A stretch of DNA of 64,000 nt, taken from Phytoactinopolyspora halotolerans. GTDB taxonomy: Bacteria > Actinomycetota > Actinomycetes > Jiangellales > Jiangellaceae. Both the position numbers and the translations under genes were made by a program. The stretch spans positions 62,001 to 126,000 of the forward strand of contig NZ_JAAGOA010000007.1 of assembly GCF_010550675.1 (NCBI RefSeq), read 5' to 3'. Within the stretch, counting starts at the first letter, position 1, and the number at the start of each line of letters is the position of its first letter. The notes below the pieces were generated by a model. The model was given only the letters and a program-made list of their open reading frames with translations, searched no databases and was not told where the DNA came from. Below, piece by piece: positions 1 to 64,000 of this stretch.

Positions 1-142
1 GGCGAACTTGCAGCTCCAGGAGCTGACACCCGCACGAGCCTCGTTGGAGGACATCTTCATCGATCTCACCAAGGACGCCGTGGACTACCACGGCGCCACC
101 GATTCCACCAACAGCACGCACAAACTGGAGAACCCGCGATGA
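1..142 (+). CDS. ABC transporter ATP-binding protein, C-terminal fragment
   Basis: The window opens inside a reading frame starting at base 2 that runs to a TGA at 140-142. The visible tail of about 46 residues contains SLEDIFIDLT, typical of the C-terminus of ABC-2 exporter ATPases (the LEDVFLxLT region). The stop overlaps the ATG of the next gene, a membrane permease, so the two are translationally coupled and probably form one exporter. The Walker motifs lie outside the window, so the substrate cannot be judged. Confidence 0.75.
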   Translation, partial: ANLQLQELTPARASLEDIFIDLTKDAVDYHGATDSTNSTHKLENPR

Positions 143-975
143 GCACCACCAACACGACACTGGTCCCACCAGCCGGATCGCCACGAGCCGACGACGTGTC
201 GGCCCAGAACGTCACCCTTCCTCGGGTCATCCGATCGGAGTGGATCAAGTTGCGATCGCTCCGCTCGATGATCGTCACGCTGGCCCTGACCGCCGCCGCC
301 GTCATCGCCACCGGCGTGTTGGTGTCGATGCTCAGCAACGGCGCCCCCATAGCTGCCGATGGCGAGGGGATCTACGACCCCGCAGGCAACAGCCTGTTCG
401 GGGCGACGCTCGCCCAAGTCGTGCTCGGCGTCATGGGCGCGCTGGTCGTCACGTCGGAGTACTCGACGGGTCTGATCCGCACGACGCTCACCGCAGTGCC
501 CCGGCGGCTGCCAGTGTTGTGGGCCAAGGTGGTCGTCGTCGCTGCTGCTGCGTTCGCCACGATGGTGGCATCGCTATCGGTGGCCTTCTTCGTCGGACAG
601 GCTGTCTATAGCGGTGGCGGGCCGTCGGCGTCACTGTCCGACCCAGGTGTGCTCCGAGCCGTGCTCGCGGCGGCGCTGTTCCCGACCGCGATCGCAGTGA
701 TGGGTGTTGCCTTCGGCGCGTTGATGCGGCACACCGCGACAGCGATCGGCATCCTGGTCGCGATCTTGTTCGTCCTGCCCACGCTGTTCGAGACGCTGGG
801 CGGAGTGTGGGGCGATGCTGTCGAATACCTCCCGAGCGAAGCGGGACAGGCGATGATTGCTGTCGTCAGGGAATCGGGCGATATGTCACCGAGCGTTGCT
901 CTGCTCGTGCTGATCGGCTGGATCGGGGTCCTGCTCGCCGCAGGCACGATCGCCCTCAAGCGCCGAGACGCGTGA
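139..975 (+). CDS. ABC-2 type transporter permease
   Basis: This 278-residue integral membrane protein is probably the permease of the exporter whose ATPase ends at 142. After a polar N-terminus it has about six hydrophobic segments, the first near residues 42-65 and the last near 253-273. The sequence TSEYSTGLIRTTLTAVPRR at about 105-123 is the E-Y-x-x-G-x-I/L-R-T signature of bacitracin- and antibiotic-type ABC permeases. The ATG start overlaps the upstream stop. The stop in turn overlaps the GTG of the histidine kinase, so exporter and two-component genes are one operon, as in LiaSR/VraSR-linked stress exporters. Export of an antimicrobial or lipid-active compound is inferred. Confidence 0.85.
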   Translation: MSTTNTTLVPPAGSPRADDVSAQNVTLPRVIRSEWIKLRSLRSMIVTLALTAAAVIATGVLVSMLSNGAPIAADGEGIYDPAGNSLFGATLAQVVLGVMGALVVTSEYSTGLIRTTLTAVPRRLPVLWAKVVVVAAAAFATMVASLSVAFFVGQAVYSGGGPSASLSDPGVLRAVLAAALFPTAIAVMGVAFGALMRHTATAIGILVAILFVLPTLFETLGGVWGDAVEYLPSEAGQAMIAVVRESGDMSPSVALLVLIGWIGVLLAAGTIALKRRDA

Positions 976-2231
976 GGATCGCCGACCTGCGATGGGGCTC
1001 AAACGCACAGCACGTACAGGTGTCTGCCTTGTCTAACGTCTCGGGCATCGATCGCTCGTGGCCAGCACTGCGCACCGCCGTCGCCGATCTGGCGATCGCC
1101 GCCGCCGTCTACGCTGGGGGCCTGATCTACGAGGCGGTCGACGCTGGCGACGTCGGCGCCAGCCTCGATGCCGTCGACTTCGTCACGTGCGCTGGCGCAG
1201 CGGCCCTGATCCTGCTGCGCCGGCGTGCCCCGCTGCCGGTGTTAGTGGTCGCGATGGTCGCCGCCGTGTGGTCGCTGATCCCGGACGATGACCCAGGTGA
1301 GCTCCGGGTCGCTGCGATCATCGCTCTGTACACCGTGGCGTCGACGTCGGGCCGCAGGACCGCCTGGACGGCCGGCGCGGCGACGGCAGCTGCGCTGTAT
1401 GTGACGGCGGCGGTCACATCACCGGGCCCGTGGTACGACGGTGAGAACCTGGAGCTGATCGCCTGGGCCAGTCTCGCCACAGCGGCAGGCGACGCAGTGA
1501 GGAGCAGACGCGCATACAACCTGGCACGGCAGGAGAGAGCGACAGCCCTTCAAGATCGCGCCGAACGCGCAGAACATGCGCTCGAGGAGGAAGCCAGGCG
1601 GCAAGTGATCGAGGAGCGCATGCGCATCGCTCGCGAGCTGCACGACGTGGTCGCTCACCACATCGCCGTGATCAACGTCCAAGCTGGGGTCGCCGCACAC
1701 CTGCTACGGGACGACCCGACCGGTGCGCAGGAAGCTCTCACGCACGTCCGTCGCGGAGCCGCAAGCGTGCTCGACGAGTTGAGCAGCATCCTCAGCGTGA
1801 TCCGCCAGTCCGACGAAGCCACCTCGACGACAGACCCTCTCCCCACCCTCGACGACCTGCAACGCCTCATCGCCGACTTCGCCAACGTCGGCCTCGAGAT
1901 CGAATGGCACACCGCTGGCACGCGCAGACCGGTGGCGCCGACGATCGGCCTCGCCGCCTACCGGATCATCCAGGAATCCCTGACCAACGCCCATCGCTAC
2001 GGCTGTCATCATCGAGCCACCCTACGACTCACCTACGAGCGCGATACGCTGCGCATCGAGATCCTCAACGACATCGACACCGACCGACCAATGGGAACGC
2101 CACGAGGACACGGCACCGTCGGCATGCGAGAGAGGGCCGCCGCCGCCGGTGGCACGATCGAGATCGGGCCAACCGCAGGCGGCCAGTTCCGCGTCCATGC
2201 CACCCTCCACACCGAACAGGCCGAACCATGA
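972..2231 (+). CDS. sensor histidine kinase (HisKA_3 / NarL-type)
   Basis: Two-component sensor kinase of about 419 residues. The GTG at 972 overlaps the permease stop and removes an N-terminal extension that would lie inside the permease gene; a second GTG at 1020 is possible. The N-terminal third carries several hydrophobic helices. A coiled-coil linker follows, and then the HisKA_3 phosphoacceptor box RIARELHDVVAHHIAVI with His in ELHDVV. The C-terminal HATPase region contains the N-box (IIQESLTNAHRYG) and the G-rich GHGTVGMRERA. The stop overlaps the start of the response regulator (ATGA). The family senses envelope stress or drugs, but no ligand can be named. Confidence 0.9.
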   Translation: MRIADLRWGSNAQHVQVSALSNVSGIDRSWPALRTAVADLAIAAAVYAGGLIYEAVDAGDVGASLDAVDFVTCAGAAALILLRRRAPLPVLVVAMVAAVWSLIPDDDPGELRVAAIIALYTVASTSGRRTAWTAGAATAAALYVTAAVTSPGPWYDGENLELIAWASLATAAGDAVRSRRAYNLARQERATALQDRAERAEHALEEEARRQVIEERMRIARELHDVVAHHIAVINVQAGVAAHLLRDDPTGAQEALTHVRRGAASVLDELSSILSVIRQSDEATSTTDPLPTLDDLQRLIADFANVGLEIEWHTAGTRRPVAPTIGLAAYRIIQESLTNAHRYGCHHRATLRLTYERDTLRIEILNDIDTDRPMGTPRGHGTVGMRERAAAAGGTIEIGPTAGGQFRVHATLHTEQAEP

Positions 2232-2902
2232 CGATCCGTGTGCTGCTCGCCGACGACCAAGCGCTCATTCGTGCGGGCTTCAAGGCCCTGATCGACTCCG
2301 CCCCCGATCTCACCGTCGTCGCCGAAGCGGCAACCGGCGCCGAGGCCGTGACGCAAGCCCGGTCGAGCCGCGCTGACATCGTGCTGATGGACATCCGCAT
2401 GCCCGACATGGACGGCATCGCGGCGACACGAGCTATCACGACAGACGACGACATGGCCGGTGTCCGTGTCGTCATCCTCACCACCTTCGAGATCGACGAC
2501 CTCGTGATCAGCGCCGTCCAGGCCGGAGCCAGCGGGTTCCTCGGCAAAGGCGTCGACTCCGCTGAACTCCTCGACGCGATCCGCATCGTCGCCTCCGGTG
2601 AGGCACTGCTCTCCCCGCGAGCGACGAGCGGTCTCCTGGCCCAGCTCCGCCACCACGAGCGGCCCTTCCCGACGACCGAATCCGAACGGTTCAACAGCCT
2701 CACCGCACGCGAGCGCGAGCTCACGACGCTCGTTGCAACTGGACTCAGCAACGACGACATCGCCGAACGCCTCCACCTCTCACCGCTCACCGTCAAGACC
2801 CACGTCAACCGGGCCATGATGAAACTCGGGGTGCGCGACCGCGCCCAACTCGTGGTCCTCGCTTACGAAGGTGGGCTCATCCAGCCCGGCCGGCAACCAT
2901 GA
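2228..2902 (+). CDS. LuxR/NarL-family response regulator
   Basis: Response regulator of 224 residues, partner of the overlapping kinase. The receiver domain begins MTIRVLLADDQALIRAGF, with acidic residues at 9-10 and the phosphoacceptor Asp55 in LMDIRMPDMDG. The conserved Thr and Lys follow in ILTTF and LGKG. The C-terminal LuxR helix-turn-helix (about 160-220) contains LTARERE and LSPLTVKTHVNRAMMKLGV. It probably activates the exporter operon to which it belongs. Family assignment is certain; the regulon is inferred from gene order. Confidence 0.93.
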   Translation: MTIRVLLADDQALIRAGFKALIDSAPDLTVVAEAATGAEAVTQARSSRADIVLMDIRMPDMDGIAATRAITTDDDMAGVRVVILTTFEIDDLVISAVQAGASGFLGKGVDSAELLDAIRIVASGEALLSPRATSGLLAQLRHHERPFPTTESERFNSLTARERELTTLVATGLSNDDIAERLHLSPLTVKTHVNRAMMKLGVRDRAQLVVLAYEGGLIQPGRQP

Positions 2903-2991
2903 CCCTTGGCACAGAGCTGGGGGCGGGAGGCCGTCGACTTGCTGGGAGTCGCGCGCCCGTGCGGCGACTCGTTCCTTTGGAGGTTGGCATG

Positions 2992-3239
2992 AAGCGTCGC
3001 GTGGCCGGTGTTCACCACCGTCAATCTCAATCGGGACTACGTGGCGGATCAGGTGTTCTGGCAGAACGCCCCGATCCTGTACGGCCGGCTTGAAGCACGC
3101 GCGATCCTCGACGCCCGCTTCTCCGAGCAGGCACAGATTCTGGCTCTGGGAGAAGACCGGACCGGTTACCTGTTGCCGTGGCTGGAAGAGCTGGTTGCGC
3201 TGAGCATCGACGGGCCGCACCCGGAGCGCTTCTACCGAA
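2992..3239 (+). pseudogene. orphan reading-frame remnant of unknown origin
   Basis: An open frame with coding-like composition, readable from VFTTVNLNRDYVADQVFWQ to PERFYRM, follows an in-frame stop at about 2990 and has no good start codon. It ends where a second frame with recognisable recombinase sequence takes over. I do not recognise the family. It looks like a piece of a decayed gene joined to the recombinase remnant downstream, on the 3' side of tRNA-Ala. A real short gene is not excluded. Confidence 0.25.
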
Positions 3240-3450
3240 TGCAGTCCCTCGCCTGTGCAACCAGGCGTTCTTCACCCGCATCTACCTCGAAGAAGACGAC
3301 GACGGGGAGCTGCGGGTCGAGCGCTCCCACCCGTTCGACATGCTGCTCGACCCCGGCGTCCAAGCCGACGCCGCAGCGTGGGCCGGCGGCGGGACCCTGG
3401 CAGCACACGAGGCCCAAACCCGCCAAATGTTGGATCAGGCGAAAGTTTGA
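3236..3450 (+). pseudogene. serine-recombinase C-terminal remnant
   Basis: The frame read from LCNQAFFTRIYLEEDD through ELRVERSHPFDMLLDP to a TGA at 3448-3450 resembles the extreme C-terminus of large actinobacterial serine recombinases (typical pattern LCNQAFFxxIYxxED then RPFxxLxxPxVQA). The catalytic resolvase domain and zinc ribbon are missing, and the preceding coding signal is in another frame. It is therefore a broken remnant, not an active enzyme. It ends 15 bp from the 3' end of tRNA-Ala, a usual place for integrated elements, and suggests an old element decayed here. Confidence 0.55.
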
Positions 3451-3465
3451 ACCTCGTGCGTCGGG

Positions 3466-3538
3466 TGGAGCTAAGGGGATTCGAACCCCTGACCTCCTCC
3501 ATGCCATGGAGGCGCGCTACCAACTGCGCCATAGCCCC
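3466..3538 (-). tRNA. tRNA-Ala (anticodon GGC)
   Basis: On the minus strand a full 73-nt cloverleaf can be drawn. The acceptor stem GGGGCTA pairs with TAGCTCC and contains the G3:U70 wobble that identifies alanine tRNAs. The D arm is GCGCAGTTGGTAGCGC, the anticodon stem CCTCC/GGAGG encloses ATGGCAT (anticodon GGC), and the T arm contains GGTTCGAATCC. The discriminator is A, and CCA is not encoded (CCC follows). A recombinase remnant abuts the 3' end. Confidence 0.96.
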
Positions 3539-3662
3539 TCGTGGACAGCGATGCTAGCTTAGCCGACTCTCGGCCGAAGTTCATAATCGACTACCGTCAC
3601 CGCACTGAGCAGCAGCTTCACGTCGGCACGTCGAGTCCGCATACAAAAGCCACCGAACCCCC

Positions 3663-3708
3663 TTGCACCCCGAGAAAAGTGGCAGTTACTGTGAAAAGAG
3701 AGTAACTG
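3663..3708 (+). promoter_or_regulatory. mmpL promoter with 26-bp TetR-type operator
   Basis: A perfect inverted repeat, CAGTTACT (3683-3690) and AGTAACTG (3701-3708), is separated by 10 bp. It overlaps a candidate promoter with -35 TTGCAC at 3663-3668 and -10 TACTGT at 3687-3692 (18-bp spacer). Arm length and layout suit a TetR dimer, and a TetR gene sits at the end of this transcript. The repeat lies upstream of the chosen exporter start at 3810. This argues against an earlier TTG start at 3663, which coincides with the -35 box. Confidence 0.6.
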
Positions 3709-3809
3709 TCAGGTTGGGTTCGGTCCCGCGGACCACATGCCAGGCAGCGCTCGCAAGCCCGTCGGCTGCTCCCGCAGCCGTTGTACAGATTGCGCGAACG
3801 GAGCGAACG

Positions 3810-6017
3810 GTGGCGACAATCCTCTACCGACTGGGCCGGTTCTCGTACCGGAGCCGCCGGCTGGTCGGCCTCATCTGGTTAGCGGTCGTGGTGGCGGTCG
3901 GGGTAGCCGCCGCGACACTCTCCGACTCGACCTCTGACTCCTTCTCGATCCCCGGAACCGAGTCTCAGGAAGCCTTCGATCTGCTCGGCGAGCGCTTCCC
4001 TGAGATGGACCTCAACGGCGCATCGGCGCGGGTCGTCTTCCAGACACCTGAGGGTGAGACCGTTCAGGAGCCCGAGAACCGCCAAACCGTGGAAGCCGTG
4101 CTGGAAGAGATCGCGGCCGGCCCGCAGGTCGCACGCATCGACAGCCCGTTCGACACCGGGCTGGTCTCAGAGGACGGTACGATCGCGCTCGCCGAGGTCA
4201 CCTACACGGTCGAGTTCTACGACGTCGTCGATCTCGACGACGAGGCCCGCGACGTCCTGCACGACGCCGCCGATACCGGCCGTGACGCGGGCTTGACCGT
4301 GGAACTCGGCGGGCCCGTCCTGGAAGAGCAGCCAGAGATCAGCAGCGAACTGATCGGTCTGGCCATCGCCGCCCTGGTCCTGATCATCACGTTCGGCTCG
4401 CTGCTCGCCGCAGGAATGCCGCTGGTCACCGGCGTTACCGGGGTGACCATCGGGATCGCCGCCATCACTGCCGGTACCGCATTCCTGGACCTCGGCACGA
4501 CGACGCCCATTCTCGCCACCATGCTGGGCCTGGCGGTCGGCATCGACTACGCGTTGTTCATCATGTCCCGCTACCGGCACGAGCTGGCGATCCGCCACGA
4601 CGGCGCAGAGGCCGCCGGGCGCGCGCTCGGCACGGCCGGCTCCGCCGTCGTCTTCGCCGGGCTCACTGTCATGATCGCCCTGTCCGGATTGTCCGTCGTA
4701 GGGATCCCGATCCTCACCGAGATGGGCCTCGCCGCCGCGCTGACCGTCGGGATCGCCGTCGTCATCGCGCTGACCCTGCTGCCCGCCCTCCTCGGCTTCG
4801 CCGGCCGTCGTGTCCTCTCCACGCGGATACCCGGCCTCAAAGTGCGCGACCCCGAGGACGACAGCCGCCCGACGATGGGCCGCCGCTGGGCGAGTTTCGT
4901 CGTCCGCCGCCCGGTGGCCGTGTTGACCGTCGCCGTCGTCGGTCTCGGTGTCCTGGCCCTCCCCGTCACCGACCTCCGCCTCGGCTTCCCTGACGAGGGC
5001 ACGTACCCGGAACACACCACCCAACGCCAGGCGTACGACCTCACCGCCGAGGGCTTCGGTCCCGGATTCAACGGGCCCCTGCTGGTCGTCGCCGACATGA
5101 ACGACGTGTCCGCGCCAGAGCAGGCGGCCGAGGACCTACACGCGACCCTGTCCGGCCTGGATAACGTCCAGATGGCCGCGCCGCCGCAGTTCAACCAGGC
5201 CGGTGACACCGCCGTCTTCAGTGTCGTGCCGCTGACCGGCCCTGACCACGAGGACACCGAGCAGCTGGTGAACACCATCCGCTCGGACGTCAACGCACAG
5301 GCCGACCAGGCCGGCGCCGAGCTCAGCGTGACCGGCTCGACTGCTGTGTTCATCGACTTCAACGACAAGATGGGCGACGCCCTGCTGCCCTACCTCAGCG
5401 TCGTGGTCGGGTTGTCCTTCATCCTGCTCATGATCGTGTTCCGGTCGATCATCGTGCCGCTGAAGGCTGCACTCGGCTTCCTGCTGACCATCGCCGCCAC
5501 CTTCGGTGCTCTGGTCGCCGTCTTCCAGTGGGGCTGGCTGACCGGTCTGCTCGGGCTTCAGGAGACCGGGTCGGTCATCAGCCTGCTGCCCATCTTCATC
5601 ATCGGCGTCGTGTTCGGCCTGGCGATGGACTACGAGGTCTTCCTGGTGACGCGGATGCGTGAGGAATACGTCCACGGGGCGGCGCCGACGTCCGCCGTCA
5701 CCGTGGGGTTCCAGCACGGTGCACGGGTGGTCGCTGCGGCAGCGATCATCATGATCAGCGTCTTCGGTGGATTCATCCTGGGCGACGTGAGCGACATCGT
5801 CCAGATCGGTTTCGCATTAGCCGTCGCCATCGCGTTCGACGCCTTCATCGTCCGCATGACCATCGTGCCGTCGGTGCTGGCCCTGGTCGGCGCACGCGCA
5901 TGGTGGCTCCCCAGATGGCTGGACCGGCTGCTGCCCAACGTCGACGTCGAGGGCGAACGACTCGCCCGCTACCTCCAGGCGCAGGAACGCAGCCCGGACA
6001 CCACCGAGGTCAGATAG
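3810..6017 (+). CDS. MMPL-family RND transporter
   Basis: Exporter of about 735 residues with the duplicated MmpL architecture. Each half has one N-terminal membrane helix, a soluble domain of about 150 residues, and a bundle of five or six helices. The first half shows GLAVGIDYALFIMSRYRHE and the second GLAMDYEVFLVTRMREE, the G-x-x-x-D-Y proton-relay motif on TM4 of each repeat. Length matches the short actinobacterial MmpL/SCO-type exporters. The GTG at 3810 begins VATILYRLGRFSYRSRR just ahead of the first helix. The family exports lipids or drugs; the substrate here is unknown. The neighbouring TetR and the upstream operator suggest induction by its substrate. Confidence 0.88.
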   Translation: MATILYRLGRFSYRSRRLVGLIWLAVVVAVGVAAATLSDSTSDSFSIPGTESQEAFDLLGERFPEMDLNGASARVVFQTPEGETVQEPENRQTVEAVLEEIAAGPQVARIDSPFDTGLVSEDGTIALAEVTYTVEFYDVVDLDDEARDVLHDAADTGRDAGLTVELGGPVLEEQPEISSELIGLAIAALVLIITFGSLLAAGMPLVTGVTGVTIGIAAITAGTAFLDLGTTTPILATMLGLAVGIDYALFIMSRYRHELAIRHDGAEAAGRALGTAGSAVVFAGLTVMIALSGLSVVGIPILTEMGLAAALTVGIAVVIALTLLPALLGFAGRRVLSTRIPGLKVRDPEDDSRPTMGRRWASFVVRRPVAVLTVAVVGLGVLALPVTDLRLGFPDEGTYPEHTTQRQAYDLTAEGFGPGFNGPLLVVADMNDVSAPEQAAEDLHATLSGLDNVQMAAPPQFNQAGDTAVFSVVPLTGPDHEDTEQLVNTIRSDVNAQADQAGAELSVTGSTAVFIDFNDKMGDALLPYLSVVVGLSFILLMIVFRSIIVPLKAALGFLLTIAATFGALVAVFQWGWLTGLLGLQETGSVISLLPIFIIGVVFGLAMDYEVFLVTRMREEYVHGAAPTSAVTVGFQHGARVVAAAAIIMISVFGGFILGDVSDIVQIGFALAVAIAFDAFIVRMTIVPSVLALVGARAWWLPRWLDRLLPNVDVEGERLARYLQAQERSPDTTEVR

Positions 6018-6027
6018 GACGTTCACC

Positions 6028-6678
6028 ATGTGGGCGATCCTCACAGCAGCGGCCAGACCAGTGAGAATAGCCGCTATGGGCTCGCGTGGACACGCACCGC
6101 AAGCAGGATTGCGGGAACGCAAGAAAGAACGCACGCGTTCCCGCATCCAGGATCACGCGCTCCGTCTCTATCTGAAACAGGGGTACAGCCGGACCACCGT
6201 CGAGCAGATCGCCGAAGCCGCCGACGTCTCGCAGAGCACCTTCTTCCGATACTTCTCCACCAAGGCGGAGACGGTGCTCTACGACCGGTTTGATCCCGTG
6301 TTCTTGGAGAAGTTCGGGCACCAGCCCGCCGAGCTCGCCCCATTCGATGCGCTCCGCCGGGCTCTCTGGGAGGTGTTCGAGGAGATCGAGCCCGAAGCGT
6401 TGATGCTGGAGCAGAGCCGGTGGCGGCTCGTGGCCGAGGAACCGGAGCTACGCGCGTCGCTACCGGAAGGGACCCGGCAGGGCACGGCCATGCTGGCCAA
6501 CGCCGTCGCCGAGCGCGTCGGCCGCCGACCGGACGACCTCGCCATCCGGATCTGGGTAGGGGCCCTGGTCGGAGCGATATACGCGGCCTTCTTCGCCGCC
6601 ACAGAGGACCCGGACGGGAATTACCTCGAGTACATCGACGCCGCCATCGCCCAGCTCGAAGCCGGCCTCCCCCTATGA
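6028..6678 (+). CDS. TetR/AcrR family regulator
   Basis: Regulator of 216 residues beginning 10 bp after the MMPL stop. The HTH is RTTVEQIAEAADVSQSTFFRYFSTKAETVLYD at about 53-85, standard for TetR N-terminal domains. The C-terminal ligand domain ends in hydrophobic helices (IWVGALVGAIYAAFF). The ATG at 6028 is preceded by AGGACG at good spacing, overlapping the upstream stop. An ATG at 6076 would give a shorter, more typical N-terminus. It probably represses the exporter operon through the inverted repeat at 3683-3708, an inference from position and symmetry. Confidence 0.88.
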   Translation: MWAILTAAARPVRIAAMGSRGHAPQAGLRERKKERTRSRIQDHALRLYLKQGYSRTTVEQIAEAADVSQSTFFRYFSTKAETVLYDRFDPVFLEKFGHQPAELAPFDALRRALWEVFEEIEPEALMLEQSRWRLVAEEPELRASLPEGTRQGTAMLANAVAERVGRRPDDLAIRIWVGALVGAIYAAFFAATEDPDGNYLEYIDAAIAQLEAGLPL

Positions 6679-6697
6679 GCCCTCACATCGCCGGAAA

Positions 6698-6789
6698 GCG
6701 GGGTAAGGGGGGCTCTCCAGGGTTCGGACGGGCATCGGCGAGTGAGGAACGAACGAGCCGCGGGCGGGGAGAGCCTCCCCTTACCCCGC
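6698..6789. terminator. large bidirectional hairpin between convergent genes
   Basis: A GC-rich inverted repeat pairs 6698-6718 (GCGGGGTAAGGGGGGCTCTCC) with 6768-6789, with one bulge across about 21 bp and a 49-bp loop. It sits exactly between the convergent TetR gene (stop 6678) and the minus-strand phosphatase gene (stop 6794), so it probably terminates both. No T-tract is present. Confidence 0.6.
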
Positions 6790-6793
6790 GTGC

Positions 6794-7444
6794 TCAGCCT
6801 TCTTCGATGGCCACCGGCGTCGGGAGGGTCCCGGCGTTGTGCTCGACCAGGATCCAGCCCTCGTCGCCGTGCTCGCCGTCGTTCCGGCGCAGCATCGACC
6901 ACGAGCAGTTGGACAGCCCACCGATGTTGGTGAACAGCTTCAGGGGCATGCCGATCAACGACGCGATCCCGAGCCGGGCCGCACCACCGTGAGTGGTCAG
7001 TACCGCCAGCCCGTCGTCGTCGAGTCTGGCCGCGGCATCCTGCACCGCAGCGACCATCCGGTCGGCGACTTCCTGCCGGGTCTCGCCACCGCCGACGCGC
7101 AGCAGCGGATCACCGGAACGCCACGCCTTGTACTCGTCCGGCCAGCGCGCCGCGATCTCCGCCGCCGTGCACCCCTGCCACTCCCCGGCGAACGTCTCCC
7201 GTAGCCGCTGGTCGGTCTCGTACGGCTTGCCGGTCAGCGCCGACAGCGTCGCCATCGTGTCCTGGGTGCGCTTCAGGTCGGACGCGACCAGCAGATCCGG
7301 CTCCAGCGACGCCAGCCGCGCCGCGGTCTCCCGGGCCTGCTGCCGCCCGACGTCGTCCAGGTCGACGTCCGTCTGACCCTGGAACCTGCCGGCAGCGTTC
7401 CACTCGGTCCTGCCGTGTCTCCACAGGACGACCCGCCGACTCAC
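6794..7444 (-). CDS. histidine phosphatase family protein (rsfS-linked)
   Basis: Histidine phosphatase of about 216 residues. The N-terminal catalytic motif is LWRHGRTEWN, with the R-H-G phosphohistidine loop. A second Arg is in ASDLKRTQDT, the acid Glu follows in LRETFAGEWQG, and the second His is in LTTHGG. The GTG start at 7444 overlaps the rsfS stop, and a start further upstream would lie inside rsfS. Actinobacteria commonly keep a phosphatase of this type directly behind nadD-rsfS; some act as glucosyl-3-phosphoglycerate phosphatase. That substrate is possible here but unproven. Confidence 0.85.
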   Translation of the reverse strand: MSRRVVLWRHGRTEWNAAGRFQGQTDVDLDDVGRQQARETAARLASLEPDLLVASDLKRTQDTMATLSALTGKPYETDQRLRETFAGEWQGCTAAEIAARWPDEYKAWRSGDPLLRVGGGETRQEVADRMVAAVQDAAARLDDDGLAVLTTHGGAARLGIASLIGMPLKLFTNIGGLSNCSWSMLRRNDGEHGDEGWILVEHNAGTLPTPVAIEEG

Positions 7445-7830
7445 TCCCCCACTCCGTTGCGGCCCACGTGGACGCTCTCCGGCAGTTCGATGACGGGACA
7501 GTCCTTCCACAGCCGCTCAAGGGCGTAGTAGGAACGCTCTTCGGCATGCTGCACATGGACGACGATGTCCACATAGTCCAGCAACACCCACCGTCCCTCG
7601 CGCTCACCCTCGCGTCGCACCGGCTTGGCCTCGAGCATGCGCAGTCGTTCCTCGATGGCTTCGACAATGGCTCTGACCTGGCGGTCATTGGGGGCGGAGC
7701 AGACGACGAACGCGTCGGTGATGGCCAACTGGTCCGAGACGTCGAACGCGACGATCTCGTCGGCCAGCTTGTCGGCTGCCGCCTCGGCAGCGGCGAAGGC
7801 AAGTTGTGTAGCGCGGTCGGTAGCGGGCAA
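7441..7830 (-). CDS. rsfS: ribosome silencing factor RsfS
   Basis: Protein of 129 residues of the RsfS/Iojap (DUF143) family, which binds ribosomal protein uL14 and blocks subunit joining in starvation. Diagnostic segments are ITDAFVVCSAPNDRQVRAI, WVLLDYVDIVVHVQ and RSYYALERLW. The start is a TTG preceded by AAAGG. It lies 36 bp downstream of nadD in the usual nadD-rsfS pair and overlaps the phosphatase gene by four bases. Confidence 0.94.
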   Translation of the reverse strand: MPATDRATQLAFAAAEAAADKLADEIVAFDVSDQLAITDAFVVCSAPNDRQVRAIVEAIEERLRMLEAKPVRREGEREGRWVLLDYVDIVVHVQHAEERSYYALERLWKDCPVIELPESVHVGRNGVGE

Positions 7831-7866
7831 ATCTGAGCCTTTCGAGCGGACGATTCCCTGACGATC

Positions 7867-8463
7867 CTACGTCGGCCGGTACAGTCGACGCTTGTTGATG
7901 TACTGGACGATCCCGTCCGGCACCAGATACCAGATGGGTTCGCCTCCAGCCACCCTCTCCCGGCACTCGCTGGAGGAGATGGCCAGCGCCGGCACCTCGA
8001 CCAGCGTGACCTTTCCCTCCGGCAGCCCGGCGTCGGACAACTCATGGCCCGGCCGGGTACACCCGACGAAGTGCGCCAGGTCGAACAGCTCCTCCGCATT
8101 TCGCCAGGTCAGAATCTGGTGAAGTGCGTCGGCACCGGTGATGAAGAACAACTCGGTGTCCGGCCCGTGCTCCGTGCGCAGATCGCGCAGCGTGTCCACG
8201 GTGTAGGTGACCCCGCCGCGGTCGATGTCCACCCGACTGGTCGAGAACCTCGGGTTCGATGCGGTGGCGATGACCGTCATCAGATACCGGTCTTCGGCGG
8301 CAGTGACGTCGCGATCACCCTTCTGCCACGGCTGACCGGTGGGGACGAACACGACCTCGTCAAGGCCGAACCAATGCGCGACCTCGCTGGCGGCGACAAG
8401 GTGGCCGTGGTGGATGGGATCGAACGTCCCACCCATGATGCCGAGGCGCTTGTGCTCGCTCAC
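7867..8463 (-). CDS. nadD: nicotinate-nucleotide adenylyltransferase
   Basis: NadD, 198 residues, converts nicotinate mononucleotide and ATP to deamido-NAD. The nucleotidyltransferase signature [12 protein letters not shown] is at 11-22 and the second motif, [10 protein letters not shown], near the C-terminus. [14 protein letters not shown] is the family central motif. The start is GTG at 8463, ten bases after the stop of a small membrane protein gene. It is transcribed with rsfS and the phosphatase. Confidence 0.95.
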
Positions 8464-8473
8464 CGATATCAGC

Positions 8474-8620
8474 TCACGCGTGCGGGCGGCCCTTACCGAA
8501 GGACAAGGTCACGAAGAGCAAGACGAGCAGAATGATCAGCGCACCGATTCCCCAGCCCTCGGCCGGGAAACCCTCGCTCTCGTGGTGGACCTCTTCCGCC
8601 AGCAGCACGACCTTCTCCAT
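8474..8620 (-). CDS. conserved 48-aa single-pass membrane protein
   Basis: Short gene in the proA-nadD gap. It reads [19 protein letters not shown], then a hydrophobic stretch [17 protein letters not shown] (about 25-41), then the basic tail GKGRPHA. ATG at 8620, TGA at 8474-8476, ten bases before nadD. The acidic N-terminus, single helix and short basic tail (probably cytoplasmic) look like a real small membrane protein. Small membrane proteins in this slot occur in other actinobacteria, from memory and without a search. Function unknown. Confidence 0.7.
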
Positions 8621-8702
8621 GGGCAGCACACTATCTCATGCGCTGGCCAGGCCCGACGACGACGTGCTCTGCTCGTACCGGCACCTGCGCCCCACGCGCG
8701 TC

Positions 8703-9965
8703 CTAGCCGCGTACGTGACCGTCGCCGGTCACCACATACGTGGTGGTGGTCAGCTCCCGAAGCCCCATCGGCCCGCGCGCGTGCAGCTTCTGGGTGGAGA
8801 TGCCGATCTCCGCGCCGAACCCGAACTGCTCGCCGTCGGTGAACCGGGTGGACGCGTTCACCATGACCGCCGCAGAGTCGGTAGTGGCGGCGAACCGCCG
8901 CGACGCCTCGAGCGAGCGCGTCACGATCGCCTCCGTGTGGCCGCTGCCCCACCGCCGGATGTGCGCGACCGCGTCGTCCAGCGAGTCCACCACACCGACG
9001 GCCAGGTCCAGGGAGAGATACTCGGCCGACCAGTCGTCGTCGGTGGCCGGCACCGCCGATGGATCGTGGGCCCGCACGCGCTCGTCACCGTGGACGGTGA
9101 CGCCCGCCTCGCGCAGCGCGGGCAGCACCCGCGGCAGGAACGTCGCCGCCACGTCGGCGTGTACCAACAACGTCTCAGCCGCGTTGCACACGCTGGGCCG
9201 TTGCGTCTTGGCGTTGAGCACGATCTCCAGCGCCTTGTCCAGGTCCGCGTCGGCGTCGACGTAGACGTGACAGTTGCCGACGCCGGTCTCGATCACCGGG
9301 ACCGTCGACTCCTCAACCACGCTGCGGATCAGCCCGGCACCGCCGCGCGGGATGAGCACGTCCACCAAGCCGCGCGCCCGCATCAGGTGCTTGGCCGCGT
9401 CGTGCCCGTCGCCCGGCACCAGCTGAACCGCGTTCAGCGGGACGTCGGTGGTGACGGTGGCGTCGCGCAGCACCTGGACAATGGCCGCGTTCGACGCCGC
9501 CGCGCTGGACGAGCCGCGCAACAGCACCGCGTTGCCGCTCTTCAGCGCCAGGCCGGCGGCATCGGCCGTCACGTTCGGGCGCGCCTCGTAGATGATCCCG
9601 ACGACGCCCATCGGCACCCGGCGCTGACGGACCTCCAGGCCGTTCGGCAACGTGTAGCCGCGCTCGATCTCGCCGACCGGGTCCGGCAGGGCTGCCACCT
9701 GGCGCAGTCCGTCCGCCATGCCGGCGATCCGCTTCTCATCCAGCCGGAGCCGGTCGATGATCGCCTCGCTGGTGCCGTTCTCCCGGGCCCGGGCGACGTC
9801 ATCGGTATTGGCCTCGGTGATCCGCGCGGAGTTGGCCACCAACGCGTCGGCCATCGCCAGCAGCGCGGTGTCTTTCTGCGCACGCGTCAGAATGGCCAGG
9901 TCAGCCGCTGCTTCGCGGGCTCGCCGGGCGGCGTCGTGAACAGAGGCGGCAAGCTCATCGGTCAT
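8703..9965 (-). CDS. proA: gamma-glutamyl phosphate reductase
   Basis: ProA, 420 residues, reduces gamma-glutamyl phosphate to glutamate semialdehyde in proline synthesis. It has the aldehyde dehydrogenase fold: [18 protein letters not shown], the Asn-rich VGNCHVYVD, and the catalytic Cys in [12 protein letters not shown]. The C-terminal family segment [14 protein letters not shown] is present. A -10 box TAGACT (9972-9977) lies six bases before the ATG, suggesting a leaderless transcript. proB, usually adjacent, is 22 kb away on the same strand. Confidence 0.96.
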
Positions 9966-9993
9966 GCCGAAAGTCTACGACGCCGCGTCTGCC

Positions 9994-10599
9994 TCAGTCC
10001 GCGCGGCGCCCGGCGTCACGGGTGTTCCAGGCGCTGATCACCGGATGGCCGTGCTCGGTGCCCAACAGCGACACGGTCCCGGTCTCCAGCTTGAACAGCC
10101 GGCCCGCGGCAGGCTCGAGGCCGAGCCATCGAGCGGTGAGTACGCGCAGCACGTGACCATGTGCGACGAGTACCACGTCGCCGTCGTCCAGCAGCGGGCG
10201 CGCACGCTTCAGAACGGCGTCTACCCGTGCGCCCACCTGCTCCACCGACTCGCCCGGATGCTCAGCGTCTCCGGGGATGACGCCGTCGGTCCACAAGTAC
10301 CAGCCAGGTCTCTCTTCCCGGATGTCCGCCGTCGCCCGGCCCTCGTAGCCGCCGTAATCCCATTCCCACAGGTCCTCATCGGCCTCCGCGCCGTCCAGAC
10401 CGGCCAGCTGCCCGGTCCGCCAAGCCCGGATCGCCGGGCTGACCAACGTGTGTGCCACCGAGTACTCACTGAGCAACGGCCCGAGCAGGCGTGCCTGTTC
10501 TTCACCGTGCGCGGTCAGCGGCAGGTCCGTCCGGCCCGTATGCCGCCGATCGCGGCTCCACTCGGTCTCGCCGTGCCGGACCACGATCAACTCACCCAT
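9994..10599 (-). CDS. histidine phosphatase family protein
   Basis: Phosphatase of 201 residues. The N-terminal motif VVRHGETEWS is at 6-15. The second Arg region is SPAIRAWRTGQLA, the proton donor falls in LWEWDYGGYEGR, and the second His is in VLVAHGHVLRVLTARWLG. The WDYGxYEG pattern is typical of the actinobacterial subgroup resembling acid phosphatase/SixA-like enzymes. It lies 28 bp before proA on the same strand but shows no pathway link to proline. Substrate unknown. Confidence 0.85.
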   Translation of the reverse strand: MGELIVVRHGETEWSRDRRHTGRTDLPLTAHGEEQARLLGPLLSEYSVAHTLVSPAIRAWRTGQLAGLDGAEADEDLWEWDYGGYEGRATADIREERPGWYLWTDGVIPGDAEHPGESVEQVGARVDAVLKRARPLLDDGDVVLVAHGHVLRVLTARWLGLEPAAGRLFKLETGTVSLLGTEHGHPVISAWNTRDAGRRAD

Positions 10600-10733
10600 A
10601 TCGAGTCCACTTCCCTGATCCGGCGGCGAGTAACTCCCCCGACGAACATCACCGGCCACGCGCCACGAGCATCTGTCGAGATCCTCACCGATGAACGGTG
10701 ACCGGACTGGCGCGGTCGAGAGGCGGCCAACGG

Positions 10734-11921
10734 TCAGTCGCCGCGCTCCGACATCGGGCCGATCCGGAATGCGACCGGCGACCAGTCCTGTCCGCCGTTG
10801 CGCGTCGTCAGCAGGGTTCCGGCGCCGTCGGCCCACGCCGCGGGCGCGTGGACGACGAAGCCACGGCCGTCGTCGAGCAGCATAGGGTCGTTCCAGTCCG
10901 CTCCACCGTCGGCCTTCTCGAGCGGGGTCGTCCACTCGGCGCCGCCGCCCGCGTTCCGGTACAGCCAGCTGCCGCTCGACGTCGAGGCCAGCAGGAGCGT
11001 GTCGTCCGGACCGGCCGCCAGCTGCGTCCGGATCCCCATCTCCGGTGCCACTCCCGCAGGCGCCGTGGTCTGTCCAGCATCGTCGGAGACGAACACCCGC
11101 TTGACCGACTTCGACCAGCCTGCACCGCCGATGCACAGCAACGCGACCCGCTGCCCGGGCATCGCGGCGACATCGACCAGACTCTCGCCCTCACCGGTGC
11201 GGCACGGTGTGGAACGCTCGGACCAGCGCCAGCCGTCGGTGGTCGCGTAGAAGACGTCCGGCTCTCCCGGCTCCGTCGGGACGACGACGTAGGCCGCGCC
11301 GTCGCTGACGGCGACCCTCGCCTCGTACGCGACCGGTAACTCGACCGACGCCCGGATCCACGTCGACGACCCGATCAACGAACGCCACACCGTGGATGGC
11401 CGGTCGCAGTCGTACGGCGGTGTACCGACCTCACACGGCGACACGACCATGTACATCCGGCCCTCGCTCGTGGCCATGGCGACCACGTGCCCGCCGGGCT
11501 CCGGGATGGCCTCTTCCGACCAGCTACGTCCACCGTCCCTGGTGGAGTACAGCGACGGTCCGTACGCCCATCCGTGCCGCTCGTCGGCGAACGCCAGCTC
11601 GGTGACGCCCGGCTCCGCGGGCTGCGCGAGCGGTGCCGGTACGCTGCCGATCTCGGACCACGTCCGTCCGCTGTCGACCGTGCGGATCACCGGCGACCGT
11701 TCGGCGCCGTCGTCGCCTCCATCACCGTCGTCGTCCGCGCCGTCGTCAGTCCCCAGCACCCAGCCGCTCGAGTCAGACGTCCATGCGGTCGCCTGCGCGC
11801 GGAAAGTCTCCGGCACCGGCGCCTCCGGTGCCGCCACCCGCGCACCCGCGGATGCCCCACCGGCCATCACGAGCATCGCTGCAATACCGGTCACCAGAAC
11901 CTCGACCGTTCGACGTCGCAT
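10734..11921 (-). CDS. secreted Asp-box (BNR/sialidase-like) repeat protein
   Basis: About 395 residues with a Sec signal peptide (MRRRTVEVLVTGIAAMLVMAGGA). The mature part carries several Asp-box motifs of the S-x-D-x-G-x-x-W type: TVDSGRTW, STRDGGRSW, TTDGWRW, SDDAGQT and TTRNGGQDW. This indicates a beta-propeller of the sialidase/YCF48 type. No FRIP motif or sialidase Arg triad is evident, so enzyme activity is doubtful. An acidic Asp/Gly run lies near residues 62-78. GGGAG precedes the ATG at 11921; an ATG at 11960 is possible but would spoil the signal peptide. Divergent from corA. Confidence 0.75.
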   Translation of the reverse strand: MRRRTVEVLVTGIAAMLVMAGGASAGARVAAPEAPVPETFRAQATAWTSDSSGWVLGTDDGADDDGDGGDDGAERSPVIRTVDSGRTWSEIGSVPAPLAQPAEPGVTELAFADERHGWAYGPSLYSTRDGGRSWSEEAIPEPGGHVVAMATSEGRMYMVVSPCEVGTPPYDCDRPSTVWRSLIGSSTWIRASVELPVAYEARVAVSDGAAYVVVPTEPGEPDVFYATTDGWRWSERSTPCRTGEGESLVDVAAMPGQRVALLCIGGAGWSKSVKRVFVSDDAGQTTAPAGVAPEMGIRTQLAAGPDDTLLLASTSSGSWLYRNAGGGAEWTTPLEKADGGADWNDPMLLDDGRGFVVHAPAAWADGAGTLLTTRNGGQDWSPVAFRIGPMSERGD

Positions 11922-12088
11922 TCCCGCTCCCCGTGTCAGTCGGTATGGCCATTCCGCCATCACCACATCTCGTCCCACCCTGCGACGTATCCCGGAGCGA
12001 ATCAACAAGATCGGCTCGGATCGCGGAGCCACGGCGCCGCCACGGGGCACAATTCCCTTATGTGCATCGTGAGTGCGACGAGTAGCCC

Positions 12089-13150
12089 ATGACCCGCGAA
12101 CCCCGTTTCGGCGGCCGTCATGAGCGGCACAGATCCCACATCGTCGACGCGGCAGGCGGGACGGCCATCGCCGAGCACATCGTCGACATCGGCATCTACC
12201 GCGACGGCCAACGGGTCGCCAGCCCGGCATCGGCGACGGAAGCCGCCCGTGCGGTCCGGGACGACCGGGAAGCGATGGCGTGGATAGGGCTGTATCGCCC
12301 CACCGACGCCCAACTGCTCGCCGCAGCGGAAGAGTTCGGCCTGCATGAGCTCGCCATCGAAGACGCCATCGTCGCCCACCAGCGGCCCAAACTGGAACGC
12401 TACGGGGACACGCTGTTCGCCGTCGTGCGGTCGGCGCGATATCTGGATGACACCGAGGAGGTCGACTTCGGCGAGATCCACGCGTTCGTCGGCCCAGGGT
12501 TCATCCTCACGGTCCGGCACAGTCACGCCCCGGACCTCAGCCGCGTTCGACGCCGGGTGGAGGCGGACCCGAAGCTGCTACGTCTGGGACCCGAGGCGGT
12601 TCTGTACGCCATCTTCGACTCCGTCGTCGACGAGTACGCGCCGGTGGTCGAAGGCCTGGAGAACGACATCGACGAGATCGAGACGCAGGTGTTCGGCGGC
12701 GACCCGAGCGCCTCCAAGCGCACGTATAAGCTGTCGAGAGAGGTGGTGGAGTTCCAACGAGCGGCCCGTCCGTTGCTCGGGATGCTCGACGCACTCGCCG
12801 CCGGCTTCGAGAAATACGGCGTGGACGAGGAACTCCGACGCTACCTACGCGACGTCGCCGACCACGCCACCGTCGTCGCCGAACAGGTCGACAGCTTCCG
12901 CCAGGCGCTGGGTGAGATCCTCACGCTCAACGCGACGCTGGTCAATCAAGCGCAGAACGAGCAGGTCAAGAAGATCTCCGCATGGGCGGCCATCCTCTTC
13001 GCGCCGACCCTGATCGGCACGGTCTACGGCATGAACTTCGACCACATGCCGGAGCTGCACTGGCTCTTCGGCTATCCCTTCGCACTGGCCCTGATGCTGG
13101 CCACCTGCACGACTCTCTACCTCGTCTTCAAACGCCGTGACTGGCTGTGA
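12089..13150 (+). CDS. corA: CorA family magnesium/cobalt transporter
   Basis: Channel subunit of 353 residues. A cytoplasmic alpha/beta domain is followed by a long helix and two C-terminal membrane helices (about 292-312 and 325-345). The GMN selectivity motif is present as YGMNFDHMP between them, the defining CorA feature, and the protein ends with the basic KRRDWL tail. The length matches the family. It forms pentamers that import Mg2+ or Co2+. It stands alone, convergent with the Wadjet operon, 45 bp from the jetD stop. Confidence 0.93.
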   Translation: MTREPRFGGRHERHRSHIVDAAGGTAIAEHIVDIGIYRDGQRVASPASATEAARAVRDDREAMAWIGLYRPTDAQLLAAAEEFGLHELAIEDAIVAHQRPKLERYGDTLFAVVRSARYLDDTEEVDFGEIHAFVGPGFILTVRHSHAPDLSRVRRRVEADPKLLRLGPEAVLYAIFDSVVDEYAPVVEGLENDIDEIETQVFGGDPSASKRTYKLSREVVEFQRAARPLLGMLDALAAGFEKYGVDEELRRYLRDVADHATVVAEQVDSFRQALGEILTLNATLVNQAQNEQVKKISAWAAILFAPTLIGTVYGMNFDHMPELHWLFGYPFALALMLATCTTLYLVFKRRDWL

Positions 13151-13195
13151 CCGCACGCCGCCGGTGTCCGCGTCCGCGCGCGCCCAGGGGCCAGG

Positions 13196-14368
13196 TCACA
13201 GCGTGTCGAGCATGCGACGGATGGCCGAGTAAGAGATGCGCTCCTGCTCCAGGCGAACCGCCGGCCCGAACGCGTCCTCCACGAGGTCCCGGTACAGGTC
13301 TGCCTCGTCGGGTCGCAGGCCGTCCAGGTGCGCGACGTAAGGGCTGTCTTCTTTGACCCACTGGCCCTCGTGAGCCAGCAGCGTGGCCCGGTCCATCAGC
13401 ATGGACCGGGCCCGCGGAAAATGCCGGCGGAGCCGGTCGAGGATGGCGAAGCCGTGGGTGTCGATGTCGCCCCAGTAGATCAGGTCGCGCTCCGCGAGCC
13501 AGGTGAGGTGTTCGAGGCTGGACACCCCATAGCCGCCGCCGAAGATGGCCACGGCATCCTCGACGGGAGGGAAGGCCAGGTACGTGACGTCGTTCTCGAT
13601 CACATACACCACGGAGCACTCCGGCGGGCGCTCGACCAGCTCCTCCAGGCGCACCGAGAGCTCGCTGAATCCACCCGCCAGCCGCACGTCAGGGTCCAAG
13701 GCGCGCAGACGGACGTAGACCGGGCGGTCGCGGAAGCCGTACCGGGCGACGAAGTCGGACCTCGTACGCGAGTGATCGATGCGCTGCTCGTCCAGCTGGA
13801 GGTCGAGCAACTCGGCGACGACGCCACGGTGCCGCTCGATGAACTTGGTGTCCGCGCCGGACACGTCGACCTGCCTGAGGTACGGGCGGCCCGCGCCGTA
13901 CTGGTCGACCCACAGCACGACATCGACGATCGTCCACCACTCGGCAGCCAGATCGAGGACGCGCAGCGGCCGCTTGAGCATCCAGGCGACCAGCTTCGGC
14001 GCACGGGTCCTGGTCTCGTCCAGGAGCTCGACGAACCGCGCCGCCTCTCGCCGCACACCCAGGGCCGACCACAGCTGCTCGTAGGTGTCGACCCACACCC
14101 TCGCCGGCAGCTCGTTCGCGCCGACCGTCCGGCCGCCGACGCGCTTGTATTCCAGCCGCCCCAGCCGGCCCGCCGCACGTTCCCAGGACTGGACCCATGA
14201 CCGGACCCTCTCCAGGTCGGACGCCACATCTCGAGAACCCGGCCCACGCAGCGGAACGGTGAGCGGCTCCCACGCGACACCGCCACCGAGCGCCGCCAGC
14301 GCCGCGCCCGAGTCCCACCGTCGCCGGAGTCTCCGTTCGACGTCGGCCGGGGTGGTCCACTCGGTCAC
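13196..14368 (-). CDS. jetD: Wadjet nuclease subunit JetD (DUF3322/DUF2220)
   Basis: JetD, 390 residues, last gene of the type I Wadjet operon; JetD cleaves plasmid DNA after loop extrusion by JetABC. The C-terminal Toprim-like domain shows the conserved Glu258 in VYVIENDVTYLAFP and the D-x-D pair at 301-303 in YWGDIDTHGFAIL, so the catalytic site looks intact. The N-terminal half matches DUF3322 (LEYKRVGGRTVGANELP). The GTG at 14368 overlaps the jetC stop, so it is translated by coupling. It ends 45 bp from the convergent corA stop. Confidence 0.92.
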   Translation of the reverse strand: MTEWTTPADVERRLRRRWDSGAALAALGGGVAWEPLTVPLRGPGSRDVASDLERVRSWVQSWERAAGRLGRLEYKRVGGRTVGANELPARVWVDTYEQLWSALGVRREAARFVELLDETRTRAPKLVAWMLKRPLRVLDLAAEWWTIVDVVLWVDQYGAGRPYLRQVDVSGADTKFIERHRGVVAELLDLQLDEQRIDHSRTRSDFVARYGFRDRPVYVRLRALDPDVRLAGGFSELSVRLEELVERPPECSVVYVIENDVTYLAFPPVEDAVAIFGGGYGVSSLEHLTWLAERDLIYWGDIDTHGFAILDRLRRHFPRARSMLMDRATLLAHEGQWVKEDSPYVAHLDGLRPDEADLYRDLVEDAFGPAVRLEQERISYSAIRRMLDTL

Positions 14369-17300
14369 GCCGTCTCCTCGCTGCGCAGCAACTCGTGGGC
14401 GATCCGTCGTTCCTGGTATTCCTCGATGGACATGCTCTGCAGGCGCGAGTAGTTGCCTTCCTTGGTGTTGTCCACGTATCCGACGCTGTAGACGTACGGC
14501 TCGATCACATGGATCTTCTGCAGGGGTGTGACGATCAGCAACTGAAGCCCCAAGCGGCGGAAGAGCTCGAGAGCGTACCTGGTGGACTCGTCGGAACCGC
14601 GGCCGAACGCCTCGTCGATCACCACGAACCGGAAGGCCTTGGAGCGCACCGCACCCCACTCGAGCTTGAACTGATACGCCAGCGACGCCGCCAGGATCGT
14701 GTACGCCAGTTTCTCTTTCTGCCCGCCCGATTTGCCGCCGGAGTCGGTGTACGTCTCATGCTCGGAATCGTCCTCCCGCCACCGCTCGGACGCGGAGAAG
14801 AGGAACCAGTTGCGGACGTCGGTGACGCGCCTGGCCCAGGTTCGGTCCGCCTCGGTCTGGCCCTCCCTGCCCTGGAAACGCTCGATGATCCGCTTCACCT
14901 GCACGAACTTCTGTTCGGAGTACTGCTCCGAGGCGTCGCCGGAGACCGTGCTCGCGGTGCAGGCCCGCAGCTCCTCCCGGAACTCCCGGATGTCGGTGTT
15001 CGGCGTCCAGTGGTGCTCGAGACGGATGTAGCGGCCCGGGTTGTAGTCCACGCCGACCAGCGAGTCGTTGATCGTGTGGACCCGCTCCTTGATGAGCTCG
15101 ACCTGCTTGTACAGCTGGCCCTGGAAGCTGGCGATGTCGCGGATGGTGTTGGTGTTCAGATAGTCCTTGAACTGCGCTTCGAACCGCGGCAGGTCGTCGT
15201 CGACCAGGCGGCGGTGCATCTCCCGGTACTCGCCGGCGGCCTGGATAGAGTTGTCCACCTCCGCCGTCTCCAACGGATACCGCTGGCGGAAGTCGGCCAT
15301 CTTCTGAACGACGCGGTTCCCGACCGTGCTCTGTCTCTTGCCGCGCGCGTCGATCAGGGACGTCAGTGTGCTCGTCGTCTCGGACAGGACGCGATCGTAA
15401 TCGGAGGCACGGGCCATCGTGGATTCGTCCACCCGTCCGGCCAGCCGGTCGAAGAACTCCGTCGCGGCCTCGTACCCCGGCTCCTCGAATCTCCGCCGGG
15501 TCCGCTCCAGCTCGTCCTCGTCGTTTCGCAGGCTGGTCTCCAGGCCACCGATCTCCGAGACCAGGGTGTCCCGCGCCTCCTTGGCCTTCGCCATGGCACG
15601 CTCGACAGCCTCGATCTCTCGTCCGAGCCGTTCCAGTTCGCTGGACGCCGCCTCCAGCCGCTGCTTCTCCTCGGTGAGGTCGGCGACGCGCTTGACCATC
15701 GCCTGCCAGTCCACGTCCACGTACTCGCGGGTCTCGGCGAGTCTGACCAGGACGTCGCGACGACGCCGAGTCTCGTCGGCCTTCTGGGTGAGCCTGCGGC
15801 GCTCGGCGTCCAACTCGTTCATCTGCCGTTGAACCTTCGCCGCCCGCTCCAGCAGCGTGTCGATCTTCTGTTCGTTGCTCCAGCCGAGCACGTACTCGCT
15901 GCGGTCGTCGATGCGGCGGCGGTCGTCCTTCTCGTGCCGGCCGCCGGTCCCCTTGATCTGGCCGGTCTTCGTCACCGCGCGGTGCGCCCGGCGGAACTCC
16001 TCCATCGTCTCGACGCACTCGTAGCCGGCCCGGCGCGCAAGCTCCTGCTCCAGCCAGGGATAGAACTCCGAGTCCTTGATCTCCAGCTTGGACACGAGCT
16101 GCCGTTCCGTGCTACCCGCGTCGGCCGCCGGTCGCGGTGCGACCTTCGTCGGCACCCGGTAATAGACCAGGCGGGCTCCGAGATGGTGGTCGTTGATCCA
16201 ACCGGCCACGTCCGGATAGTGCTCATCCGGAACCAGCAAAGACAGGCCGAAGGAGCGCAGCAACCGTTCGGCCGCGCCCTCCCATTCGGACCACTCTGGC
16301 CGCACCTGGATCAGCTCACCGGCGAACGGCAGCTGAGCCTCGTCGACACCGATCTCCCGGCTCAACCACGCCCGCAGCTCCAGACTCCGCGTAGGGATGT
16401 TGCTCCGCCGGGAGCGCAGGCTGCGCAGCTCCGTGTTGAGCTCGTCGGCGTCGTCCTTGAGCGCCTTCTGGTCGACGGCCACCTCCATCAGCCGGTTCTC
16501 GAGTCCGGCATCCGAGCTTTCGGTCCGTGCCAACTCCTCGTCGACCTCGCGTCGCCGAGCCTGGAACTGCTCGGCGCGCTCGATCTCGTCCAGACCCGCC
16601 TGGCGCAGCTGCTCGTTGAACCGGTCCCACTTGGCGCGCCGCTCGTCCCGGACCCGCTCGGCGTCGTCGATGTCGCGCTCGATCTGGCCCAGTCGGTCGC
16701 CGCCGTGCCCGGCTCGCTCGATGACGAGGGCCTGGTGCTTCTCCTCGAGTGCACGTATTTCGTCGTCCGTGCCGGCACGATCGTCGCGTCGAGCGGCGAT
16801 CCGCTCGGTCAGCTCGTCAATGCGCCGTTCCAGCAGGCGCGCCTTACGCCCCGCGCAGAAGTACGGCAGCGCGGCCCGCTCTCCATCGAGTCCGCGGATC
16901 TCCTCGGCCAGGGCGTCGTACGTGTCACAGTCCGCCAGCAGCGGGTTGAGCTCCTCGAGCTGGGCACGCGCCTTGACCACGGCGTCGTGGGCTTTGGTCA
17001 GATCCTCGAAGTGCGCTACCAGGCGGGCGATCCACTCCTTGGCGTCGAACGGCTCGAGCATGTGACTGCGGACGAAGTCGTTCAGGTCTCCCACCGACTT
17101 CATCGAGACCGTCTGGTGGAACAGCTCCATGGCCTGCTCGGACTCGATGCCCAACCGCCGACGGAAATCCTTGCCGTACTCCGGGAAGTGATCGTAGACG
17201 CGGATCCCGTTCGTGCCCCGCAGACGCCTGCGCAGCGCGGCGATGTCGCTGCCGAAGTCGGAGAAGTCCGTGGCGATCGACAGCGGCGCGTCGGCGGTGA

Positions 17301-17769
17301 CGAAGAACCGGTCGGGCTGGCCGGCGTTGCCGTCCTTCATCCAGAACACCTGAGCCAGCGAGACGGTGGAGTCGTAGCCCTCGTTCCGGAAGATGCCGAG
17401 GATCACCGAGAACGACGACGCGTCGCGCAGCCCCACCGGGCGGGACGTGCCGGTCGTCTCGTTCCGCTCGGACTTGTAGTAGCCCATGACGTAGGAGCGA
17501 AGGCTGCGCTCCTTGACCTCGGCGCCGGCCGCCTTGTTATAGGAGATGCGGTTCGCCGGCAGGAGCAGTGTGGTGACAGCGTCGACCAGCGTGGACTTGC
17601 CGGAACCGATGTCACCGGTGAGCAGACCGTTGTCGCCGTGGACGTCGAGCGTCCACACGCGGCCGTGGAACGTGCCCCAGTTGTAGAGCTCTAGCCGGTC
17701 GAGTCGGAATCCCGCGCGCTGGCCGGCGACCGCCTCCTCCAGCTCGACCGCGCTGAACAGGCCGTCCAT
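14365..17769 (-). CDS. jetC: Wadjet SMC-like ATPase JetC
   Basis: MukB/SbcC-like SMC protein of 1134 residues, motor of the Wadjet complex. Walker A GDIGSGKST is at 52-60 after RLELYNWGTFHG. A long coiled coil fills the middle, with a hinge-like globular region near 440-560. The signature SGGKSGGQKEK is near 1009-1020 and Walker B FVVIDEAFGRGSDEST near 1048. All ATPase elements are intact. The ATG at 17769 overlaps the jetB stop; the longer upstream open frame lies over jetB and is ignored. It works with JetA (kleisin-like) and JetB (KITE-like). Confidence 0.95.
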   Translation of the reverse strand: MDGLFSAVELEEAVAGQRAGFRLDRLELYNWGTFHGRVWTLDVHGDNGLLTGDIGSGKSTLVDAVTTLLLPANRISYNKAAGAEVKERSLRSYVMGYYKSERNETTGTSRPVGLRDASSFSVILGIFRNEGYDSTVSLAQVFWMKDGNAGQPDRFFVTADAPLSIATDFSDFGSDIAALRRRLRGTNGIRVYDHFPEYGKDFRRRLGIESEQAMELFHQTVSMKSVGDLNDFVRSHMLEPFDAKEWIARLVAHFEDLTKAHDAVVKARAQLEELNPLLADCDTYDALAEEIRGLDGERAALPYFCAGRKARLLERRIDELTERIAARRDDRAGTDDEIRALEEKHQALVIERAGHGGDRLGQIERDIDDAERVRDERRAKWDRFNEQLRQAGLDEIERAEQFQARRREVDEELARTESSDAGLENRLMEVAVDQKALKDDADELNTELRSLRSRRSNIPTRSLELRAWLSREIGVDEAQLPFAGELIQVRPEWSEWEGAAERLLRSFGLSLLVPDEHYPDVAGWINDHHLGARLVYYRVPTKVAPRPAADAGSTERQLVSKLEIKDSEFYPWLEQELARRAGYECVETMEEFRRAHRAVTKTGQIKGTGGRHEKDDRRRIDDRSEYVLGWSNEQKIDTLLERAAKVQRQMNELDAERRRLTQKADETRRRRDVLVRLAETREYVDVDWQAMVKRVADLTEEKQRLEAASSELERLGREIEAVERAMAKAKEARDTLVSEIGGLETSLRNDEDELERTRRRFEEPGYEAATEFFDRLAGRVDESTMARASDYDRVLSETTSTLTSLIDARGKRQSTVGNRVVQKMADFRQRYPLETAEVDNSIQAAGEYREMHRRLVDDDLPRFEAQFKDYLNTNTIRDIASFQGQLYKQVELIKERVHTINDSLVGVDYNPGRYIRLEHHWTPNTDIREFREELRACTASTVSGDASEQYSEQKFVQVKRIIERFQGREGQTEADRTWARRVTDVRNWFLFSASERWREDDSEHETYTDSGGKSGGQKEKLAYTILAASLAYQFKLEWGAVRSKAFRFVVIDEAFGRGSDESTRYALELFRRLGLQLLIVTPLQKIHVIEPYVYSVGYVDNTKEGNYSRLQSMSIEEYQERRIAHELLRSEETA

Positions 17770-18425
17770 CAGCTTCCCTCGTCTCGGTCCGTGTCGCGAT
17801 CGTCCGCATCGTGCTGACCCGCGTCGTCTCCGCGTAGCTGGGCCGCGTACTCCGCCAGCCGCTGGTCGAAGTCGGCCAGCCATTGCCCGTCGACGAAGGC
17901 CTTGAGGATGCGGCGCACCTCGAAATGTCCGTCCTGGCCCTTGATACGGCGCAGGAAGCCCAGCTCCACCACCTTGGAGATGTGCGTGTCGATCTGGTCC
18001 ACCAGACGCGCCTCGTTGCGGCCCTCGGGCAGGAACACCCGCACCATGTCGATGATCTGCTCGCGCGTGAGCACCAGCTTGGTGTCGCCGCCCTTGGCGT
18101 CGAACTCGGTCAGCTTCTTCCGTAGCAGCGCTAGCAACAGGCTGACGTGGAACGACAGTGCCCGGCGAGGGATCAGCCGCGGAATGCTGGGGCCTTCGTC
18201 GTCCTCCAGGTCCGGTCTGGAGCGGAGAAACGCGTACCCCTCCGCCTCGTCGACGACGACGGTCAGCCCGATCGTGGAGACGTAGTCGCGCACCCGCGAC
18301 TGCAGCTGGAGCAGATGGCGCCACTGAGCCTCGTGCGTGTCCCGGTACACTACGCCCTTCATCAGCTGGGTGACGACCAGCGACAGGTTCGGCTCCTCGT
18401 CACGGGTGATGGTGGCCGTCGTCAT
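17769..18425 (-). CDS. jetB: Wadjet subunit JetB (DUF4194)
   Basis: JetB, 218 residues, DUF4194 family. It is the MukE/KITE-like winged-helix partner linking JetA to JetC. Recognisable segments are LMKGVVYRDTHEAQWRHLL, YVSTIGLTVVVDEAEGYAFLR and a late winged-helix region with LRRIKGQDGHFEVRRILKAF. The tail is rich in Asp. Both ends overlap neighbouring genes by ATGA junctions, so stoichiometric coupled translation is likely. Confidence 0.92.
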   Translation of the reverse strand: MTTATITRDEEPNLSLVVTQLMKGVVYRDTHEAQWRHLLQLQSRVRDYVSTIGLTVVVDEAEGYAFLRSRPDLEDDEGPSIPRLIPRRALSFHVSLLLALLRKKLTEFDAKGGDTKLVLTREQIIDMVRVFLPEGRNEARLVDQIDTHISKVVELGFLRRIKGQDGHFEVRRILKAFVDGQWLADFDQRLAEYAAQLRGDDAGQHDADDRDTDRDEGS

Positions 18426-19876
18426 GTCGCCTCCCCTTCTCCCGGTCCGGTCCGTACGAACGTGACGCGTGGCAGCGTCGCGACCCGCTCTCGGCCGTCC
18501 GCGTCGCGCCAGTTCACCCGCTCGCGGCTGGTCTCGTCGAAGACGACGCCGAAAGAGTCGTCGGTCAGCGACAGGTAGCCGACAAGCTCCGCAAGCCCGT
18601 GCTCGAGCGGGTGCTCTCCCACCAGCTCGGGCAGGCCGACCTGGCTGCGCTGTTGCAACGCCCGCCGGACGTCGACGGCCAGCCGAGCACGATCGATGTA
18701 TACCTGATCGAAGAGGACCGACGAGTCGACCTCCTCGTCTCCGCTCTCGACGCTGCTGTCGATCGGCGTCTTCGCCGACGGCGTGTACAGCGGCCGTTCC
18801 ATGGGCAGGACGATCGCGGGGACCGTGCCGTCGATCTCGAAGGTCATCGGCGGCGCTCCGTGGTCGCGGAGATCCAGCGCCGTGGCCTCGATGCTGCGCA
18901 GCAGGTCCATCACACGCCGGTTCTCCAGCCAGGCCTGATCGTCTAGGAACCGTCGCAGCTGATCGGAGAGGAGCCGAACAGTGTCCTGGGTGCGTTCGCA
19001 GGCGTCCAGCCAATCGAAGTGGATGCGCCGCATGCGCGGGTCCTTCTCGTCTATCGCGTCCAGCTGCTGAACCCGGTCGAGGAGGCCCTTGAGCTCGTCC
19101 TGCTTGTCCGGCGAGAGCAGGAAGTCGTAAAACGCCTGGAAACTTGTGCCCTGGTCGGAGTCGGCGATCGCGTCACGGTCGCCGAGCACCTCGTCGAGCA
19201 GCTCTCCCTTCGATCCGCTCCACGCGGCCACCTTCTCGCGCAGCTGCCGGTCGAGTATCCGGAAGTTCGCCTCGACCTCACGGAAGTCGGACAGCAGATC
19301 GCGGGCCATGCTGGAGAACTGCTGGTAGCGGTCGCGTTGGCTCGCGGCGTCGAGAACGTCGACGTTGCCCCGCTCGGCCTCGGCGATCTCCACGTCGAGC
19401 TCATGCCGGCGGCGACGCAGCTCCTCGAGCCGTACTTCCGGGTCGCCTTCAGCGCCGTACACCATCTGCCGCAGCAGCTCGAAGATCGTGTTGAGGCGGG
19501 ACTCGGTGCCGACGAAGGAGCGAGCCTGCAACGACCGCACCCACGAGATCGCCTTCTCCACCGCCGGTGTGGCATCGAAATGAGGCTCGTCGGAACCCGC
19601 CGGGTAGTACTTTCGAAGCCACCCCGCCTCGGGCGCGGACCAGTCATCGAGGTAGGCCTTGGCGGTCTTGGGAAACGTCCCTTCGCCCAGCCGCTCGTTC
19701 AGCGCGTACAACTCGTCGTCGAGCAGGCTGACCAACTCGGTGCTGGTGATGGTACGGACGTTGTCCTCAACGAAGATCCGATGCAGGAAGCTCAGGATGA
19801 GCGGCGCGTTGTCTGCGCGCAACAGCCTCCACGCAGGGCTGTGCTTGCGTAACGCGTCGACGTCCTCGAACTGCAT
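18422..19876 (-). CDS. jetA: Wadjet subunit JetA (DUF3375)
   Basis: JetA, 484 residues, DUF3375, the kleisin (MukF)-like subunit and first gene of the operon. The N-terminus (SPAWRLLRADNAPLILSFLHRIF, then IFELLRQMVYGAEGDPEVRLEELRRRR) matches the family. A central coiled coil follows, and the C-terminal winged-helix region contains LVGEHPLEHGLAELVGYL. The ATG at 19876 is preceded by GGAAAG. The 222 bp upstream are shared with the divergent DUF234 gene and probably hold the operon promoter (possible -10 TAGCAT) and an imperfect dyad at 19963-19982. Confidence 0.93.
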   Translation of the reverse strand: MQFEDVDALRKHSPAWRLLRADNAPLILSFLHRIFVEDNVRTITSTELVSLLDDELYALNERLGEGTFPKTAKAYLDDWSAPEAGWLRKYYPAGSDEPHFDATPAVEKAISWVRSLQARSFVGTESRLNTIFELLRQMVYGAEGDPEVRLEELRRRRHELDVEIAEAERGNVDVLDAASQRDRYQQFSSMARDLLSDFREVEANFRILDRQLREKVAAWSGSKGELLDEVLGDRDAIADSDQGTSFQAFYDFLLSPDKQDELKGLLDRVQQLDAIDEKDPRMRRIHFDWLDACERTQDTVRLLSDQLRRFLDDQAWLENRRVMDLLRSIEATALDLRDHGAPPMTFEIDGTVPAIVLPMERPLYTPSAKTPIDSSVESGDEEVDSSVLFDQVYIDRARLAVDVRRALQQRSQVGLPELVGEHPLEHGLAELVGYLSLTDDSFGVVFDETSRERVNWRDADGRERVATLPRVTFVRTGPGEGEAT

Positions 19877-20046
19877 TTCTTTCCCGACGGCTCATCACTC
19901 CGGGGCGGGCGCTGCGGGCTCCTCAGCCCATGGTCTCCACGCCGTATGCTACGGGCAACTACCGACACATCGATGGATCGGTGGGAGAACGTCCCCCGAT
20001 TCGGCTCCTGCGGATTCGCAGCTGGTACGGCGGCGTAGGTAGCATA

Positions 20047-20079
20047 GGACGTCACTGACGTAGCGCGTCAGTGACGTCC
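20047..20079. promoter_or_regulatory. perfect 14-bp inverted repeat upstream of DUF234 gene
   Basis: GGACGTCACTGACG (20047-20060) and CGTCAGTGACGTCC (20066-20079) are exact reverse complements separated by 5 bp. The second arm ends 19 bp before the DUF234 ATG. The dyad could be an operator, or an RNA hairpin close to the ribosome binding site; no T-run supports a terminator. The function is inferred; the symmetry is plain in the sequence. Confidence 0.6.
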
Positions 20080-20098
20080 CTTGCAAGGGTGGTACGCC

Positions 20099-21496
20099 AT
20101 GGATTTCGTCAATCGGGTAGATGAGCTGGCCCAGCTGCAAGAGTGGTGGGAGACGCCAGAGGTTCGGCCCGCCCTCATCTGGGGACGACGCCGCGTGGGG
20201 AAGACCGCGCTAATCGCGGAGTTTGCAGCCCGTACAAGAGCACGAACCGTCTTCCACATCGCCGGCACCAGGTCGGCAACTGCCGAGCTGGTCGCGCTGT
20301 CTCAGAGGGCAACCGCCGTAACGAGTCGCGGTCGACGGAGCCCCTCGGACCGGCCCTACGAAAGCTGGGACGATGCTCTGGATCACTTGGCTGAACAAGC
20401 CGCTGATGAACCTGTCCTGCTCGTACTGGATGAGTTTCCAGAACTCATCCAGTCCTCGCCGGAGTTGCCCGGTGTCTTGCGCGCATTCCTCGATCATCCC
20501 GTAGGGACAGGCCGACTCCGGATCCTCATATGTGGCTCGGCCGTACGGACCATGCTAGCCATGCAGGAGTACCGAGCACCGCTCTACGGCAGGTTCGATC
20601 TGGTCATGCAGGTGCACCCGTTCCGGCCGCATGAAGCCGCTCAGCTGCTTCCCAATCTGTCCCCGGCTGACCGCGCCTTCGTCTATGGGGTACTGGGCGG
20701 AACGCCGCTCTACTTGAGCTGGTGGCGGCAGGACGTCTCGATCCAGAAGAATCTGCTACGGCTAGCCTGCCGCCCTGGGGCCCGCCTACTTGCCGAAGGC
20801 GAGCTGGTACTGGCAACCGAAGTCGATCCCGGAGATTATCCGGCCGCGGTATTAGAGGCCATCGCCACCGGCAAGACTCGTCACCATGAGATCGCCGACG
20901 CTGTCGGAGCCGAACCAAGCCGCACGCTCCGACGACTGCGCCAACTGCGGCTAGTGGAACAGCTACTCCCGGTGACCGAGTCCGAGCGGCGGACGCGGCG
21001 CAAGATCTACCAGATCAGCGACCCGTTTCTTGCCTTCTTCCTTGGTCCCCTGCAGCGCTACCGCACCGAGATCGAACAGGGTCTCGGTGAACGCATCGTC
21101 GATGCTTTGATCGATTCACTCAGCGAGCATATGGGCCGCATCTATGAAGAGGCGTTCCGAAACCACTTGCGCAGGCTCGCTGCCGCAGGCGACCTCGGGC
21201 GACGCGTTGTCGCGGTTGGCCCATGGTGGAGCGAGGGTGGCCAGGATCAGATTGACGCGGTCGTCCTCAGCGAGCCAGACCGCACTCGTGTACCGGTTCT
21301 GGTAGGAGAGTCGAAATGGTCCCGCAAGGTCGATGCGCGACGACTCCGAGCCAAACTCACGGCCAAAGCCAGCAAGCTCACAGACGATGTCGACACACTC
21401 ACTTACGCGATCTGCGCACGAGACGAGGTCACCAACGCCGACGAGGGCGTACTTACGGTGACCGCCGCTGATATCTACGGTTTGGCGGAGAACTAG
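20099..21496 (+). CDS. AAA ATPase with DUF234 (PD-(D/E)XK-like) C-terminal domain
   Basis: 465 residues. It opens with FVNRVDELAQLQEWW and a Walker A GRRRVGKTALI (about 29-39). Walker B LLVLDEFPELIQ and sensor ICGSAVRTM follow. A winged-helix segment lies near 265-300. The C-terminal DUF234 part has IDAVVLSEPDRT then VLVGESKW, the D...E-x-K order of PD-(D/E)XK nuclease-like folds. This family is common in archaea and scattered in bacteria, often in mobile or defence neighbourhoods; its role is poorly known. The ATG at 20099 fits the family start (MDFVxRxxE). Divergent from jetA across 222 bp. Confidence 0.85.
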   Translation: MDFVNRVDELAQLQEWWETPEVRPALIWGRRRVGKTALIAEFAARTRARTVFHIAGTRSATAELVALSQRATAVTSRGRRSPSDRPYESWDDALDHLAEQAADEPVLLVLDEFPELIQSSPELPGVLRAFLDHPVGTGRLRILICGSAVRTMLAMQEYRAPLYGRFDLVMQVHPFRPHEAAQLLPNLSPADRAFVYGVLGGTPLYLSWWRQDVSIQKNLLRLACRPGARLLAEGELVLATEVDPGDYPAAVLEAIATGKTRHHEIADAVGAEPSRTLRRLRQLRLVEQLLPVTESERRTRRKIYQISDPFLAFFLGPLQRYRTEIEQGLGERIVDALIDSLSEHMGRIYEEAFRNHLRRLAAAGDLGRRVVAVGPWWSEGGQDQIDAVVLSEPDRTRVPVLVGESKWSRKVDARRLRAKLTAKASKLTDDVDTLTYAICARDEVTNADEGVLTVTAADIYGLAEN

Positions 21497-21570
21497 CTCT
21501 ACATGCGTTCCGCCCGCAAACAGTTCTCCTCCGGCCGTAGCGGCCGGCTGCCCCTGCCGCATGGTTTGAG

Positions 21571-23577
21571 TCACATGCCGAGTTGTGGCGCTTCAGCGAG
21601 GAAGACGTCCAGCACACCGTCGCCCATCTGGATCACACCCTCGGTCCGGGTCTCGCCCGGGATCGTCTCGATCTCGCCGGCCGCCTCGATCGAGTCGGCC
21701 GCGTCGGCGAAATGCTGCTCCGCTCGTCCTTCGTCCCCGTCGAGCCGCGCCTGCAGGCCATCGAGTGTCGCCACGAACGCGCCGCCCCAGAGCGTCAGGG
21801 ATTCCATCCACGGGCCGACGTCGTCGTGGAAGAGCGGGTCCGCCACTCCGTCGCCGATGATCTCCGGCGCGGTTGCCAGCAGCTCGGCGTACGGGCGCAG
21901 GTCGTCCAGCGCCTGCTGGTGGTCACCGTCGTCCCAGGTAGCGCGGAACTCCGTCAACCTGCGGTCCAGCTCCGGAGCCGGCGGCTGCCACGGCTCGCCG
22001 GAGAACAGCGGCGCACGGTGCTGAAGGTCGAAGAAGGCCAGCAACGCCTCCGTCGTGGCATCGTCACCGCCGGCCAGGTAGCGCGCCGCGACCTCCCACG
22101 TCCGGTACGGCTGGTAGGCGCCGTCGTTCCAGCCGAAGTCCGCCCCGCCGAACAGGGCGACCTTGCTAGCCGAAGCCTGGTTCATCGGGTTCAGCACGAT
22201 TCCCGACACCTGGGTGTGCAGGCCCGCCTCACGTTCCGCGTACGGCGCCATGAGCAGCCGCCCGGTCGTCCACCAGAAGTCATTGACCGGGTAGTTGTCC
22301 CAGATGAAGACCTTCCGGCCCCACACCTCGGCTGCCGCGGCGGCCTCGTCGACGCTGATGCTCGGCGGCACGACGTCGGTCCCGGTCCACATCACCTCGA
22401 CGCGCTCGTCCAGTTGCTCGCGGATGACCTGCTTGTACGGGGTGTCCTCGACGTCGCCGTACTCGGTCGGCACGAACTGCAACGGGTTCGCACCGTCGCG
22501 GGCGTCCACAAACTCCTGCTGGACCCTGTTGAGCAGGTCGACCTGCGCCTGACCGGCCGCGGCGGGCGAGGGATCGCCGTACGTCTGTTGATCGGCCGCG
22601 CAGTTCCACTCCTGGTAGCTGATGTCGTCCAGCGCGATCGAGAAGCTGCGTACGCCGAGCTCGTACATCGCCTGGAGTTTGGCGAGCAGCGCCTGCACGT
22701 CTGCGGGGTCGCTGTAGCAGATCGACACACCAGGCGAGACGGCGAAGGTGAACCGGACGTGGTGGTCGAGCGCCTGCTGCACCAGCTCGCCCAGCTGCGC
22801 CTGCAGATCGGCCGGATAGGGTTCGCGCCACTGGTCGCGGTGGTAGGGGTCGTCCTTAGGCGCGTAGATGTAGGTGTTCGCCTTGATGTCGCCGTAGAAG
22901 GCGAGCTGGTCCATACGCTCGTCGTGGGTCCACGGGCTGCCGTAGAAGCCCTCGATCGATCCGCGCAAGCGCATCAGCGGGTAGTCCGTGATCGACACGG
23001 CCGCGATCGCCTGGTCGGTGACGAGCTGCCGCAAGGTCTGTACGCCGTAGTAGATGCCGTCCCGGTCTGCCCCTCCGATCGCGACCAGACCACCGGTGCG
23101 CCGCTCCTTCGATGCGAGCACGTACCCCTCGGCCGGCAGCTCCGGGTCTGACCCGGCTGCGCCGGCGTCGCGGAGGGCATCGTCGACGCTCGGCTTTCCG
23201 GCGGTCCCGACGACGACGGTCAGCCAGCCGGGCCGATCCCTGAGCCGGTCGAGGCCGACGACGTCGATGCTGCCTGCCCCGGCTGCACGCAACGTGGACA
23301 CGACGAGGTCCCGTGCGGGATCGCTGACGTTCTCGTCGACGGCGACCTGGACCCGTCCCCGCACACTGAGCTCACGCCCGTTGCCGGTCATCTGCTGCGG
23401 CACCGGGGTGATGGCCGGAAGCGCGTCGTCCGTCGAAGCGTCGCCCTTCACCGCACCCCGATCCGCACGTGACGGTATCCCGTCGGATGAGGCGCCGCCC
23501 GAAGGCGCCCCAGCCACACCCATGACTGCTAGCAGAGAGGCGGAGAGACCGGCTACATAAGCGCTTAAGTTGACCAT
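21571..23577 (-). CDS. GH84 beta-N-acetylglucosaminidase (hyaluronidase/O-GlcNAcase family), secreted
   Basis: 668 residues. The weakly charged N-terminal hydrophobic segment (about 8-27) is a likely signal sequence. A GH20/GH84 N-terminal domain (about 55-195) precedes the catalytic barrel, which starts at LRGSIEGFYGSPWTHDERM. The catalytic Asp pair 317-318 is in IALDDISYQEWNC, as required for substrate-assisted removal of terminal GlcNAc. A C-terminal helical domain follows. Expected substrates are GlcNAc-terminated glycans or mucin-type polymers. The ATG at 23577 sits six bases after a -10 box, so the mRNA is probably leaderless. Confidence 0.9.
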   Translation of the reverse strand: MVNLSAYVAGLSASLLAVMGVAGAPSGGASSDGIPSRADRGAVKGDASTDDALPAITPVPQQMTGNGRELSVRGRVQVAVDENVSDPARDLVVSTLRAAGAGSIDVVGLDRLRDRPGWLTVVVGTAGKPSVDDALRDAGAAGSDPELPAEGYVLASKERRTGGLVAIGGADRDGIYYGVQTLRQLVTDQAIAAVSITDYPLMRLRGSIEGFYGSPWTHDERMDQLAFYGDIKANTYIYAPKDDPYHRDQWREPYPADLQAQLGELVQQALDHHVRFTFAVSPGVSICYSDPADVQALLAKLQAMYELGVRSFSIALDDISYQEWNCAADQQTYGDPSPAAAGQAQVDLLNRVQQEFVDARDGANPLQFVPTEYGDVEDTPYKQVIREQLDERVEVMWTGTDVVPPSISVDEAAAAAEVWGRKVFIWDNYPVNDFWWTTGRLLMAPYAEREAGLHTQVSGIVLNPMNQASASKVALFGGADFGWNDGAYQPYRTWEVAARYLAGGDDATTEALLAFFDLQHRAPLFSGEPWQPPAPELDRRLTEFRATWDDGDHQQALDDLRPYAELLATAPEIIGDGVADPLFHDDVGPWMESLTLWGGAFVATLDGLQARLDGDEGRAEQHFADAADSIEAAGEIETIPGETRTEGVIQMGDGVLDVFLAEAPQLGM

Positions 23578-23612
23578 TCGCCGAGTGTATTGACCCGATG
23601 TTTCTCTGTGAA
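23558..23612 (-). promoter_or_regulatory. GH84 promoter, leaderless start and LacI-like operator
   Basis: On the minus strand, -35 TTCACA (23607-23612) and -10 TACACT (23584-23589) are 17 bp apart. The -10 ends six bases before the ATG, so transcription should begin at the start codon. The palindrome TAAGCGCTTA (23558-23567), centred like LacI-family operators, lies within the first codons where a bound repressor would block initiation. Inferred from sequence alone. Confidence 0.5.
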
Positions 23613-23714
23613 GTACCTGCGGACGGAAATCCGCAGACCCAGCCTGTGGATAACTCTGAACCAGCCCTGCGGCCTTGGTAGCCTGAAAGCGCCCACCAAC
23701 CGGGAAGGAGCCCG

Positions 23715-24059
23715 ATGTCCAGCCTGGAGGAACGCGTGACTGCCCTCGAATCCCGCGTCGACGACCTCGCCGCGAGAAACGGGCACACCGCGGGCATCGC
23801 CGTGGAAGCCGCCCATGATGCGCGGACCGCCCGCGATGCGCATCAGCAGAACATAGAGCTCCTCAATGCGTTGCGGAAAACCCAGGCCGAGCACAGCAGG
23901 GCGCTCGCCGAACACGGCAGGATGCTCGCCGAACACAGCGAACGGCTGGACTCGATCGACGGCAAACTCGGTCAACTGACGGTGGGCGTGCACACCATCG
24001 AGTCGCTCCTCCACCGCCTGGTCGATGAGGACGGCACCGCCCTCTCCGACGACACCTAA
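23715..24059 (+). CDS. small coiled-coil protein of unknown function
   Basis: 114-residue, highly charged, all-helical protein with no membrane segment. Residues 5-17 (EERVTALESRVDD) look like a coiled-coil start. Around 60-80 there is a 7-residue repeat, AEHSRAL / AEHGRML / AEHSERL, giving a heptad pattern. The start is well supported by GGGAAGGAG before the ATG at 23715. Its stop overlaps the stop of the convergent sulfotransferase gene. I do not recognise a family; it resembles short actinobacterial coiled-coil proteins found near wide-ranging neighbours. Confidence 0.7.
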   Translation: MSSLEERVTALESRVDDLAARNGHTAGIAVEAAHDARTARDAHQQNIELLNALRKTQAEHSRALAEHGRMLAEHSERLDSIDGKLGQLTVGVHTIESLLHRLVDEDGTALSDDT

Positions 24060-24973
24060 CGACGCTCAGCGCGATGAAGCCAGTCGAGCATCTCTGCCGG
24101 CGCCAGTTCCTCGGTGCGGGCGCGGTAGCGTGCTCGGTCATCTGCGGAGAGCACGGCCTGCCCCGAGCCCGAGGTTCCCTGCCGGAAGAACGCTGACCGA
24201 CTCTTCATGATCCCGGCCGGGTCCGGCGCGAGGTGCTCTGCGTTCGCCCGCATGTGTTCGAAGCTCGCCGCCTTCACGAGCGCCGGCCACGTCTCCTCCG
24301 CGACGGAAAAGCCGAGCCGGTCGGCCAGACGGCGCATCTCGCCCTCCAGATCGGCGGTGAGGTCGTCGTAGTGCACCAGGACGACGTTGCCCGACTCGCG
24401 ACGCGCCCATGCGTCCGCGAGGTGCCACATCACGCCGGGCAGCGAGTCCAACTCCGCGCGCGGGTCGGCGTCGTTCTCAATCCACGCCCGCAGCCACTCG
24501 TCCAGCGGCCGCACCGGCCTCGGCGCCTCGTCTCGGTCTGAGGACATCTCCTGTTCCGGTTCACCGGCAAGCGCCCGGATGCGTTTCCGGTCGAGGTTCT
24601 GGCCCTGGTGGTACAGCGACACCGCCATGTCGAGCGGATGCCGGGCCACCACGATGTACGTAGCGCGCGGGTCGATCGGCACACCGTCCAACGGCGTGTG
24701 CGTCTTGATGAAGCGACGGTGCTGCTGCGCGGCCAGCCGATCGTAGACCTCGTCGCGCGGGACGATCAGCCAGTCCAGCCACGGCGACAGCGTCGACAGC
24801 GGCGCCGGAAGATCGGGTGTCTGGAACACCAGCAACGCGCAGATCATCTGCATCCATGTCGTACCGCTCTTGGAGCGCGTGCTGATGACGATGTCGCCCT
24901 CACGGAACGGGAACTCGAGCCAGCGTGCGCTGTCCTCGTCGGCGGATTGATAGCGGATGGGAGCGTCGGGCAT
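24056..24973 (-). CDS. PAPS-dependent sulfotransferase
   Basis: 305 residues of the cytosolic sulfotransferase family (Sulfotransfer_1), which moves sulfate from PAPS to a hydroxyl or amine. The 5'-phosphosulfate loop is STRSKSGTTWMQMI near 31-44. The 3'-phosphate motif is YIVVARHPLDMAVSLYHQ near 105. The probable catalytic His is in KTHTPLD, and the C-terminal RQGTSGSGQ matches the family RKGxxGDW region in a weakened form. It lies behind the GntR/tct cassette on the same strand, separated by a 30-bp palindrome. The acceptor is unknown. Confidence 0.88.
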   Translation of the reverse strand: MPDAPIRYQSADEDSARWLEFPFREGDIVISTRSKSGTTWMQMICALLVFQTPDLPAPLSTLSPWLDWLIVPRDEVYDRLAAQQHRRFIKTHTPLDGVPIDPRATYIVVARHPLDMAVSLYHQGQNLDRKRIRALAGEPEQEMSSDRDEAPRPVRPLDEWLRAWIENDADPRAELDSLPGVMWHLADAWARRESGNVVLVHYDDLTADLEGEMRRLADRLGFSVAEETWPALVKAASFEHMRANAEHLAPDPAGIMKSRSAFFRQGTSGSGQAVLSADDRARYRARTEELAPAEMLDWLHRAERR

Positions 24974-25001
24974 TCTCGACAGCCTAGATCACATCAGACT
25001 T

Positions 25002-25031
25002 CGATCGCCGCCGGATATCCGGCGGCGATCG
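25002..25031. terminator. 30-bp perfect palindrome, likely terminator of the tct/GntR transcript
   Basis: CGATCGCCGCCGGAT is followed directly by its exact reverse complement (25017-25031). It lies in the 67-bp gap between the GntR stop and the sulfotransferase start, both on the minus strand. As RNA it would form a 13-bp stem with a 4-nt loop. No U-tract follows, so factor-independent termination is uncertain; it could instead be a protein site. Confidence 0.5.
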
Positions 25032-25040
25032 CCAAGACCG

Positions 25041-25727
25041 TCACACCAGCTTGAGCGCCGCTCGGACGTCGCTGAGCAGAGTGGTCATCGCCTTCTCGGC
25101 GCCGTCCGGGTCGCCGGCGCAGACGGCCTCCATGACCGCCTCGTGGTAGCCGATCGTCTCCGGCACCGGATACTCCGGTCGTCCGTGCGACGGGGACTCC
25201 TGGAGCACCTCGGCGATCGGCTCGAACAGGGCTACGTACATCTCGTTGCGCGACGCCGTCAGGATGATCCGGTGAAACTCGACATCTGCGGAGAGGTAGC
25301 GCCCGGGCCGGTGCGTGTCGCCGAACCGGCGCATATCCCCCGTTGCGGCACGCAACTCGGCACGCTCCTCGTCCGTTGCCCGGAGCGAGGCCAAGTGCGC
25401 GGCGATCGGCTCGATGCCAAGCCGCAACTCGGTCAGTGATCGCAGCTGCGCACCGCGATGCTTACTGTCCAGCCGCCACCTGATGACGCGCCGGTCGTAG
25501 ACATTCCAGGCGCTCTCCGGTTCGATGCGGATACCGGTCCGGCGCTGGGAACGCACGAGATGCAGGGACTCCAGAATCCGCATGCACTCCCGGGCGACGC
25601 CCCGGGAAACCGAGTAGCGTTCTTGCAGACTCTCCAGCGTCAGCACCGAGCCGGCAGGGAGGTCTCCGCTCACGATGTCCGAGCCCAGCGCATCGAGAAC
25701 CGCCGAGTGCAGCGTCGGGCTCACCAT
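25041..25727 (-). CDS. GntR-family regulator, FadR/FCD subfamily
   Basis: 228 residues. The winged HTH has LESLQERYSVSRGVARECMRILESLHLV at about 31-58. The FCD effector domain has metal-ligand-like residues in DVEFHRIIL and later YHEAVMEAV. Last gene of the sulfatase-tctCBA-dehydrogenase run, nine bases after the dehydrogenase, so it probably controls this operon in response to the imported acid. The palindrome at 29705-29716 is a candidate site. Confidence 0.9.
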   Translation of the reverse strand: MVSPTLHSAVLDALGSDIVSGDLPAGSVLTLESLQERYSVSRGVARECMRILESLHLVRSQRRTGIRIEPESAWNVYDRRVIRWRLDSKHRGAQLRSLTELRLGIEPIAAHLASLRATDEERAELRAATGDMRRFGDTHRPGRYLSADVEFHRIILTASRNEMYVALFEPIAEVLQESPSHGRPEYPVPETIGYHEAVMEAVCAGDPDGAEKAMTTLLSDVRAALKLV

Positions 25728-25736
25728 GGCATCACC

Positions 25737-26708
25737 TTATCCATCAGCCTCGGCACCCGAACCTGACCGCACGACATTGCGCCATTGCCCGCGGCCGAGC
25801 AGGGCCTCGACGTTCTGCGCGATCAAGTCCGAGTAGCCGCGCGGCCGGCCGCCGGCCGCGTGCGGGCTGATGATCACGTTGTTCATATCCCAGAGCGGCG
25901 ACTCCGGCGGCAACGGCTCGACCTCGAACACGTCCAGCGCCGCTCCGCCGATCCGTCCAGCCGCAAGCGCGCGGGCCAGCGCGGATTCATCCACCGTGCT
26001 ACCTCGCCCGACGTTCACCAGCCAGGCTGTCGACGGAAGGAGCCGGATCCGCCGCTCGTCCAGCGCGTGCCGGTTCTCGTCGCTGCCGGGCAGCACCATC
26101 ACCAGCAGGTCGGTCTCCGGCAACAGCCGGTCGACGTCGTCGAGCGCGACCACGGGAAAGCCGGCACGTTCGCCGGTCGACCTCGCCACGCCGGTGACGT
26201 CCGCTCCGAGCATCCGTAGATGGGGCGCGAGTGTCTGGCCGATCCCGCCGAACCCCCAGATCAGCACGCGAGCACCGGCGAGCGTGGTGAACTCGCGCGC
26301 GTTGTCCAGGTCTTGCAGCCCGCCCCGGTCGCTCCAGCGTCGTTCGGACTGGTCACGGAGGAAGACATCGACCCGGCGCGCAGCGGCCAGGCTGAGCATC
26401 AGGGCATGCTCGGCCACCGTCGCATCGTGCAGCGATGCGCCATTGCAGATCGTCACCGAATCGTCGAATCCGGCTGCCGACACGTTCTCGTAACCCGCGC
26501 CGAGCGTCTGCACCCACCGCAAGCTCGGCAGCTCTCGCGCCGCCCGGTCCGGCAGGTCCTTCGCGCCGCCCCACAGGACGAGCCCGTCGGCGGTCTTCGC
26601 CGACTCGGCCAGTGGCGCATGCGGGTCGTAGGGCACGGCCCGAGCGCCCGCGGGCATCGGGATGGTGGTATCGATCGTTGTCGGCAGCAGAATCTCAACA
26701 GTGCTCAT
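25737..26708 (-). CDS. D-2-hydroxyacid dehydrogenase (NAD-binding)
   Basis: 323 residues of the D-isomer-specific 2-hydroxyacid dehydrogenase family. The Rossmann loop is LIWGFGGIGQTLAPHLRMLGA. The catalytic Arg is in LVNVGRGSTVDE, the Glu in LDVFEVEPLP and the His in IISPHAAGG, so the triad is complete. The start MSTVEILLP at 26708 leaves 4 bp to tctA; a longer start would overlap tctA. It probably oxidises or reduces a hydroxyacid brought in by the tct transporter. The exact substrate is unknown. Confidence 0.9.
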   Translation of the reverse strand: MSTVEILLPTTIDTTIPMPAGARAVPYDPHAPLAESAKTADGLVLWGGAKDLPDRAARELPSLRWVQTLGAGYENVSAAGFDDSVTICNGASLHDATVAEHALMLSLAAARRVDVFLRDQSERRWSDRGGLQDLDNAREFTTLAGARVLIWGFGGIGQTLAPHLRMLGADVTGVARSTGERAGFPVVALDDVDRLLPETDLLVMVLPGSDENRHALDERRIRLLPSTAWLVNVGRGSTVDESALARALAAGRIGGAALDVFEVEPLPPESPLWDMNNVIISPHAAGGRPRGYSDLIAQNVEALLGRGQWRNVVRSGSGAEADG

Positions 26709-26712
26709 ACGC

Positions 26713-28215
26713 CTAGTCTTCCGCTTCGATCGTTTCTCTGGCACGCCGGACCTTAGGCAGGACCGCACTCGCCAGCACGGTCATAGCCGCGATCAGCAGC
26801 ACGACCGTCACCGGCGACGAAACGAAGATGCCGAAACTGCCATCGGACAGGATCAGGGATCGGCGGAAATTGGTCTCGAAGATCGGTCCGAGGATGAACG
26901 CGAGCACGATCGGCGCCGGAGGAATGCCCAGCCGCCGCAACAGATAGCCGGCGATACCCGCGGCCACCATGACCCCGACGTCGAAGGCGTTGCCGTTGAT
27001 GCTGTATGCGCCGACGATGAGGATCGCCACCGTCAACGCCGCCAAGACCTCGGGAGGGATCTCCGCGATCTTGACGAACAACGGCACCAGCGGGATGTTC
27101 ATGATGAGCAGCATGACGTTGCCGATCACCATCGATCCCACCACGCCCCAGAAGATCTCCGGGTGGTCGGCGATCAGCGTCGGACCCGGTGTCACACCTT
27201 GGATCAGCAACGCACCGAATATGACCGCCAGCACGCCGTTCGGCGGAAAACCGAGTGTGAGCAGCGGGATGAAGGTGGAGATGCTCGCCGAGTTGTTCGC
27301 CGTCTCAGGACCGGAGACGGCTTGCGGTGCCCCTCTGCCGAACCGCTCCGGGGTGGCCGAGACCTTCCGTTCCACGCCGTACGAGACGAGCGAGCCAAGC
27401 ACGCCTCCCCCTCCGGGGACGAGGCCGAGCCCAGTTCCGATCACCGACCCGCGCCCGATCGCCCCGGCGTTTTCTCGCAGGTCGCGCCCTGTGGGCAACA
27501 CCCGCCCCACATTCCGGATCGACGACCGTCGCCGACGGTTGTCCGCGACGTTGTTGAGAATCTCGCTCAGCCCGAACAGCCCCATGATGACGGCCACCTC
27601 GTCGATGCCGTCCAGGAGCGCCGGGACGCCGAGCGCCCAGCGGCTTCCTCCGGTCATCGGATCCTGGCCGATGGTCGCGAGGATCAACCCGATCCCGACC
27701 GCGATGAGCGACTTCGTCATGGTTCCGGCCGACGTGTAGCTGACCAGGATCAACCCCAACAACGCGAGCACGGCGTACTCCGGAGAGCCGAAGCTCAGGG
27801 CGAAATCGGCCAGCGCCGGAGCGAACAGGATCAAGCAGGCGGTGGCGACCAACCCGCCGATGAACGAACCGATCGCCGCCAGGCCGAGCGCCCTGCCGGC
27901 CTGCCCGTTCTTCGCCATCTCATGACCGTCGACCGTGCTGACGACCGATGCCGCCTCGCCGGGGATACGCAGCAGCACCGATGTAATGGTGCCGCCGTAC
28001 ATAGCGCCGTAGTAGACGCCGGCGAGCAGGATGATCGCGGTGGTGCTATCCAAGCCGAACGTGATCGGCAGCAGCAGCGCGACGGTGGGCGCCGGCCCCA
28101 GGCCGGGCAGCACGCCCACCATCATTCCGACCGAGACACCGAGCAGGACGAAGAGCAGATTCTCGGCGCTCAGCGCCAGCTCCAGTCCGCCGGCGAAGTT
28201 CGAGAGCACGTCCAT
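26713..28215 (-). CDS. tctA: tripartite tricarboxylate transporter, large permease TctA
   Basis: 500 residues with 10-12 hydrophobic segments. Family signatures are PGLGPAPTVALLLPITFGL and the GMMVGVLPG loop near the N-terminus, and GIPPAPIVLAFILGP near the C-terminus. GVYYGAMYGGTITSVLLRIPGE is diagnostic of TctA. It imports carboxylates delivered by the TctC binding protein with Na+ or H+. Three bases separate it from tctB. Confidence 0.94.
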   Translation of the reverse strand: MDVLSNFAGGLELALSAENLLFVLLGVSVGMMVGVLPGLGPAPTVALLLPITFGLDSTTAIILLAGVYYGAMYGGTITSVLLRIPGEAASVVSTVDGHEMAKNGQAGRALGLAAIGSFIGGLVATACLILFAPALADFALSFGSPEYAVLALLGLILVSYTSAGTMTKSLIAVGIGLILATIGQDPMTGGSRWALGVPALLDGIDEVAVIMGLFGLSEILNNVADNRRRRSSIRNVGRVLPTGRDLRENAGAIGRGSVIGTGLGLVPGGGGVLGSLVSYGVERKVSATPERFGRGAPQAVSGPETANNSASISTFIPLLTLGFPPNGVLAVIFGALLIQGVTPGPTLIADHPEIFWGVVGSMVIGNVMLLIMNIPLVPLFVKIAEIPPEVLAALTVAILIVGAYSINGNAFDVGVMVAAGIAGYLLRRLGIPPAPIVLAFILGPIFETNFRRSLILSDGSFGIFVSSPVTVVLLIAAMTVLASAVLPKVRRARETIEAED

Positions 28216-28218
28216 CGC

Positions 28219-28722
28219 CTACCGCACCCCTGTCCACGATCCGGCCGGGAACGGCACCTGGAGGAGCTCCAGGAACACCACCTCGATACCGACGGTGATC
28301 GCAACAGCGCCGATCAAGCTGCGCACCAGACCGGTCCTGGTCACGACGGCGAACCAGTAGCAGGAGGCGATCGCGGTGGTGATGATCAACCCCAGCGTGG
28401 TCAGCAAGGACGGCGCGAGCACGAGTAACGGAACTGCTTGCGCGACGACGCTCGCCTCGCTCTTGGAGATCCGGCTGACCTCGTCGAGGACGATCCGCGG
28501 GTTGAGCAGCGCAGCAACGACCAGGAGCAACGTCATGACCGACACGCAGGCCACCCAGAACCCGGGCGCCGGCTGAGCGGCCGAGCCGAGGTCCAGTGTG
28601 GTGAACGCCGCGAGCGTCGTCAGTGCGGCCAGCGTACTGAGAACCCCGAATCCGATCCGTGCGAACAGCACTCGGTCGGTGTCGGCATCCGTGCGGTCCG
28701 TCATACCGGTGTGGTCCGTCAT
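28219..28722 (-). CDS. tctB: tripartite tricarboxylate transporter, small permease TctB
   Basis: 167 residues with four hydrophobic helices, the usual TctB layout between tctC and tctA. The ATG at 28722 is one base past the tctC stop (TGA-g-ATG), so translation is coupled; an earlier in-frame ATG lies inside tctC. Sequence is poorly conserved in this family, so the call rests on topology, size and position. Confidence 0.85.
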   Translation of the reverse strand: MTDHTGMTDRTDADTDRVLFARIGFGVLSTLAALTTLAAFTTLDLGSAAQPAPGFWVACVSVMTLLLVVAALLNPRIVLDEVSRISKSEASVVAQAVPLLVLAPSLLTTLGLIITTAIASCYWFAVVTRTGLVRSLIGAVAITVGIEVVFLELLQVPFPAGSWTGVR

Positions 28723-28723
28723 C

Positions 28724-29683
28724 TCAGCCGACGCTCTCCGCGTAGTCACCGGCGGCTTGCTCGAGCCGCTTCTTCACCTCAGCACCGTCGATGAAGGAGC
28801 TGGGCGCGACGCCTTCGCCCAGCTCGGAGGCGATGCTCTCTGAGGTCATGCAGGTTTCCATCGCATCCTCGAGGGTTGTGACGACCTCGTTAGGGGTTTC
28901 TGGCTGTGCGGCAAGGAACCAGAACGAATCCGCGTAGGGAAGACCCGAGTAGCCGAGGGATTCCAGCGTCGGCACGTCGGGCATGGTCTCGATCGGTTCG
29001 GTCACCGCCGTCGCCAGCACCCGCACCTCGCCCGATTCGATTCTGGGCAGGGCGACGCCGCCGTCGGCCGACATGTACCCGGCCTGGACCTCGCCGGAGA
29101 CCAGCGCGGCCATCGTGCCGCCGTTGCCATCGAACGGAACCGGCTCGATCTGCAGATCGGTGCGGTCGATCAGCGCATTGACCGAAATACCGGGGACGCT
29201 CGTCATTCCCGGGACGCCGACGGTCACCGTCCCTGATTCGGCCGCTGCGAACAGGTCCTCGGCGCTCTGGAAGGGTGAGTCCGCTGGGACGAGCAGGACC
29301 ACCGGCGCGACACCGATCATTCCCACCGGGCGGAAGTCATCGACCGTATAGCCGACGTTTCCCTCCAGGATCGGAGGCAGCGCAGCATTCGCCGCGGTCG
29401 TGGACACGAGCGTATAGCCGTCCGCCTCGGCCTGCGCGAACACTCCGTTGCCGACCGCGCCGGAACCGCCTTCGCGGTTCTCCACGACGACGGACGTGCC
29501 CAGCTCTTCCTCCAGGCACGGCGCCACCACGCGGGTGGACAGGTCGGTGGAGGAACCGGCCGGCACCGGCACGATGATCGACACGGAGCCGGACGGGTAG
29601 TCCGACGATCCCTCCGAGCCGAGCGCGGAACAGCTTGCGACGAGCGCGGCGGCGCCAACGGCTGCGACTGTTGCGAACTTCAT
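28724..29683 (-). CDS. tctC: tripartite tricarboxylate transporter, lipoprotein binding protein TctC
   Basis: 319-residue extracytoplasmic solute receptor (Bug/TctC family). The lipobox is ALVASC near residues 13-18. The family loop IIVPVPAGSSTDLSTRVV, the second motif VENREGGSGAVGNGVFA, and the PDVPTLESLGY region are present. Carboxylates are the usual ligands. GAGAGGG precedes the ATG at 29683 at good distance. The 12-bp palindrome at 29705-29716 lies just upstream. Confidence 0.92.
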   Translation of the reverse strand: MKFATVAAVGAAALVASCSALGSEGSSDYPSGSVSIIVPVPAGSSTDLSTRVVAPCLEEELGTSVVVENREGGSGAVGNGVFAQAEADGYTLVSTTAANAALPPILEGNVGYTVDDFRPVGMIGVAPVVLLVPADSPFQSAEDLFAAAESGTVTVGVPGMTSVPGISVNALIDRTDLQIEPVPFDGNGGTMAALVSGEVQAGYMSADGGVALPRIESGEVRVLATAVTEPIETMPDVPTLESLGYSGLPYADSFWFLAAQPETPNEVVTTLEDAMETCMTSESIASELGEGVAPSSFIDGAEVKKRLEQAAGDYAESVG

Positions 29684-29704
29684 TGTTCAACCCTCTCCTC
29701 GATG

Positions 29705-29716
29705 ACATACGTATGT
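29705..29716. promoter_or_regulatory. 12-bp palindrome before tctC (candidate GntR site)
   Basis: ACATACGTATGT is a perfect palindrome in the 63-bp gap between the sulfatase stop and the tctC start, 21 bp before the ATG. Short T/A-rich dyads with a GTA/TAC core are typical of FCD-type GntR regulators, and one is encoded in the same operon (25041-25727). Binding is inferred. Confidence 0.45.
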
Positions 29717-29746
29717 GGTCGATCTGGGTGAATGCGCTGGTTCACG

Positions 29747-31159
29747 TCATTTGGAGACACCAGGAGGGAAGACGTGAACGTCGGCGTCAGGGATCGCGGG
29801 CAGCCACTCGTCGGCCCAACGCGATTCGATCCCCTCGCGCCAGCGCGTGGCGAGCGCCGTCAGTTCATCCACGACACCCGGGTAGTCTGCGGCCAAATTG
29901 TGCTGCTCGCCAGGATCCGCGGCGAGGTCGGCGAGAAACACCTCCTTCTCCGGGGGCAGTCCTTCCTCGAGCTGTCCGTTCAGGACCAGCTTCCAGCGCC
30001 CGCGCCGCACGGCGGTCTGGTCGCCCTGTTCCCAGAACAGGTACTCGTGGGGCGACGGCGCGCCGTCGGTGAGGCATGGCAAGATGTCCACGCCGTCCAG
30101 TTCGTAGCGGGTAGGGTCGCCGCCCGCCGCACTCAGCACCGCCGGGAAGACGTCCATGGCCGCCAGCGGCTCGTCGATGACCTGCCCAGCCGGGATGGCG
30201 GCGGGCCAGCTGACGATGCCGGGCACTCGGATGCCGCCTTCGAAGAGGCTGAACTTGTGGCCCTTGAAGCCGCCGGTGCTACTCCCGCGGTACGGGGTCT
30301 GCGCGCCGTTCATCCAGTTGCGGATCTCCCGCGACGGCCCGTTGTCGGACATATAGAGGACGATCGTGTTCTCCGTGAGCTGCTGCCGCGCGACCTCGTC
30401 CAGGACGTCCCCGATCGCGTCGTCCATGGCACTGATCATGGCGGCCATGATCATCTGTTCCCACGGCAGGTGGGCGAACCGTTCCTTGTACTTGTCCGGC
30501 GCGTGCAGCGGGTAATGCGGGGCGTTGAACGGCACGTACAGGAAAAACGGGTCATCGCTCGACGCCGCCCGTCGTACCGCGTGCACAGCGCGCTCCGCGA
30601 TGATCTCGGTGAGGTACTCGCCGTCGCGGTACACCTCCGCCCCATCCTCCCAGAGGTCATGCAGCGGCGTACCCAGGTAGGTCTGGCCATTCATGGTGAC
30701 CCGGCGGTTATTCGGGCTGTAGTGGATGTGCGAGTAGTAATCGACCGCACCGGCCAGATGTCCGAAGGTGCGGGCGAACCCATGGTTCTCCGGACGCGAC
30801 TCGGATGCGAGCCCGAGGTGCCACTTGCCGATCAGCTCGGTGTGGTAGCCGAGGTCGGAGAGGGCCGTGGCGAGCGTCGGCACTTTCGGGCTCAGGCCCG
30901 GTGTGGTGCGGTAGCCCTGCAGGATGGAACGGACGCTGGCGTTGCCCGGATACCGTCCGCTCAGCAGCGCAGCCCGCGCCGGCGAGCACACCGGCGAGTT
31001 CGAGTACCAGCTTGTCAACAGGGCCCCCGACGCGGCCAGAGCATCAAGCCGAGGCGTGCGCACCGTCGGCGAGCCCATGCACGACAGGTCGCCATACCCG
31101 TGATCGTCCCCGACGAACACGATCACGTTGGGCCGTTCGGACGGCACGCTCGCAGGCAT
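29747..31159 (-). CDS. type I sulfatase (formylglycine-dependent)
   Basis: 470-residue arylsulfatase-type enzyme. The N-terminus shows PNVIVFVGDDHGYGD with the metal-binding Asp pair at 18-19. The C-x-P-x-R signature PVCSPARAALLSGR has Cys58 as the residue converted to formylglycine. LIGKWHLG supplies the conserved Lys-His, and VLYMSDNGPSREI the late metal Asp-Asn. No signal peptide is evident, so it may act inside the cell. GGAG before the ATG at 31159 favours this start over one 21 bases upstream. It heads the tct cassette, suggesting release of a sulfate ester linked to the imported acid. Confidence 0.9.
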   Translation of the reverse strand: MPASVPSERPNVIVFVGDDHGYGDLSCMGSPTVRTPRLDALAASGALLTSWYSNSPVCSPARAALLSGRYPGNASVRSILQGYRTTPGLSPKVPTLATALSDLGYHTELIGKWHLGLASESRPENHGFARTFGHLAGAVDYYSHIHYSPNNRRVTMNGQTYLGTPLHDLWEDGAEVYRDGEYLTEIIAERAVHAVRRAASSDDPFFLYVPFNAPHYPLHAPDKYKERFAHLPWEQMIMAAMISAMDDAIGDVLDEVARQQLTENTIVLYMSDNGPSREIRNWMNGAQTPYRGSSTGGFKGHKFSLFEGGIRVPGIVSWPAAIPAGQVIDEPLAAMDVFPAVLSAAGGDPTRYELDGVDILPCLTDGAPSPHEYLFWEQGDQTAVRRGRWKLVLNGQLEEGLPPEKEVFLADLAADPGEQHNLAADYPGVVDELTALATRWREGIESRWADEWLPAIPDADVHVFPPGVSK

Positions 31160-31201
31160 AAACGCGGCTCCTTTTCTCATTCCAGTCGACGAGGCTCGAG
31201 A

Positions 31202-31230
31202 AAAGTAGCACCTTTAGGCTAAAGATACAA
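31202..31230 (-). promoter_or_regulatory. sulfatase promoter with operator in the spacer
   Basis: On the minus strand, TTGTAT (31225-31230) and TACTTT (31202-31207) are 17 bp apart. The 13-bp palindrome CTTTAGGCTAAAG (31212-31224) fills most of the spacer, where a bound repressor would exclude RNA polymerase. This is the most AT-rich stretch near the gene. The -35 and -10 matches are only moderate. Confidence 0.45.
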
Positions 31231-31316
31231 TCATTCTTCACTCAGTGTTCTGCGCTCCTCAGCGCCACGGCCTCTTCACCCGTGCGACTGCCGCTTACCT
31301 GACGTGGCCCCATACC

Positions 31317-31427
31317 GGGCATGGCCGCGTGGCCGCTGACACGTACGGTCATGTCGATGCGGACTGCGTCGCCGCAGTCGCGGAGCCCGGTTCGGATGAC
31401 GTCAACCGAGCGACTCAGGTGCTGTGA
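31317..31427 (+). pseudogene. possible tyrosine-integrase C-terminal remnant
   Basis: A frame ending at the TGA at 31425-31427 reads GHGRVAADTYGHVDADCVAAVAE. This resembles the extreme C-terminus of phage-type integrases, where the catalytic Tyr sits in a T-x-x-x-Y-x-H-V context. The Arg and His box residues are absent and the match is short, so it is at best a decayed tail. It sits at the boundary between the accessory block and proB. Confidence 0.25.
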
Positions 31428-31680
31428 GGGCTGTCGTGTTGAGCTGGGCCGCTCTCCGACGTGTTGTGCGGCCAGCCGTGTTGAGCCCGGCCGCTCCCAG
31501 CAGGGTCGTGATACCGGTCGTGTGACTGCAAGCCGCCAAAAGCCCGGATTCGGATGTCGTGTGCCGAGCCGTGCGAGGAATCGCCGCTCCACGCGGCTGG
31601 AACTCCCACGGCTGAATGCACGAGCCGTCACAACCGCCAGAATTCCCACAACCGGGCACACGAAGCGGATACACGACCGA
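31428..31680. repeat. degenerate 42-bp tandem repeats, non-coding
   Basis: The clearest units are 31435-31476 and 31477-31518. Both are 42 bp and begin CGTGTTGAGC; the second ends GGGTCGTGATACCGGT. Weaker units follow from 31519 and 31558. The second unit matches the 42-bp units at 44.2 kb at about 30 of 42 positions, including CCGCTCC, GGGTCGTG and CCGGT. I see no gene in this stretch; open frames through it have no recognisable product. Confidence 0.6.
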
Positions 31681-31809
31681 ATGTGCGGTTGGTCGTGCGC
31701 GACCGTCGTACGCCTACCGTCGTGAGCCCATCCAGCACCCGGTGAACGGCCACATGTGCGGTTGGTCGTGCGGGACCGTCGTACGCCTACCGTCGTGAGC
31801 CCATCCGGC
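31681..31809. repeat. 56-bp direct repeat with 73-bp period
   Basis: Copies at 31681-31736 and 31754-31809 each begin ATGTGCGGTTGGTCGTGCG and end GTGAGCCCATCC plus four bases, with about two differences. A 17-bp spacer gives a 73-bp period. The repeats end 18 bp before the proB stop and are non-coding as far as I can see. Confidence 0.7.
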
Positions 31810-31827
31810 GCTCTGGCGAGTTGGCGC

Positions 31828-32961
31828 TCAGCTGTGGTGCAGGACGACCAGGTCGTCGCGGTGGATGACCTCGCGCTCGTACTCCGCGCCGAGTTCTCGG
31901 GCCAGCTCACGCGTCGAGCGTCCCAACAGCGCGGGCAGCTCGGCGGCGTCGTAGTTCACCAGCCCGCGAGCGACGACGACGCCCGACGGATCCACCACAT
32001 CCACCGGATCGCCAGCCGTGAACGACCCGTCGACGGCGGTGATGCCGGCCGGCAGCAGCGATTTGCGCCGGTCCACCACCGCCCGCACCGCCCCCGGGTC
32101 AAGGTGCAGCCGCCCCAGGCTGTCCGCGACGTGCTCCAGCCACAGCAACCGGGTCGAACGACGCCGGGCGCGGGAGTGGAACCAGGTTCCCACCTCCTCG
32201 CCACGCAGCGCATCGCCCGCGTCGGCCGCCGAGGTGAGCACCACATCGATTCCTGACCCGGTGGCGATCGAGGCGGCTTCCACCTTCGTCTGCATACCGC
32301 CGCTGCCCAGGCCTGACGCGCCGGTACCGCCGATCTTCAGACCGTCGAGCTCGGACAGGTCATGGATCTCGGACACCCGTGACGTCCCGGCCCGGCGCGG
32401 ATCGCCGTCGTACAGACCGTCGACGTCCGAGAGCAGAATCAGCGCGTCGGCATGCACCAGTTGCGCCACCAGCGCGGCCAGCCGGTCGTTGTCGCCGAAC
32501 CGGATCTCGTGCGTGGCGACCGTGTCGTTCTCGTTGACCACCGGCACCACGCCCAGCTTCAGCAGCATGTGCAGGGTGCGGTAGGCGTTGCGGTAATGCG
32601 AGCGACGGGTCACGTCGTCGACGGTGAGCAGGACCTGCCCCACCTGCAGTCCGTGCGCGGCGAACGCGCCCGTGTAGCGCGCGATCAACAGACCTTGCCC
32701 GACACTCGCCGCGGCCTGTTGACGCGCCAGGTCACGCGGACGGGTTGGGATGTTCAGCGGCGCCAGCCCGGTGGCGATGGCCCCGGAGGAGACGAGCACC
32801 ACCTCGCGACCGGTCGCCCGCGCTCTGGCCAACACGTTCACCAGCCCCTCGAGCCGGCTCTCGTCCAGTCCGCCGCGAGCCGTCGTCAACGACGACGAGC
32901 CGACCTTGACCACCACACGGGCAGCCTTGGCCACGGGCTCACGTCGTCCCGATGATCCCAT
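31828..32961 (-). CDS. proB: glutamate 5-kinase with PUA domain
   Basis: ProB, 377 residues, phosphorylates glutamate in the first step of proline synthesis. The amino-acid kinase domain has VVVKVGSSSLT, LVSSGAIATGL, VVPVVNENDTVATHEIRFGDND and the GTGASGLGSGGMQTKVEAA loop. The C-terminal PUA domain (about 285-370) is present. It follows obg by 15 bp. The expected neighbour proA is displaced by about 22 kb. Confidence 0.96.
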   Translation of the reverse strand: MGSSGRREPVAKAARVVVKVGSSSLTTARGGLDESRLEGLVNVLARARATGREVVLVSSGAIATGLAPLNIPTRPRDLARQQAAASVGQGLLIARYTGAFAAHGLQVGQVLLTVDDVTRRSHYRNAYRTLHMLLKLGVVPVVNENDTVATHEIRFGDNDRLAALVAQLVHADALILLSDVDGLYDGDPRRAGTSRVSEIHDLSELDGLKIGGTGASGLGSGGMQTKVEAASIATGSGIDVVLTSAADAGDALRGEEVGTWFHSRARRRSTRLLWLEHVADSLGRLHLDPGAVRAVVDRRKSLLPAGITAVDGSFTAGDPVDVVDPSGVVVARGLVNYDAAELPALLGRSTRELARELGAEYEREVIHRDDLVVLHHS

Positions 32962-32976
32962 CGTCCGCCTTCCTCG

Positions 32977-34347
<1,371 letters not shown>

Positions 34348-34409
34348 TCACCTCCCTCTCACATTCACGCTAGTCGCCGCCGCCCTGGGGCCTACGGCGA
34401 CACGAAAAA

Positions 34410-34436
34410 GCGGGCCGGTCATGGTGACCGGCCCGC
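34410..34436 (-). terminator. intrinsic terminator after rpmA
   Basis: GCGGGCCGGTCA (34410-34421) and TGACCGGCCCGC (34425-34436) form a perfect 12-bp stem with a 3-nt loop. On the minus strand it is followed by TTTTTC, a proper U-tract. It lies in the rpmA-obg gap and should end or attenuate the rplU-rpmA transcript before obg. Confidence 0.85.
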
Positions 34437-34464
34437 TGCTCTGTCTAGATCCCTGAAGCGGGGG

Positions 34465-34725
34465 TCACTCCCCCGCGGGCGGGACGATGTTGACGACCTT
34501 GCGGCCACGCCGCCGGCCGAACTCGACGGTCCCGGCGACAGTGGCGAACAGGGTGTCGTCACCGCCGCGGCCGACGTTGTTGCCGGGGTGGAAGTGGGTG
34601 CCACGCTGGCGGACGATGATCTCGCCCTCGTTGACCAGCTGGCCGCCGAAACGCTTCACACCGAGCCGCTGTGCGTTGGAATCGCGCCCGTTCTTGCTGG
34701 ACGAGGCGCCCTTCTTGTGAGCCAT
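34465..34725 (-). CDS. rpmA: 50S ribosomal protein bL27
   Basis: 86 residues starting [20 protein letters not shown] with no Firmicutes-type N-terminal extension. [12 protein letters not shown] and [23 protein letters not shown] are diagnostic. Second gene of the rplU-rpmA pair, nine bases after rplU. Confidence 0.98.
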
Positions 34726-34734
34726 CGCGCTTAC

Positions 34735-35046
34735 CTACTTCGTCTCAATACCGGTGATCTTCACCTGGGTGTACTTCTGCCGGTGCCCCTGGCGCCGACG
34801 ATACCCGGTCTTGTTCTTGTACCGGAGAATGTGGATCTTCGGACCCTTGACCTCGTCGAGGACCTCGCCGGTCACCGAAACCTTGGACAGCTTGTTCGGG
34901 TCGCTGGTGACGGTCTCGCCGTCCACCACAAGCACGGCCGGCAGGGTTACCGTCGAACCGACCTCACTGTCGAGGCGGTCGACATCGACGACATCGCCGA
35001 CGGACACCTTCTGCTGGTTGCCGCCGCTACGGACGATCGCGTACAC
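34735..35046 (-). CDS. rplU: 50S ribosomal protein bL21
   Basis: 103 residues starting [20 protein letters not shown] (GTG start). The C-terminal [21 protein letters not shown] is the L21 rRNA-binding signature. First gene of the rplU-rpmA transcript. The ribonuclease E/G gene often found just upstream in actinobacteria is not here. Confidence 0.98.
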
Positions 35047-35157
35047 CGCGGTCTCACTCTCTCAATCAGGCCTGATAGCTCGTCGGGCGTTTCGGGCACA
35101 CACGCACCACCGCGAGGTGGGCATGCGGGTCATCGGCGCGAAGCACGCCGACGTCCA

Positions 35158-35187
35158 AGGATACGAAGCCACACCCCCGATGGTCAA
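35158..35187 (-). promoter_or_regulatory. candidate rplU promoter
   Basis: On the minus strand TTGACC (35182-35187) and TATCCT (35158-35163) are 18 bp apart, about 110 bp before the rplU start. This is the best sigma-70-like match in the 263-bp gap between polX and rplU. The leader would be about 105 nt; I see no convincing protein-binding leader fold. Confidence 0.5.
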
Positions 35188-35309
35188 ACGCGGCCCGGCG
35201 CTGAGACTCAAGGTCGCCGATCGAGCCCGGCACGAGCCGTCGTTCCCGGATCGAAGACGACTTTAGGGCGCCATGACCCACCAAACTCGCATCCCATCAG
35301 CTCACGTGG

Positions 35310-37028
35310 CTAGCCCCGACCCAGGAAGGCGAGCAGCCGGTCCAGCGGCCAGGTATTGATGACCTCGTCAGCACTCAGCCAGCCACGCTGCGCCGTCCCG
35401 ATCCCATACCGCACGAACGGCAGATGGATCCGGGAATGCGAGTCGCTGTTGATCGCGAACTTCACGCCGTGCCGTCGCGCCCACAGGATGTGTTCATCGC
35501 GCAGATCCAGCCGGTCCGGGAACGAGTTGATCTCCAATGCGGTCCCGGTACGGGCACATGCCTCGAACACGGCGTCCAGGTCCACGTCGATGGGGTCCCG
35601 TCGTCCGATCATCCGCCCGGTGGGATGTCCGATGATGTGCACATGCGGGTTCTCGCAGGCGCGCACCAGTCGCCGCGTCATCTCCGCCTTCGACTGAGTG
35701 AAGTGTGAGTGCACCGACGCGACGCAGAGGTCGAAGGCCTCCAGGAACTCCGCGGGCCAGTCGACGCCGCCCTCCGGATCGATGTTGAGCTCGGTGCCGT
35801 GCAGCAGCCGCATGCCGCCGTGCTCCCGGTCCAGCTCGCGCACCCGTCCGCGCTGCTGCAGCATCTTCTCGTCGGACATGCGCTGCATGTACAGATTCGG
35901 CGCATGATCAGTCACGGCGTAGTACTCGTAGCCGCGCTCCGCGGCGGCGGCCACCATCTCCTCCAACGCACTCAGGCCGTCGGTGAGGTCGGTGTGCGTA
36001 TGCAGGTCTCCACGGAGGTCGTCCTCGGTCACCAGGTCGGGCAGCTCGCCCCGCTGGGCAGCCTCGATCTCGCCGCGGTCCTCGCGCAGCTGCGGCGGGA
36101 TCCACGGCAGGCCGAGCCGCTGGTAGACCTCTTCCTCTGTTTCGGAGACCAGCAGCTCGTCGGTCTCGGCGTCGAAGAGCCCGTACTCGGACAGCTTGAG
36201 ACCGGCATGGACGGCCATCTCCCGGGTGCGGACGTTGTGTGCCTTCGACCCGGTGAAGTACTGCATCGCCGCGCCCCATGACGCCGGCGGCACGACGCGG
36301 AGATCGACCTGCAGGCCCTTCGCCGTGCGGATGGACGTCTTCTTCTCCCCGTGTGCGATCACCTCGGCGACGTCCGGGAGTCCGACGAACGTCTCCATCA
36401 GCGGGCCGGGATCATCAGAGGCGGCCAGGATGTCGATGTCGCCGATGGTCTCCCGCATGCGCCGCAGCGACCCGGCGTACGCACACCGCCGGCAACCGGT
36501 CACCGAGGACAGCTCGCGCACCATCGTCTCGGCTGCCTCAGTCGCCAGGTCGATGCCCACCCGTCCACCGGACGCCTGCAGCAGCTCGATCCCGTGCAGC
36601 AGGTTCGCCTCGGTCTTCTCGCCGAACCCCTTCAGATCGCGGAGCCGCTCGGACCGGATAGCCTCGGCCAGTTCGTCGACGGAGGAGACCTCAAGCTCCT
36701 CGTACAGAGCCATGGCACGCTTCGGACCCAGCGTCGGGATCGCGGTGAGCTGCCGGACACCGGCCGGGATCTTCGCCCGCAGTTCCTCCACGGCCCCCAC
36801 CTTGCCGGTGGTCATGTGCTCCACGATCTTCTCGGCGATGGACGTGCCGACGTTCGGGATGCGCTTGATACCGGCGAGGTCGAGGTCGGAGACATCTTCA
36901 TGGTGGCCCGCCACGGCGCGGGCGGCCTTCTCATAGGCACGCACCTTGTAGGCGTCGCCGCCGGTGATCGAGACGAGATCGGCGTACTCTTGCAGCAGCT
37001 CCGCGACCTCATCGTTCGCGCGTCCCAT
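35310..37028 (-). CDS. polX: DNA polymerase/3'-5' exonuclease PolX (family X plus PHP)
   Basis: 572 residues. Helix-hairpin-helix segments (IKRIPNVGTSIAEKI and IPTLGPKRAMALYEEL) precede a family-X palm with the catalytic pair in IGDIDILA and a third Asp in VDLRVV. The C-terminal PHP domain begins DLHTHTDLTDG and holds further His ligands in YAVTDHAPN, HSHFTQ and IINSDSH-like INSDSHSRIH. The enzyme acts in gap-filling repair. A -10 like TAGACT lies nine bases before the ATG, suggesting a very short leader. Confidence 0.94.
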   Translation of the reverse strand: MGRANDEVAELLQEYADLVSITGGDAYKVRAYEKAARAVAGHHEDVSDLDLAGIKRIPNVGTSIAEKIVEHMTTGKVGAVEELRAKIPAGVRQLTAIPTLGPKRAMALYEELEVSSVDELAEAIRSERLRDLKGFGEKTEANLLHGIELLQASGGRVGIDLATEAAETMVRELSSVTGCRRCAYAGSLRRMRETIGDIDILAASDDPGPLMETFVGLPDVAEVIAHGEKKTSIRTAKGLQVDLRVVPPASWGAAMQYFTGSKAHNVRTREMAVHAGLKLSEYGLFDAETDELLVSETEEEVYQRLGLPWIPPQLREDRGEIEAAQRGELPDLVTEDDLRGDLHTHTDLTDGLSALEEMVAAAAERGYEYYAVTDHAPNLYMQRMSDEKMLQQRGRVRELDREHGGMRLLHGTELNIDPEGGVDWPAEFLEAFDLCVASVHSHFTQSKAEMTRRLVRACENPHVHIIGHPTGRMIGRRDPIDVDLDAVFEACARTGTALEINSFPDRLDLRDEHILWARRHGVKFAINSDSHSRIHLPFVRYGIGTAQRGWLSADEVINTWPLDRLLAFLGRG

Positions 37029-37078
37029 GACATACTCAGTCTAGGACGACGCCGGCACACCTCGCCTGCGGCACACGG

Positions 37079-37753
37079 TCAGGCACGCGCTTGGCGGAGC
37101 CACTGCTCGACGCCCGCGACATGCACGGTCATCCAGGACCGCGCCACGTCCGGCTGGCCGGCCGCCAGCGCGTCGTAGACCGCGCGATGTTCGCTCAGCG
37201 TCCGCTCCGGGGCGCCCTGCTCAGTGAGGCCGCGCCAGACCCGCGCGCGCTGGGTCGGGGCCGACAATCCCTCGATCAACGACGTCAGCACAGGATTGCC
37301 AGAGGCTTCCCCGATCCTGCGGTGGAACTCCAGGTCGTTCGCGACCAGTTTCTCCACGGGCGCGTCGGAGTCGATCTGGTCCAGCAGGTCGCGAAGACCC
37401 GCCAGCTCGTCATCGTTGATCCGCGTCGCCGCCATCGCCGCCGCAGCCGGTTCGATGATCCGGCGCACCTCGAAGAAGTGCAGCACCGAGTCGTCACTGT
37501 GGAAGTCGACGACGAAGCTCATCGCCTCCAGCAGCAGTGGCGACTCGAGACTCGTCACGTAGGTCCCGTCACCCTGACGCACGTCGAGGATGTTCATCAG
37601 CGACAGCGCCCGGACGGCCTCTCGCAGCGAGTTCCGTGCCAGGCCGAGGCGCGCCGCCAAGTCCGCCTCACGCGGAAGCCGGTCTCCCGGTTTGAGCTCC
37701 CCGCCGACGATCATCTCCTTGATCTTGAGGATCGCCTCATCGGTGACGGCCAT
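37079..37753 (-). CDS. GntR-family regulator, FadR/FCD subfamily (glycan island)
   Basis: 224 residues. The wHTH LPREADLAARLGLARNSLREAVRALSLMNIL (about 26-57) is followed by an FCD domain with NDLEFHRRIG and LSEHRAVYDAL. GGAGG is seven bases before the ATG at 37753, favouring it over the GTG at 37759. The palindrome ACATCGGATGT lies 20 bp upstream, pointing to autoregulation. Related sites occur at both divergent glycosidase promoter regions, so this is the best candidate for master regulator of the fucosidase/hexosaminidase genes. The effector is unknown, perhaps a sugar acid. Confidence 0.9.
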   Translation of the reverse strand: MAVTDEAILKIKEMIVGGELKPGDRLPREADLAARLGLARNSLREAVRALSLMNILDVRQGDGTYVTSLESPLLLEAMSFVVDFHSDDSVLHFFEVRRIIEPAAAAMAATRINDDELAGLRDLLDQIDSDAPVEKLVANDLEFHRRIGEASGNPVLTSLIEGLSAPTQRARVWRGLTEQGAPERTLSEHRAVYDALAAGQPDVARSWMTVHVAGVEQWLRQARA

Positions 37754-37772
37754 GCCCACGCCTCCATCGAAA

Positions 37773-37783
37773 ACATCGGATGT
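37773..37783. promoter_or_regulatory. GntR operator upstream of gntR
   Basis: ACATCGGATGT is a dyad around a central G in the 53-bp gap before the regulator start. The same half-site (GGATG on one side, A-C-x-T-C on the other) recurs at 39830-39842, 56832-56844 and 56997-57009. Position implies negative autoregulation. Confidence 0.55.
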
Positions 37784-37806
37784 CTACCCCACAGGGTATG
37801 CCGATG

Positions 37807-39804
37807 TCACCCGGAAGCGCTCAACACCACGGGTTCCTGCACGTCCGGTGGCACCTGGACGGCCAGCCCGTCGCCGTTCCGCGCCACCGGCAGCTGCGAG
37901 ATCGCGTTCACCACCCGGAGCTCGCCCTTCCCGTCATCGATCACCTGCCAGCGCTGCGTCTTCGCGTCCGCCGCCGTGGAGCAGGGCGTCAGCGTGAACG
38001 GCGCGCCGGATTCCAACGGAACGTTCAGGTACCGGCGGCCCTCGGTGATGTTCATGCACAGCTCCGTGCCGTCCGCCCGCAACCGGTAGTACCCGTCGTC
38101 CGTGGGCAGCAGATCCCAGGTCGCCGCGGATCCGGAGGCGAACACCACATGGCCGCCGTCCTCCGCCGCGACGGGCGCGAGCCGGTCACCGGTCACCGCA
38201 TCGGCCAGCGCGTACGTGCCCTCCGGCAGCGGCTGACGATCACCGTCGTCCCAGCCCGGCGCCCGGCCGATCGCCTCGGCGAGCGCGACGAACTCCGCAT
38301 ACGTCTCCGACGGCTTGGGCCCGCCCCACGTCGCCAGGGCGATGTGCCGCAACGGCATGAAGGCCTGCTCCTCGACCTCGTTCTCCGTGTGGCCGCGGCC
38401 GTTGTCCGGCCACATGGTGATCTTCGCGCCGGTCACGTCGTCGTGCGGCTCGGTCAGCGTCTCGTTCTCGAAGACCAGCGGGGTCCAGTCCTGTTCGTAG
38501 AGCGCCTGGGTGTCCGTCATGAACCCGCCGCGCACCAGGTACAGGGCATACGAGGCGTTCATCACCCGGTGCCCCTGATCGAGCAGCTCCGACGGCGTCA
38601 GGATCCGCTCCCGCCCGTCCCAGTGTTCGACGACGATATCGGGGTCGAGCGGGACGGTGTTCTCACCGGCGAGCCCGTCATTCCAGATACGCAGCTTCTT
38701 GCCCTGGCCCTGGACGTGCGCGTTGATGCGGTTGACGAAGTCCACGAACGCGTCTTGCGGCGTAGCGTCAGGCCCGAACCTCTCCTGCGCGTATTCCAGG
38801 ATCTGCGGGAAGTTCGCATACTCGGAGCCGAGCATGTATTCGTCGGCGCCCATGTGCCAGTACGGCGCATCCCACACCTGAAGTGCCTCATCGATCAGTC
38901 CGGTGAGGAAGTCGAAGGCGGCGTCTTCGGTGATGTCCAGCCGGGAGGGCTGACGCTCACCGCTCCGGTCCTCTAGCTGCAACTCCGGGTAGTTCTCCAG
39001 GTACGGGTCCATGTGACCGGGCGAGTTGATCTCCGGGACGAGCGTGATGTGGTACTTCTCCGCCATCTCGGAAAGCTGCCGGATCTCGTCCTTGGTGTAG
39101 TAGCCCCAGAACGCCGTCTCCGGGTACTCGTCGCTCTTGACCTTCGCCTCGATCCAGAGCTGGTTGAGCTTGAGGTAGGACATGTCCTTCATCAACCGCT
39201 CGAACCACTCCATGGAGATGTGGATGTAGCAGGCGCAGACACCGACGCCTCGCTCCGCGTATTCCGGGACGTCGACGCTGCGGCCCATCGGGAGCGCGTC
39301 GTCGGTGGCCAGCATCTGCAGTATGGTCCGGGTCCCGTAGAAGACGCCCGTCTCGGTGGCCCCGGTGATGCGCAGGACGTCGTCGATCTCCAGCTCGTAA
39401 CCCTCGTCGCCGAGGTCGTCGGGGTCGGCGCGACGCGTGTCCAGCGTGAGCACGATGTCGCCGGCGCGTGCCCGGGCCGAACCGGGAACGACCGGGAGCC
39501 GGCGGCCGGTCTGTGCGGAGATCTCATGGACGAGTCGCCGCGCGTCGTCGAGGGCCCGATCCGTACCGGCGTCGACGATGATGCGCGACCGCCTGGTCAG
39601 CTCGAACTCACCGCCGTGGCGTTCCCGATCGTCCCCCTCCCAGTTCTCCAACGTCGGGATCACGTCCGGGCTCTCCGGCGCGGCCGTCACCGGTTTCGGC
39701 TGTTCGGCGTTGGCCGGCATGAGCGGCAGGGCGAACACGGCGACGATAATGATCAACGTGGCATGGACACGTGCGGGAATTCGAGGAGCGGGCCGAGTGC
39801 GCAT
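37807..39804 (-). CDS. secreted GH20 beta-N-acetylhexosaminidase with C-terminal ricin-like domain
   Basis: 665 residues. A signal peptide (about 1-33) is followed by a GH20b N-terminal domain. The GH20 barrel begins near ERGVGVCACYIHISMEW. The catalytic pair Asp321-Glu322 is in WHMGADEY. LVPEINSPGHM is also a GH20 hallmark. The last 130 residues (TYALADAVTGDRLAPV ... QRWQVIDDG) have the QxW pattern of a ricin-B-like lectin domain. It may remove terminal GlcNAc/GalNAc or act as a lacto-N-biosidase. GGAAGGA precedes the ATG at 39804. Divergent from the GH29 gene. Confidence 0.88.
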   Translation of the reverse strand: MRTRPAPRIPARVHATLIIIVAVFALPLMPANAEQPKPVTAAPESPDVIPTLENWEGDDRERHGGEFELTRRSRIIVDAGTDRALDDARRLVHEISAQTGRRLPVVPGSARARAGDIVLTLDTRRADPDDLGDEGYELEIDDVLRITGATETGVFYGTRTILQMLATDDALPMGRSVDVPEYAERGVGVCACYIHISMEWFERLMKDMSYLKLNQLWIEAKVKSDEYPETAFWGYYTKDEIRQLSEMAEKYHITLVPEINSPGHMDPYLENYPELQLEDRSGERQPSRLDITEDAAFDFLTGLIDEALQVWDAPYWHMGADEYMLGSEYANFPQILEYAQERFGPDATPQDAFVDFVNRINAHVQGQGKKLRIWNDGLAGENTVPLDPDIVVEHWDGRERILTPSELLDQGHRVMNASYALYLVRGGFMTDTQALYEQDWTPLVFENETLTEPHDDVTGAKITMWPDNGRGHTENEVEEQAFMPLRHIALATWGGPKPSETYAEFVALAEAIGRAPGWDDGDRQPLPEGTYALADAVTGDRLAPVAAEDGGHVVFASGSAATWDLLPTDDGYYRLRADGTELCMNITEGRRYLNVPLESGAPFTLTPCSTAADAKTQRWQVIDDGKGELRVVNAISQLPVARNGDGLAVQVPPDVQEPVVLSASG

Positions 39805-39955
39805 TCAACGGTCCTTCCGATCGGGACCCATACGTCGGATGAGTGCCCCACCATACACCGAGATACACGAAGACTAAAGCCCTTTACAACGTGTGCCTAT
39901 CCGACCACTATGGGGTCATACGTCTAGTCCACTCGGCCAGATCGGAGTAGGACAG
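39805..39955. promoter_or_regulatory. divergent GH20/GH29 promoter region with GntR sites
   Basis: ATACGTCGGATGA (39830-39842) lies just downstream of a minus-strand promoter, TTTAGT-N17-TATGGT, that would serve GH20. A weaker copy, CTATCCGACCA, is near 39898-39908 on the GH29 side, and CATACGTCTAGT at about 39918 may be a third half-site. Flanking bases around the first site (GACC-Y-ATACGTCGGATG) are almost identical to those at 56832. A short dyad TAAAG-CC-CTTTA lies between the promoters. Confidence 0.5.
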
Positions 39956-41914
39956 TTGCGCCAGTCACCGCCCCGCCGCGCGACCGCGGCAGTCACCGTT
40001 GGGACCGTGTTCGCCATCACCGCATCCATCGCCGCCACCACCTCGCCGTCCGCGTCGGCACCCCGTTCCGGAGGGAACGGGCACGACCCGGAGTGCGTGT
40101 CGACCGTCCGCCCCGCATCCGTCCTACCGGTGCTCGACTGCGACGGGTTCGACCGCGTCCTCGACAAGGCCTCGAAGACCGTCCCCGAAGCCCGGCACAT
40201 CAGCTGGCAACGGCACGAGATCACTGGATTCACCCATTTCGGCATGAACACCTTCACCGACCGGGAGTGGGGCTCCGGGATGGAGTCCGAGGAGGTGTTC
40301 GAGCCGCCGCGGGTCGACGTTGACCAGTGGATGGAGACGTTCACCGCGATCGACGCCGGCCTGGCGATGCTGACCGCCAAGCACCACGACGGATTCGTCC
40401 TCTACCCCACCCGCTACACGCCGCATTCGGTGATCGCCAGCCCGTGGTGGGTCGACCTGGAGAACTGCGACGACGCCGAAGCGGCCGCCGTCGTCGACGC
40501 ACGCGAACAGGCCGAACAGGACCGCGGCTCCGGTCTCGGTGACGCCTACTGGCAGATCCGCGACGCCGGCTGCCGGAACCCGCAGGGCGACATCCTGCGC
40601 AGTTACGTCGACGCGGCGCGTGCGGCCGGCAAGCGGGTGGGTGTCTACCTCTCCCCATCCGACGGAGCCGAGCTGCCGCACGCGTGGCACGCCGACACGT
40701 ATCTGCCGTACGTCGAAGACAAACCGGCGGACCAGCGCAACAGCGCCGAACGGGCGACCTTGGAGGACGCGCCCGCGCCGCCGGCCGGCCTGGGCAGATT
40801 CGGCAACGGCAGCGAGCCGACCGAGCGGACCATTCCCACCCTGGTGCCGAACGACGACCGCGCCGACGACGTCGCCTCCGGCGAACTGCCCAGCTTCGAG
40901 GTCGTGGCCAACGACTACGACGCCTACTACCTGAACCAGATCTACGAGATCCTCACCGAGTACGGCCCGATCGACGAGTTCTGGCTGGACGGCGCGAACC
41001 CGTGGGCGGACTCCGGCATCACCCAAGATTACGACTTCACCACCTGGTTCTGGCTGATCGAGCAGCTCTCCCCGGAGACTCTGGTGTTCGCCGGGCCGCA
41101 GGGCACCCGCTGGGTGGGCAACGAAGCCGGTGTCGCGCGCACCACCGAGTGGAGCGTCGTACCGATGACGGGCGACCCGGACAGCACCCACAACGAGGGC
41201 CTGATCCCCGGCGGCGCATGGGCCGAGGACATCGGTTCCCGCACCGTGCTGGCCGATCCGCGCATCGAGTACCTGCAGTGGTACCCGGCGGAGGCCGACA
41301 CGTCCAACCGGCCGGGCTGGTTCTACCACCCGGATGAGAACCCGAAGACGGCCGAACATCTGGTCGACACCTACCAGAAGTCCGTCGGCCGCAATGCGGT
41401 GCTACTGCTCAACGTGCCGCCGGCGCCGGACGGCCGCGTCGACGGACGCGACGTCGCCGAGCTGTCGGCCTTCGGCGACGCGATCCGGGCGACGTACCGG
41501 ACGAACCTGTTGGAAGCGCAGCCCGACGATACCGAGCCGCCCGGCGATCCGAAGCTCGTCGCCACGCTCACCGACGACGCCCTGGCCACTGCCTGGTCAC
41601 CGCCGCGGAAGGCGACGACCGGCACTCTCGAGGTTGAGCTGCCGGCCACGCGGACGTTCGATCGGATCAGGCTCGGCGAGGACATCACCCGCGGGCAACA
41701 GGTGGAGCAGTTCGCCGTCGACGCCTGGGATGCGGACGCGCAGGCGTGGACACGGCTGACCGACACCGACGGCGACCTGACGGCGACGACCATCGGCTAC
41801 AGCCGCATCCTCGCTCTCGAGGAGGCGGTCAGCACGGACCGGATCCGGGTGCACATCCTGCAGGCGCGGTCGACGCCACGTGTGACGTTCCTGGGCCTGT
41901 ACAACCGTCCGTGA
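39956..41914 (+). CDS. secreted GH29 alpha-L-fucosidase
   Basis: About 652 residues. The TTG at 39956 has GGAG eight bases upstream and gives a Sec signal peptide (MRQSPPRRATAAVTVG...). The barrel has FTHFGMNTFTDREWG and AMLTAKHHDGFVLYP, both strong GH29 markers. The probable nucleophile Asp is near residue 345 in EFWLDGANPW. A C-terminal discoidin-like beta domain (about 540-650) may bind sugar. Residues 281-312 form a family-atypical insertion rich in Ala/Pro. It removes alpha-linked fucose from oligosaccharides. Divergent from GH20 and probably under the same GntR. Confidence 0.88.
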   Translation: MRQSPPRRATAAVTVGTVFAITASIAATTSPSASAPRSGGNGHDPECVSTVRPASVLPVLDCDGFDRVLDKASKTVPEARHISWQRHEITGFTHFGMNTFTDREWGSGMESEEVFEPPRVDVDQWMETFTAIDAGLAMLTAKHHDGFVLYPTRYTPHSVIASPWWVDLENCDDAEAAAVVDAREQAEQDRGSGLGDAYWQIRDAGCRNPQGDILRSYVDAARAAGKRVGVYLSPSDGAELPHAWHADTYLPYVEDKPADQRNSAERATLEDAPAPPAGLGRFGNGSEPTERTIPTLVPNDDRADDVASGELPSFEVVANDYDAYYLNQIYEILTEYGPIDEFWLDGANPWADSGITQDYDFTTWFWLIEQLSPETLVFAGPQGTRWVGNEAGVARTTEWSVVPMTGDPDSTHNEGLIPGGAWAEDIGSRTVLADPRIEYLQWYPAEADTSNRPGWFYHPDENPKTAEHLVDTYQKSVGRNAVLLLNVPPAPDGRVDGRDVAELSAFGDAIRATYRTNLLEAQPDDTEPPGDPKLVATLTDDALATAWSPPRKATTGTLEVELPATRTFDRIRLGEDITRGQQVEQFAVDAWDADAQAWTRLTDTDGDLTATTIGYSRILALEEAVSTDRIRVHILQARSTPRVTFLGLYNRP

Positions 41915-41926
41915 GCTGATCGGGCA

Positions 41927-41954
41927 CCCCGCACCGGAACGTGCGGCAGCGGGG
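41927..41954 (+). terminator. nested hairpin after GH29
   Basis: CCGCAC (41929-41934) pairs with GTGCGG (41941-41946), with an alternative outer pairing of CCCCGC (41927-41932) with GCGGGG (41949-41954). It begins 12 bp after the fucosidase stop and 58 bp before the LacI gene. No U-tract. Confidence 0.4.
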
Positions 41955-41984
41955 CGCCGCGAGGTCGCCGCATACACTGTCCGC

Positions 41985-43007
41985 ATGCGCGTGACCATGC
42001 GAGATGTGGCCGAGCACGCCGGAGTCTCGGTCAAAACCGTCTCTCGCGTGGTGAACCTCGAGCCGCACATCCGGCCCGAGATGGTGCAGCGGGTACGGGC
42101 CGCGATCGAGGAGCTCGGATGGGTGCCGAACGGCAGCGCCCGCGCCCTGCGCACCGGGCGCACCGGCGTCGTCGGGATCGCCGTCGCCGAACTGCGGCGG
42201 CCGTATCTGGCCGGTCTGGTCGAGGCGCTCGTCACCGAAGCGGATCGGCGTGGAATGCAGGCCGCGGTCGAGCCGACGCACCGCGATCCGGAGAACGTGC
42301 ACGCCGTTCTCGACGCCAGAGGCCGGACCTTCGACGGCGTCGTCCTCATCGGCGACGACGACGCCACCGCCGTCGTACCGGACGGGCTGGGCGAGCGACC
42401 CGTCGTCGCGGTGCAGGCGCCGCGGATCTCGGGCGCCGTCGACCACGTCGCCGAGGACGTCGCCGACGCCGCGACGCTGATCGCGCGACACCTGGCCGTG
42501 ATGGGCCGTGCCCACCCGGCGATCCTCGGGCCAGACCGTGCCCGCACGCCCGGCGAGCCGGGATCCGCGCCGTCAGCGGCGATGCGGAGCGCACTCTTCG
42601 CCGCCGGCTTCGACGTCGACTCGGTACAGCACGTGCCGCTCGGCGGGACGTGGGACCGTCGCGCGGGTCAGCAGGCAGCGGCCGACGTGTTACATCGACA
42701 TCCGGGGGTCGACTCGCTGATCTGCGTCAACGATGAGGTCGCGCTCGGTGCGCTGGCGAGCCTCGCCGCCGCGGGGGTAGACGTCCCTGGGCAGGTCGCG
42801 GTGGTCGGCTACGACAATCTCGACGACGGCTGGTTCTCCACCCCGTCGCTCACCACCATCGACCCCGGCCGGGAACCGCTCGCCCGGGCGGCGCTCGATC
42901 TGCTCGCCGACCGGCTCTCCGGCCAGGCGTCCGCGCATGCGCGCTCCGCGGTGGTGCCGGTACGGCTGGTGCGTCGCGAATCGACGCTCGGCGCGGGAGC
43001 GACATGA
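41985..43007 (+). CDS. LacI-family regulator (first of a tandem pair)
   Basis: 340 residues. The N-terminal HTH is MRDVAEHAGVSVKTVSRVVN, with hinge helix NGSARALRTGRTG. The periplasmic-binding-like effector domain ends with VVGYDNLDDGWFSTPSLTTI, as in sugar-sensing LacI proteins. TACACT lies six bases before the ATG, suggesting a leaderless mRNA. The stop overlaps the second LacI gene. It is a candidate regulator of the GH127 operon. Confidence 0.9.
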   Translation: MRVTMRDVAEHAGVSVKTVSRVVNLEPHIRPEMVQRVRAAIEELGWVPNGSARALRTGRTGVVGIAVAELRRPYLAGLVEALVTEADRRGMQAAVEPTHRDPENVHAVLDARGRTFDGVVLIGDDDATAVVPDGLGERPVVAVQAPRISGAVDHVAEDVADAATLIARHLAVMGRAHPAILGPDRARTPGEPGSAPSAAMRSALFAAGFDVDSVQHVPLGGTWDRRAGQQAAADVLHRHPGVDSLICVNDEVALGALASLAAAGVDVPGQVAVVGYDNLDDGWFSTPSLTTIDPGREPLARAALDLLADRLSGQASAHARSAVVPVRLVRRESTLGAGAT

Positions 43008-44011
43008 GGCGGGCCACGCTCGACGACGTCGCGGCGCGCGCCGGTGTGTCCGCCAAGACCGTCTCCAACGTGCTGCTCGGCCGGCCCAACGTCTCGTCGG
43101 CGACTCGGGAGCGGGTACAGACGGCCGTGGCGGAGGTCGGGTATGCGGTCAACCCCGCAGGCCGAGGGCTGGTGTCGGGGCGCACCGGGCGGGTCGCCGT
43201 CGTCGTGCCGAACCTCTACCAGCCGTACTTCGCCGAGCTGGCGGAGCGGCTCATCCTCGCTCTCTCCGACCGGGGCCTGACCAGCACGTTGCGCATCGCT
43301 CACGGCCGTGCGGCGGAGCGGGATGCCGCGCTCGGTGTGACGACCCGCGACGTCGACGGCGTCATCGTGTGCCCGCATCACTTCACCGGCGAGATGCTCC
43401 TTGCGGGAGGCGTGTCCCGGCCCGTGGTCCAGCTCGGCGGCGCGCCGACGCCTGTGCTCGATTGCGTGGTCATGGGCGAGCACATCGGCTTCGAGGCGGT
43501 GACCCGGCACCTGCTGGCCACCGGGCGACGCCGGATCGCCCTCGTCTGGAACGGTCCCGAAGGGGTGCATCCGCAGGGCGCACGGTACGCCGGCTACCTC
43601 GCGGCGCACGAGGCGTTCGGCGTCCACCCGGACGAGGCGCTCGTCGCGTTCGGGTCGGACTGGGACCGGCGCGCATCCGGCTACGAGGCGATGGTGGGGC
43701 TGCAACGCACCGGCGCGACGTTCGACGCCGTCGCGTGCATGAACGATGCACTGGCCATCGGCGTCCTGCGGGCGCTGCGCAGTGGTGGTGTCCGGGTACC
43801 GGACGACGTCGCGGTCACCGGATTCGACGACACGGATGAGGGCGAGTTCACCACGCCGTCGCTCTCGTCGGTCAGCCCCGAGCAGGGCGAGATGGTCGAC
43901 GCCGCGGTGCGGATGCTGGTCGATCGGCTGGGCGGATACGACGGTGCTGGCCGCGAGGTGCGCACCGGCGCACACCTGGTGATCCGGGACTCGTCCGCGC
44001 CTGCGTCATGA
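43004..44011 (+). CDS. LacI-family regulator (second of a tandem pair)
   Basis: 335 residues starting ATLDDVAARAGVSAKTVSNVLLGRPNVSS, a typical LacI HTH, with hinge NPAGRGLVSGRTG. The C-terminus holds VTGFDDTDEGEFTTPSLSSV. Translation is coupled to the first LacI gene by ATGA. The two proteins differ through the effector domain, so they probably read different sugars or form a regulatory cascade. Confidence 0.9.
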   Translation: MRRATLDDVAARAGVSAKTVSNVLLGRPNVSSATRERVQTAVAEVGYAVNPAGRGLVSGRTGRVAVVVPNLYQPYFAELAERLILALSDRGLTSTLRIAHGRAAERDAALGVTTRDVDGVIVCPHHFTGEMLLAGGVSRPVVQLGGAPTPVLDCVVMGEHIGFEAVTRHLLATGRRRIALVWNGPEGVHPQGARYAGYLAAHEAFGVHPDEALVAFGSDWDRRASGYEAMVGLQRTGATFDAVACMNDALAIGVLRALRSGGVRVPDDVAVTGFDDTDEGEFTTPSLSSVSPEQGEMVDAAVRMLVDRLGGYDGAGREVRTGAHLVIRDSSAPAS

Positions 44012-44030
44012 CGCCACGCCGCGCGCCACG

Positions 44031-44098
44031 ACGTCGTGGGCTCACGTAACGCTTGAGCGCCCCGGCGACGCCGCAAGCGTTACCTGAGCCCACGACGT
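44031..44098 (+). terminator. 24-bp inverted repeat after the LacI pair
   Basis: 44031-44054 (starting ACGTCGTGGGCTCACG) pairs with 44075-44098 with a single mismatch over 24 bp and a 20-nt loop. It starts 20 bp after the second LacI stop. The length is unusual for a plain terminator and no U-tract follows. Confidence 0.5.
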
Positions 44099-44179
44099 GC
44101 AGTAGAACAGCGTTGCGCGGACGGCCGCCTGGACCACAGCCGCCGATGGGACGGTCGAGCCATCGGTCGCGTGGCCAAT

Positions 44180-44450
44180 CGTGCGGATTTCGGCCGCCTC
44201 AAGGCGGTCGTGCCACCGGTCGTGCGGAACCCAACCGCTCCAAAGCGGGTCGTGCCGCCCGTCGTGCGGAATCCAACCGCTCCAAAGCGGGTCGTGCCAC
44301 CGGTCGTGCGCATTTCAGCCGCCTCTCGCCGCCTTTGGCCCGTTGAGTGACTCGTCGTGTGATGCCGAGCTGCTCCACGCGGTCAGAATCACCACGACCC
44401 GACACACGAACACGCCGCACGGTCAGAATCACCACGACAGCTCACACAGG
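44180..44450. repeat. 42-bp tandem repeats with hairpin core, non-coding
   Basis: Units: 44180-44220 (41 bp), 44221-44262 and 44263-44304 (42 bp each, about three differences), then a decayed unit from 44305. Each holds a short stem: CCGCC-TCAA-GGCGG in the first, CCGCT-CCAA-AGCGG in the second and third. The pairing base changes on both sides, so the stem is kept. Further on, CGGTCAGAATCACCACGAC occurs twice (about 44380-44440). The 530-bp gap 44012-44540 has no convincing gene. Confidence 0.65.
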
Positions 44451-44478
44451 TGCCGCCCGACCGCTCCGAGTCCACCTA

Positions 44479-44507
44479 TTGACAACGCTGAACTAGGCGC
44501 TTAGCGT
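44479..44507 (+). promoter_or_regulatory. GH127 operon promoter with overlapping dyad
   Basis: TTGACA (44479-44484) and TAGCGT (44502-44507) are 17 bp apart. The bases between and around them form the imperfect dyad ACGCTGA ... TTAGCGT (44485-44507), with GCGCT-type halves typical of LacI-family operators. It lies 34 bp before the TTG start and downstream of two LacI genes, so it is a likely target of one of them. Confidence 0.6.
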
Positions 44508-44540
44508 CTCCTGCAACCTCGACGCCGAAGGGAGCCAGCG

Positions 44541-46787
44541 TTGGCCGAACCCCTCGCCCAGCGGATGCCCACCGACACGACCGGCGCGACAGAAATGACC
44601 GGCGCGACCGACACGACCAGCCCGACCGATACGACCAGCGCGACCGATGCGACCAGCCCGACAGACGCAGCCAACCCGACCGACGCGACCGGCGCGACCA
44701 GCGCGACCGACACGCGCATACCGGCCGGCCCCGCCATCCCGCGTGCACGGATCGCGGTTCTCCGCCCGCTGGATGTACGCGCCGTCCGCCTCGGCACCGC
44801 GGGTGCGCTCGGCGCGTGGCAGGAGCGCAACGCCGACGCCACGATTCCGCACTGCGTCGCCCAGCTGGAGGCGTCTGGTGTGCTGGACAACTTTCGCCGC
44901 GTGGTGGGTGAGTCGGACGCCGAGTATCGAGGGTTCGTCTTCGCCGACTCCGATCTGTACAAGGTGATCGAGGCGGTGGCCTGGGAGATCGCCCGCTCCG
45001 GCACCCGGCGCTGGGACACCTGGCTCGACGACGTGATCGGCCTGGTCGCGCGGGTACAGGACGCCACGGGTTACGTGATGACCTGGATCCAGGGCGTGCG
45101 CCCGGAGAAGCGGTTCGCCGAGCTCGAGTGGACCCACGAGATGTACATCCTGGGCCACATGATCCAGGCCGCCGTCGCCTTGGACCGGGCCGCCGGCCGG
45201 GACGATCTGCTCCGGATCGCGCGGCGGTTCGCCGACCTGATCGACAGCCGGTTCGGGCCCGAGGGTCAGAAGGGGGTCTGCGGGCACCCGGAGATCGAGA
45301 CCGCGCTCGTCGAGCTGTACCGGCACACCGGCGAGCGGCGATACCTCACCCTGGCCCAGCGGATGATAGATCTGCGCGGCACGGGCCTGCTCCCGGTCGG
45401 TCGGCTCGGAGCGCGCTACTTCCAGGATCATGCGCCCGTGCGGGAGGCGACCACCGCGGTCGGACATGCCGTCCGCCAGCTCTACCTCAATTGCGGCGTC
45501 ACCGACCTCTACCTGGAAACCGGCGAACCCGCACTGATGAAGGCGCAGCTGGCGCAGTGGGTTAACGCTCACAAGCGGAAGCAGTACATCACCGGCGCGT
45601 TCGGTTCCCGCCACCGGGACGAGGCCTTCGGCGACGACTACGAACTCCCCTCCGACCGCGCCTACGCGGAGACCTGCGCGTCCATCGCGGACCTGCATTG
45701 GAGCTGGCGGATACTGCTCGCCACCGGGGACGCCCGGTACGCCGACACCATCGAGCGCGAGCTCTACAACGCGATCGCGGCCTCCGTCGACGCCACCGGC
45801 ACCCGCTTCTTCTACTCCAACCCGCTGCAGCTCCGCCCGGACCGGTACGACGAGGAGAACGCCCCGCGCGAGCGCGCCGAGTGGTACGCGTGCGCCTGCT
45901 GCCCGCCCAACGTCGCCCGCCTCATCGCCCAGCTCAGCTCGTACACCGCCGCACTCGGCGACGACGAGCTGCGGATCTGCCAGTACACCGATTGCGACAT
46001 CGAGCTCCCGCAACACGTCGGCGACGGAGTCGTCCACGTCCGCTCGACCTACCCGGCGAGCGGCGTCGTCGACATCACGCTCAACGGCCGGCTGGCGCCG
46101 GGTTTCCGGCTCGCACTGCGTGTTCCGCGCTGGTCCAACGGCGCGACCAGCGACGACGGCCGGATGCCGGCGGACGCGGACGGATTCGTCCGGCTCCAAC
46201 CCGGCCACGCCGCTCCTCCGGTCGCCGGTGACCAGCGACCCGAACCGGCAGGCCAGGCGGACGAGCAGTGGCGGTGGCGGGTCGAGTTCGACGTCAAGCC
46301 CCGGTGGACGCGCGCCCATCCACGTGTCGACGCGGTGCGCGGCTGCGTCGCGCTGGAGCGTGGCCCCGTCGTCTACTGCGTGGAACAGGCCGACCTGCCG
46401 CCCGGCGTCGACCTCGACGACGTGGCGGCCGATCCGAGCGTCGCGCCGTCCGAACGCACCGGCGTCCGCATCCCCGGCAGCGCCGACGCCGTACCGGCTC
46501 CCCCGGTGCTCGAGGTGGCCGGTGAGCTGATGGAACCCGAGAACGAGCTCTACCGCGCCGCTGCCGACGACGTTGACCCCGACGCCGACGCCGACGCCGC
46601 CGGCGCCAGCCACACCGACGACGCCATGGCGGCTCGGCGAGCTACACGGCGCCTCACTGTGTCGGCGATCCCCTTCGGCAGCTGGGGGAATCGCACGTCG
46701 GGAGCGATGCGGGTCTGGCTGCCGGCTGCGCGATACCCCCTCCACGACCTCGACCCCGGCGACGTGAAGCCGGACACCACCGACTGA
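44541..46787 (+). CDS. GH127 beta-L-arabinofuranosidase family protein
   Basis: 748 residues. The TTG start is supported by GAAGGGAG six bases upstream. Residues 22-57 are six copies of a 6-residue unit of the PTDATS type, a low-complexity extension absent from ordinary GH127 enzymes. The catalytic domain starts near residue 78. By alignment with HypBA1 logic, Glu361 (DEAFG), Glu377 and Cys379 (AETCA), and Cys453-Cys454 (CACCPPN) supply the zinc site, acid/base and Cys nucleophile; all are present. It removes beta-L-arabinofuranose from plant hydroxyproline glycans or arabinan. First gene of the importer operon. Confidence 0.88.
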   Translation: MAEPLAQRMPTDTTGATEMTGATDTTSPTDTTSATDATSPTDAANPTDATGATSATDTRIPAGPAIPRARIAVLRPLDVRAVRLGTAGALGAWQERNADATIPHCVAQLEASGVLDNFRRVVGESDAEYRGFVFADSDLYKVIEAVAWEIARSGTRRWDTWLDDVIGLVARVQDATGYVMTWIQGVRPEKRFAELEWTHEMYILGHMIQAAVALDRAAGRDDLLRIARRFADLIDSRFGPEGQKGVCGHPEIETALVELYRHTGERRYLTLAQRMIDLRGTGLLPVGRLGARYFQDHAPVREATTAVGHAVRQLYLNCGVTDLYLETGEPALMKAQLAQWVNAHKRKQYITGAFGSRHRDEAFGDDYELPSDRAYAETCASIADLHWSWRILLATGDARYADTIERELYNAIAASVDATGTRFFYSNPLQLRPDRYDEENAPRERAEWYACACCPPNVARLIAQLSSYTAALGDDELRICQYTDCDIELPQHVGDGVVHVRSTYPASGVVDITLNGRLAPGFRLALRVPRWSNGATSDDGRMPADADGFVRLQPGHAAPPVAGDQRPEPAGQADEQWRWRVEFDVKPRWTRAHPRVDAVRGCVALERGPVVYCVEQADLPPGVDLDDVAADPSVAPSERTGVRIPGSADAVPAPPVLEVAGELMEPENELYRAAADDVDPDADADAAGASHTDDAMAARRATRRLTVSAIPFGSWGNRTSGAMRVWLPAARYPLHDLDPGDVKPDTTD
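44604..44711 (+). repeat. 18-bp tandem repeat inside GH127 gene
   Basis: Six units of 18 bp, each encoding a variant of (A/P)-T-D-(T/A)-T-(S/G), residues 22-57. In-frame copy changes would alter the N-terminal linker without harming the enzyme. Confidence 0.75.
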
Positions 46788-46837
46788 CCCGACGGCGCCG
46801 CCCGGCGCGCGTCAGACCTGAACTCAAGGAGGAGTCC

Positions 46838-48493
46838 ATGGCCAGCAGGAACAACGGCCGGCAAGAGCCGGCGCGGACCACACCAGCACGGACGGCGCTA
46901 CGTACGGCGTCGTCCACCGTCGCGGCGGCCGGACTCATCCTCGCCGGGTGTTCCGGCGGCGACGGCGGGGGTGGTGACGGTTCGGGCGACGGCCGGGTGA
47001 GCATCCTGGTGACCAAGCACGCGCTCACCGGGCCGGTGGAGGAGATGGGATGGGTCACCGATCTCGAGGAGCTCGCCGACGTCACCATCGAATGGGAAGA
47101 GGTCTCGTCGGACTGGGACCAGAAGAAGTCGACCATGCTGGCTGCCGGCGACGTCCCTGATCTGATCGTCGGCACCAACGCCATCACCGATTCCGACCTC
47201 GCGACATTCGGAACCCTCTTCGAGGACCTCAGCGACGATCTGGCGGCGATGCCGAACGTCGAGGCGATGTTCGCCGAGAACCCGGAACTGGAGTCGATGG
47301 CTACTCAGACCGGCGGCGAGGTCTACGCCATCGGCGGATACCGGCGCTTCTGGCCGGAGACCGTCACGCACCAATACATCAACCAGCAGTGGCTGGACGA
47401 GGTCGGCCTCGACGTTCCGACCACCTGGGACGAGTTGTTCGACGTGCTGGTCGCCTTCAAGGAGCAGGACGCGAACGGCAATGGAGATCCGAACGATGAG
47501 ATCCCGATGGACTGGTCGCCGGTAGGCACCGACGGCTTCGGCTATTTCCAGCCCAGTGTCCTGCTCGGCAGCCTCGGCCTGCCGATCTCCAGCGGCGGCG
47601 GTCAGGGCTACTTCCTCGAGGACGGCGAGGTGGGGAACTTCCTCGTCGACGAGCGCTACCGGGAGGTCATCGAGTTCCTCCGCCGCTGCTACGCCGAAGG
47701 CCTGATCAGCGAAGACGTGATGACGCAAGACTACTCCGCGTACCAGTCGGTGGGCCGTGGCGACGGCGACACCGCACGGGTCGGCTTCAGCTGGGGATGG
47801 ACGGCGAGCGACCGGTTCGGCGCCCAGCTGGCCGAACAATACGTCGCGACCGCGCCGCTGCTCGCCGAGGCCGGCCAGAGCGAGCCGGTGACCTGGACGT
47901 ACGACGGCTACGGGGAGAACTATCCGGCCAATCAGATCGTCATGTCGGCGAACGCCGGGGACAAGGAGGCCGCCCTGCGCGTCGTCGACGCATTCTATGA
48001 GCAGGACATCTCGCTGCAGGTCCTGTGGGGAGAGTTCGGCGAGAACATCGAGAAGGTCAGCGACACCGAGTACGAGGTGCTGCCCCCTGCTGACGGCACC
48101 ACCGACCCGTCGACCTGGAAATGGACGACGACGATCGCGGACCTCGGTCCCATGTGGATCCGCGACGACATCGACGTGACGCTGCCGACCGACCTGCAGG
48201 AGGCCAGGGACGACACCGAGCCCCTGCAGGAGGCCCTGGACAACATGGATCTCGAGCAGGACGTCTACCCGTCGCAGTTCATCCAGTTCAGCCAGGAGGA
48301 CCAGAACACGCTCGCGCTCAACGACACGAACATCCTCAACATCACCCAGACGAAGTTCGCCGAGTGGATCACCTCCGGCGGCGTCGAGGACGAGTGGGAC
48401 AGCTACGTCTCCCAGGTCGAAGGCTCGGGGCTCGGCGACAACATCGAGATCCACCAGCGTTACTACGACGAGTACATGGCCGACCAGGGCTGA
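46838..48493 (+). CDS. extracellular solute-binding lipoprotein (LplA type)
   Basis: 551 residues with lipobox LILAGC near 33-38 and a Gly-rich spacer. Family 1 sugar-binding protein of the large LplA/YtcQ type. DANGNGDPNDEIP (near 210) is the calcium-loop-like motif common in this group. GGAGG precedes the ATG. It should capture an oligosaccharide and pass it to the two permeases that follow. The ligand is inferred as a product of GH127/GH31 substrates. Confidence 0.9.
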   Translation: MASRNNGRQEPARTTPARTALRTASSTVAAAGLILAGCSGGDGGGGDGSGDGRVSILVTKHALTGPVEEMGWVTDLEELADVTIEWEEVSSDWDQKKSTMLAAGDVPDLIVGTNAITDSDLATFGTLFEDLSDDLAAMPNVEAMFAENPELESMATQTGGEVYAIGGYRRFWPETVTHQYINQQWLDEVGLDVPTTWDELFDVLVAFKEQDANGNGDPNDEIPMDWSPVGTDGFGYFQPSVLLGSLGLPISSGGGQGYFLEDGEVGNFLVDERYREVIEFLRRCYAEGLISEDVMTQDYSAYQSVGRGDGDTARVGFSWGWTASDRFGAQLAEQYVATAPLLAEAGQSEPVTWTYDGYGENYPANQIVMSANAGDKEAALRVVDAFYEQDISLQVLWGEFGENIEKVSDTEYEVLPPADGTTDPSTWKWTTTIADLGPMWIRDDIDVTLPTDLQEARDDTEPLQEALDNMDLEQDVYPSQFIQFSQEDQNTLALNDTNILNITQTKFAEWITSGGVEDEWDSYVSQVEGSGLGDNIEIHQRYYDEYMADQG

Positions 48494-48497
48494 CGCC

Positions 48498-49466
48498 ATG
48501 GCAGTCGCAGCCAAGGAGGCCGCCCCCGCCGCACCGCCCCGACCGCGCGTGCAGCGGCGGGGGCACGGCCTCGCACGACACGTCAAGCTGTACTGGCAGC
48601 TGTGGGCGATGGTGGCGCCGGCGGTGGCCTTCGTCGCCGTGTTCGCCTACATCCCGATGTACGGGATCCAGCTGGCCTTCCGCGAGTTCGACTTCGCCAG
48701 CGGCCTCACCGGCGGCGAATGGGTGGGGCTGAAGTACTTCCAGCAGTTCTTCGACAGCCCGCAGTTCTGGACGCTGATGCGGAACACGATCGCGATCAGC
48801 CTGGCGACGTTGGTGGTCGGATTCATCGCCCCGATCGTGCTGGCCCTGATCGTGAACCAGATCGCCCACGCGGGCAACAAACGGTTCATGCAGACGGCCA
48901 CCTACCTGCCGCATTTCATCTCGATCGTCGTGGTGGTCGGGATGCTGCACGTGTTCCTGTCCCCGTCGTCGGGGCTGCTCACCCAGTTCCTGGAACTCTT
49001 CGGTATCTCGGGTGTCAACCTGCTCGGCGACACCCGGACGTTCGTACCGGTCTACGTGATCTCCGACGTCTGGCAACACTGCGGATGGAACAGCATCATC
49101 TATCTGGCGGCGCTCTCCCGCGTCGACCCGCAGCTGTACGAAGCGGCCAAGATCGACGGCGCGAACCGGCTGCAGCTCATCCGGCACGTCGACCTTCCCG
49201 CACTGACGCCGACGATGATCATCCTGCTCATCCTCAACATGGGCAACGTGCTGAACACCGGCTTCGAGAAGGTGTTCCTGATGCAGAACACGCTGAACCT
49301 GCCGGTCTCCGAAGTGATCTCGACCTACGTCTACAAGATCGGCATCCTGAACAACCAGTTCAGTTACTCCACGGCGATCGGACTGTTCAACACGCTCATC
49401 AACTTCACGTTCCTGGTCGTCGCCAACCAGATCGCCAAGCGCGTGTCGAACACGAGCCTGTGGTGA
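48498..49466 (+). CDS. ABC sugar permease, LplB type
   Basis: 322 residues with six membrane helices. The EAA loop is YEAAKIDGANRLQLIRHVDLP, where the ATPase docks. MYGIQLAFREFDF near the N-terminus is typical of LplB proteins. Four bases separate it from the binding protein gene. No ATPase gene follows, so a shared MsmX-type ATPase encoded elsewhere is expected. Confidence 0.93.
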   Translation: MAVAAKEAAPAAPPRPRVQRRGHGLARHVKLYWQLWAMVAPAVAFVAVFAYIPMYGIQLAFREFDFASGLTGGEWVGLKYFQQFFDSPQFWTLMRNTIAISLATLVVGFIAPIVLALIVNQIAHAGNKRFMQTATYLPHFISIVVVVGMLHVFLSPSSGLLTQFLELFGISGVNLLGDTRTFVPVYVISDVWQHCGWNSIIYLAALSRVDPQLYEAAKIDGANRLQLIRHVDLPALTPTMIILLILNMGNVLNTGFEKVFLMQNTLNLPVSEVISTYVYKIGILNNQFSYSTAIGLFNTLINFTFLVVANQIAKRVSNTSLW

Positions 49467-49482
49467 GGAGGGCCCGAGTCAC

Positions 49483-50394
49483 ATGTCGAGGCTGAACATG
49501 CCCGTCCGAAAGCGGAAGGCGGGCGACGTCGCGTTCTCGATCGCGCTCGCCGTGGTCTGCTTCCTGATCCTCTTCGCCGTCGTCTACCCCGTCTACTTTG
49601 TGGCGATCGCGTCGATCAGCGATCCCTCGAAGGTCGCGACCGGCCAGGTCTGGCTCATCCCGCAGGGCGTGAACCTGTTCGGATACGAGCAGATCTTGAG
49701 CGACGGCCGGATCTGGACCGGTTACCGGAACACGCTGCTCTACAGCGTGGTGGGTACGGCGCTGAACCTGTGCGTCACGCTGCCCGCCGCCTACGCGCTC
49801 TCCCGCCGCGAGTTCCGCCCGCGGCGGCCGCTGATGTTGTTCTTCGCGTTCACGATGTTCTTCAACGGCGGGCTGATCCCGACCTACCTGCTCTACCGCG
49901 ACCTGAACCTGCTGGACAACTGGCTGGTGTTCATCCTGCCGTCGGCGGTGAACGTGTACAACCTGATCATCACCCGAGCGTTCTTCGAGTACTCCTTGTC
50001 CGAGGAGCTGTTCGAGGCGGCGATGATCGACGGGCTGTCGTATTTCCAGTATTTCCTGAAGGTCGCATTGCCGCTGTCGAAGGCGATCATCTCCGTGATC
50101 GGCCTGTACTACCTGGTGTATCACTGGAACGACTTCTTCACCGGCCTGGTCTTCATCCGCGATTACAGCCTGCAGCCTCTGCAGATCGTGCTGCGCGACA
50201 TCCTCATCTCCAACCAGGCCTTCGCCGGCGGATCGGGTGGTGCCGGTGGCTCAGGCACGAGCTATGCCCAGCAGTACGCGGATCAGATCAAATACGGCGT
50301 GATCATCGTCTCCACCCTCCCGGTGATCGCGCTCTACCCGTTCCTGCAGCGCTACTTCGAGAAGGGCGTCATGATCGGGTCGGTGAAGGGCTGA
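49483..50394 (+). CDS. ABC sugar permease, YtcP/LplC type
   Basis: 303 residues with six helices. The EAA loop is FEAAMIDGLSYFQYFLKVALPLSK. FFNGGLIPTYLLYRDLNLLDN is a hallmark of the YtcP/LplC partner. Its C-terminus has a Gly/Ala-rich insertion (about 246-260). It pairs with the preceding LplB-type permease. Confidence 0.93.
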   Translation: MSRLNMPVRKRKAGDVAFSIALAVVCFLILFAVVYPVYFVAIASISDPSKVATGQVWLIPQGVNLFGYEQILSDGRIWTGYRNTLLYSVVGTALNLCVTLPAAYALSRREFRPRRPLMLFFAFTMFFNGGLIPTYLLYRDLNLLDNWLVFILPSAVNVYNLIITRAFFEYSLSEELFEAAMIDGLSYFQYFLKVALPLSKAIISVIGLYYLVYHWNDFFTGLVFIRDYSLQPLQIVLRDILISNQAFAGGSGGAGGSGTSYAQQYADQIKYGVIIVSTLPVIALYPFLQRYFEKGVMIGSVKG

Positions 50395-50398
50395 TGAG

Positions 50399-51112
50399 AT
50401 GAACCGGCTGCTCGGATGGCACATCGGCCTCGGTGAGACGGGGCTACGTCTCTTCCAGCTGCACCTGCTCTGGCTGGGCTGGACACTCGTCGGCGGAGTG
50501 GTCTTGGGCGTGTTCCCGGCGACGGCGGCCGTCTACGCCGTGCTCCGCAAGGACCTCATGCGTGGCGGCGACGACGGCGGCGGCCAAGGCGGGGCGCGTG
50601 CCGCACCGCGGGCACGGCTGCGTACGGAGTTCCGCGCGGCGTGGAGGCGGGAGTTCCGCGCCGCCAACTGTCTCGGGTATACCTTCGTGGCCATCTGGTC
50701 CTTGCTCCTCTTCGACCGCCACCTGCTGACCACGGTCGATCTGGGCGCGCTCGGCCCACTGCTGGCCGGGCTGCTGTGGCTGCTCACCGTGTTCGTGTTC
50801 GGCATGACGGCATGTGTCGGGACGTTGTCCGCGCATTTCTCCGAGAGCGTCCCCGCGCTGGTACGGCGCAGCGCCGTGTTCGTCCTCGCGCGGCCGGTCT
50901 ACGCCGCGGTCAACGCCGTCGTGGTGGCGGTGGTGCTGTGCGTGTACTACCTGATCCCCGGCCTGGTACCGGTGTTCGGCCTGGTGGTGCCGGCGTACTT
51001 CTCCTTCGTCTACATCTTCAGCACCGGCATCCTGCCGAACGGCACACGGCACGCTCCCAGCACCACGTCGCGGACGATCACCCCGTCACCCGCCCGGAGC
51101 GGCGGCCGGTGA
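50399..51112 (+). CDS. YesL family membrane protein (DUF624)
   Basis: 237 residues with about five helices. It starts MNRLLGWHIGLGETGLRLFQLHLLWLGW and has PATAAVYAVLRK, both typical of DUF624 (YesL) proteins. These are almost always found with LplABC-type importers and plant-glycan hydrolases. The molecular role is unknown. Four bases after the permease gene. Confidence 0.85.
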   Translation: MNRLLGWHIGLGETGLRLFQLHLLWLGWTLVGGVVLGVFPATAAVYAVLRKDLMRGGDDGGGQGGARAAPRARLRTEFRAAWRREFRAANCLGYTFVAIWSLLLFDRHLLTTVDLGALGPLLAGLLWLLTVFVFGMTACVGTLSAHFSESVPALVRRSAVFVLARPVYAAVNAVVVAVVLCVYYLIPGLVPVFGLVVPAYFSFVYIFSTGILPNGTRHAPSTTSRTITPSPARSGGR

Positions 51113-51169
51113 CGTCCGCACACATCTCATCTCACGACTCGCAGACGGCGAAAGGCACGGTTAGCACAC

Positions 51170-53317
51170 ATGATCGAACAGACTCTGCCGGCGGACGGAC
51201 CGTTCCAGGTCGACGGCCTGCGACTGACCTGGCGCGGTGGCGGGGAGACCGTCGTCGTCGAGCCGTGGGGAAAGGACAGCGTGCGGGTCCGATCCGCACT
51301 CGGCGCGGACGTCGCCGACACCGACTGGGCGTTACTGGTGCCCGAGCCCGGGACGCACGCCGCGGCCCGGCTCGAGCTCGACGGCGACACCGCTGTCCTG
51401 GTGAACGGCCGGATCCGGGTCGAGGCGAAGGCCCGGGAGTTCTTCGACGCCCAGCTCGGTTATCCGCGGTTCTCCTGCCGGCTCTCGTTCTACGACGTGG
51501 ACGGACGGCTCCTGCTGCGCGAGACCGGCGACGGCGGGGCGCTGAAGATCCGGGCGCGCGACTACGACGCCCAGACCGGCGGCACCTGTCGTACGCGCGT
51601 GCTTCTCGACTCCGATCCCGCCGAGAAGCTGTACGGGATGGGCCAGTATCAGCAGGACATCCTCGACATCAAGGGCTGCACGTTCGAGCTGGCACACCGG
51701 AACTCCCAGGTCAGCGTGCCGTTCGTGCTCTCCAGCGCCGGATACGGGTTCCTCTGGCACAATCCGGCGATCGGTCGCGCGACGTTCGCCGCCAACCGGA
51801 CGGAGTGGGAGGCCGAGTCCGCCCGCCAGATCGACTACTGGGTGACGGCGGGATCCAGCCCGGCGGAGATCACCCGCGCCTACGCCGCCGCCACCGGGCA
51901 CGTCCCGATGATGCCCGAATACGGCCTCGGCCTGTGGCAGAGCAAGCTGCGGTACGTCGACCAGGAGCAATTGCTCGACGTCGCGCGCGAGTACAGGCGG
52001 CGTGACCTGCCCCTGGACGTGATCGTGGCCGACTTCTTCCACTGGCCGCGGATGGGCGATTTCCGGTTCGAGGAGGAGTTCTGGCCCGATCCGGCAGCCA
52101 TGGTCGCCGAGCTGACGGAACTCGGCGTCGAACTGATGGTGTCGGTCTGGCCGCAGGTGTCGCACGAGTCGGAGAATTACGCGGAGATGTCCCGCCGCGG
52201 TCTGCTCGCCCTCACCAACCGCGGCGTCGACATCCAGATGCAGTTCGGCGGCCCGAGCCGGTTCGTCGACGTGACCAACCCCGCCGCACGTGCGTACGTG
52301 TGGGAGAAGTGCCGGGAGAACTACGCGCGCCACGGGATCCGCATGTTCTGGCTGGACGAGGCGGAGCCGGAATACGGCAGCTACGACTACGCCGCCTACC
52401 GGTACCACCTGGGGCAGGCGATCGAGGTCGGCAATCTCTACCCGCAGCTGTTCTCCCGCGCCTTCTACAACGGCATGACGGACGACGGCGCGCACGGCGA
52501 GGACAGCAGCGCGCACGACGAGGGCAGCGGCGCGCACGACGAGGGCAGCGGCGCGCGCGACGGGGGCGATGGCGGCTCCGACCGCACGGGCGTGGTGAAC
52601 CTCGTCCGCTGTGCCTGGGCGGGCAGCCAACGTTACGGCGCGCTCGTCTGGTCGGGCGACATCCACTCGTCGTTCCCGTCCATGCGCCGCCAAGTGACCG
52701 CCGGAATCCACATGGGCGTGGCGGGCATCCCCTGGTTCACCACGGACATCGGCGGATTCGGCGGCGGCCACGTGGACGACCCGGCGTTTCGGGAGTTACT
52801 GGTGCGGTGGTTCCAGCTCGGCGCCTTCCTCCCCGTCATGCGGATGCACGGCGATCGCGCCCCGAGCGCGGAGGTGTACGCCGCCGACGGCTCGCCCCGT
52901 CGCCACACGGGCGCCGGCAACGAGCTGTGGAGCTACGGGCCGGACGTCTTCGAGATCCTCTCCCGCTACGCCCGCCTACGCGAGGCGATGCGGGACTACA
53001 CCCGGGACCTCATGCGGCAGGCGCACGCCGACGGCCAGCCGGTGATGCGCGGTATGTTCCATGAGTTCCCGGACGACCCGGTCGCCTGGGAGCTGGCCGA
53101 CCAATTCCTCTTCGGACCCGACCTGCTCGTCGCCCCGGTGATGGTCGAAGGCGCGACCTCCCGACGGGTCTATCTGCCCGCGGGGGCGTCGTGGACGGAT
53201 CTGCGCTCCGGGAACGCCGCCGCCGGCAGCCAGTGGATCGATGCCGAGGCGCCGCTCGACGTCATCCCCGTCTTCGCCCGTAACGGCGCCCTGCCTGAAC
53301 TGGCCGGAAAGGTCTGA
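51170..53317 (+). CDS. GH31 glycoside hydrolase (alpha-xylosidase/alpha-glucosidase type)
   Basis: 715 residues, cytoplasmic. An N-terminal beta-sandwich is followed by the barrel with YGLGLWQSKLRY. The nucleophile Asp396 is in RMFWLDEAEPE and the acid/base Asp497 in LVWSGDIHSSF. The E-P-E extension after the nucleophile occurs in many xylosidase-like members. Residues 437-472 are a Gly/Asp/His-rich insertion with three 7-residue repeats between conserved segments. It probably trims imported oligosaccharides. Last gene of the GH127-importer operon. Confidence 0.88.
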   Translation: MIEQTLPADGPFQVDGLRLTWRGGGETVVVEPWGKDSVRVRSALGADVADTDWALLVPEPGTHAAARLELDGDTAVLVNGRIRVEAKAREFFDAQLGYPRFSCRLSFYDVDGRLLLRETGDGGALKIRARDYDAQTGGTCRTRVLLDSDPAEKLYGMGQYQQDILDIKGCTFELAHRNSQVSVPFVLSSAGYGFLWHNPAIGRATFAANRTEWEAESARQIDYWVTAGSSPAEITRAYAAATGHVPMMPEYGLGLWQSKLRYVDQEQLLDVAREYRRRDLPLDVIVADFFHWPRMGDFRFEEEFWPDPAAMVAELTELGVELMVSVWPQVSHESENYAEMSRRGLLALTNRGVDIQMQFGGPSRFVDVTNPAARAYVWEKCRENYARHGIRMFWLDEAEPEYGSYDYAAYRYHLGQAIEVGNLYPQLFSRAFYNGMTDDGAHGEDSSAHDEGSGAHDEGSGARDGGDGGSDRTGVVNLVRCAWAGSQRYGALVWSGDIHSSFPSMRRQVTAGIHMGVAGIPWFTTDIGGFGGGHVDDPAFRELLVRWFQLGAFLPVMRMHGDRAPSAEVYAADGSPRRHTGAGNELWSYGPDVFEILSRYARLREAMRDYTRDLMRQAHADGQPVMRGMFHEFPDDPVAWELADQFLFGPDLLVAPVMVEGATSRRVYLPAGASWTDLRSGNAAAGSQWIDAEAPLDVIPVFARNGALPELAGKV
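52505..52567 (+). repeat. 21-bp tandem repeat inside GH31 gene
   Basis: Three 21-bp units encode SSAHDEG, SGAHDEG and SGARDGG (residues 446-466), inside a loop insertion between catalytic motifs. The frame stays open. Copy number may vary between strains. Confidence 0.7.
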
Positions 53318-53384
53318 CCGCACCGGAAAGCCCCACATCAGCGGCCGCGCGGAGTCTCATCGCCGCTGGACACTGGGAGCGCCT

Positions 53385-53523
53385 CGGTTGCGCCGGCTCC
53401 CCGGTGCCGACGCAACCGCTGCGTGGCAAACTCGCATGCCTGCCATGATCATGTCCGGTTTGCGAAAGAGATAAACATCGACCGCTTTCGCCGCCACCGT
53501 TCCGTCGTCGGTCGCTGGCGGCG
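53385..53523. terminator. hairpins between convergent GH31 and GH95 genes
   Basis: Two stems lie in this 210-bp gap. CGGTTGCG (53385-53392) pairs with CGCAACCG (53411-53418). CGCCGCCA (53489-53496) pairs with TGGCGGCG (53516-53523), ending five bases from the GH95 stop. Each is 8 bp and well placed to end one of the two convergent transcripts. Confidence 0.5.
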
Positions 53524-53527
53524 AGGC

Positions 53528-56500
53528 TCAATCGGCGCCGAAGACCTGGACCTCGGCGAGCGACAACGCGTTGTCGCTCGCCAGCTGCACCCGCACGTAG
53601 CGTCCCGACCGGTCCACGTCGACGATCGACGGCGTTCCGCCCTGTCCGGCATGGTGATAGGACCACACCGCATCGTCGGCCAGCGTGTCCTCCAGCGCCG
53701 CCGAGGCGAACGGCTCCTCGGATACGTGGACATAGAAGTCGGTCAGCCGATCCGAGCAGCAGTCGGTCCGGTTCCAGATCGCGATCTCCGAGATGTCCTG
53801 CGACTCGCCCAGGTCCACCTGCCACCATGACTCGGGCTGGAAGTCGGTATGCGTCACCGACCCGGCACCGTAGACGCCGCTGGTGTCGCCGTCCACCGCC
53901 CGCTGCGGCGCCCCGCCGTGCGCGGTGCTGGACTGGCTCGCCGACCGGCCGAGCGCGTGATTGAGCCGCCCCACCTGCAGGCGGCCGTCCGTCGACAGCG
54001 ACCATTCGTCCGTCGCAACCGTTGCGGCCAGGCGGTACGTACCGTCGGCCGCGTCCGGTGGGATGCGCACCGTGAACTCCGCGGTCCGCGACACCCGGGG
54101 GCGTACCGGCGCCAGCCGGATCGACTCCGGCTGCGTCGACCATCCGTCCGGAACCTCCAGGGTCACCTGGGTGACGCCCAGCGTCCGCTCGTTGGCGGCC
54201 AGCGTGACGGTGATGGGGACGTCCGCCCCGCTCCGCTGGAGTTCCGCCGGCACATCCATGGTCAGGCGGGCCAGCGGCACGATCCGGTAGGTCTCACCGG
54301 CGAGAGCGTCGACCGTCACCACACCGTCGTCGAGCGAGAAGTCCTCCGGGCGATCGTTCGCTCGATAGACTCTGACCGGCCCGTCGAACTGGGCGTGGCG
54401 CACCGACAGCGCACCGTCGCGGTCGGCGGTGATCCGAGCCTCCACCAGCGCACCCGCGCTCCAGGTTGCGCCGACGGTCGCGGCACCGCGGGCGCGCAGC
54501 CCGTCGAACGCCCCGTCCGGCCAGCTGTCCGGCACCGCGGGGAGAATCTCGATCGCGTCCGTGTGGCTCTGCACGAGCATCTCCGCCACCCCCGCGGTGC
54601 CGCCGAAGTTGCCGTCGATCTGGAACGGCGGGTGGGTGTCCCACAGGTTCGGCAACGTCGAGTGCACCAGCTGCTCGCGCAGCATCTTGTGGGCGCGGTC
54701 GCCGTCGAGTAGCCGGGCCCAGAAGTTGACCTTCCATGCCTTGCTCCACCCGGTTCCGCCGTCGCCCCGGGCGTTCAATGACACCTCGGCGGCGGCGGTG
54801 TAGTCCGGCGTCGTCGCCGGGGAGATCTGGTTGCCCGGGTGCAGCGCATACAGGTGGGAGACGTGCCGGTGATCATTGTCCGGATCGTCGATGTCGGTCT
54901 TCCACTCCTGCAGCTGGCCCCAAGAGCCGATCCGCAGTCCGGGGTCGAGCGCATCGAGCGCCTTGTGCAGTTCAGCCCGGAACGCGTGATCCGCGTCGAG
55001 CGTCTCGGCGGCCTCGATGGTGCTGGTCAGCAGGTCCCAGACGATCTGCTGCGACATCGCGGCGCCGGCGGTGTAGGGCCCGTGCTCCGGCGAATAACTC
55101 GGCGAGACGACCAGCGACCCGTCGCGGCGGTCCTCGACCAGGAAGTCCAGCCAGAACTCGGCCGCTCCCTTCATGATCGGGTACGCCCGTTCGCGCAGGA
55201 ACTCCTCATCCCGGGTGAACAGGTAGTGCTCCCACAGGTGACGGCACAACCAGCCGTTGGCCTCCGGGAACCAGAAGGCGGTCGGCCAGTCGTGCACGCC
55301 GGTGTAGCCGAACGGGTTGGTCTCGTTCTGCACCACCCAGCCGCGGGCATCGAACATCTCCTCGGCGCTGGCCGCACCGGGCGCGCGCAGGGCATCGATG
55401 AAGTCGTGCAGCGGCTCCGCCGTCTCGGCCAGGTTGGTCAGCTCGGCGGGCCAGTAGTTCATCTGCAGGTTGATGTTGACGTGGTAGTCCGCGCTCCACG
55501 GGTTGGACACTCCCTGTGCCCACACGCCTTGCAGGTTCGCCGGCAGCGTGCCCGGCCGCGACGACGAGATCAACAGGTAGCGTCCGTACTGCGCGTACAA
55601 CACCTCGAGGTATCGCGCGCCGGCCGGATCGAGCTCTCCGGCGCCGTACGCGGCCAGCAGCTCGTCTGTCGTCAGCTCGGGAGCCTGCTGGCCGAGATCC
55701 AGCCGGAACCGGTCGAACAGCTCCCGGTAGTCCGCCACGTGGGCATCGCGCAACTCTGGGTAGGGCGTGCGGGCAGCGTCGTCGACGGTTCCCGTCACCC
55801 GATCGTGTGGGTCCTCGCCCCGGTAGTCCGGGTATGCGGGGGCGTAGTCGGTGCCGGCCGCCAGCAGGATGGTCACGGCGTCGGCGCCGGCGACCCGTAC
55901 CGTCGTATCCGTCCCGCCGACGGTGCCGCCCTCGGCGACGACGCGCAGCTGGGATTCGAACCGCAGTTGATTGTCGTCGAGGTTTCCGGCGACGGTCAGG
56001 CGCGCGTCGCGCTCGCCGACCTCCTCCCGGCGTACCGTCGTATTACTCCGGCCCGGTGGAATCGTCTGCGAGAGATCGAACGTGAGCGAGGCCGGCTGGT
56101 CCGCCGTCAGCCGGACGACCAGTACGCCATCGGGATGGCTCGCCAGGTACTCGCGGGTGTAGCCGACGCCGCTGTCGGTGTAGCGGACCGAGGCGACGCT
56201 GTTGCGGATGTCGAGTTCGCGGGCGTAATCCACCGGCCCTTCCGGGTCGCCGAAATCGAGACGCAGCTCGCCGAAGGTCGAGTACGATCCGTAGCCCACC
56301 TTCGACTGACCCAGCAAGGATGCGATCCGCTCCGGCGCCACCTCGACGTCGTCCTCCACCAGCCGCCTGGCCTCACCGAGGGCGTCCGGGCGTTCAGACG
56401 TCCAGTTGCCATAGGTGTAGTCGTAGTCGTCGGACGGACCACCCGACCACAACGTCTTCTCGTTGAACTGGATCCGTTCGGTGCCGATCCCGCCGAAGAT

Positions 56501-56809
56501 CACCGCGCCGAGGTGACCGTTGCCGATCGGCAGTCCGTGGCTCTCCCAGCTGGTGGCGGGCTCGTCGTACCGGAGGATCAGATCCGGCGGCTCGGAGGTC
56601 TCCCGGTCGGTGGCCGCCGGATGACCGGCGGCGACGGCGTGTCCCACACTCCAGCCGAACGGAGCAGCGACCACGCCGGCCGCTATCCCGGAGATGAAGC
56701 GGCGCCGGGACACCGCGCTCGGCGGCGCGCACACGTCTGCGGCCCATGGTGAGGGCATCGGATGAGTCGTAGAGTCCCAAGGTCGTCGTCTTGCTCGCTC
56801 GTCGTCCAT
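53528..56809 (-). CDS. GH95 alpha-L-fucosidase with Tat signal and fucolectin (CBM47-like) module
   Basis: About 1093 residues. The ATG at 56809 has GGGAG upstream; a TTG 15 bases earlier lacks one. A twin-arginine signal SRRRFISG lies near 34-41. The GH95 catalytic region shows SNPWSADYHVNINLQMNYWP (the two Asn that activate water) and SWGQLQEWKTD with the acid Glu. An NEW3-type domain follows. The C-terminus (GSVTHTDFQPESWWQVDLG, then IWNRTDCCSDRLTDFYVHVS) is a fucolectin-type domain that should bind fucose. Secreted folded, it cleaves alpha-1,2-fucose (or alpha-L-galactose). Confidence 0.9.
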   Translation of the reverse strand: MDDERARRRPWDSTTHPMPSPWAADVCAPPSAVSRRRFISGIAAGVVAAPFGWSVGHAVAAGHPAATDRETSEPPDLILRYDEPATSWESHGLPIGNGHLGAVIFGGIGTERIQFNEKTLWSGGPSDDYDYTYGNWTSERPDALGEARRLVEDDVEVAPERIASLLGQSKVGYGSYSTFGELRLDFGDPEGPVDYARELDIRNSVASVRYTDSGVGYTREYLASHPDGVLVVRLTADQPASLTFDLSQTIPPGRSNTTVRREEVGERDARLTVAGNLDDNQLRFESQLRVVAEGGTVGGTDTTVRVAGADAVTILLAAGTDYAPAYPDYRGEDPHDRVTGTVDDAARTPYPELRDAHVADYRELFDRFRLDLGQQAPELTTDELLAAYGAGELDPAGARYLEVLYAQYGRYLLISSSRPGTLPANLQGVWAQGVSNPWSADYHVNINLQMNYWPAELTNLAETAEPLHDFIDALRAPGAASAEEMFDARGWVVQNETNPFGYTGVHDWPTAFWFPEANGWLCRHLWEHYLFTRDEEFLRERAYPIMKGAAEFWLDFLVEDRRDGSLVVSPSYSPEHGPYTAGAAMSQQIVWDLLTSTIEAAETLDADHAFRAELHKALDALDPGLRIGSWGQLQEWKTDIDDPDNDHRHVSHLYALHPGNQISPATTPDYTAAAEVSLNARGDGGTGWSKAWKVNFWARLLDGDRAHKMLREQLVHSTLPNLWDTHPPFQIDGNFGGTAGVAEMLVQSHTDAIEILPAVPDSWPDGAFDGLRARGAATVGATWSAGALVEARITADRDGALSVRHAQFDGPVRVYRANDRPEDFSLDDGVVTVDALAGETYRIVPLARLTMDVPAELQRSGADVPITVTLAANERTLGVTQVTLEVPDGWSTQPESIRLAPVRPRVSRTAEFTVRIPPDAADGTYRLAATVATDEWSLSTDGRLQVGRLNHALGRSASQSSTAHGGAPQRAVDGDTSGVYGAGSVTHTDFQPESWWQVDLGESQDISEIAIWNRTDCCSDRLTDFYVHVSEEPFASAALEDTLADDAVWSYHHAGQGGTPSIVDVDRSGRYVRVQLASDNALSLAEVQVFGAD

Positions 56810-57063
56810 GACGTCTCCCAGCAATCGACCTATACGTCGGATGTCTGGAAAGTTATGGTGTCACTCAGGCCTCGTCAAGGCCGGATCTGCGGCGAATCCC
56901 TCCGAGGATTTACAAGATCGCAGGTCACACGTTACGCCGATGATTTCGGTGCGGTTACAGCCATTGACATGACTTGTAACAAAGCTACGATCGGATTCAT
57001 CCGACCTATAGCGGACGGCAGAGGCAGTACGGCCCCAGCTTACCGATCAGACAGGGAGCGGAC
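56810..57063. promoter_or_regulatory. divergent GH95 / sugar-importer promoter region with paired GntR sites
   Basis: Minus side: TTGACG (56873-56878), 17-bp spacer, TAACTT (56850-56855), then operator ATACGTCGGATGT (56832-56844) over the start point. Plus side: TTGACA (56964-56969), 16-bp spacer, TACGAT (56986-56991), then an operator in the opposite orientation, TTCATCCGACCTATA (56996-57010), over its start point. A GTTACA/TGTAAC dyad (56954-56980) flanks the plus -35. One more core (GCATCGGATGA, 56757-56767) lies inside the GH95 start region. Confidence 0.6.
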
Positions 57064-58584
57064 GTGGACCAGCAGCTGCTCACGATCAACGGGGTCAGCA
57101 AGGCCTTCCCAGGCGTCCGGGCGCTGCACGAGGTGAACTTCGACCTGACGTCAGGTGAGGTGCACGCCCTGGTCGGCGAGAACGGAGCGGGCAAGTCCAC
57201 CCTGATGAAGGTACTCGCCGGCATCCATCGACCAGACGCCGGCACCATCCGTGTCGACGGCCGCACGGTGGAGATCGACGGACCGCAGGCGGCGCAGGAC
57301 CTCGGCATCAGCATCATCCACCAAGAGCTGTCGCTGATGCCGGATCTCACCATCGCCGAGAACATCTACATCGGCCGGGAACGGCGCCGGGGTCTCGGAT
57401 TCTTCGTCGACGAGAAGGACCTCAACCGACGCGCCGGTGAGCTCTTCGAACGCCTCGGCATCGTCCTGGATCCCCGCAGCCGGGTGGGTGACCTGCTCGT
57501 CGCCCAACAGCAGGTGGTGGAGATCGCCAAGGCGCTCTCGTTCGACGCCCGGATCCTGATCATGGACGAGCCTACGGCCGCGCTCACCGAGTCCGAGACC
57601 GAGACACTGTTCCGGCTGATCCGTGACTTGAAGCAGCACGGCACCGGAATCATCTACATCTCACACCGGCTGGAGGAGCTCAAAGCCGTCGCCGACCGGA
57701 TCACCGTGATGCGCGACGGCACCTACATCGACACGCTCCCCGCCGCCGAGACCGATCTGCGCCACGTCATCTCCCTCATGGTGGGCCGCCAGATCAGGGA
57801 TGAGACGCGCCCGCGGCCGAAGACGTCGGCCACTGAGACCGTCCTCCAGGTGCGAGGCCTGTCCACGAAGAGGTTGCTGCGGGATGTCGGCTTCGATCTG
57901 CGCAAGGGTGAGATCCTCGGATTCGCCGGACTCATGGGGGCCGGACGCACCGAGGTGGCCCGGGCCGTCTGCGGAGCGGACAAGGCCGACGCCGGCGAGA
58001 TCATCCTGCACGGCAAGCCGGTCGCCATCAACAGCCCGGCGGAAGCGGCACAGCTGGGCATCGGTTATCTCTCCGAGGACCGCAAACGGTTCGGGCTCAT
58101 GCTGGACCAGGATGTCCATTTCAACATCCTGATCTCTTCGGTGCAGCAGTACGCCAACGCCACCGGGTTGGTGCGGGACGAACAGGCGCGGCTGGAGTCG
58201 CAGCGCTACGTCGACACCCTGAAGATCAAGACGCCGTCCATCCGGCAACGGACGAAGAACCTCTCCGGCGGCAACCAGCAGAAGGTCGTCATCGCCAAGT
58301 GGCTGCTGCGCGACTGCGAGATCCTCATCTTCGACGAGCCCACCCGTGGCATCGACGTCGGGGCCAAGGAGGAGATCTACGACCTCCTCAACTCCCTGGC
58401 CGAGCAGGGGAAGTCGATCATCATGATCTCCTCCGAGCTGCCGGAGGTCTTGCGCCTGGCGCACCGGATCGTCGTCATGTGTGAAGGACGCGTCACCGGA
58501 ATCCTGGACAACGCCGACGCCGATCAGGAGGTGCTGATGGACTACGCCACCCGGTCCGGAGTACATGGAGGCATCGCCACATGA
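57064..58584 (+). CDS. sugar ABC transporter ATP-binding protein (RbsA/MglA type)
   Basis: 506 residues with two fused ABC domains. The first has GENGAGKSTLMK and DEPTAALTESE. The second has the usual degenerate Walker A, GLMGAGRTEVAR, and signature [22 protein letters not shown] precedes the GTG at 57064. It powers import of a monosaccharide. Given the GH95 gene sharing its promoter region, L-fucose or a related sugar is the leading guess. Confidence 0.93.
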   Translation: MDQQLLTINGVSKAFPGVRALHEVNFDLTSGEVHALVGENGAGKSTLMKVLAGIHRPDAGTIRVDGRTVEIDGPQAAQDLGISIIHQELSLMPDLTIAENIYIGRERRRGLGFFVDEKDLNRRAGELFERLGIVLDPRSRVGDLLVAQQQVVEIAKALSFDARILIMDEPTAALTESETETLFRLIRDLKQHGTGIIYISHRLEELKAVADRITVMRDGTYIDTLPAAETDLRHVISLMVGRQIRDETRPRPKTSATETVLQVRGLSTKRLLRDVGFDLRKGEILGFAGLMGAGRTEVARAVCGADKADAGEIILHGKPVAINSPAEAAQLGIGYLSEDRKRFGLMLDQDVHFNILISSVQQYANATGLVRDEQARLESQRYVDTLKIKTPSIRQRTKNLSGGNQQKVVIAKWLLRDCEILIFDEPTRGIDVGAKEEIYDLLNSLAEQGKSIIMISSELPEVLRLAHRIVVMCEGRVTGILDNADADQEVLMDYATRSGVHGGIAT

Positions 58585-59627
58585 AGCCAGTCGACACCGC
58601 CGAACGTGCCTCCGGCGGCGACGCCTCCGGCGGCACACCGGGGGCACCGGCCGAAGCGGGCACGCGCTCGCCACTGGGCCTGCTGCGGCGGCAGCTGCAA
58701 CAGATCCTCGCCTTCGCCAGCCTGATCGTTCTGGCCGGATTCTTCTCCATCGCCAGCAGCAACTTTCTGACCTGGTCGAACATCAGCGGCATTCTGCTGT
58801 CGACGGCCGTCATCGGGATCCTCGCGCTGGGCACCACATTCGTCATCATCACCGGCGGGATCGAGCTCTCGCTGGGCACCGGGATGACCCTGGCCGCCGT
58901 GATGACCGGTGTCTTCCTGGTCAACCTCGGATGGCCGCTGGCCGTCGGCGTCGCCGGCGGCGTCCTCGTCGGCGCGTTGATCGGTTTCATCAACGGCGTC
59001 AACATCGCGTTCCTGAAGATCCCGCCGTTCATCGCGACCCTGGCGATGATGCTCATCGCCGAGGGCCTGGCCCTGGTCATCTCGGACGCCGCGCCGATCT
59101 ACTTCACCGACGTGCCGGGATTCAACGATATCTCCCGCGGCAACCTCGTCCCGGGCCTGGACCTGCCGAACGCCGTCCTCATCCTGTTCGCGCTCACAGT
59201 CGTCGGCGCGGTGATCCTCAACAAGTCCATCCTCGGCCGCTACACGTTCGCCATCGGCAGCAACGAAGAGGCAGCCGGCATCTCCGGAATCAGCATCCGG
59301 AAATGGAAGATCATCGTGTACACGCTCTCCGGCGCCTTCATGGGCATCGCCGGCGTGGTGCTTGCCGCTCGCCTGAACTCGGCGCAGCCCTCGCTCGGCG
59401 TCGGCTACGAACTGCAGGCCATCGCCGCGGTGGTCATCGGCGGCACGTCGCTACAGGGCGGGAAGGGCAGCATCGTCGGCACGTTGATCGGCGCGCTGAT
59501 CGTCGGAACCGTCACCAACGGCCTGCGCATCATGTCCGTCCCGCAGGAGTGGCAGACCGTGATCATCGGCTTGGTGATCCTGGTCGCCGTCTACACCGAC
59601 ATCCTGCGCCGAGGAAAGGGCGGCTAG
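58581..59627 (+). CDS. sugar ABC transporter permease (RbsC type)
   Basis: 348 residues with 8-10 membrane helices. GTTFVIITGGIELSLG is the RbsC family signature near residues 87-102, and IGSNEEAAGISGI and VVIGGTSLQGGKG are also typical. Its start overlaps the ATPase gene stop (ATGA). Confidence 0.93.
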   Translation: MKPVDTAERASGGDASGGTPGAPAEAGTRSPLGLLRRQLQQILAFASLIVLAGFFSIASSNFLTWSNISGILLSTAVIGILALGTTFVIITGGIELSLGTGMTLAAVMTGVFLVNLGWPLAVGVAGGVLVGALIGFINGVNIAFLKIPPFIATLAMMLIAEGLALVISDAAPIYFTDVPGFNDISRGNLVPGLDLPNAVLILFALTVVGAVILNKSILGRYTFAIGSNEEAAGISGISIRKWKIIVYTLSGAFMGIAGVVLAARLNSAQPSLGVGYELQAIAAVVIGGTSLQGGKGSIVGTLIGALIVGTVTNGLRIMSVPQEWQTVIIGLVILVAVYTDILRRGKGG

Positions 59628-59640
59628 TTCGGCTGCGCAC

Positions 59641-59680
59641 GCCGTCGTCGGACGTCGTCGGACGTCGTCGAACGTCGTCG
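59641..59680. repeat. four 10-bp direct repeats between permease and binding-protein genes
   Basis: Units GCCGTCGTCG, GACGTCGTCG, GACGTCGTCG and AACGTCGTCG lie head to tail in the 109-bp gap. The 10-bp period matches about one helical turn. They could arrange a protein array, or raise local mRNA structure that adjusts binding-protein expression. Confidence 0.55.
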
Positions 59681-59736
59681 AATGCCCGTCCGGCACACCC
59701 TTCGTCCAGCACAACCGCGAGAAACCGGAGCACATC

Positions 59737-60738
59737 ATGACAGAGCGAGCGATGAGAAGGCGGATCCTCGGGATCGTCGGCACCTTGGCGTTGGGATTCG
59801 CGCTCGCCGCGTGTTCCGACGATGACGCCGGTACCGCCTCCGGCGGCGACGGCGGCGGAGACGGCGGCCAGCGGCACATCGCCCTGGTCTCCAAGGGCTT
59901 CCAGCACCAGTTCTGGCAGGCCGTCCGGGACGGGGCTGAGCAGGCCGCGGACGAGTTCGGCGTCGACGTCAGCTTCGAGGGACCCGACTCGGAAGCGGAG
60001 GTCGCCCAGCAGATCGACCAACTGCAGACCGCCATCGACCGTAATCCGGACGCGCTCGGGTTCGCCGCGTTGGACAGCCAGGCCGCGGCACCCCTGATGG
60101 AGGAAGCCGCCAGCCGGGACATTCCGGTGGTCGCGTTCGACTCGGGTGTGGAGAGCGACGTCCCCGTCACCACGGCCGCGACGGACAACACGGCAGCCGC
60201 GGCGCTCGCGGCGGAACGCATGGTGGAGCTGATCGGTGGCGAGGGCCAGGTCGGGTTGGTGGTCCACGACCAGACCAGCGTCACCGGCGTCGAACGTCGT
60301 GACGGTTTCGTCGAGTACATCGAGGAGAACGCGCCGGACGTCGAGATCGTCGACATCCAGTACGGCGGCGGTGACCATCTGGAGTCGACCAACGTCGCCA
60401 CGGCGATGATCCAGGCGTACCCGGACCTCAAGGGCATCTACGGCGCCAACGAGGGCTCCGCGATCGGTGTGGTCAACGCCGTCAAGGAACTGGGCATCGA
60501 AGGGGAGATCACGATCGTCGGCTTCGATTCCGGCCAGGCGCAGATCGACGCGATCAACGACGGCATCATGGCCGGAGCGATCACGCAGAACCCGGTCGGG
60601 ATCGGCTACGAGACCGTCAAGGCCGCCGTCATGGCGCTGGACGGCGAAGACGTTCCGGAGACGATCGACACCGGCTTCTTCTGGTACGACACGTCCAACA
60701 TCGACGACGACGAGATCCAAGCCGTCCTCTACGAGTGA
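59737..60738 (+). CDS. sugar ABC transporter substrate-binding lipoprotein (RbsB type)
   Basis: 333 residues with lipobox FALAAC near 20-25. Type I periplasmic-binding fold: IALVSKGFQHQFWQAVRDGAEQ, then LGFAALDSQAA and VAFDSG, and late IVGFDSGQAQIDAI. It is the ligand-recognising part of the importer encoded just upstream. Its 3' end meets a large hairpin shared with the convergent DUF2344 gene. Confidence 0.93.
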   Translation: MTERAMRRRILGIVGTLALGFALAACSDDDAGTASGGDGGGDGGQRHIALVSKGFQHQFWQAVRDGAEQAADEFGVDVSFEGPDSEAEVAQQIDQLQTAIDRNPDALGFAALDSQAAAPLMEEAASRDIPVVAFDSGVESDVPVTTAATDNTAAAALAAERMVELIGGEGQVGLVVHDQTSVTGVERRDGFVEYIEENAPDVEIVDIQYGGGDHLESTNVATAMIQAYPDLKGIYGANEGSAIGVVNAVKELGIEGEITIVGFDSGQAQIDAINDGIMAGAITQNPVGIGYETVKAAVMALDGEDVPETIDTGFFWYDTSNIDDDEIQAVLYE

Positions 60739-60750
60739 CCCGCCGGCGCC

Positions 60751-60840
60751 TAAACGATCATGTGAAGTGGGTTTTCTCGTGCCGTAACAGGTCTGCAGGC
60801 ATGGGGGTGCGCGAGAAAACCCACTTCACATGATCATTTA
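60751..60840. terminator. 29-bp inverted repeat between convergent genes
   Basis: 60751-60779 (starting TAAACGATCATGTGAAG) pairs with 60812-60840 at 28 of 29 positions; the one exception would be a G-U or C-A pair. The right arm overlaps the last codons and stop of the DUF2344 gene. Far longer than a usual terminator, it may be a bidirectional terminator or a dispersed palindromic element. Confidence 0.6.
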
Positions 60841-61583
60841 GGTGGGGTCAGGTGTTGGTGGGCGGGGTTCCAGGTGCCTTGGGCCAGGCGGGTGACGCGG
60901 GGTGGTGTCGGCGGCTCGAAGTCGGCCACCTCGCGGAGCGCGCCGAGGATCTCCTCGGGCCGGACGGTGGGCGTCTGGTGTTCGATGACCAGGCGCAGCG
61001 CGGGCTCGTCGGCCGGCCGATCATCCTCGTCGACGACGACGCGCGCATGCAGTACCGCCGCACGGGCGTCGAGCGTGCGCGTGCCCTTCTTGGTCAACCG
61101 CTGCACCTCGACCGAATCCGCCGCCATCAGCGCGTCGACGGCACCACGGACGTCGTCCACCGCCGCGCCCGGCAGCTCGATCAGCCACGACGACGCCTGC
61201 AACTGGTCGGCGAGACTCCCCCGGCCTTCCAGCTCCACCTCGCTGACGCTCAGGATGTCCAGACCCGGTGGGAGAGCCGAATCGAGGGACGCGCGGACCT
61301 GCTCGGGGTCGCGCCGAGCGGTGAGGGAGATCTCCAGGTACTCGGCCTCGCTGGCGGCTCCGGTCGGCGCCGCCCCGACGAACGAGATCTTCGGATGCGG
61401 GGTGAAGCCGTGTGAGTACGCCATCGGCACGTCGGCGCGCCGCAGGGCACGTTCGAACGCTCGCTGGAAATCGCGGTGACTGGTGAACCGCAACCGGCCA
61501 CGCTTGGCGAACTGGACTCTCATCTTCTGCACGGCCGGCAACTGGTTGCGCTCCGGGGCCGCTCGGTGCGACGACGAACTCAC
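60834..61583 (-). CDS. DUF2344 family radical-SAM-associated protein
   Basis: About 249 residues, TIGR03936/DUF2344 family. The signature RFAKRGRLRFTSHRDFQRAFERALRRADVP-like segment begins near residue 25 (QFAKRGRLRFTSHRD) and GFTPHPKISFVGAAPTG follows. The GTG at 61583 keeps the PAVQ segment usual ahead of the domain; an ATG at 61523 is an alternative. In most actinobacteria it follows a radical SAM protein and precedes rne-rplU; neither neighbour is here. Function unknown, perhaps tRNA modification. Confidence 0.85.
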   Translation of the reverse strand: MSSSSHRAAPERNQLPAVQKMRVQFAKRGRLRFTSHRDFQRAFERALRRADVPMAYSHGFTPHPKISFVGAAPTGAASEAEYLEISLTARRDPEQVRASLDSALPPGLDILSVSEVELEGRGSLADQLQASSWLIELPGAAVDDVRGAVDALMAADSVEVQRLTKKGTRTLDARAAVLHARVVVDEDDRPADEPALRLVIEHQTPTVRPEEILGALREVADFEPPTPPRVTRLAQGTWNPAHQHLTPPK

Positions 61584-61713
61584 GCCACCACAGTAGACGG
61601 TCACGACGACGCCGGGGGCCGCGGCACAGACGGTGCCACGGCCCCGGCGCTTCGTCGGTCCGCCCCTCTCCGGTGCTCGGCCGGCTTCGCAGCCGATGCG
61701 CCGGCAGCCCCGC

Positions 61714-63231
61714 TCAGTGCACCATCGCCGGCGCCAGCTCCTCGTCGCCCTCGGCCACGGTCTGTCCACCCAGCTTCCCGGCGTTGATCAGGACAAAGGC
61801 CACCAGCGAGGAGAGCGCGACGATCGCCGTCGCCCACCAAATGGCGGTGGAGTAGCCGTGCACTTGACCCTCGATCTGCACCAGCTCCGGCGAGGACGCA
61901 CCGGCGATGTTCGAGGTGATGTACGTCGTCGCCGCACTGGCCGCGATCGTGTTCAGCAAGGCCGTACCGATCGCCCCACCGATCTGCTGCGATGTGTTGA
62001 TCATCGCAGAGGCGATGCCGGCGTCGCGTGGTTCCACACCGTGGGTCGACAGGCTCATGGCCGGCATGAAGGTGGTGCCCAGGCCGAGGCCGAGAAGGAT
62101 CTCCGCAGGCAGGATCAGGCCGACGTACGAGCTGTCGATACCTAGCTGGGTCAGGATCAACATGCCCACCGCAGCCACCAGAAGGCCCGGCCCCATCAGG
62201 TATCGCGGCTGAATCCGGACCATGAGCCGGGCGCCGATCTGAGTGGACCCGATCACCATGCCGGCCACCATCGGAAGGAACGCCACACCGGTCCTGATCG
62301 GGCTGTAGCCCTTCACCAGCTGCATGTAGTAGGTCAGGAACAGGAACAGCCCGAACATGGCGATGATGGCCAGTCCCAGCGCCAGGTACGAGCCTCCGCG
62401 GTTACGGTCGAGCACCACTCGCAGGGGCAGCAGCGGCGCGGCTGTCCGCCGCTCGACCGCGATGAAGGCAGCGAGCAGAACGGCGGTCACCACGAACATC
62501 GAGAGTGTGACACCGTCACCCCAGCCTTCGGACTCCGCCCGGGTGAAGCCGTATACCAGCGCGACGAGCCCGAGCGTGCCGAGCAGCGTCCCCGGAATAT
62601 CGAGCGGCGAGCGGTTACGGGTGCCCTTGGGCTCGACGACGAAGGCCGTGGCTCCCACGAACGCGACGGCCGCGATCGGGATGTTGACGAAGAACACCCA
62701 GCGCCAGTCCATGTACTCGGTCAGCAGGCCGCCGAGGACCAGGCCGACACCGGCGCCGCCACCGGCGATGGCGCCGAAGATACCGAACGCCTTGGCGCGT
62801 TCCTTGCCGTCGATGAACATCACCGTCAGCAGCGACAGCGCGGCCGGCGCGAGGAGTGCGCCGAAGACGCCCTGGAGCGCGCGGGAGGCGAACATCATGC
62901 CTTCGTTCACAGCGGCGCCACCGATCGCGGACGCACCTGCGAAGCCGATGAGGCCCGTGAGGAAGGTGTTCTTCCGGCCCCACATGTCGGCTATACGACC
63001 ACCCAGGAGCAGGAGGCTACCGAAGGCGAGCGCGTACGCAGTGATGACCCATTGCCGGTTGCCATCGGAGATCCCGAGGTCTGCCTGGGCCGACGGGAGA
63101 GCGATATTCACGATGGTCGCGTCGAGCACGACCATGAGCTGGGCGATGGAGATGATCGCCAACGCCCGCCAACGCCGTGGATCGGGTTGCTGAGCAACCT
63201 GATCCTGCGCAGGCTGGGATGTTTCGGACAT
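61714..63231 (-). CDS. MFS multidrug exporter, DHA2 (EmrB/QacA) family
   Basis: 505 residues with 14 predicted helices. Motif C (PGIGG-like) appears in modified form in IAGGGAGVGLVLGGLLTEY, motif A in LLLGGRIADMWGRKNTF, and motif D1 in MVVLDATIVNIALPSAQ. It should expel lipophilic drugs by H+ antiport. A TetR gene lies upstream on the same strand with a 123-bp gap. Confidence 0.93.
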   Translation of the reverse strand: MSETSQPAQDQVAQQPDPRRWRALAIISIAQLMVVLDATIVNIALPSAQADLGISDGNRQWVITAYALAFGSLLLLGGRIADMWGRKNTFLTGLIGFAGASAIGGAAVNEGMMFASRALQGVFGALLAPAALSLLTVMFIDGKERAKAFGIFGAIAGGGAGVGLVLGGLLTEYMDWRWVFFVNIPIAAVAFVGATAFVVEPKGTRNRSPLDIPGTLLGTLGLVALVYGFTRAESEGWGDGVTLSMFVVTAVLLAAFIAVERRTAAPLLPLRVVLDRNRGGSYLALGLAIIAMFGLFLFLTYYMQLVKGYSPIRTGVAFLPMVAGMVIGSTQIGARLMVRIQPRYLMGPGLLVAAVGMLILTQLGIDSSYVGLILPAEILLGLGLGTTFMPAMSLSTHGVEPRDAGIASAMINTSQQIGGAIGTALLNTIAASAATTYITSNIAGASSPELVQIEGQVHGYSTAIWWATAIVALSSLVAFVLINAGKLGGQTVAEGDEELAPAMVH

Positions 63232-63354
63232 GCGTGATCACCAATCTGCTTGAGAAGTGAGAGATGAGGACAGAACCGCCCCGCGGGACGCGCCGCGCGA
63301 ACGCCTCCCGTGAGGGTGAACTACGGATGATGAGGGGTGCGGTGGTGTTCTAAA

Positions 63355-63990
63355 TCAGGTGTTGCGCCGCTCCAGGTCTTCCATGGTGACGGGAACCCCG
63401 GGCAGCACTGACCGGGCGGGATTGTGCAGGCCGTCCACGAATAGCTGCAGGTGGCGACGGGCGTATCGCTCAACGAAATCGCAGCCGGTCCCGGCCAGTG
63501 GCCTGCTCAGCTGAGCGATCGCCACCATCAGATCACCGAGGGCGACGTCGGGTCGCAGCTGGCCGGACCGTCGCGCCCGTTCCATCAGTGCGTTGATGGC
63601 GTCTTCCACGCGACGACGGATCGCCACGAAGTCGGGGGCGCTCTTGTCGAAGTCTTCCATGATCATCGAACACAGTGCGCTGGGCCCTTCCTCAGCCGCG
63701 TCGTAGATGAACGCCCGCAACGCCTCGAACGGATCGCCGTCGGCATCCAGGGCGACCTCCGCCCGCTCGGCGACCCGCGTCATCGTGTGCAGGACAACCT
63801 GCCGCAGGAGCTCCGCTCGGTTGTCGAAGTGGCGGTAGACCGTCGCGTTCCCGACGCCGGCGCGATGCGCGATGGTGTCGAGCGGCACGTCCGGGCCGAA
63901 CTCGCCGATCACCTCGCGCGCCGCCTCGACGATCCGCTCCCGATTGCGAGAGGCATCTGCCCGCATGCCCGCCTTGCGTGGCGCGGTCAT
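63355..63990 (-). CDS. TetR/AcrR family regulator
   Basis: 211 residues. The HTH is VPLDTIAHRAGVGNATVYRHFDNRAELL at about 35-62. The C-terminal ligand domain resembles those of SbtR/TetR-type drug-sensing regulators (VERYARRHLQLFVDGL). It precedes the MFS exporter on the same strand and probably controls it. The ATG at 63990 could be replaced by an ATG eight codons later. The promoter lies beyond the window. Confidence 0.9.
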   Translation of the reverse strand: MTAPRKAGMRADASRNRERIVEAAREVIGEFGPDVPLDTIAHRAGVGNATVYRHFDNRAELLRQVVLHTMTRVAERAEVALDADGDPFEALRAFIYDAAEEGPSALCSMIMEDFDKSAPDFVAIRRRVEDAINALMERARRSGQLRPDVALGDLMVAIAQLSRPLAGTGCDFVERYARRHLQLFVDGLHNPARSVLPGVPVTMEDLERRNT

Positions 63991-64000
63991 CGTCCCGGTC

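What the first reader, a model, noticed from the sequence alone, without database searches (positions are those of the whole stretch)
19877..21496. DUF234 ATPase/nuclease-like gene divergent from Wadjet, with a perfect 14-bp dyad
An ATPase with an IDAVV...GESKW nuclease-like core shares a 222-bp control region with jetA. A perfect dyad (20047-20079) precedes it, and an imperfect dyad with a CATCGATG core is at 19963-19982. This may be an unrecorded accessory or second defence gene controlled together with Wadjet.
Basis: partly seen in the sequence, partly recalled or inferred. Interest (0 to 1): 0.6.

Follow-up and report, generated by a model that had tools for sequence, protein, structure and literature searches.

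The report
Self-controlled ATPase-nuclease gene beside Wadjet
The gene beside the Wadjet plasmid-defence operon is a one-gene ATPase-nuclease of unknown function, and the mirror-image DNA before it is most likely its own control site: relatives in bacteria and archaea carry similar evenly spaced sites whose letters vary together with the protein's DNA-reading helix, while the link to Wadjet looks accidental.

Summary
In detail: an ATPase_2-DUF234 gene (20099-21496, +), 222 bp from jetA of a complete type I Wadjet operon, and a perfect 14-bp dyad (20047-20079; 0 of 500 shuffles). The Wadjet interpretation fails: none of 60 orthologous loci has jet genes in the flank fetched, and none of the 19 other jetA genomes (of 393) has this gene in the stretch fetched beside jetA.

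The dyad belongs to the ATPase gene. It is two 9-bp units 16 bp apart. Paired GTN5AC units occur in 36 of 56 orthologue upstreams against 37 of 8072 control tiles, nearly only in the last 110 bp. Other DUF234 genes have different words at 15-16-bp pitch. The orthologues' half-site letters covary best with residues 256-285, the predicted HTH (simulated-phylogeny P 0.0025).

Best reading: a STAND/ORC-like AAA+ ATPase with winged helix and PD-(D/E)XK domain (PADLOC candidate PDC-S27) that binds its own operator and probably represses itself. DUF4143 genes of this order have 23-bp-pitch arrays. I found no report of such arrays in ten searches.

The parts
20099..21496 (+). ATPase_2 (AAA+) - winged helix - DUF234 (PD-(D/E)XK) protein, 465 aa; PADLOC PDC-S27
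   Evidence: AF2 model pLDDT 94.2, pTM 0.90
20816..21016 (+). winged-helix region, residues 240-306; helices 247-256, 262-269 and probable recognition helix 274-282; strands 286-289 and 303-306
   Evidence: my reading of the model's secondary structure; covariation with operator half-sites peaks at residues 256-285
21035..21493 (+). PD-(D/E)XK nuclease-like domain, residues 313-465, with D386, E404, K406
   Evidence: domain model pLDDT 91.5, weak best matches to restriction and repair endonucleases
20047..20079 (.). proposed operator: perfect 14-bp dyad, 5-nt loop
20051..20059 (.). operator unit 1, GTCACTGAC
20067..20075 (.). operator unit 2, GTCAGTGAC, 16 bp from unit 1
20040..20045 (+). possible -10 element TAGCAT of the ATPase gene, just before the dyad
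   Evidence: by eye; inference, not tested
19946..19951 (-). possible -10 element TAGCAT of jetA
   Evidence: by eye; inference, not tested
19961..19982 (.). imperfect palindrome, 9 of 11 pairs; unit spacing does not fit the operator pattern
   Evidence: chance not excluded (20 of 500 shuffles)
13196..19876 (-). Wadjet type I operon jetA-jetB-jetC-jetD, an unrelated neighbour

Best explanation
The gene is a stand-alone member of the ATPase_2-DUF234 family: an ORC/STAND-like AAA+ ATPase with a DNA-reading winged helix and a PD-(D/E)XK nuclease domain. The dyad before it is its own operator, a two-unit version of the arrays of 9-bp near-palindromes at 15-16-bp pitch found before its relatives. 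Shown by computation: the arrays, their position just before the gene, their pitch, their near absence elsewhere around the gene, and the covariation of their letters with the HTH. Inferred: the protein binds the array through its winged helix as dimers or a higher oligomer, with successive 15-16-bp units on roughly opposite faces of the DNA, and so represses its own gene. Not shown: what releases the protein, what its nuclease cuts, and whether it defends against phages or plasmids. The Wadjet operon is a chance neighbour.
For: (1) Paired GTN5AC units at the set pitch: 36 of 56 orthologue upstreams against 37 of 8072 control tiles. By position: 35 of 54 in -110..0, 0 of 53 in each of the next three tiles, 1 of 155 downstream, 1 of 616 inside genes. 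(2) Direct 8-mer repeats (1 mismatch allowed) at lag 16 in 29 of 56 (shuffle mean 2.8) and lag 32 in 14 of 56 (0.8). In 38 other ATPase_2/DUF234 upstreams with different sequences, lag 15 in 21 of 38 (0.8) and lag 45 in 5 (0.5). Other genes of the same loci: lag 15 in 12 of 181, lag 16 in 8 of 181. Later set from viral contigs: lag 15 in 7 of 10 examined, of which two are duplicates and others alike. (3) Covariation: operator distance versus protein distance, partial r highest at residues 256-285 (0.358), the predicted HTH. Partial r for the wHTH given the rest 0.27 (label permutation p 0.001), for the rest given the wHTH 0.025. On a tree built without the wHTH region, 400 simulated traits give P 0.0025 for that window and 0.012 for the best of all windows. 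GTAG as commonest half-site goes with Phe262 in 7 of 7. (4) By eye each of the seven own-genome paralogues examined has a different dyad or repeat. (5) TANNNT ends 5-10 nt before the start codon in 41 of 56 against 9 of 192 control genes, so most arrays would lie over or upstream of the -10 of leaderless genes.
Against: No binding or expression data. The GTN5AC pattern was defined on the same 56 upstreams that it was counted in, so (1) is not an independent test; (2) on other genes is. 12 of 56 orthologues do not pass the self-similarity test, and 36 of 183 control upstreams pass a similar one. 20 of 56 have no strict unit pair. Control genes were called mechanically from the first start codon, so the -10 and upstream controls are rough; control upstreams also repeat at lag 30 in 21 of 181 and lag 32 in 11, so the lag-30 echo is weak evidence. 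Covariation is modest, with secondary peaks at residues 31-60 (0.257) and 226-260 (about 0.30). Six of the seven Phe262/GTAG cases come from related Streptosporangiales-type actinomycetes, one from Glycomyces (names). Phe262 also occurs once with GTAA, and Asp/Glu278 with both GTA and GTC sites. The null is a simple Brownian model with a scale I chose. Paralogues are singly weak: 4 of 7 at 3 or fewer of 60 shuffles, one of these (L007) in a region picked by eye. The window gene lacks the -10 at the usual place, so its dyad may lie in the transcribed leader.
Confidence: 0.72

Rival explanations
1. Accessory or second defence gene functionally coupled to Wadjet and controlled with it through the shared 222-bp region.
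For: Head-to-head arrangement with a 222-bp gap; PADLOC PDC-S27 match; an imperfect palindrome lies near the possible jetA promoter.
Against: 0 of 60 orthologous loci with a jet match in the flank fetched; 0 of 19 other jetA genomes with the gene in the stretch fetched beside jetA; 1 of 5 genomes with both genes has them linked; no counterpart of the dyad seen by eye upstream of the closest jetA relatives.
Confidence: 0.07
2. The arrays are real operators but bound by another, unlinked regulator.
For: Only DNA evidence exists; other HTH regulators lie beside some copies (IclR-type neighbours in 5 of 104).
Against: Array letters differ between orthologues and between paralogues of one genome, while pitch is kept and letters track the gene's own HTH. 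No Pfam family recurs in more than 5 of 104 neighbours.
Confidence: 0.13
3. The arrays are sites where the AAA+ protein does more than regulate: an origin-like, iteron-like or self-cleavage platform, or the end of a mobile element.
For: Fold related to Cdc6/Orc1 (2qby Z 15.3), whose genes are recalled to lie next to their own recognition boxes; nuclease residues conserved.
Against: Arrays only on the promoter side: 1 of 155 downstream tiles has a pair. The window's own operator has no second copy in its genome.
Confidence: 0.13
4. The inverted repeats act as RNA hairpins (attenuator or terminator).
For: In the window a 14-bp perfect hairpin would form in a transcript starting after TAGCAT 20040-20045 (inference).
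Against: In most orthologues the array lies over or before the -10 of probably leaderless genes; several relatives use direct repeats.
Confidence: 0.05

Closest known systems
PDC-S27 (PADLOC candidate single-gene defence; ATPase fused to PD-(D/E)XK)
   Same: Match E 1e-31 over residues 2-389. PMC12988326 (passages read) describes the architecture and says that most PDCs lack experimental validation.
   Different: The passages I read mention no operator arrays. PADLOC gives only a protein model.
PDC-S01 / AAA_14-DUF4143 ATPases
   Same: Related architecture (PMC12988326 passage); in genomes of the window's order also preceded by gene-specific repeats. I link DUF4143 genes to PDC-S01 from recall; they were not scanned with PADLOC.
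   Different: Direct repeats at 23-bp pitch in 20 of 25; in clostridia mostly another geometry, lag 23 in 2 of 24.
Archaeal ATPases PABY2304 (2qen) and SSO1545 (2fna)
   Same: Closest solved folds over residues 1-319: Z 23.6 and 21.4.
   Different: Listed as Walker-type ATPase and conserved hypothetical protein; the aligned part ends about where the nuclease domain begins.
Archaeal Orc1/Cdc6 with origin recognition boxes
   Same: AAA+ plus winged helix (2qby Z 15.3, 295 residues, rmsd 6.8); recognition boxes beside the gene (recalled).
   Different: No nuclease domain in Orc1/Cdc6 (recalled); here the arrays vary with each gene copy and sit over its promoter.
STAND regulators such as IniR and MalT
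   Same: ATPase related to SSO1545; IniR binds the iniBAC promoter (PMC5760070, passages read).
   Different: IniR has a MalT-like domain and acts on another operon; here a nuclease domain and apparent self-control.
Wadjet type I (JetABCD)
   Same: Adjacent in the window.
   Different: The ATPase matches no Jet model and was not found linked elsewhere.

Membership tests
ATPase_2-DUF234 / PDC-S27 | PF01637 and PF03008 above curated cut-offs in one protein | tested here: met
   74.5 bits (cut-off 33.2) and 52.9 bits (cut-off 22.5); PDC-S27 E 1e-31
ATPase_2-DUF234 / PDC-S27 | intact Walker A, Walker B and PD-(D/E)XK residues | tested here: met
   G34, K35, T36, D111, E112 in 53 of 53; D386 52, E404 51, K406 49 of 53
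ATPase_2-DUF234 / PDC-S27 | anti-phage or anti-plasmid activity | not testable with these tools
   PMC12988326 passages state that most PDCs lack validation
STAND NTPases | AAA+ core with C-terminal winged helix, N-terminal hhGRExE-like and GxP motifs (motifs recalled) | tested here: met
   by inspection: FVNRxxEL with R6 invariant; G200, G201, P203 invariant in 53 sequences; fold matches include plant NLR RPP1 Z 16.1 and CED-4 Z 14.7
Orc1/Cdc6 initiators | AAA+ plus winged helix of the Orc1/Cdc6 type | tested here: inconclusive
   Z 15.3 (2qby, 1w5t), below 2qen and 2fna
Orc1/Cdc6 initiators | binds and fires a replication origin | not testable with these tools
   no origin or helicase-loading test possible
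PD-(D/E)XK nucleases | restriction-endonuclease-like fold in the C-terminal domain | tested here: inconclusive
   domain model alone: best Z 8.2 and 8.1, many of the rows restriction or repair endonucleases; no Foldseek match at E <= 0.001; the motif residues support it
Wadjet type I | ATPase gene matches a Jet protein model | tested here: not met
   no Jet model among its PADLOC matches at E <= 0.001
Wadjet type I | conserved linkage of the ATPase gene to jetABCD | tested here: not met
   0 of 60 orthologous loci; 0 of 19 other jetA genomes, in the stretches fetched

The most novel reading that the evidence does not exclude
Single-gene AAA+-winged-helix-nuclease proteins (DUF234, and with another geometry DUF4143) form a two-part system: the protein plus a private, gene-specific operator array of fixed pitch. 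Array and recognition helix evolve together, so that many paralogues coexist in one genome without cross-talk. The array would be the docking platform that both silences the gene and holds the ATPase-nuclease in check until an invader frees it.
Probability: 0.25. Interest if true: 0.85.

Novelty: new variant of a known kind. Interest (0 to 1): 0.62.

Why it matters
PDC-S27 and PDC-S01 are reported as abundant candidate defence genes, more so in archaea (PMC12988326, passages read); I saw no target or trigger reported for them. A gene-specific DNA site that can be read off the genome gives an immediate biochemical handle: binding, repression, oligomer pitch, nuclease activation on or off the site. 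It also shows that the adjacency to Wadjet, which looked telling, is not.

Tried and rejected
Wadjet linkage: tested both ways and rejected. Defence-island reading: 104 immediate neighbours of the orthologues were scanned (105 were called; one very long protein, L067 4454-8698, was left out when I built the alignment; 4 of 60 loci gave no target gene call). 55 PADLOC models matched at E <= 1e-8, many of the 25 shown being models of one family (PD-T4-6) with one member each, and no model matched more than 4 members; Pfam gave no family in more than 5 of 104. No matched control was run, so I claim only that no partner recurs. Mobile-element ends: rejected because pairs lie on one side only. Phage decoy sites: the window operator pattern has one exact match in viral contigs, inside overlapping reading frames and about what chance gives by a rough estimate of mine that no call computed; a GTAAGTTAC-type pair has none. 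DUF4143 genes, taken as a negative control, turned out to have arrays of their own. Reading the 19961-19982 palindrome as a second operator: spacing does not fit and chance is not excluded. Origin function as in Orc1/Cdc6 could not be tested.

Rows dropped before counts: one search returned 80 loci, the cap of that tool, found through two peptide patterns, so the orthologue set is a sample; L018-L077 (60, 50-75% identity) were taken as orthologues, the more distant L078-L097 not. 6 of the 60 had no usable start region (L051, L065, L069, L072, L074, L076), leaving 54 plus the window and L015 = 56. In one search, 7 of 29 further DUF234 loci were left out because the start could not be called or the locus was partial (L101, L107, L114, L115, L128, L129, L132); by eye L107, L115 and L129 do carry repeats. 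Of the 22 counted, L125 and L126 belong to the orthologue group (L126 repeats L068); without them 17 of 20 pass. In the lag test, 8 of the 29 were left out (L101, L107, L114, L115, L125, L126, L128, L132), and 6 paralogues, 8 plasmid copies and 3 archaeal copies were added = 38; paralogue L007 and archaeal L095 were not in it. Covariation used the 46 of 53 sequences with at least two half-sites. Some orthologues are close relatives, and five haloarchaeal copies share one operator. Of 13 viral loci, 10 were examined. Of 30 DUF4143 loci of the order, 25 were used: L195, L201, L202 and L208 were not given and L203 gave no frame; of 30 clostridial ones, 24 were used. Of 19 new loci, 16 were looked at with L011, and 9 of these repeat loci already counted; none was added to a count.

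Literature: 10 searches of the open-licence library gave no listing that pointed to operator arrays before ATPase_2-DUF234 or DUF4143 genes; subscription papers and preprints were not covered, and listed papers were not opened except as follows. Papers seen as passages: PMC12988326, PMC13356809, PMC5760070; all others only as search listings.

Full report
What is there. The window carries a complete type I Wadjet operon on the minus strand (jetA 18422-19876, then jetB, jetC, jetD down to 13196). Head to head with it, across 222 bp, is a plus-strand gene at 20099-21496 (465 aa) with an ATPase_2 domain and a DUF234 domain. PADLOC matches it to the candidate defence family PDC-S27. A perfect dyad, GGACGTCACTGACG-TAGCG-CGTCAGTGACGTCC, occupies 20047-20079. 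Shuffled versions of the gap never contain such a dyad (0 of 500), though 3 of 533 tiles of the window hold an arm of 14 or more (loops up to 29). The inner 25 bp has no second match in the genome within three mismatches.

Is it tied to Wadjet? No. In the order (22 genomes) four other genomes have an orthologue, and none has a jet match in the 19.9 kb fetched around it. None has a JetA, B, C or D match in the fetched flank; flanks vary, and 31 of the 60 loci have 20 kb or more. The same queries find jet genes down to 44% JetA identity, so the test can see them. Conversely, 20 of 393 genomes of the class have jetA. Apart from the window's own, none shows a DUF234 match in the stretch fetched. 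For 16 of the other 19 genomes that stretch reaches about 1.5 kb beyond the start of jetA, for three only about 0.3, 0.4 and 1.1 kb; four were extended to 5-11 kb beyond it. Five genomes have both genes at E <= 1e-60, and only the window's has them together.

What the dyad is. Upstream regions of orthologues contain rows of a 9-bp near-palindrome, GT-NNNNN-AC, at a pitch of 15-16 bp. The window's dyad is two of them, GTCACTGAC (20051-20059) and GTCAGTGAC (20067-20075). Pairs at the set pitch occur in 36 of 56 upstream regions but in 37 of 8072 control tiles; the pattern was defined on these same regions, so this is a description rather than an independent test. Pairs keep to the last 110 bp before the gene: 35 of 54 there, 0 of 53 in each of the next three tiles, 1 of 155 downstream, 1 of 616 inside the genes. 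A test of self-similarity that assumes no motif gives 44 of 56 orthologues at 3 or fewer of 60 shuffles, against 36 of 183 control upstreams at 2 or fewer of 40 (Mann-Whitney p 2.6e-16).

It is a property of the family. Among 22 other DUF234 genes (clostridia and actinobacteria) 19 pass the self-similarity test, or 17 of 20 without two that belong to the orthologue group. Their words are mostly unlike the window's, for instance CAAATTACGATTTGACAAATTATGATTTGACAAATCGTAATTTG before L120. By eye, haloarchaeal and Rhodothermus plasmid copies and other archaeal copies show repeats too. In 38 such upstreams the commonest repeat lag is 15 bp (21 of 38; shuffles 0.8), with echoes at 30 (7) and 45 (5). 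In the 56 orthologues it is 16 (29; shuffles 2.8), with echoes at 32 (14) and 48 (5). Other genes of the same loci give lag 15 in 12 and lag 16 in 8 of 181, but lag 30 in 21, so the echo at 30 counts for little. Viral-contig copies give lag 15 in 7 of 10 examined, several of them alike. The own-genome paralogues at 27-33% identity each have, by eye, a different dyad or repeat, up to a 20-bp perfect dyad at L007; singly only 4 of 7 pass the test.

Who reads it. The half-site letters differ between orthologues (GTCA, GTCG, GTAA, GTAG, GTTA). I compared differences between operators with differences between proteins, window by window. The highest partial correlation is at residues 256-285 (0.358). 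A separate structure prediction (pLDDT 94.2) has helices at 262-269 and 274-282 followed by two strands, which I read as the HTH and wing. The wHTH predicts the operator given the rest of the protein (0.27), not the reverse (0.025). With trait evolution simulated on a tree made without this region, P is 0.0025 for this window and 0.012 for the best of all windows. All seven operators in which GTAG is commonest go with Phe at residue 262, though six of the seven come from related genera. Secondary peaks at 31-60 and 226-260 and exceptions at residue 278 are noted. This is good evidence, short of a binding assay, that each protein reads its own array.

How it would act. The protein's first 320 residues resemble archaeal ATPases 2qen (Z 23.6) and 2fna (Z 21.4), then NLR-type STAND proteins and ORC/Cdc6 (Z about 15-16). 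The C-terminal domain alone resembles restriction and repair nucleases weakly (Z up to 8.2) and keeps D386, E404 and K406. In 41 of 56 orthologues a TANNNT -10 ends 5-10 nt, mostly 6 nt, before the start codon (9 of 192 mechanically called control genes). The transcript is therefore probably leaderless, and the array sits over or upstream of the promoter, a position that fits self-repression (inference). In the window the nearest such box, TAGCAT 20040-20045, precedes the dyad instead (by eye). The jetA side has a similar box at 19951-19946; the 19961-19982 palindrome beside it is not clearly an operator. What activates the ATPase or the nuclease is unknown.

A sister family. As intended negative control I took AAA_14-DUF4143 genes, which I recall as the kind behind PDC-S01. 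In 25 upstream regions from ten genomes of the order, direct repeats at exactly 23 bp occur in 20 (shuffles 1.0) and at 46 bp in 15 (0.5); in other genes of the orthologue loci these lags occur in 6 and 8 of 181. In clostridia lag 23 occurs in 2 of 24, though 14 of 24 are self-similar in other ways. Private arrays may therefore be a wider habit of single-gene AAA+-nuclease proteins, with geometry set by subfamily and lineage.

Novelty. The protein is a new member of a known, uncharacterised kind. The array and its covariation with the recognition helix are, as far as ten searches of the open-licence library show, undescribed. The Wadjet connection that prompted the finding does not hold up. 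Interest lies in the family rule, not in the locus.

Noticed in passing
L185-L214 (DUF4143 genes of the same order; L195, L201-L203 and L208 not used): AAA_14-DUF4143 genes are preceded by direct repeats at exactly 23-bp pitch in 20 of 25 regions; clostridial members mostly show other geometry.
   Followed up: partly
L158, L159, L160, L161, L164 (haloarchaeal plasmids), last 40 bp or so before the gene: Five DUF234-type genes on plasmids of five haloarchaeal genera share one operator-like stretch (GTCATTATCG.AGTAATCATTA) next to the start codon, while the rest of the upstream DNA looks unrelated by eye.
   Followed up: no
L179, L180, L181: A 44-45%-identical subfamily has the same geometry with another word, for example TAGCCTGCGATGGTCG repeated at exactly 16 bp before L181.
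   Followed up: no
L222 and L243 (clostridial DUF4143 genes): Two copies of a 24-27-bp word with a palindromic core (GCGGATGCCGC) stand 77 bp apart before the gene.
   Followed up: no
G178 contig 339 (L156, L157): A jetA relative is split into two adjacent frames, so that Wadjet copy is probably broken or carries a sequencing error.
   Followed up: no
G000 contig 7, 4816-5142 and 145533-145697: Partial relatives of the ATPase gene in the same genome, one with an internal stop, possibly decayed copies.
   Followed up: no
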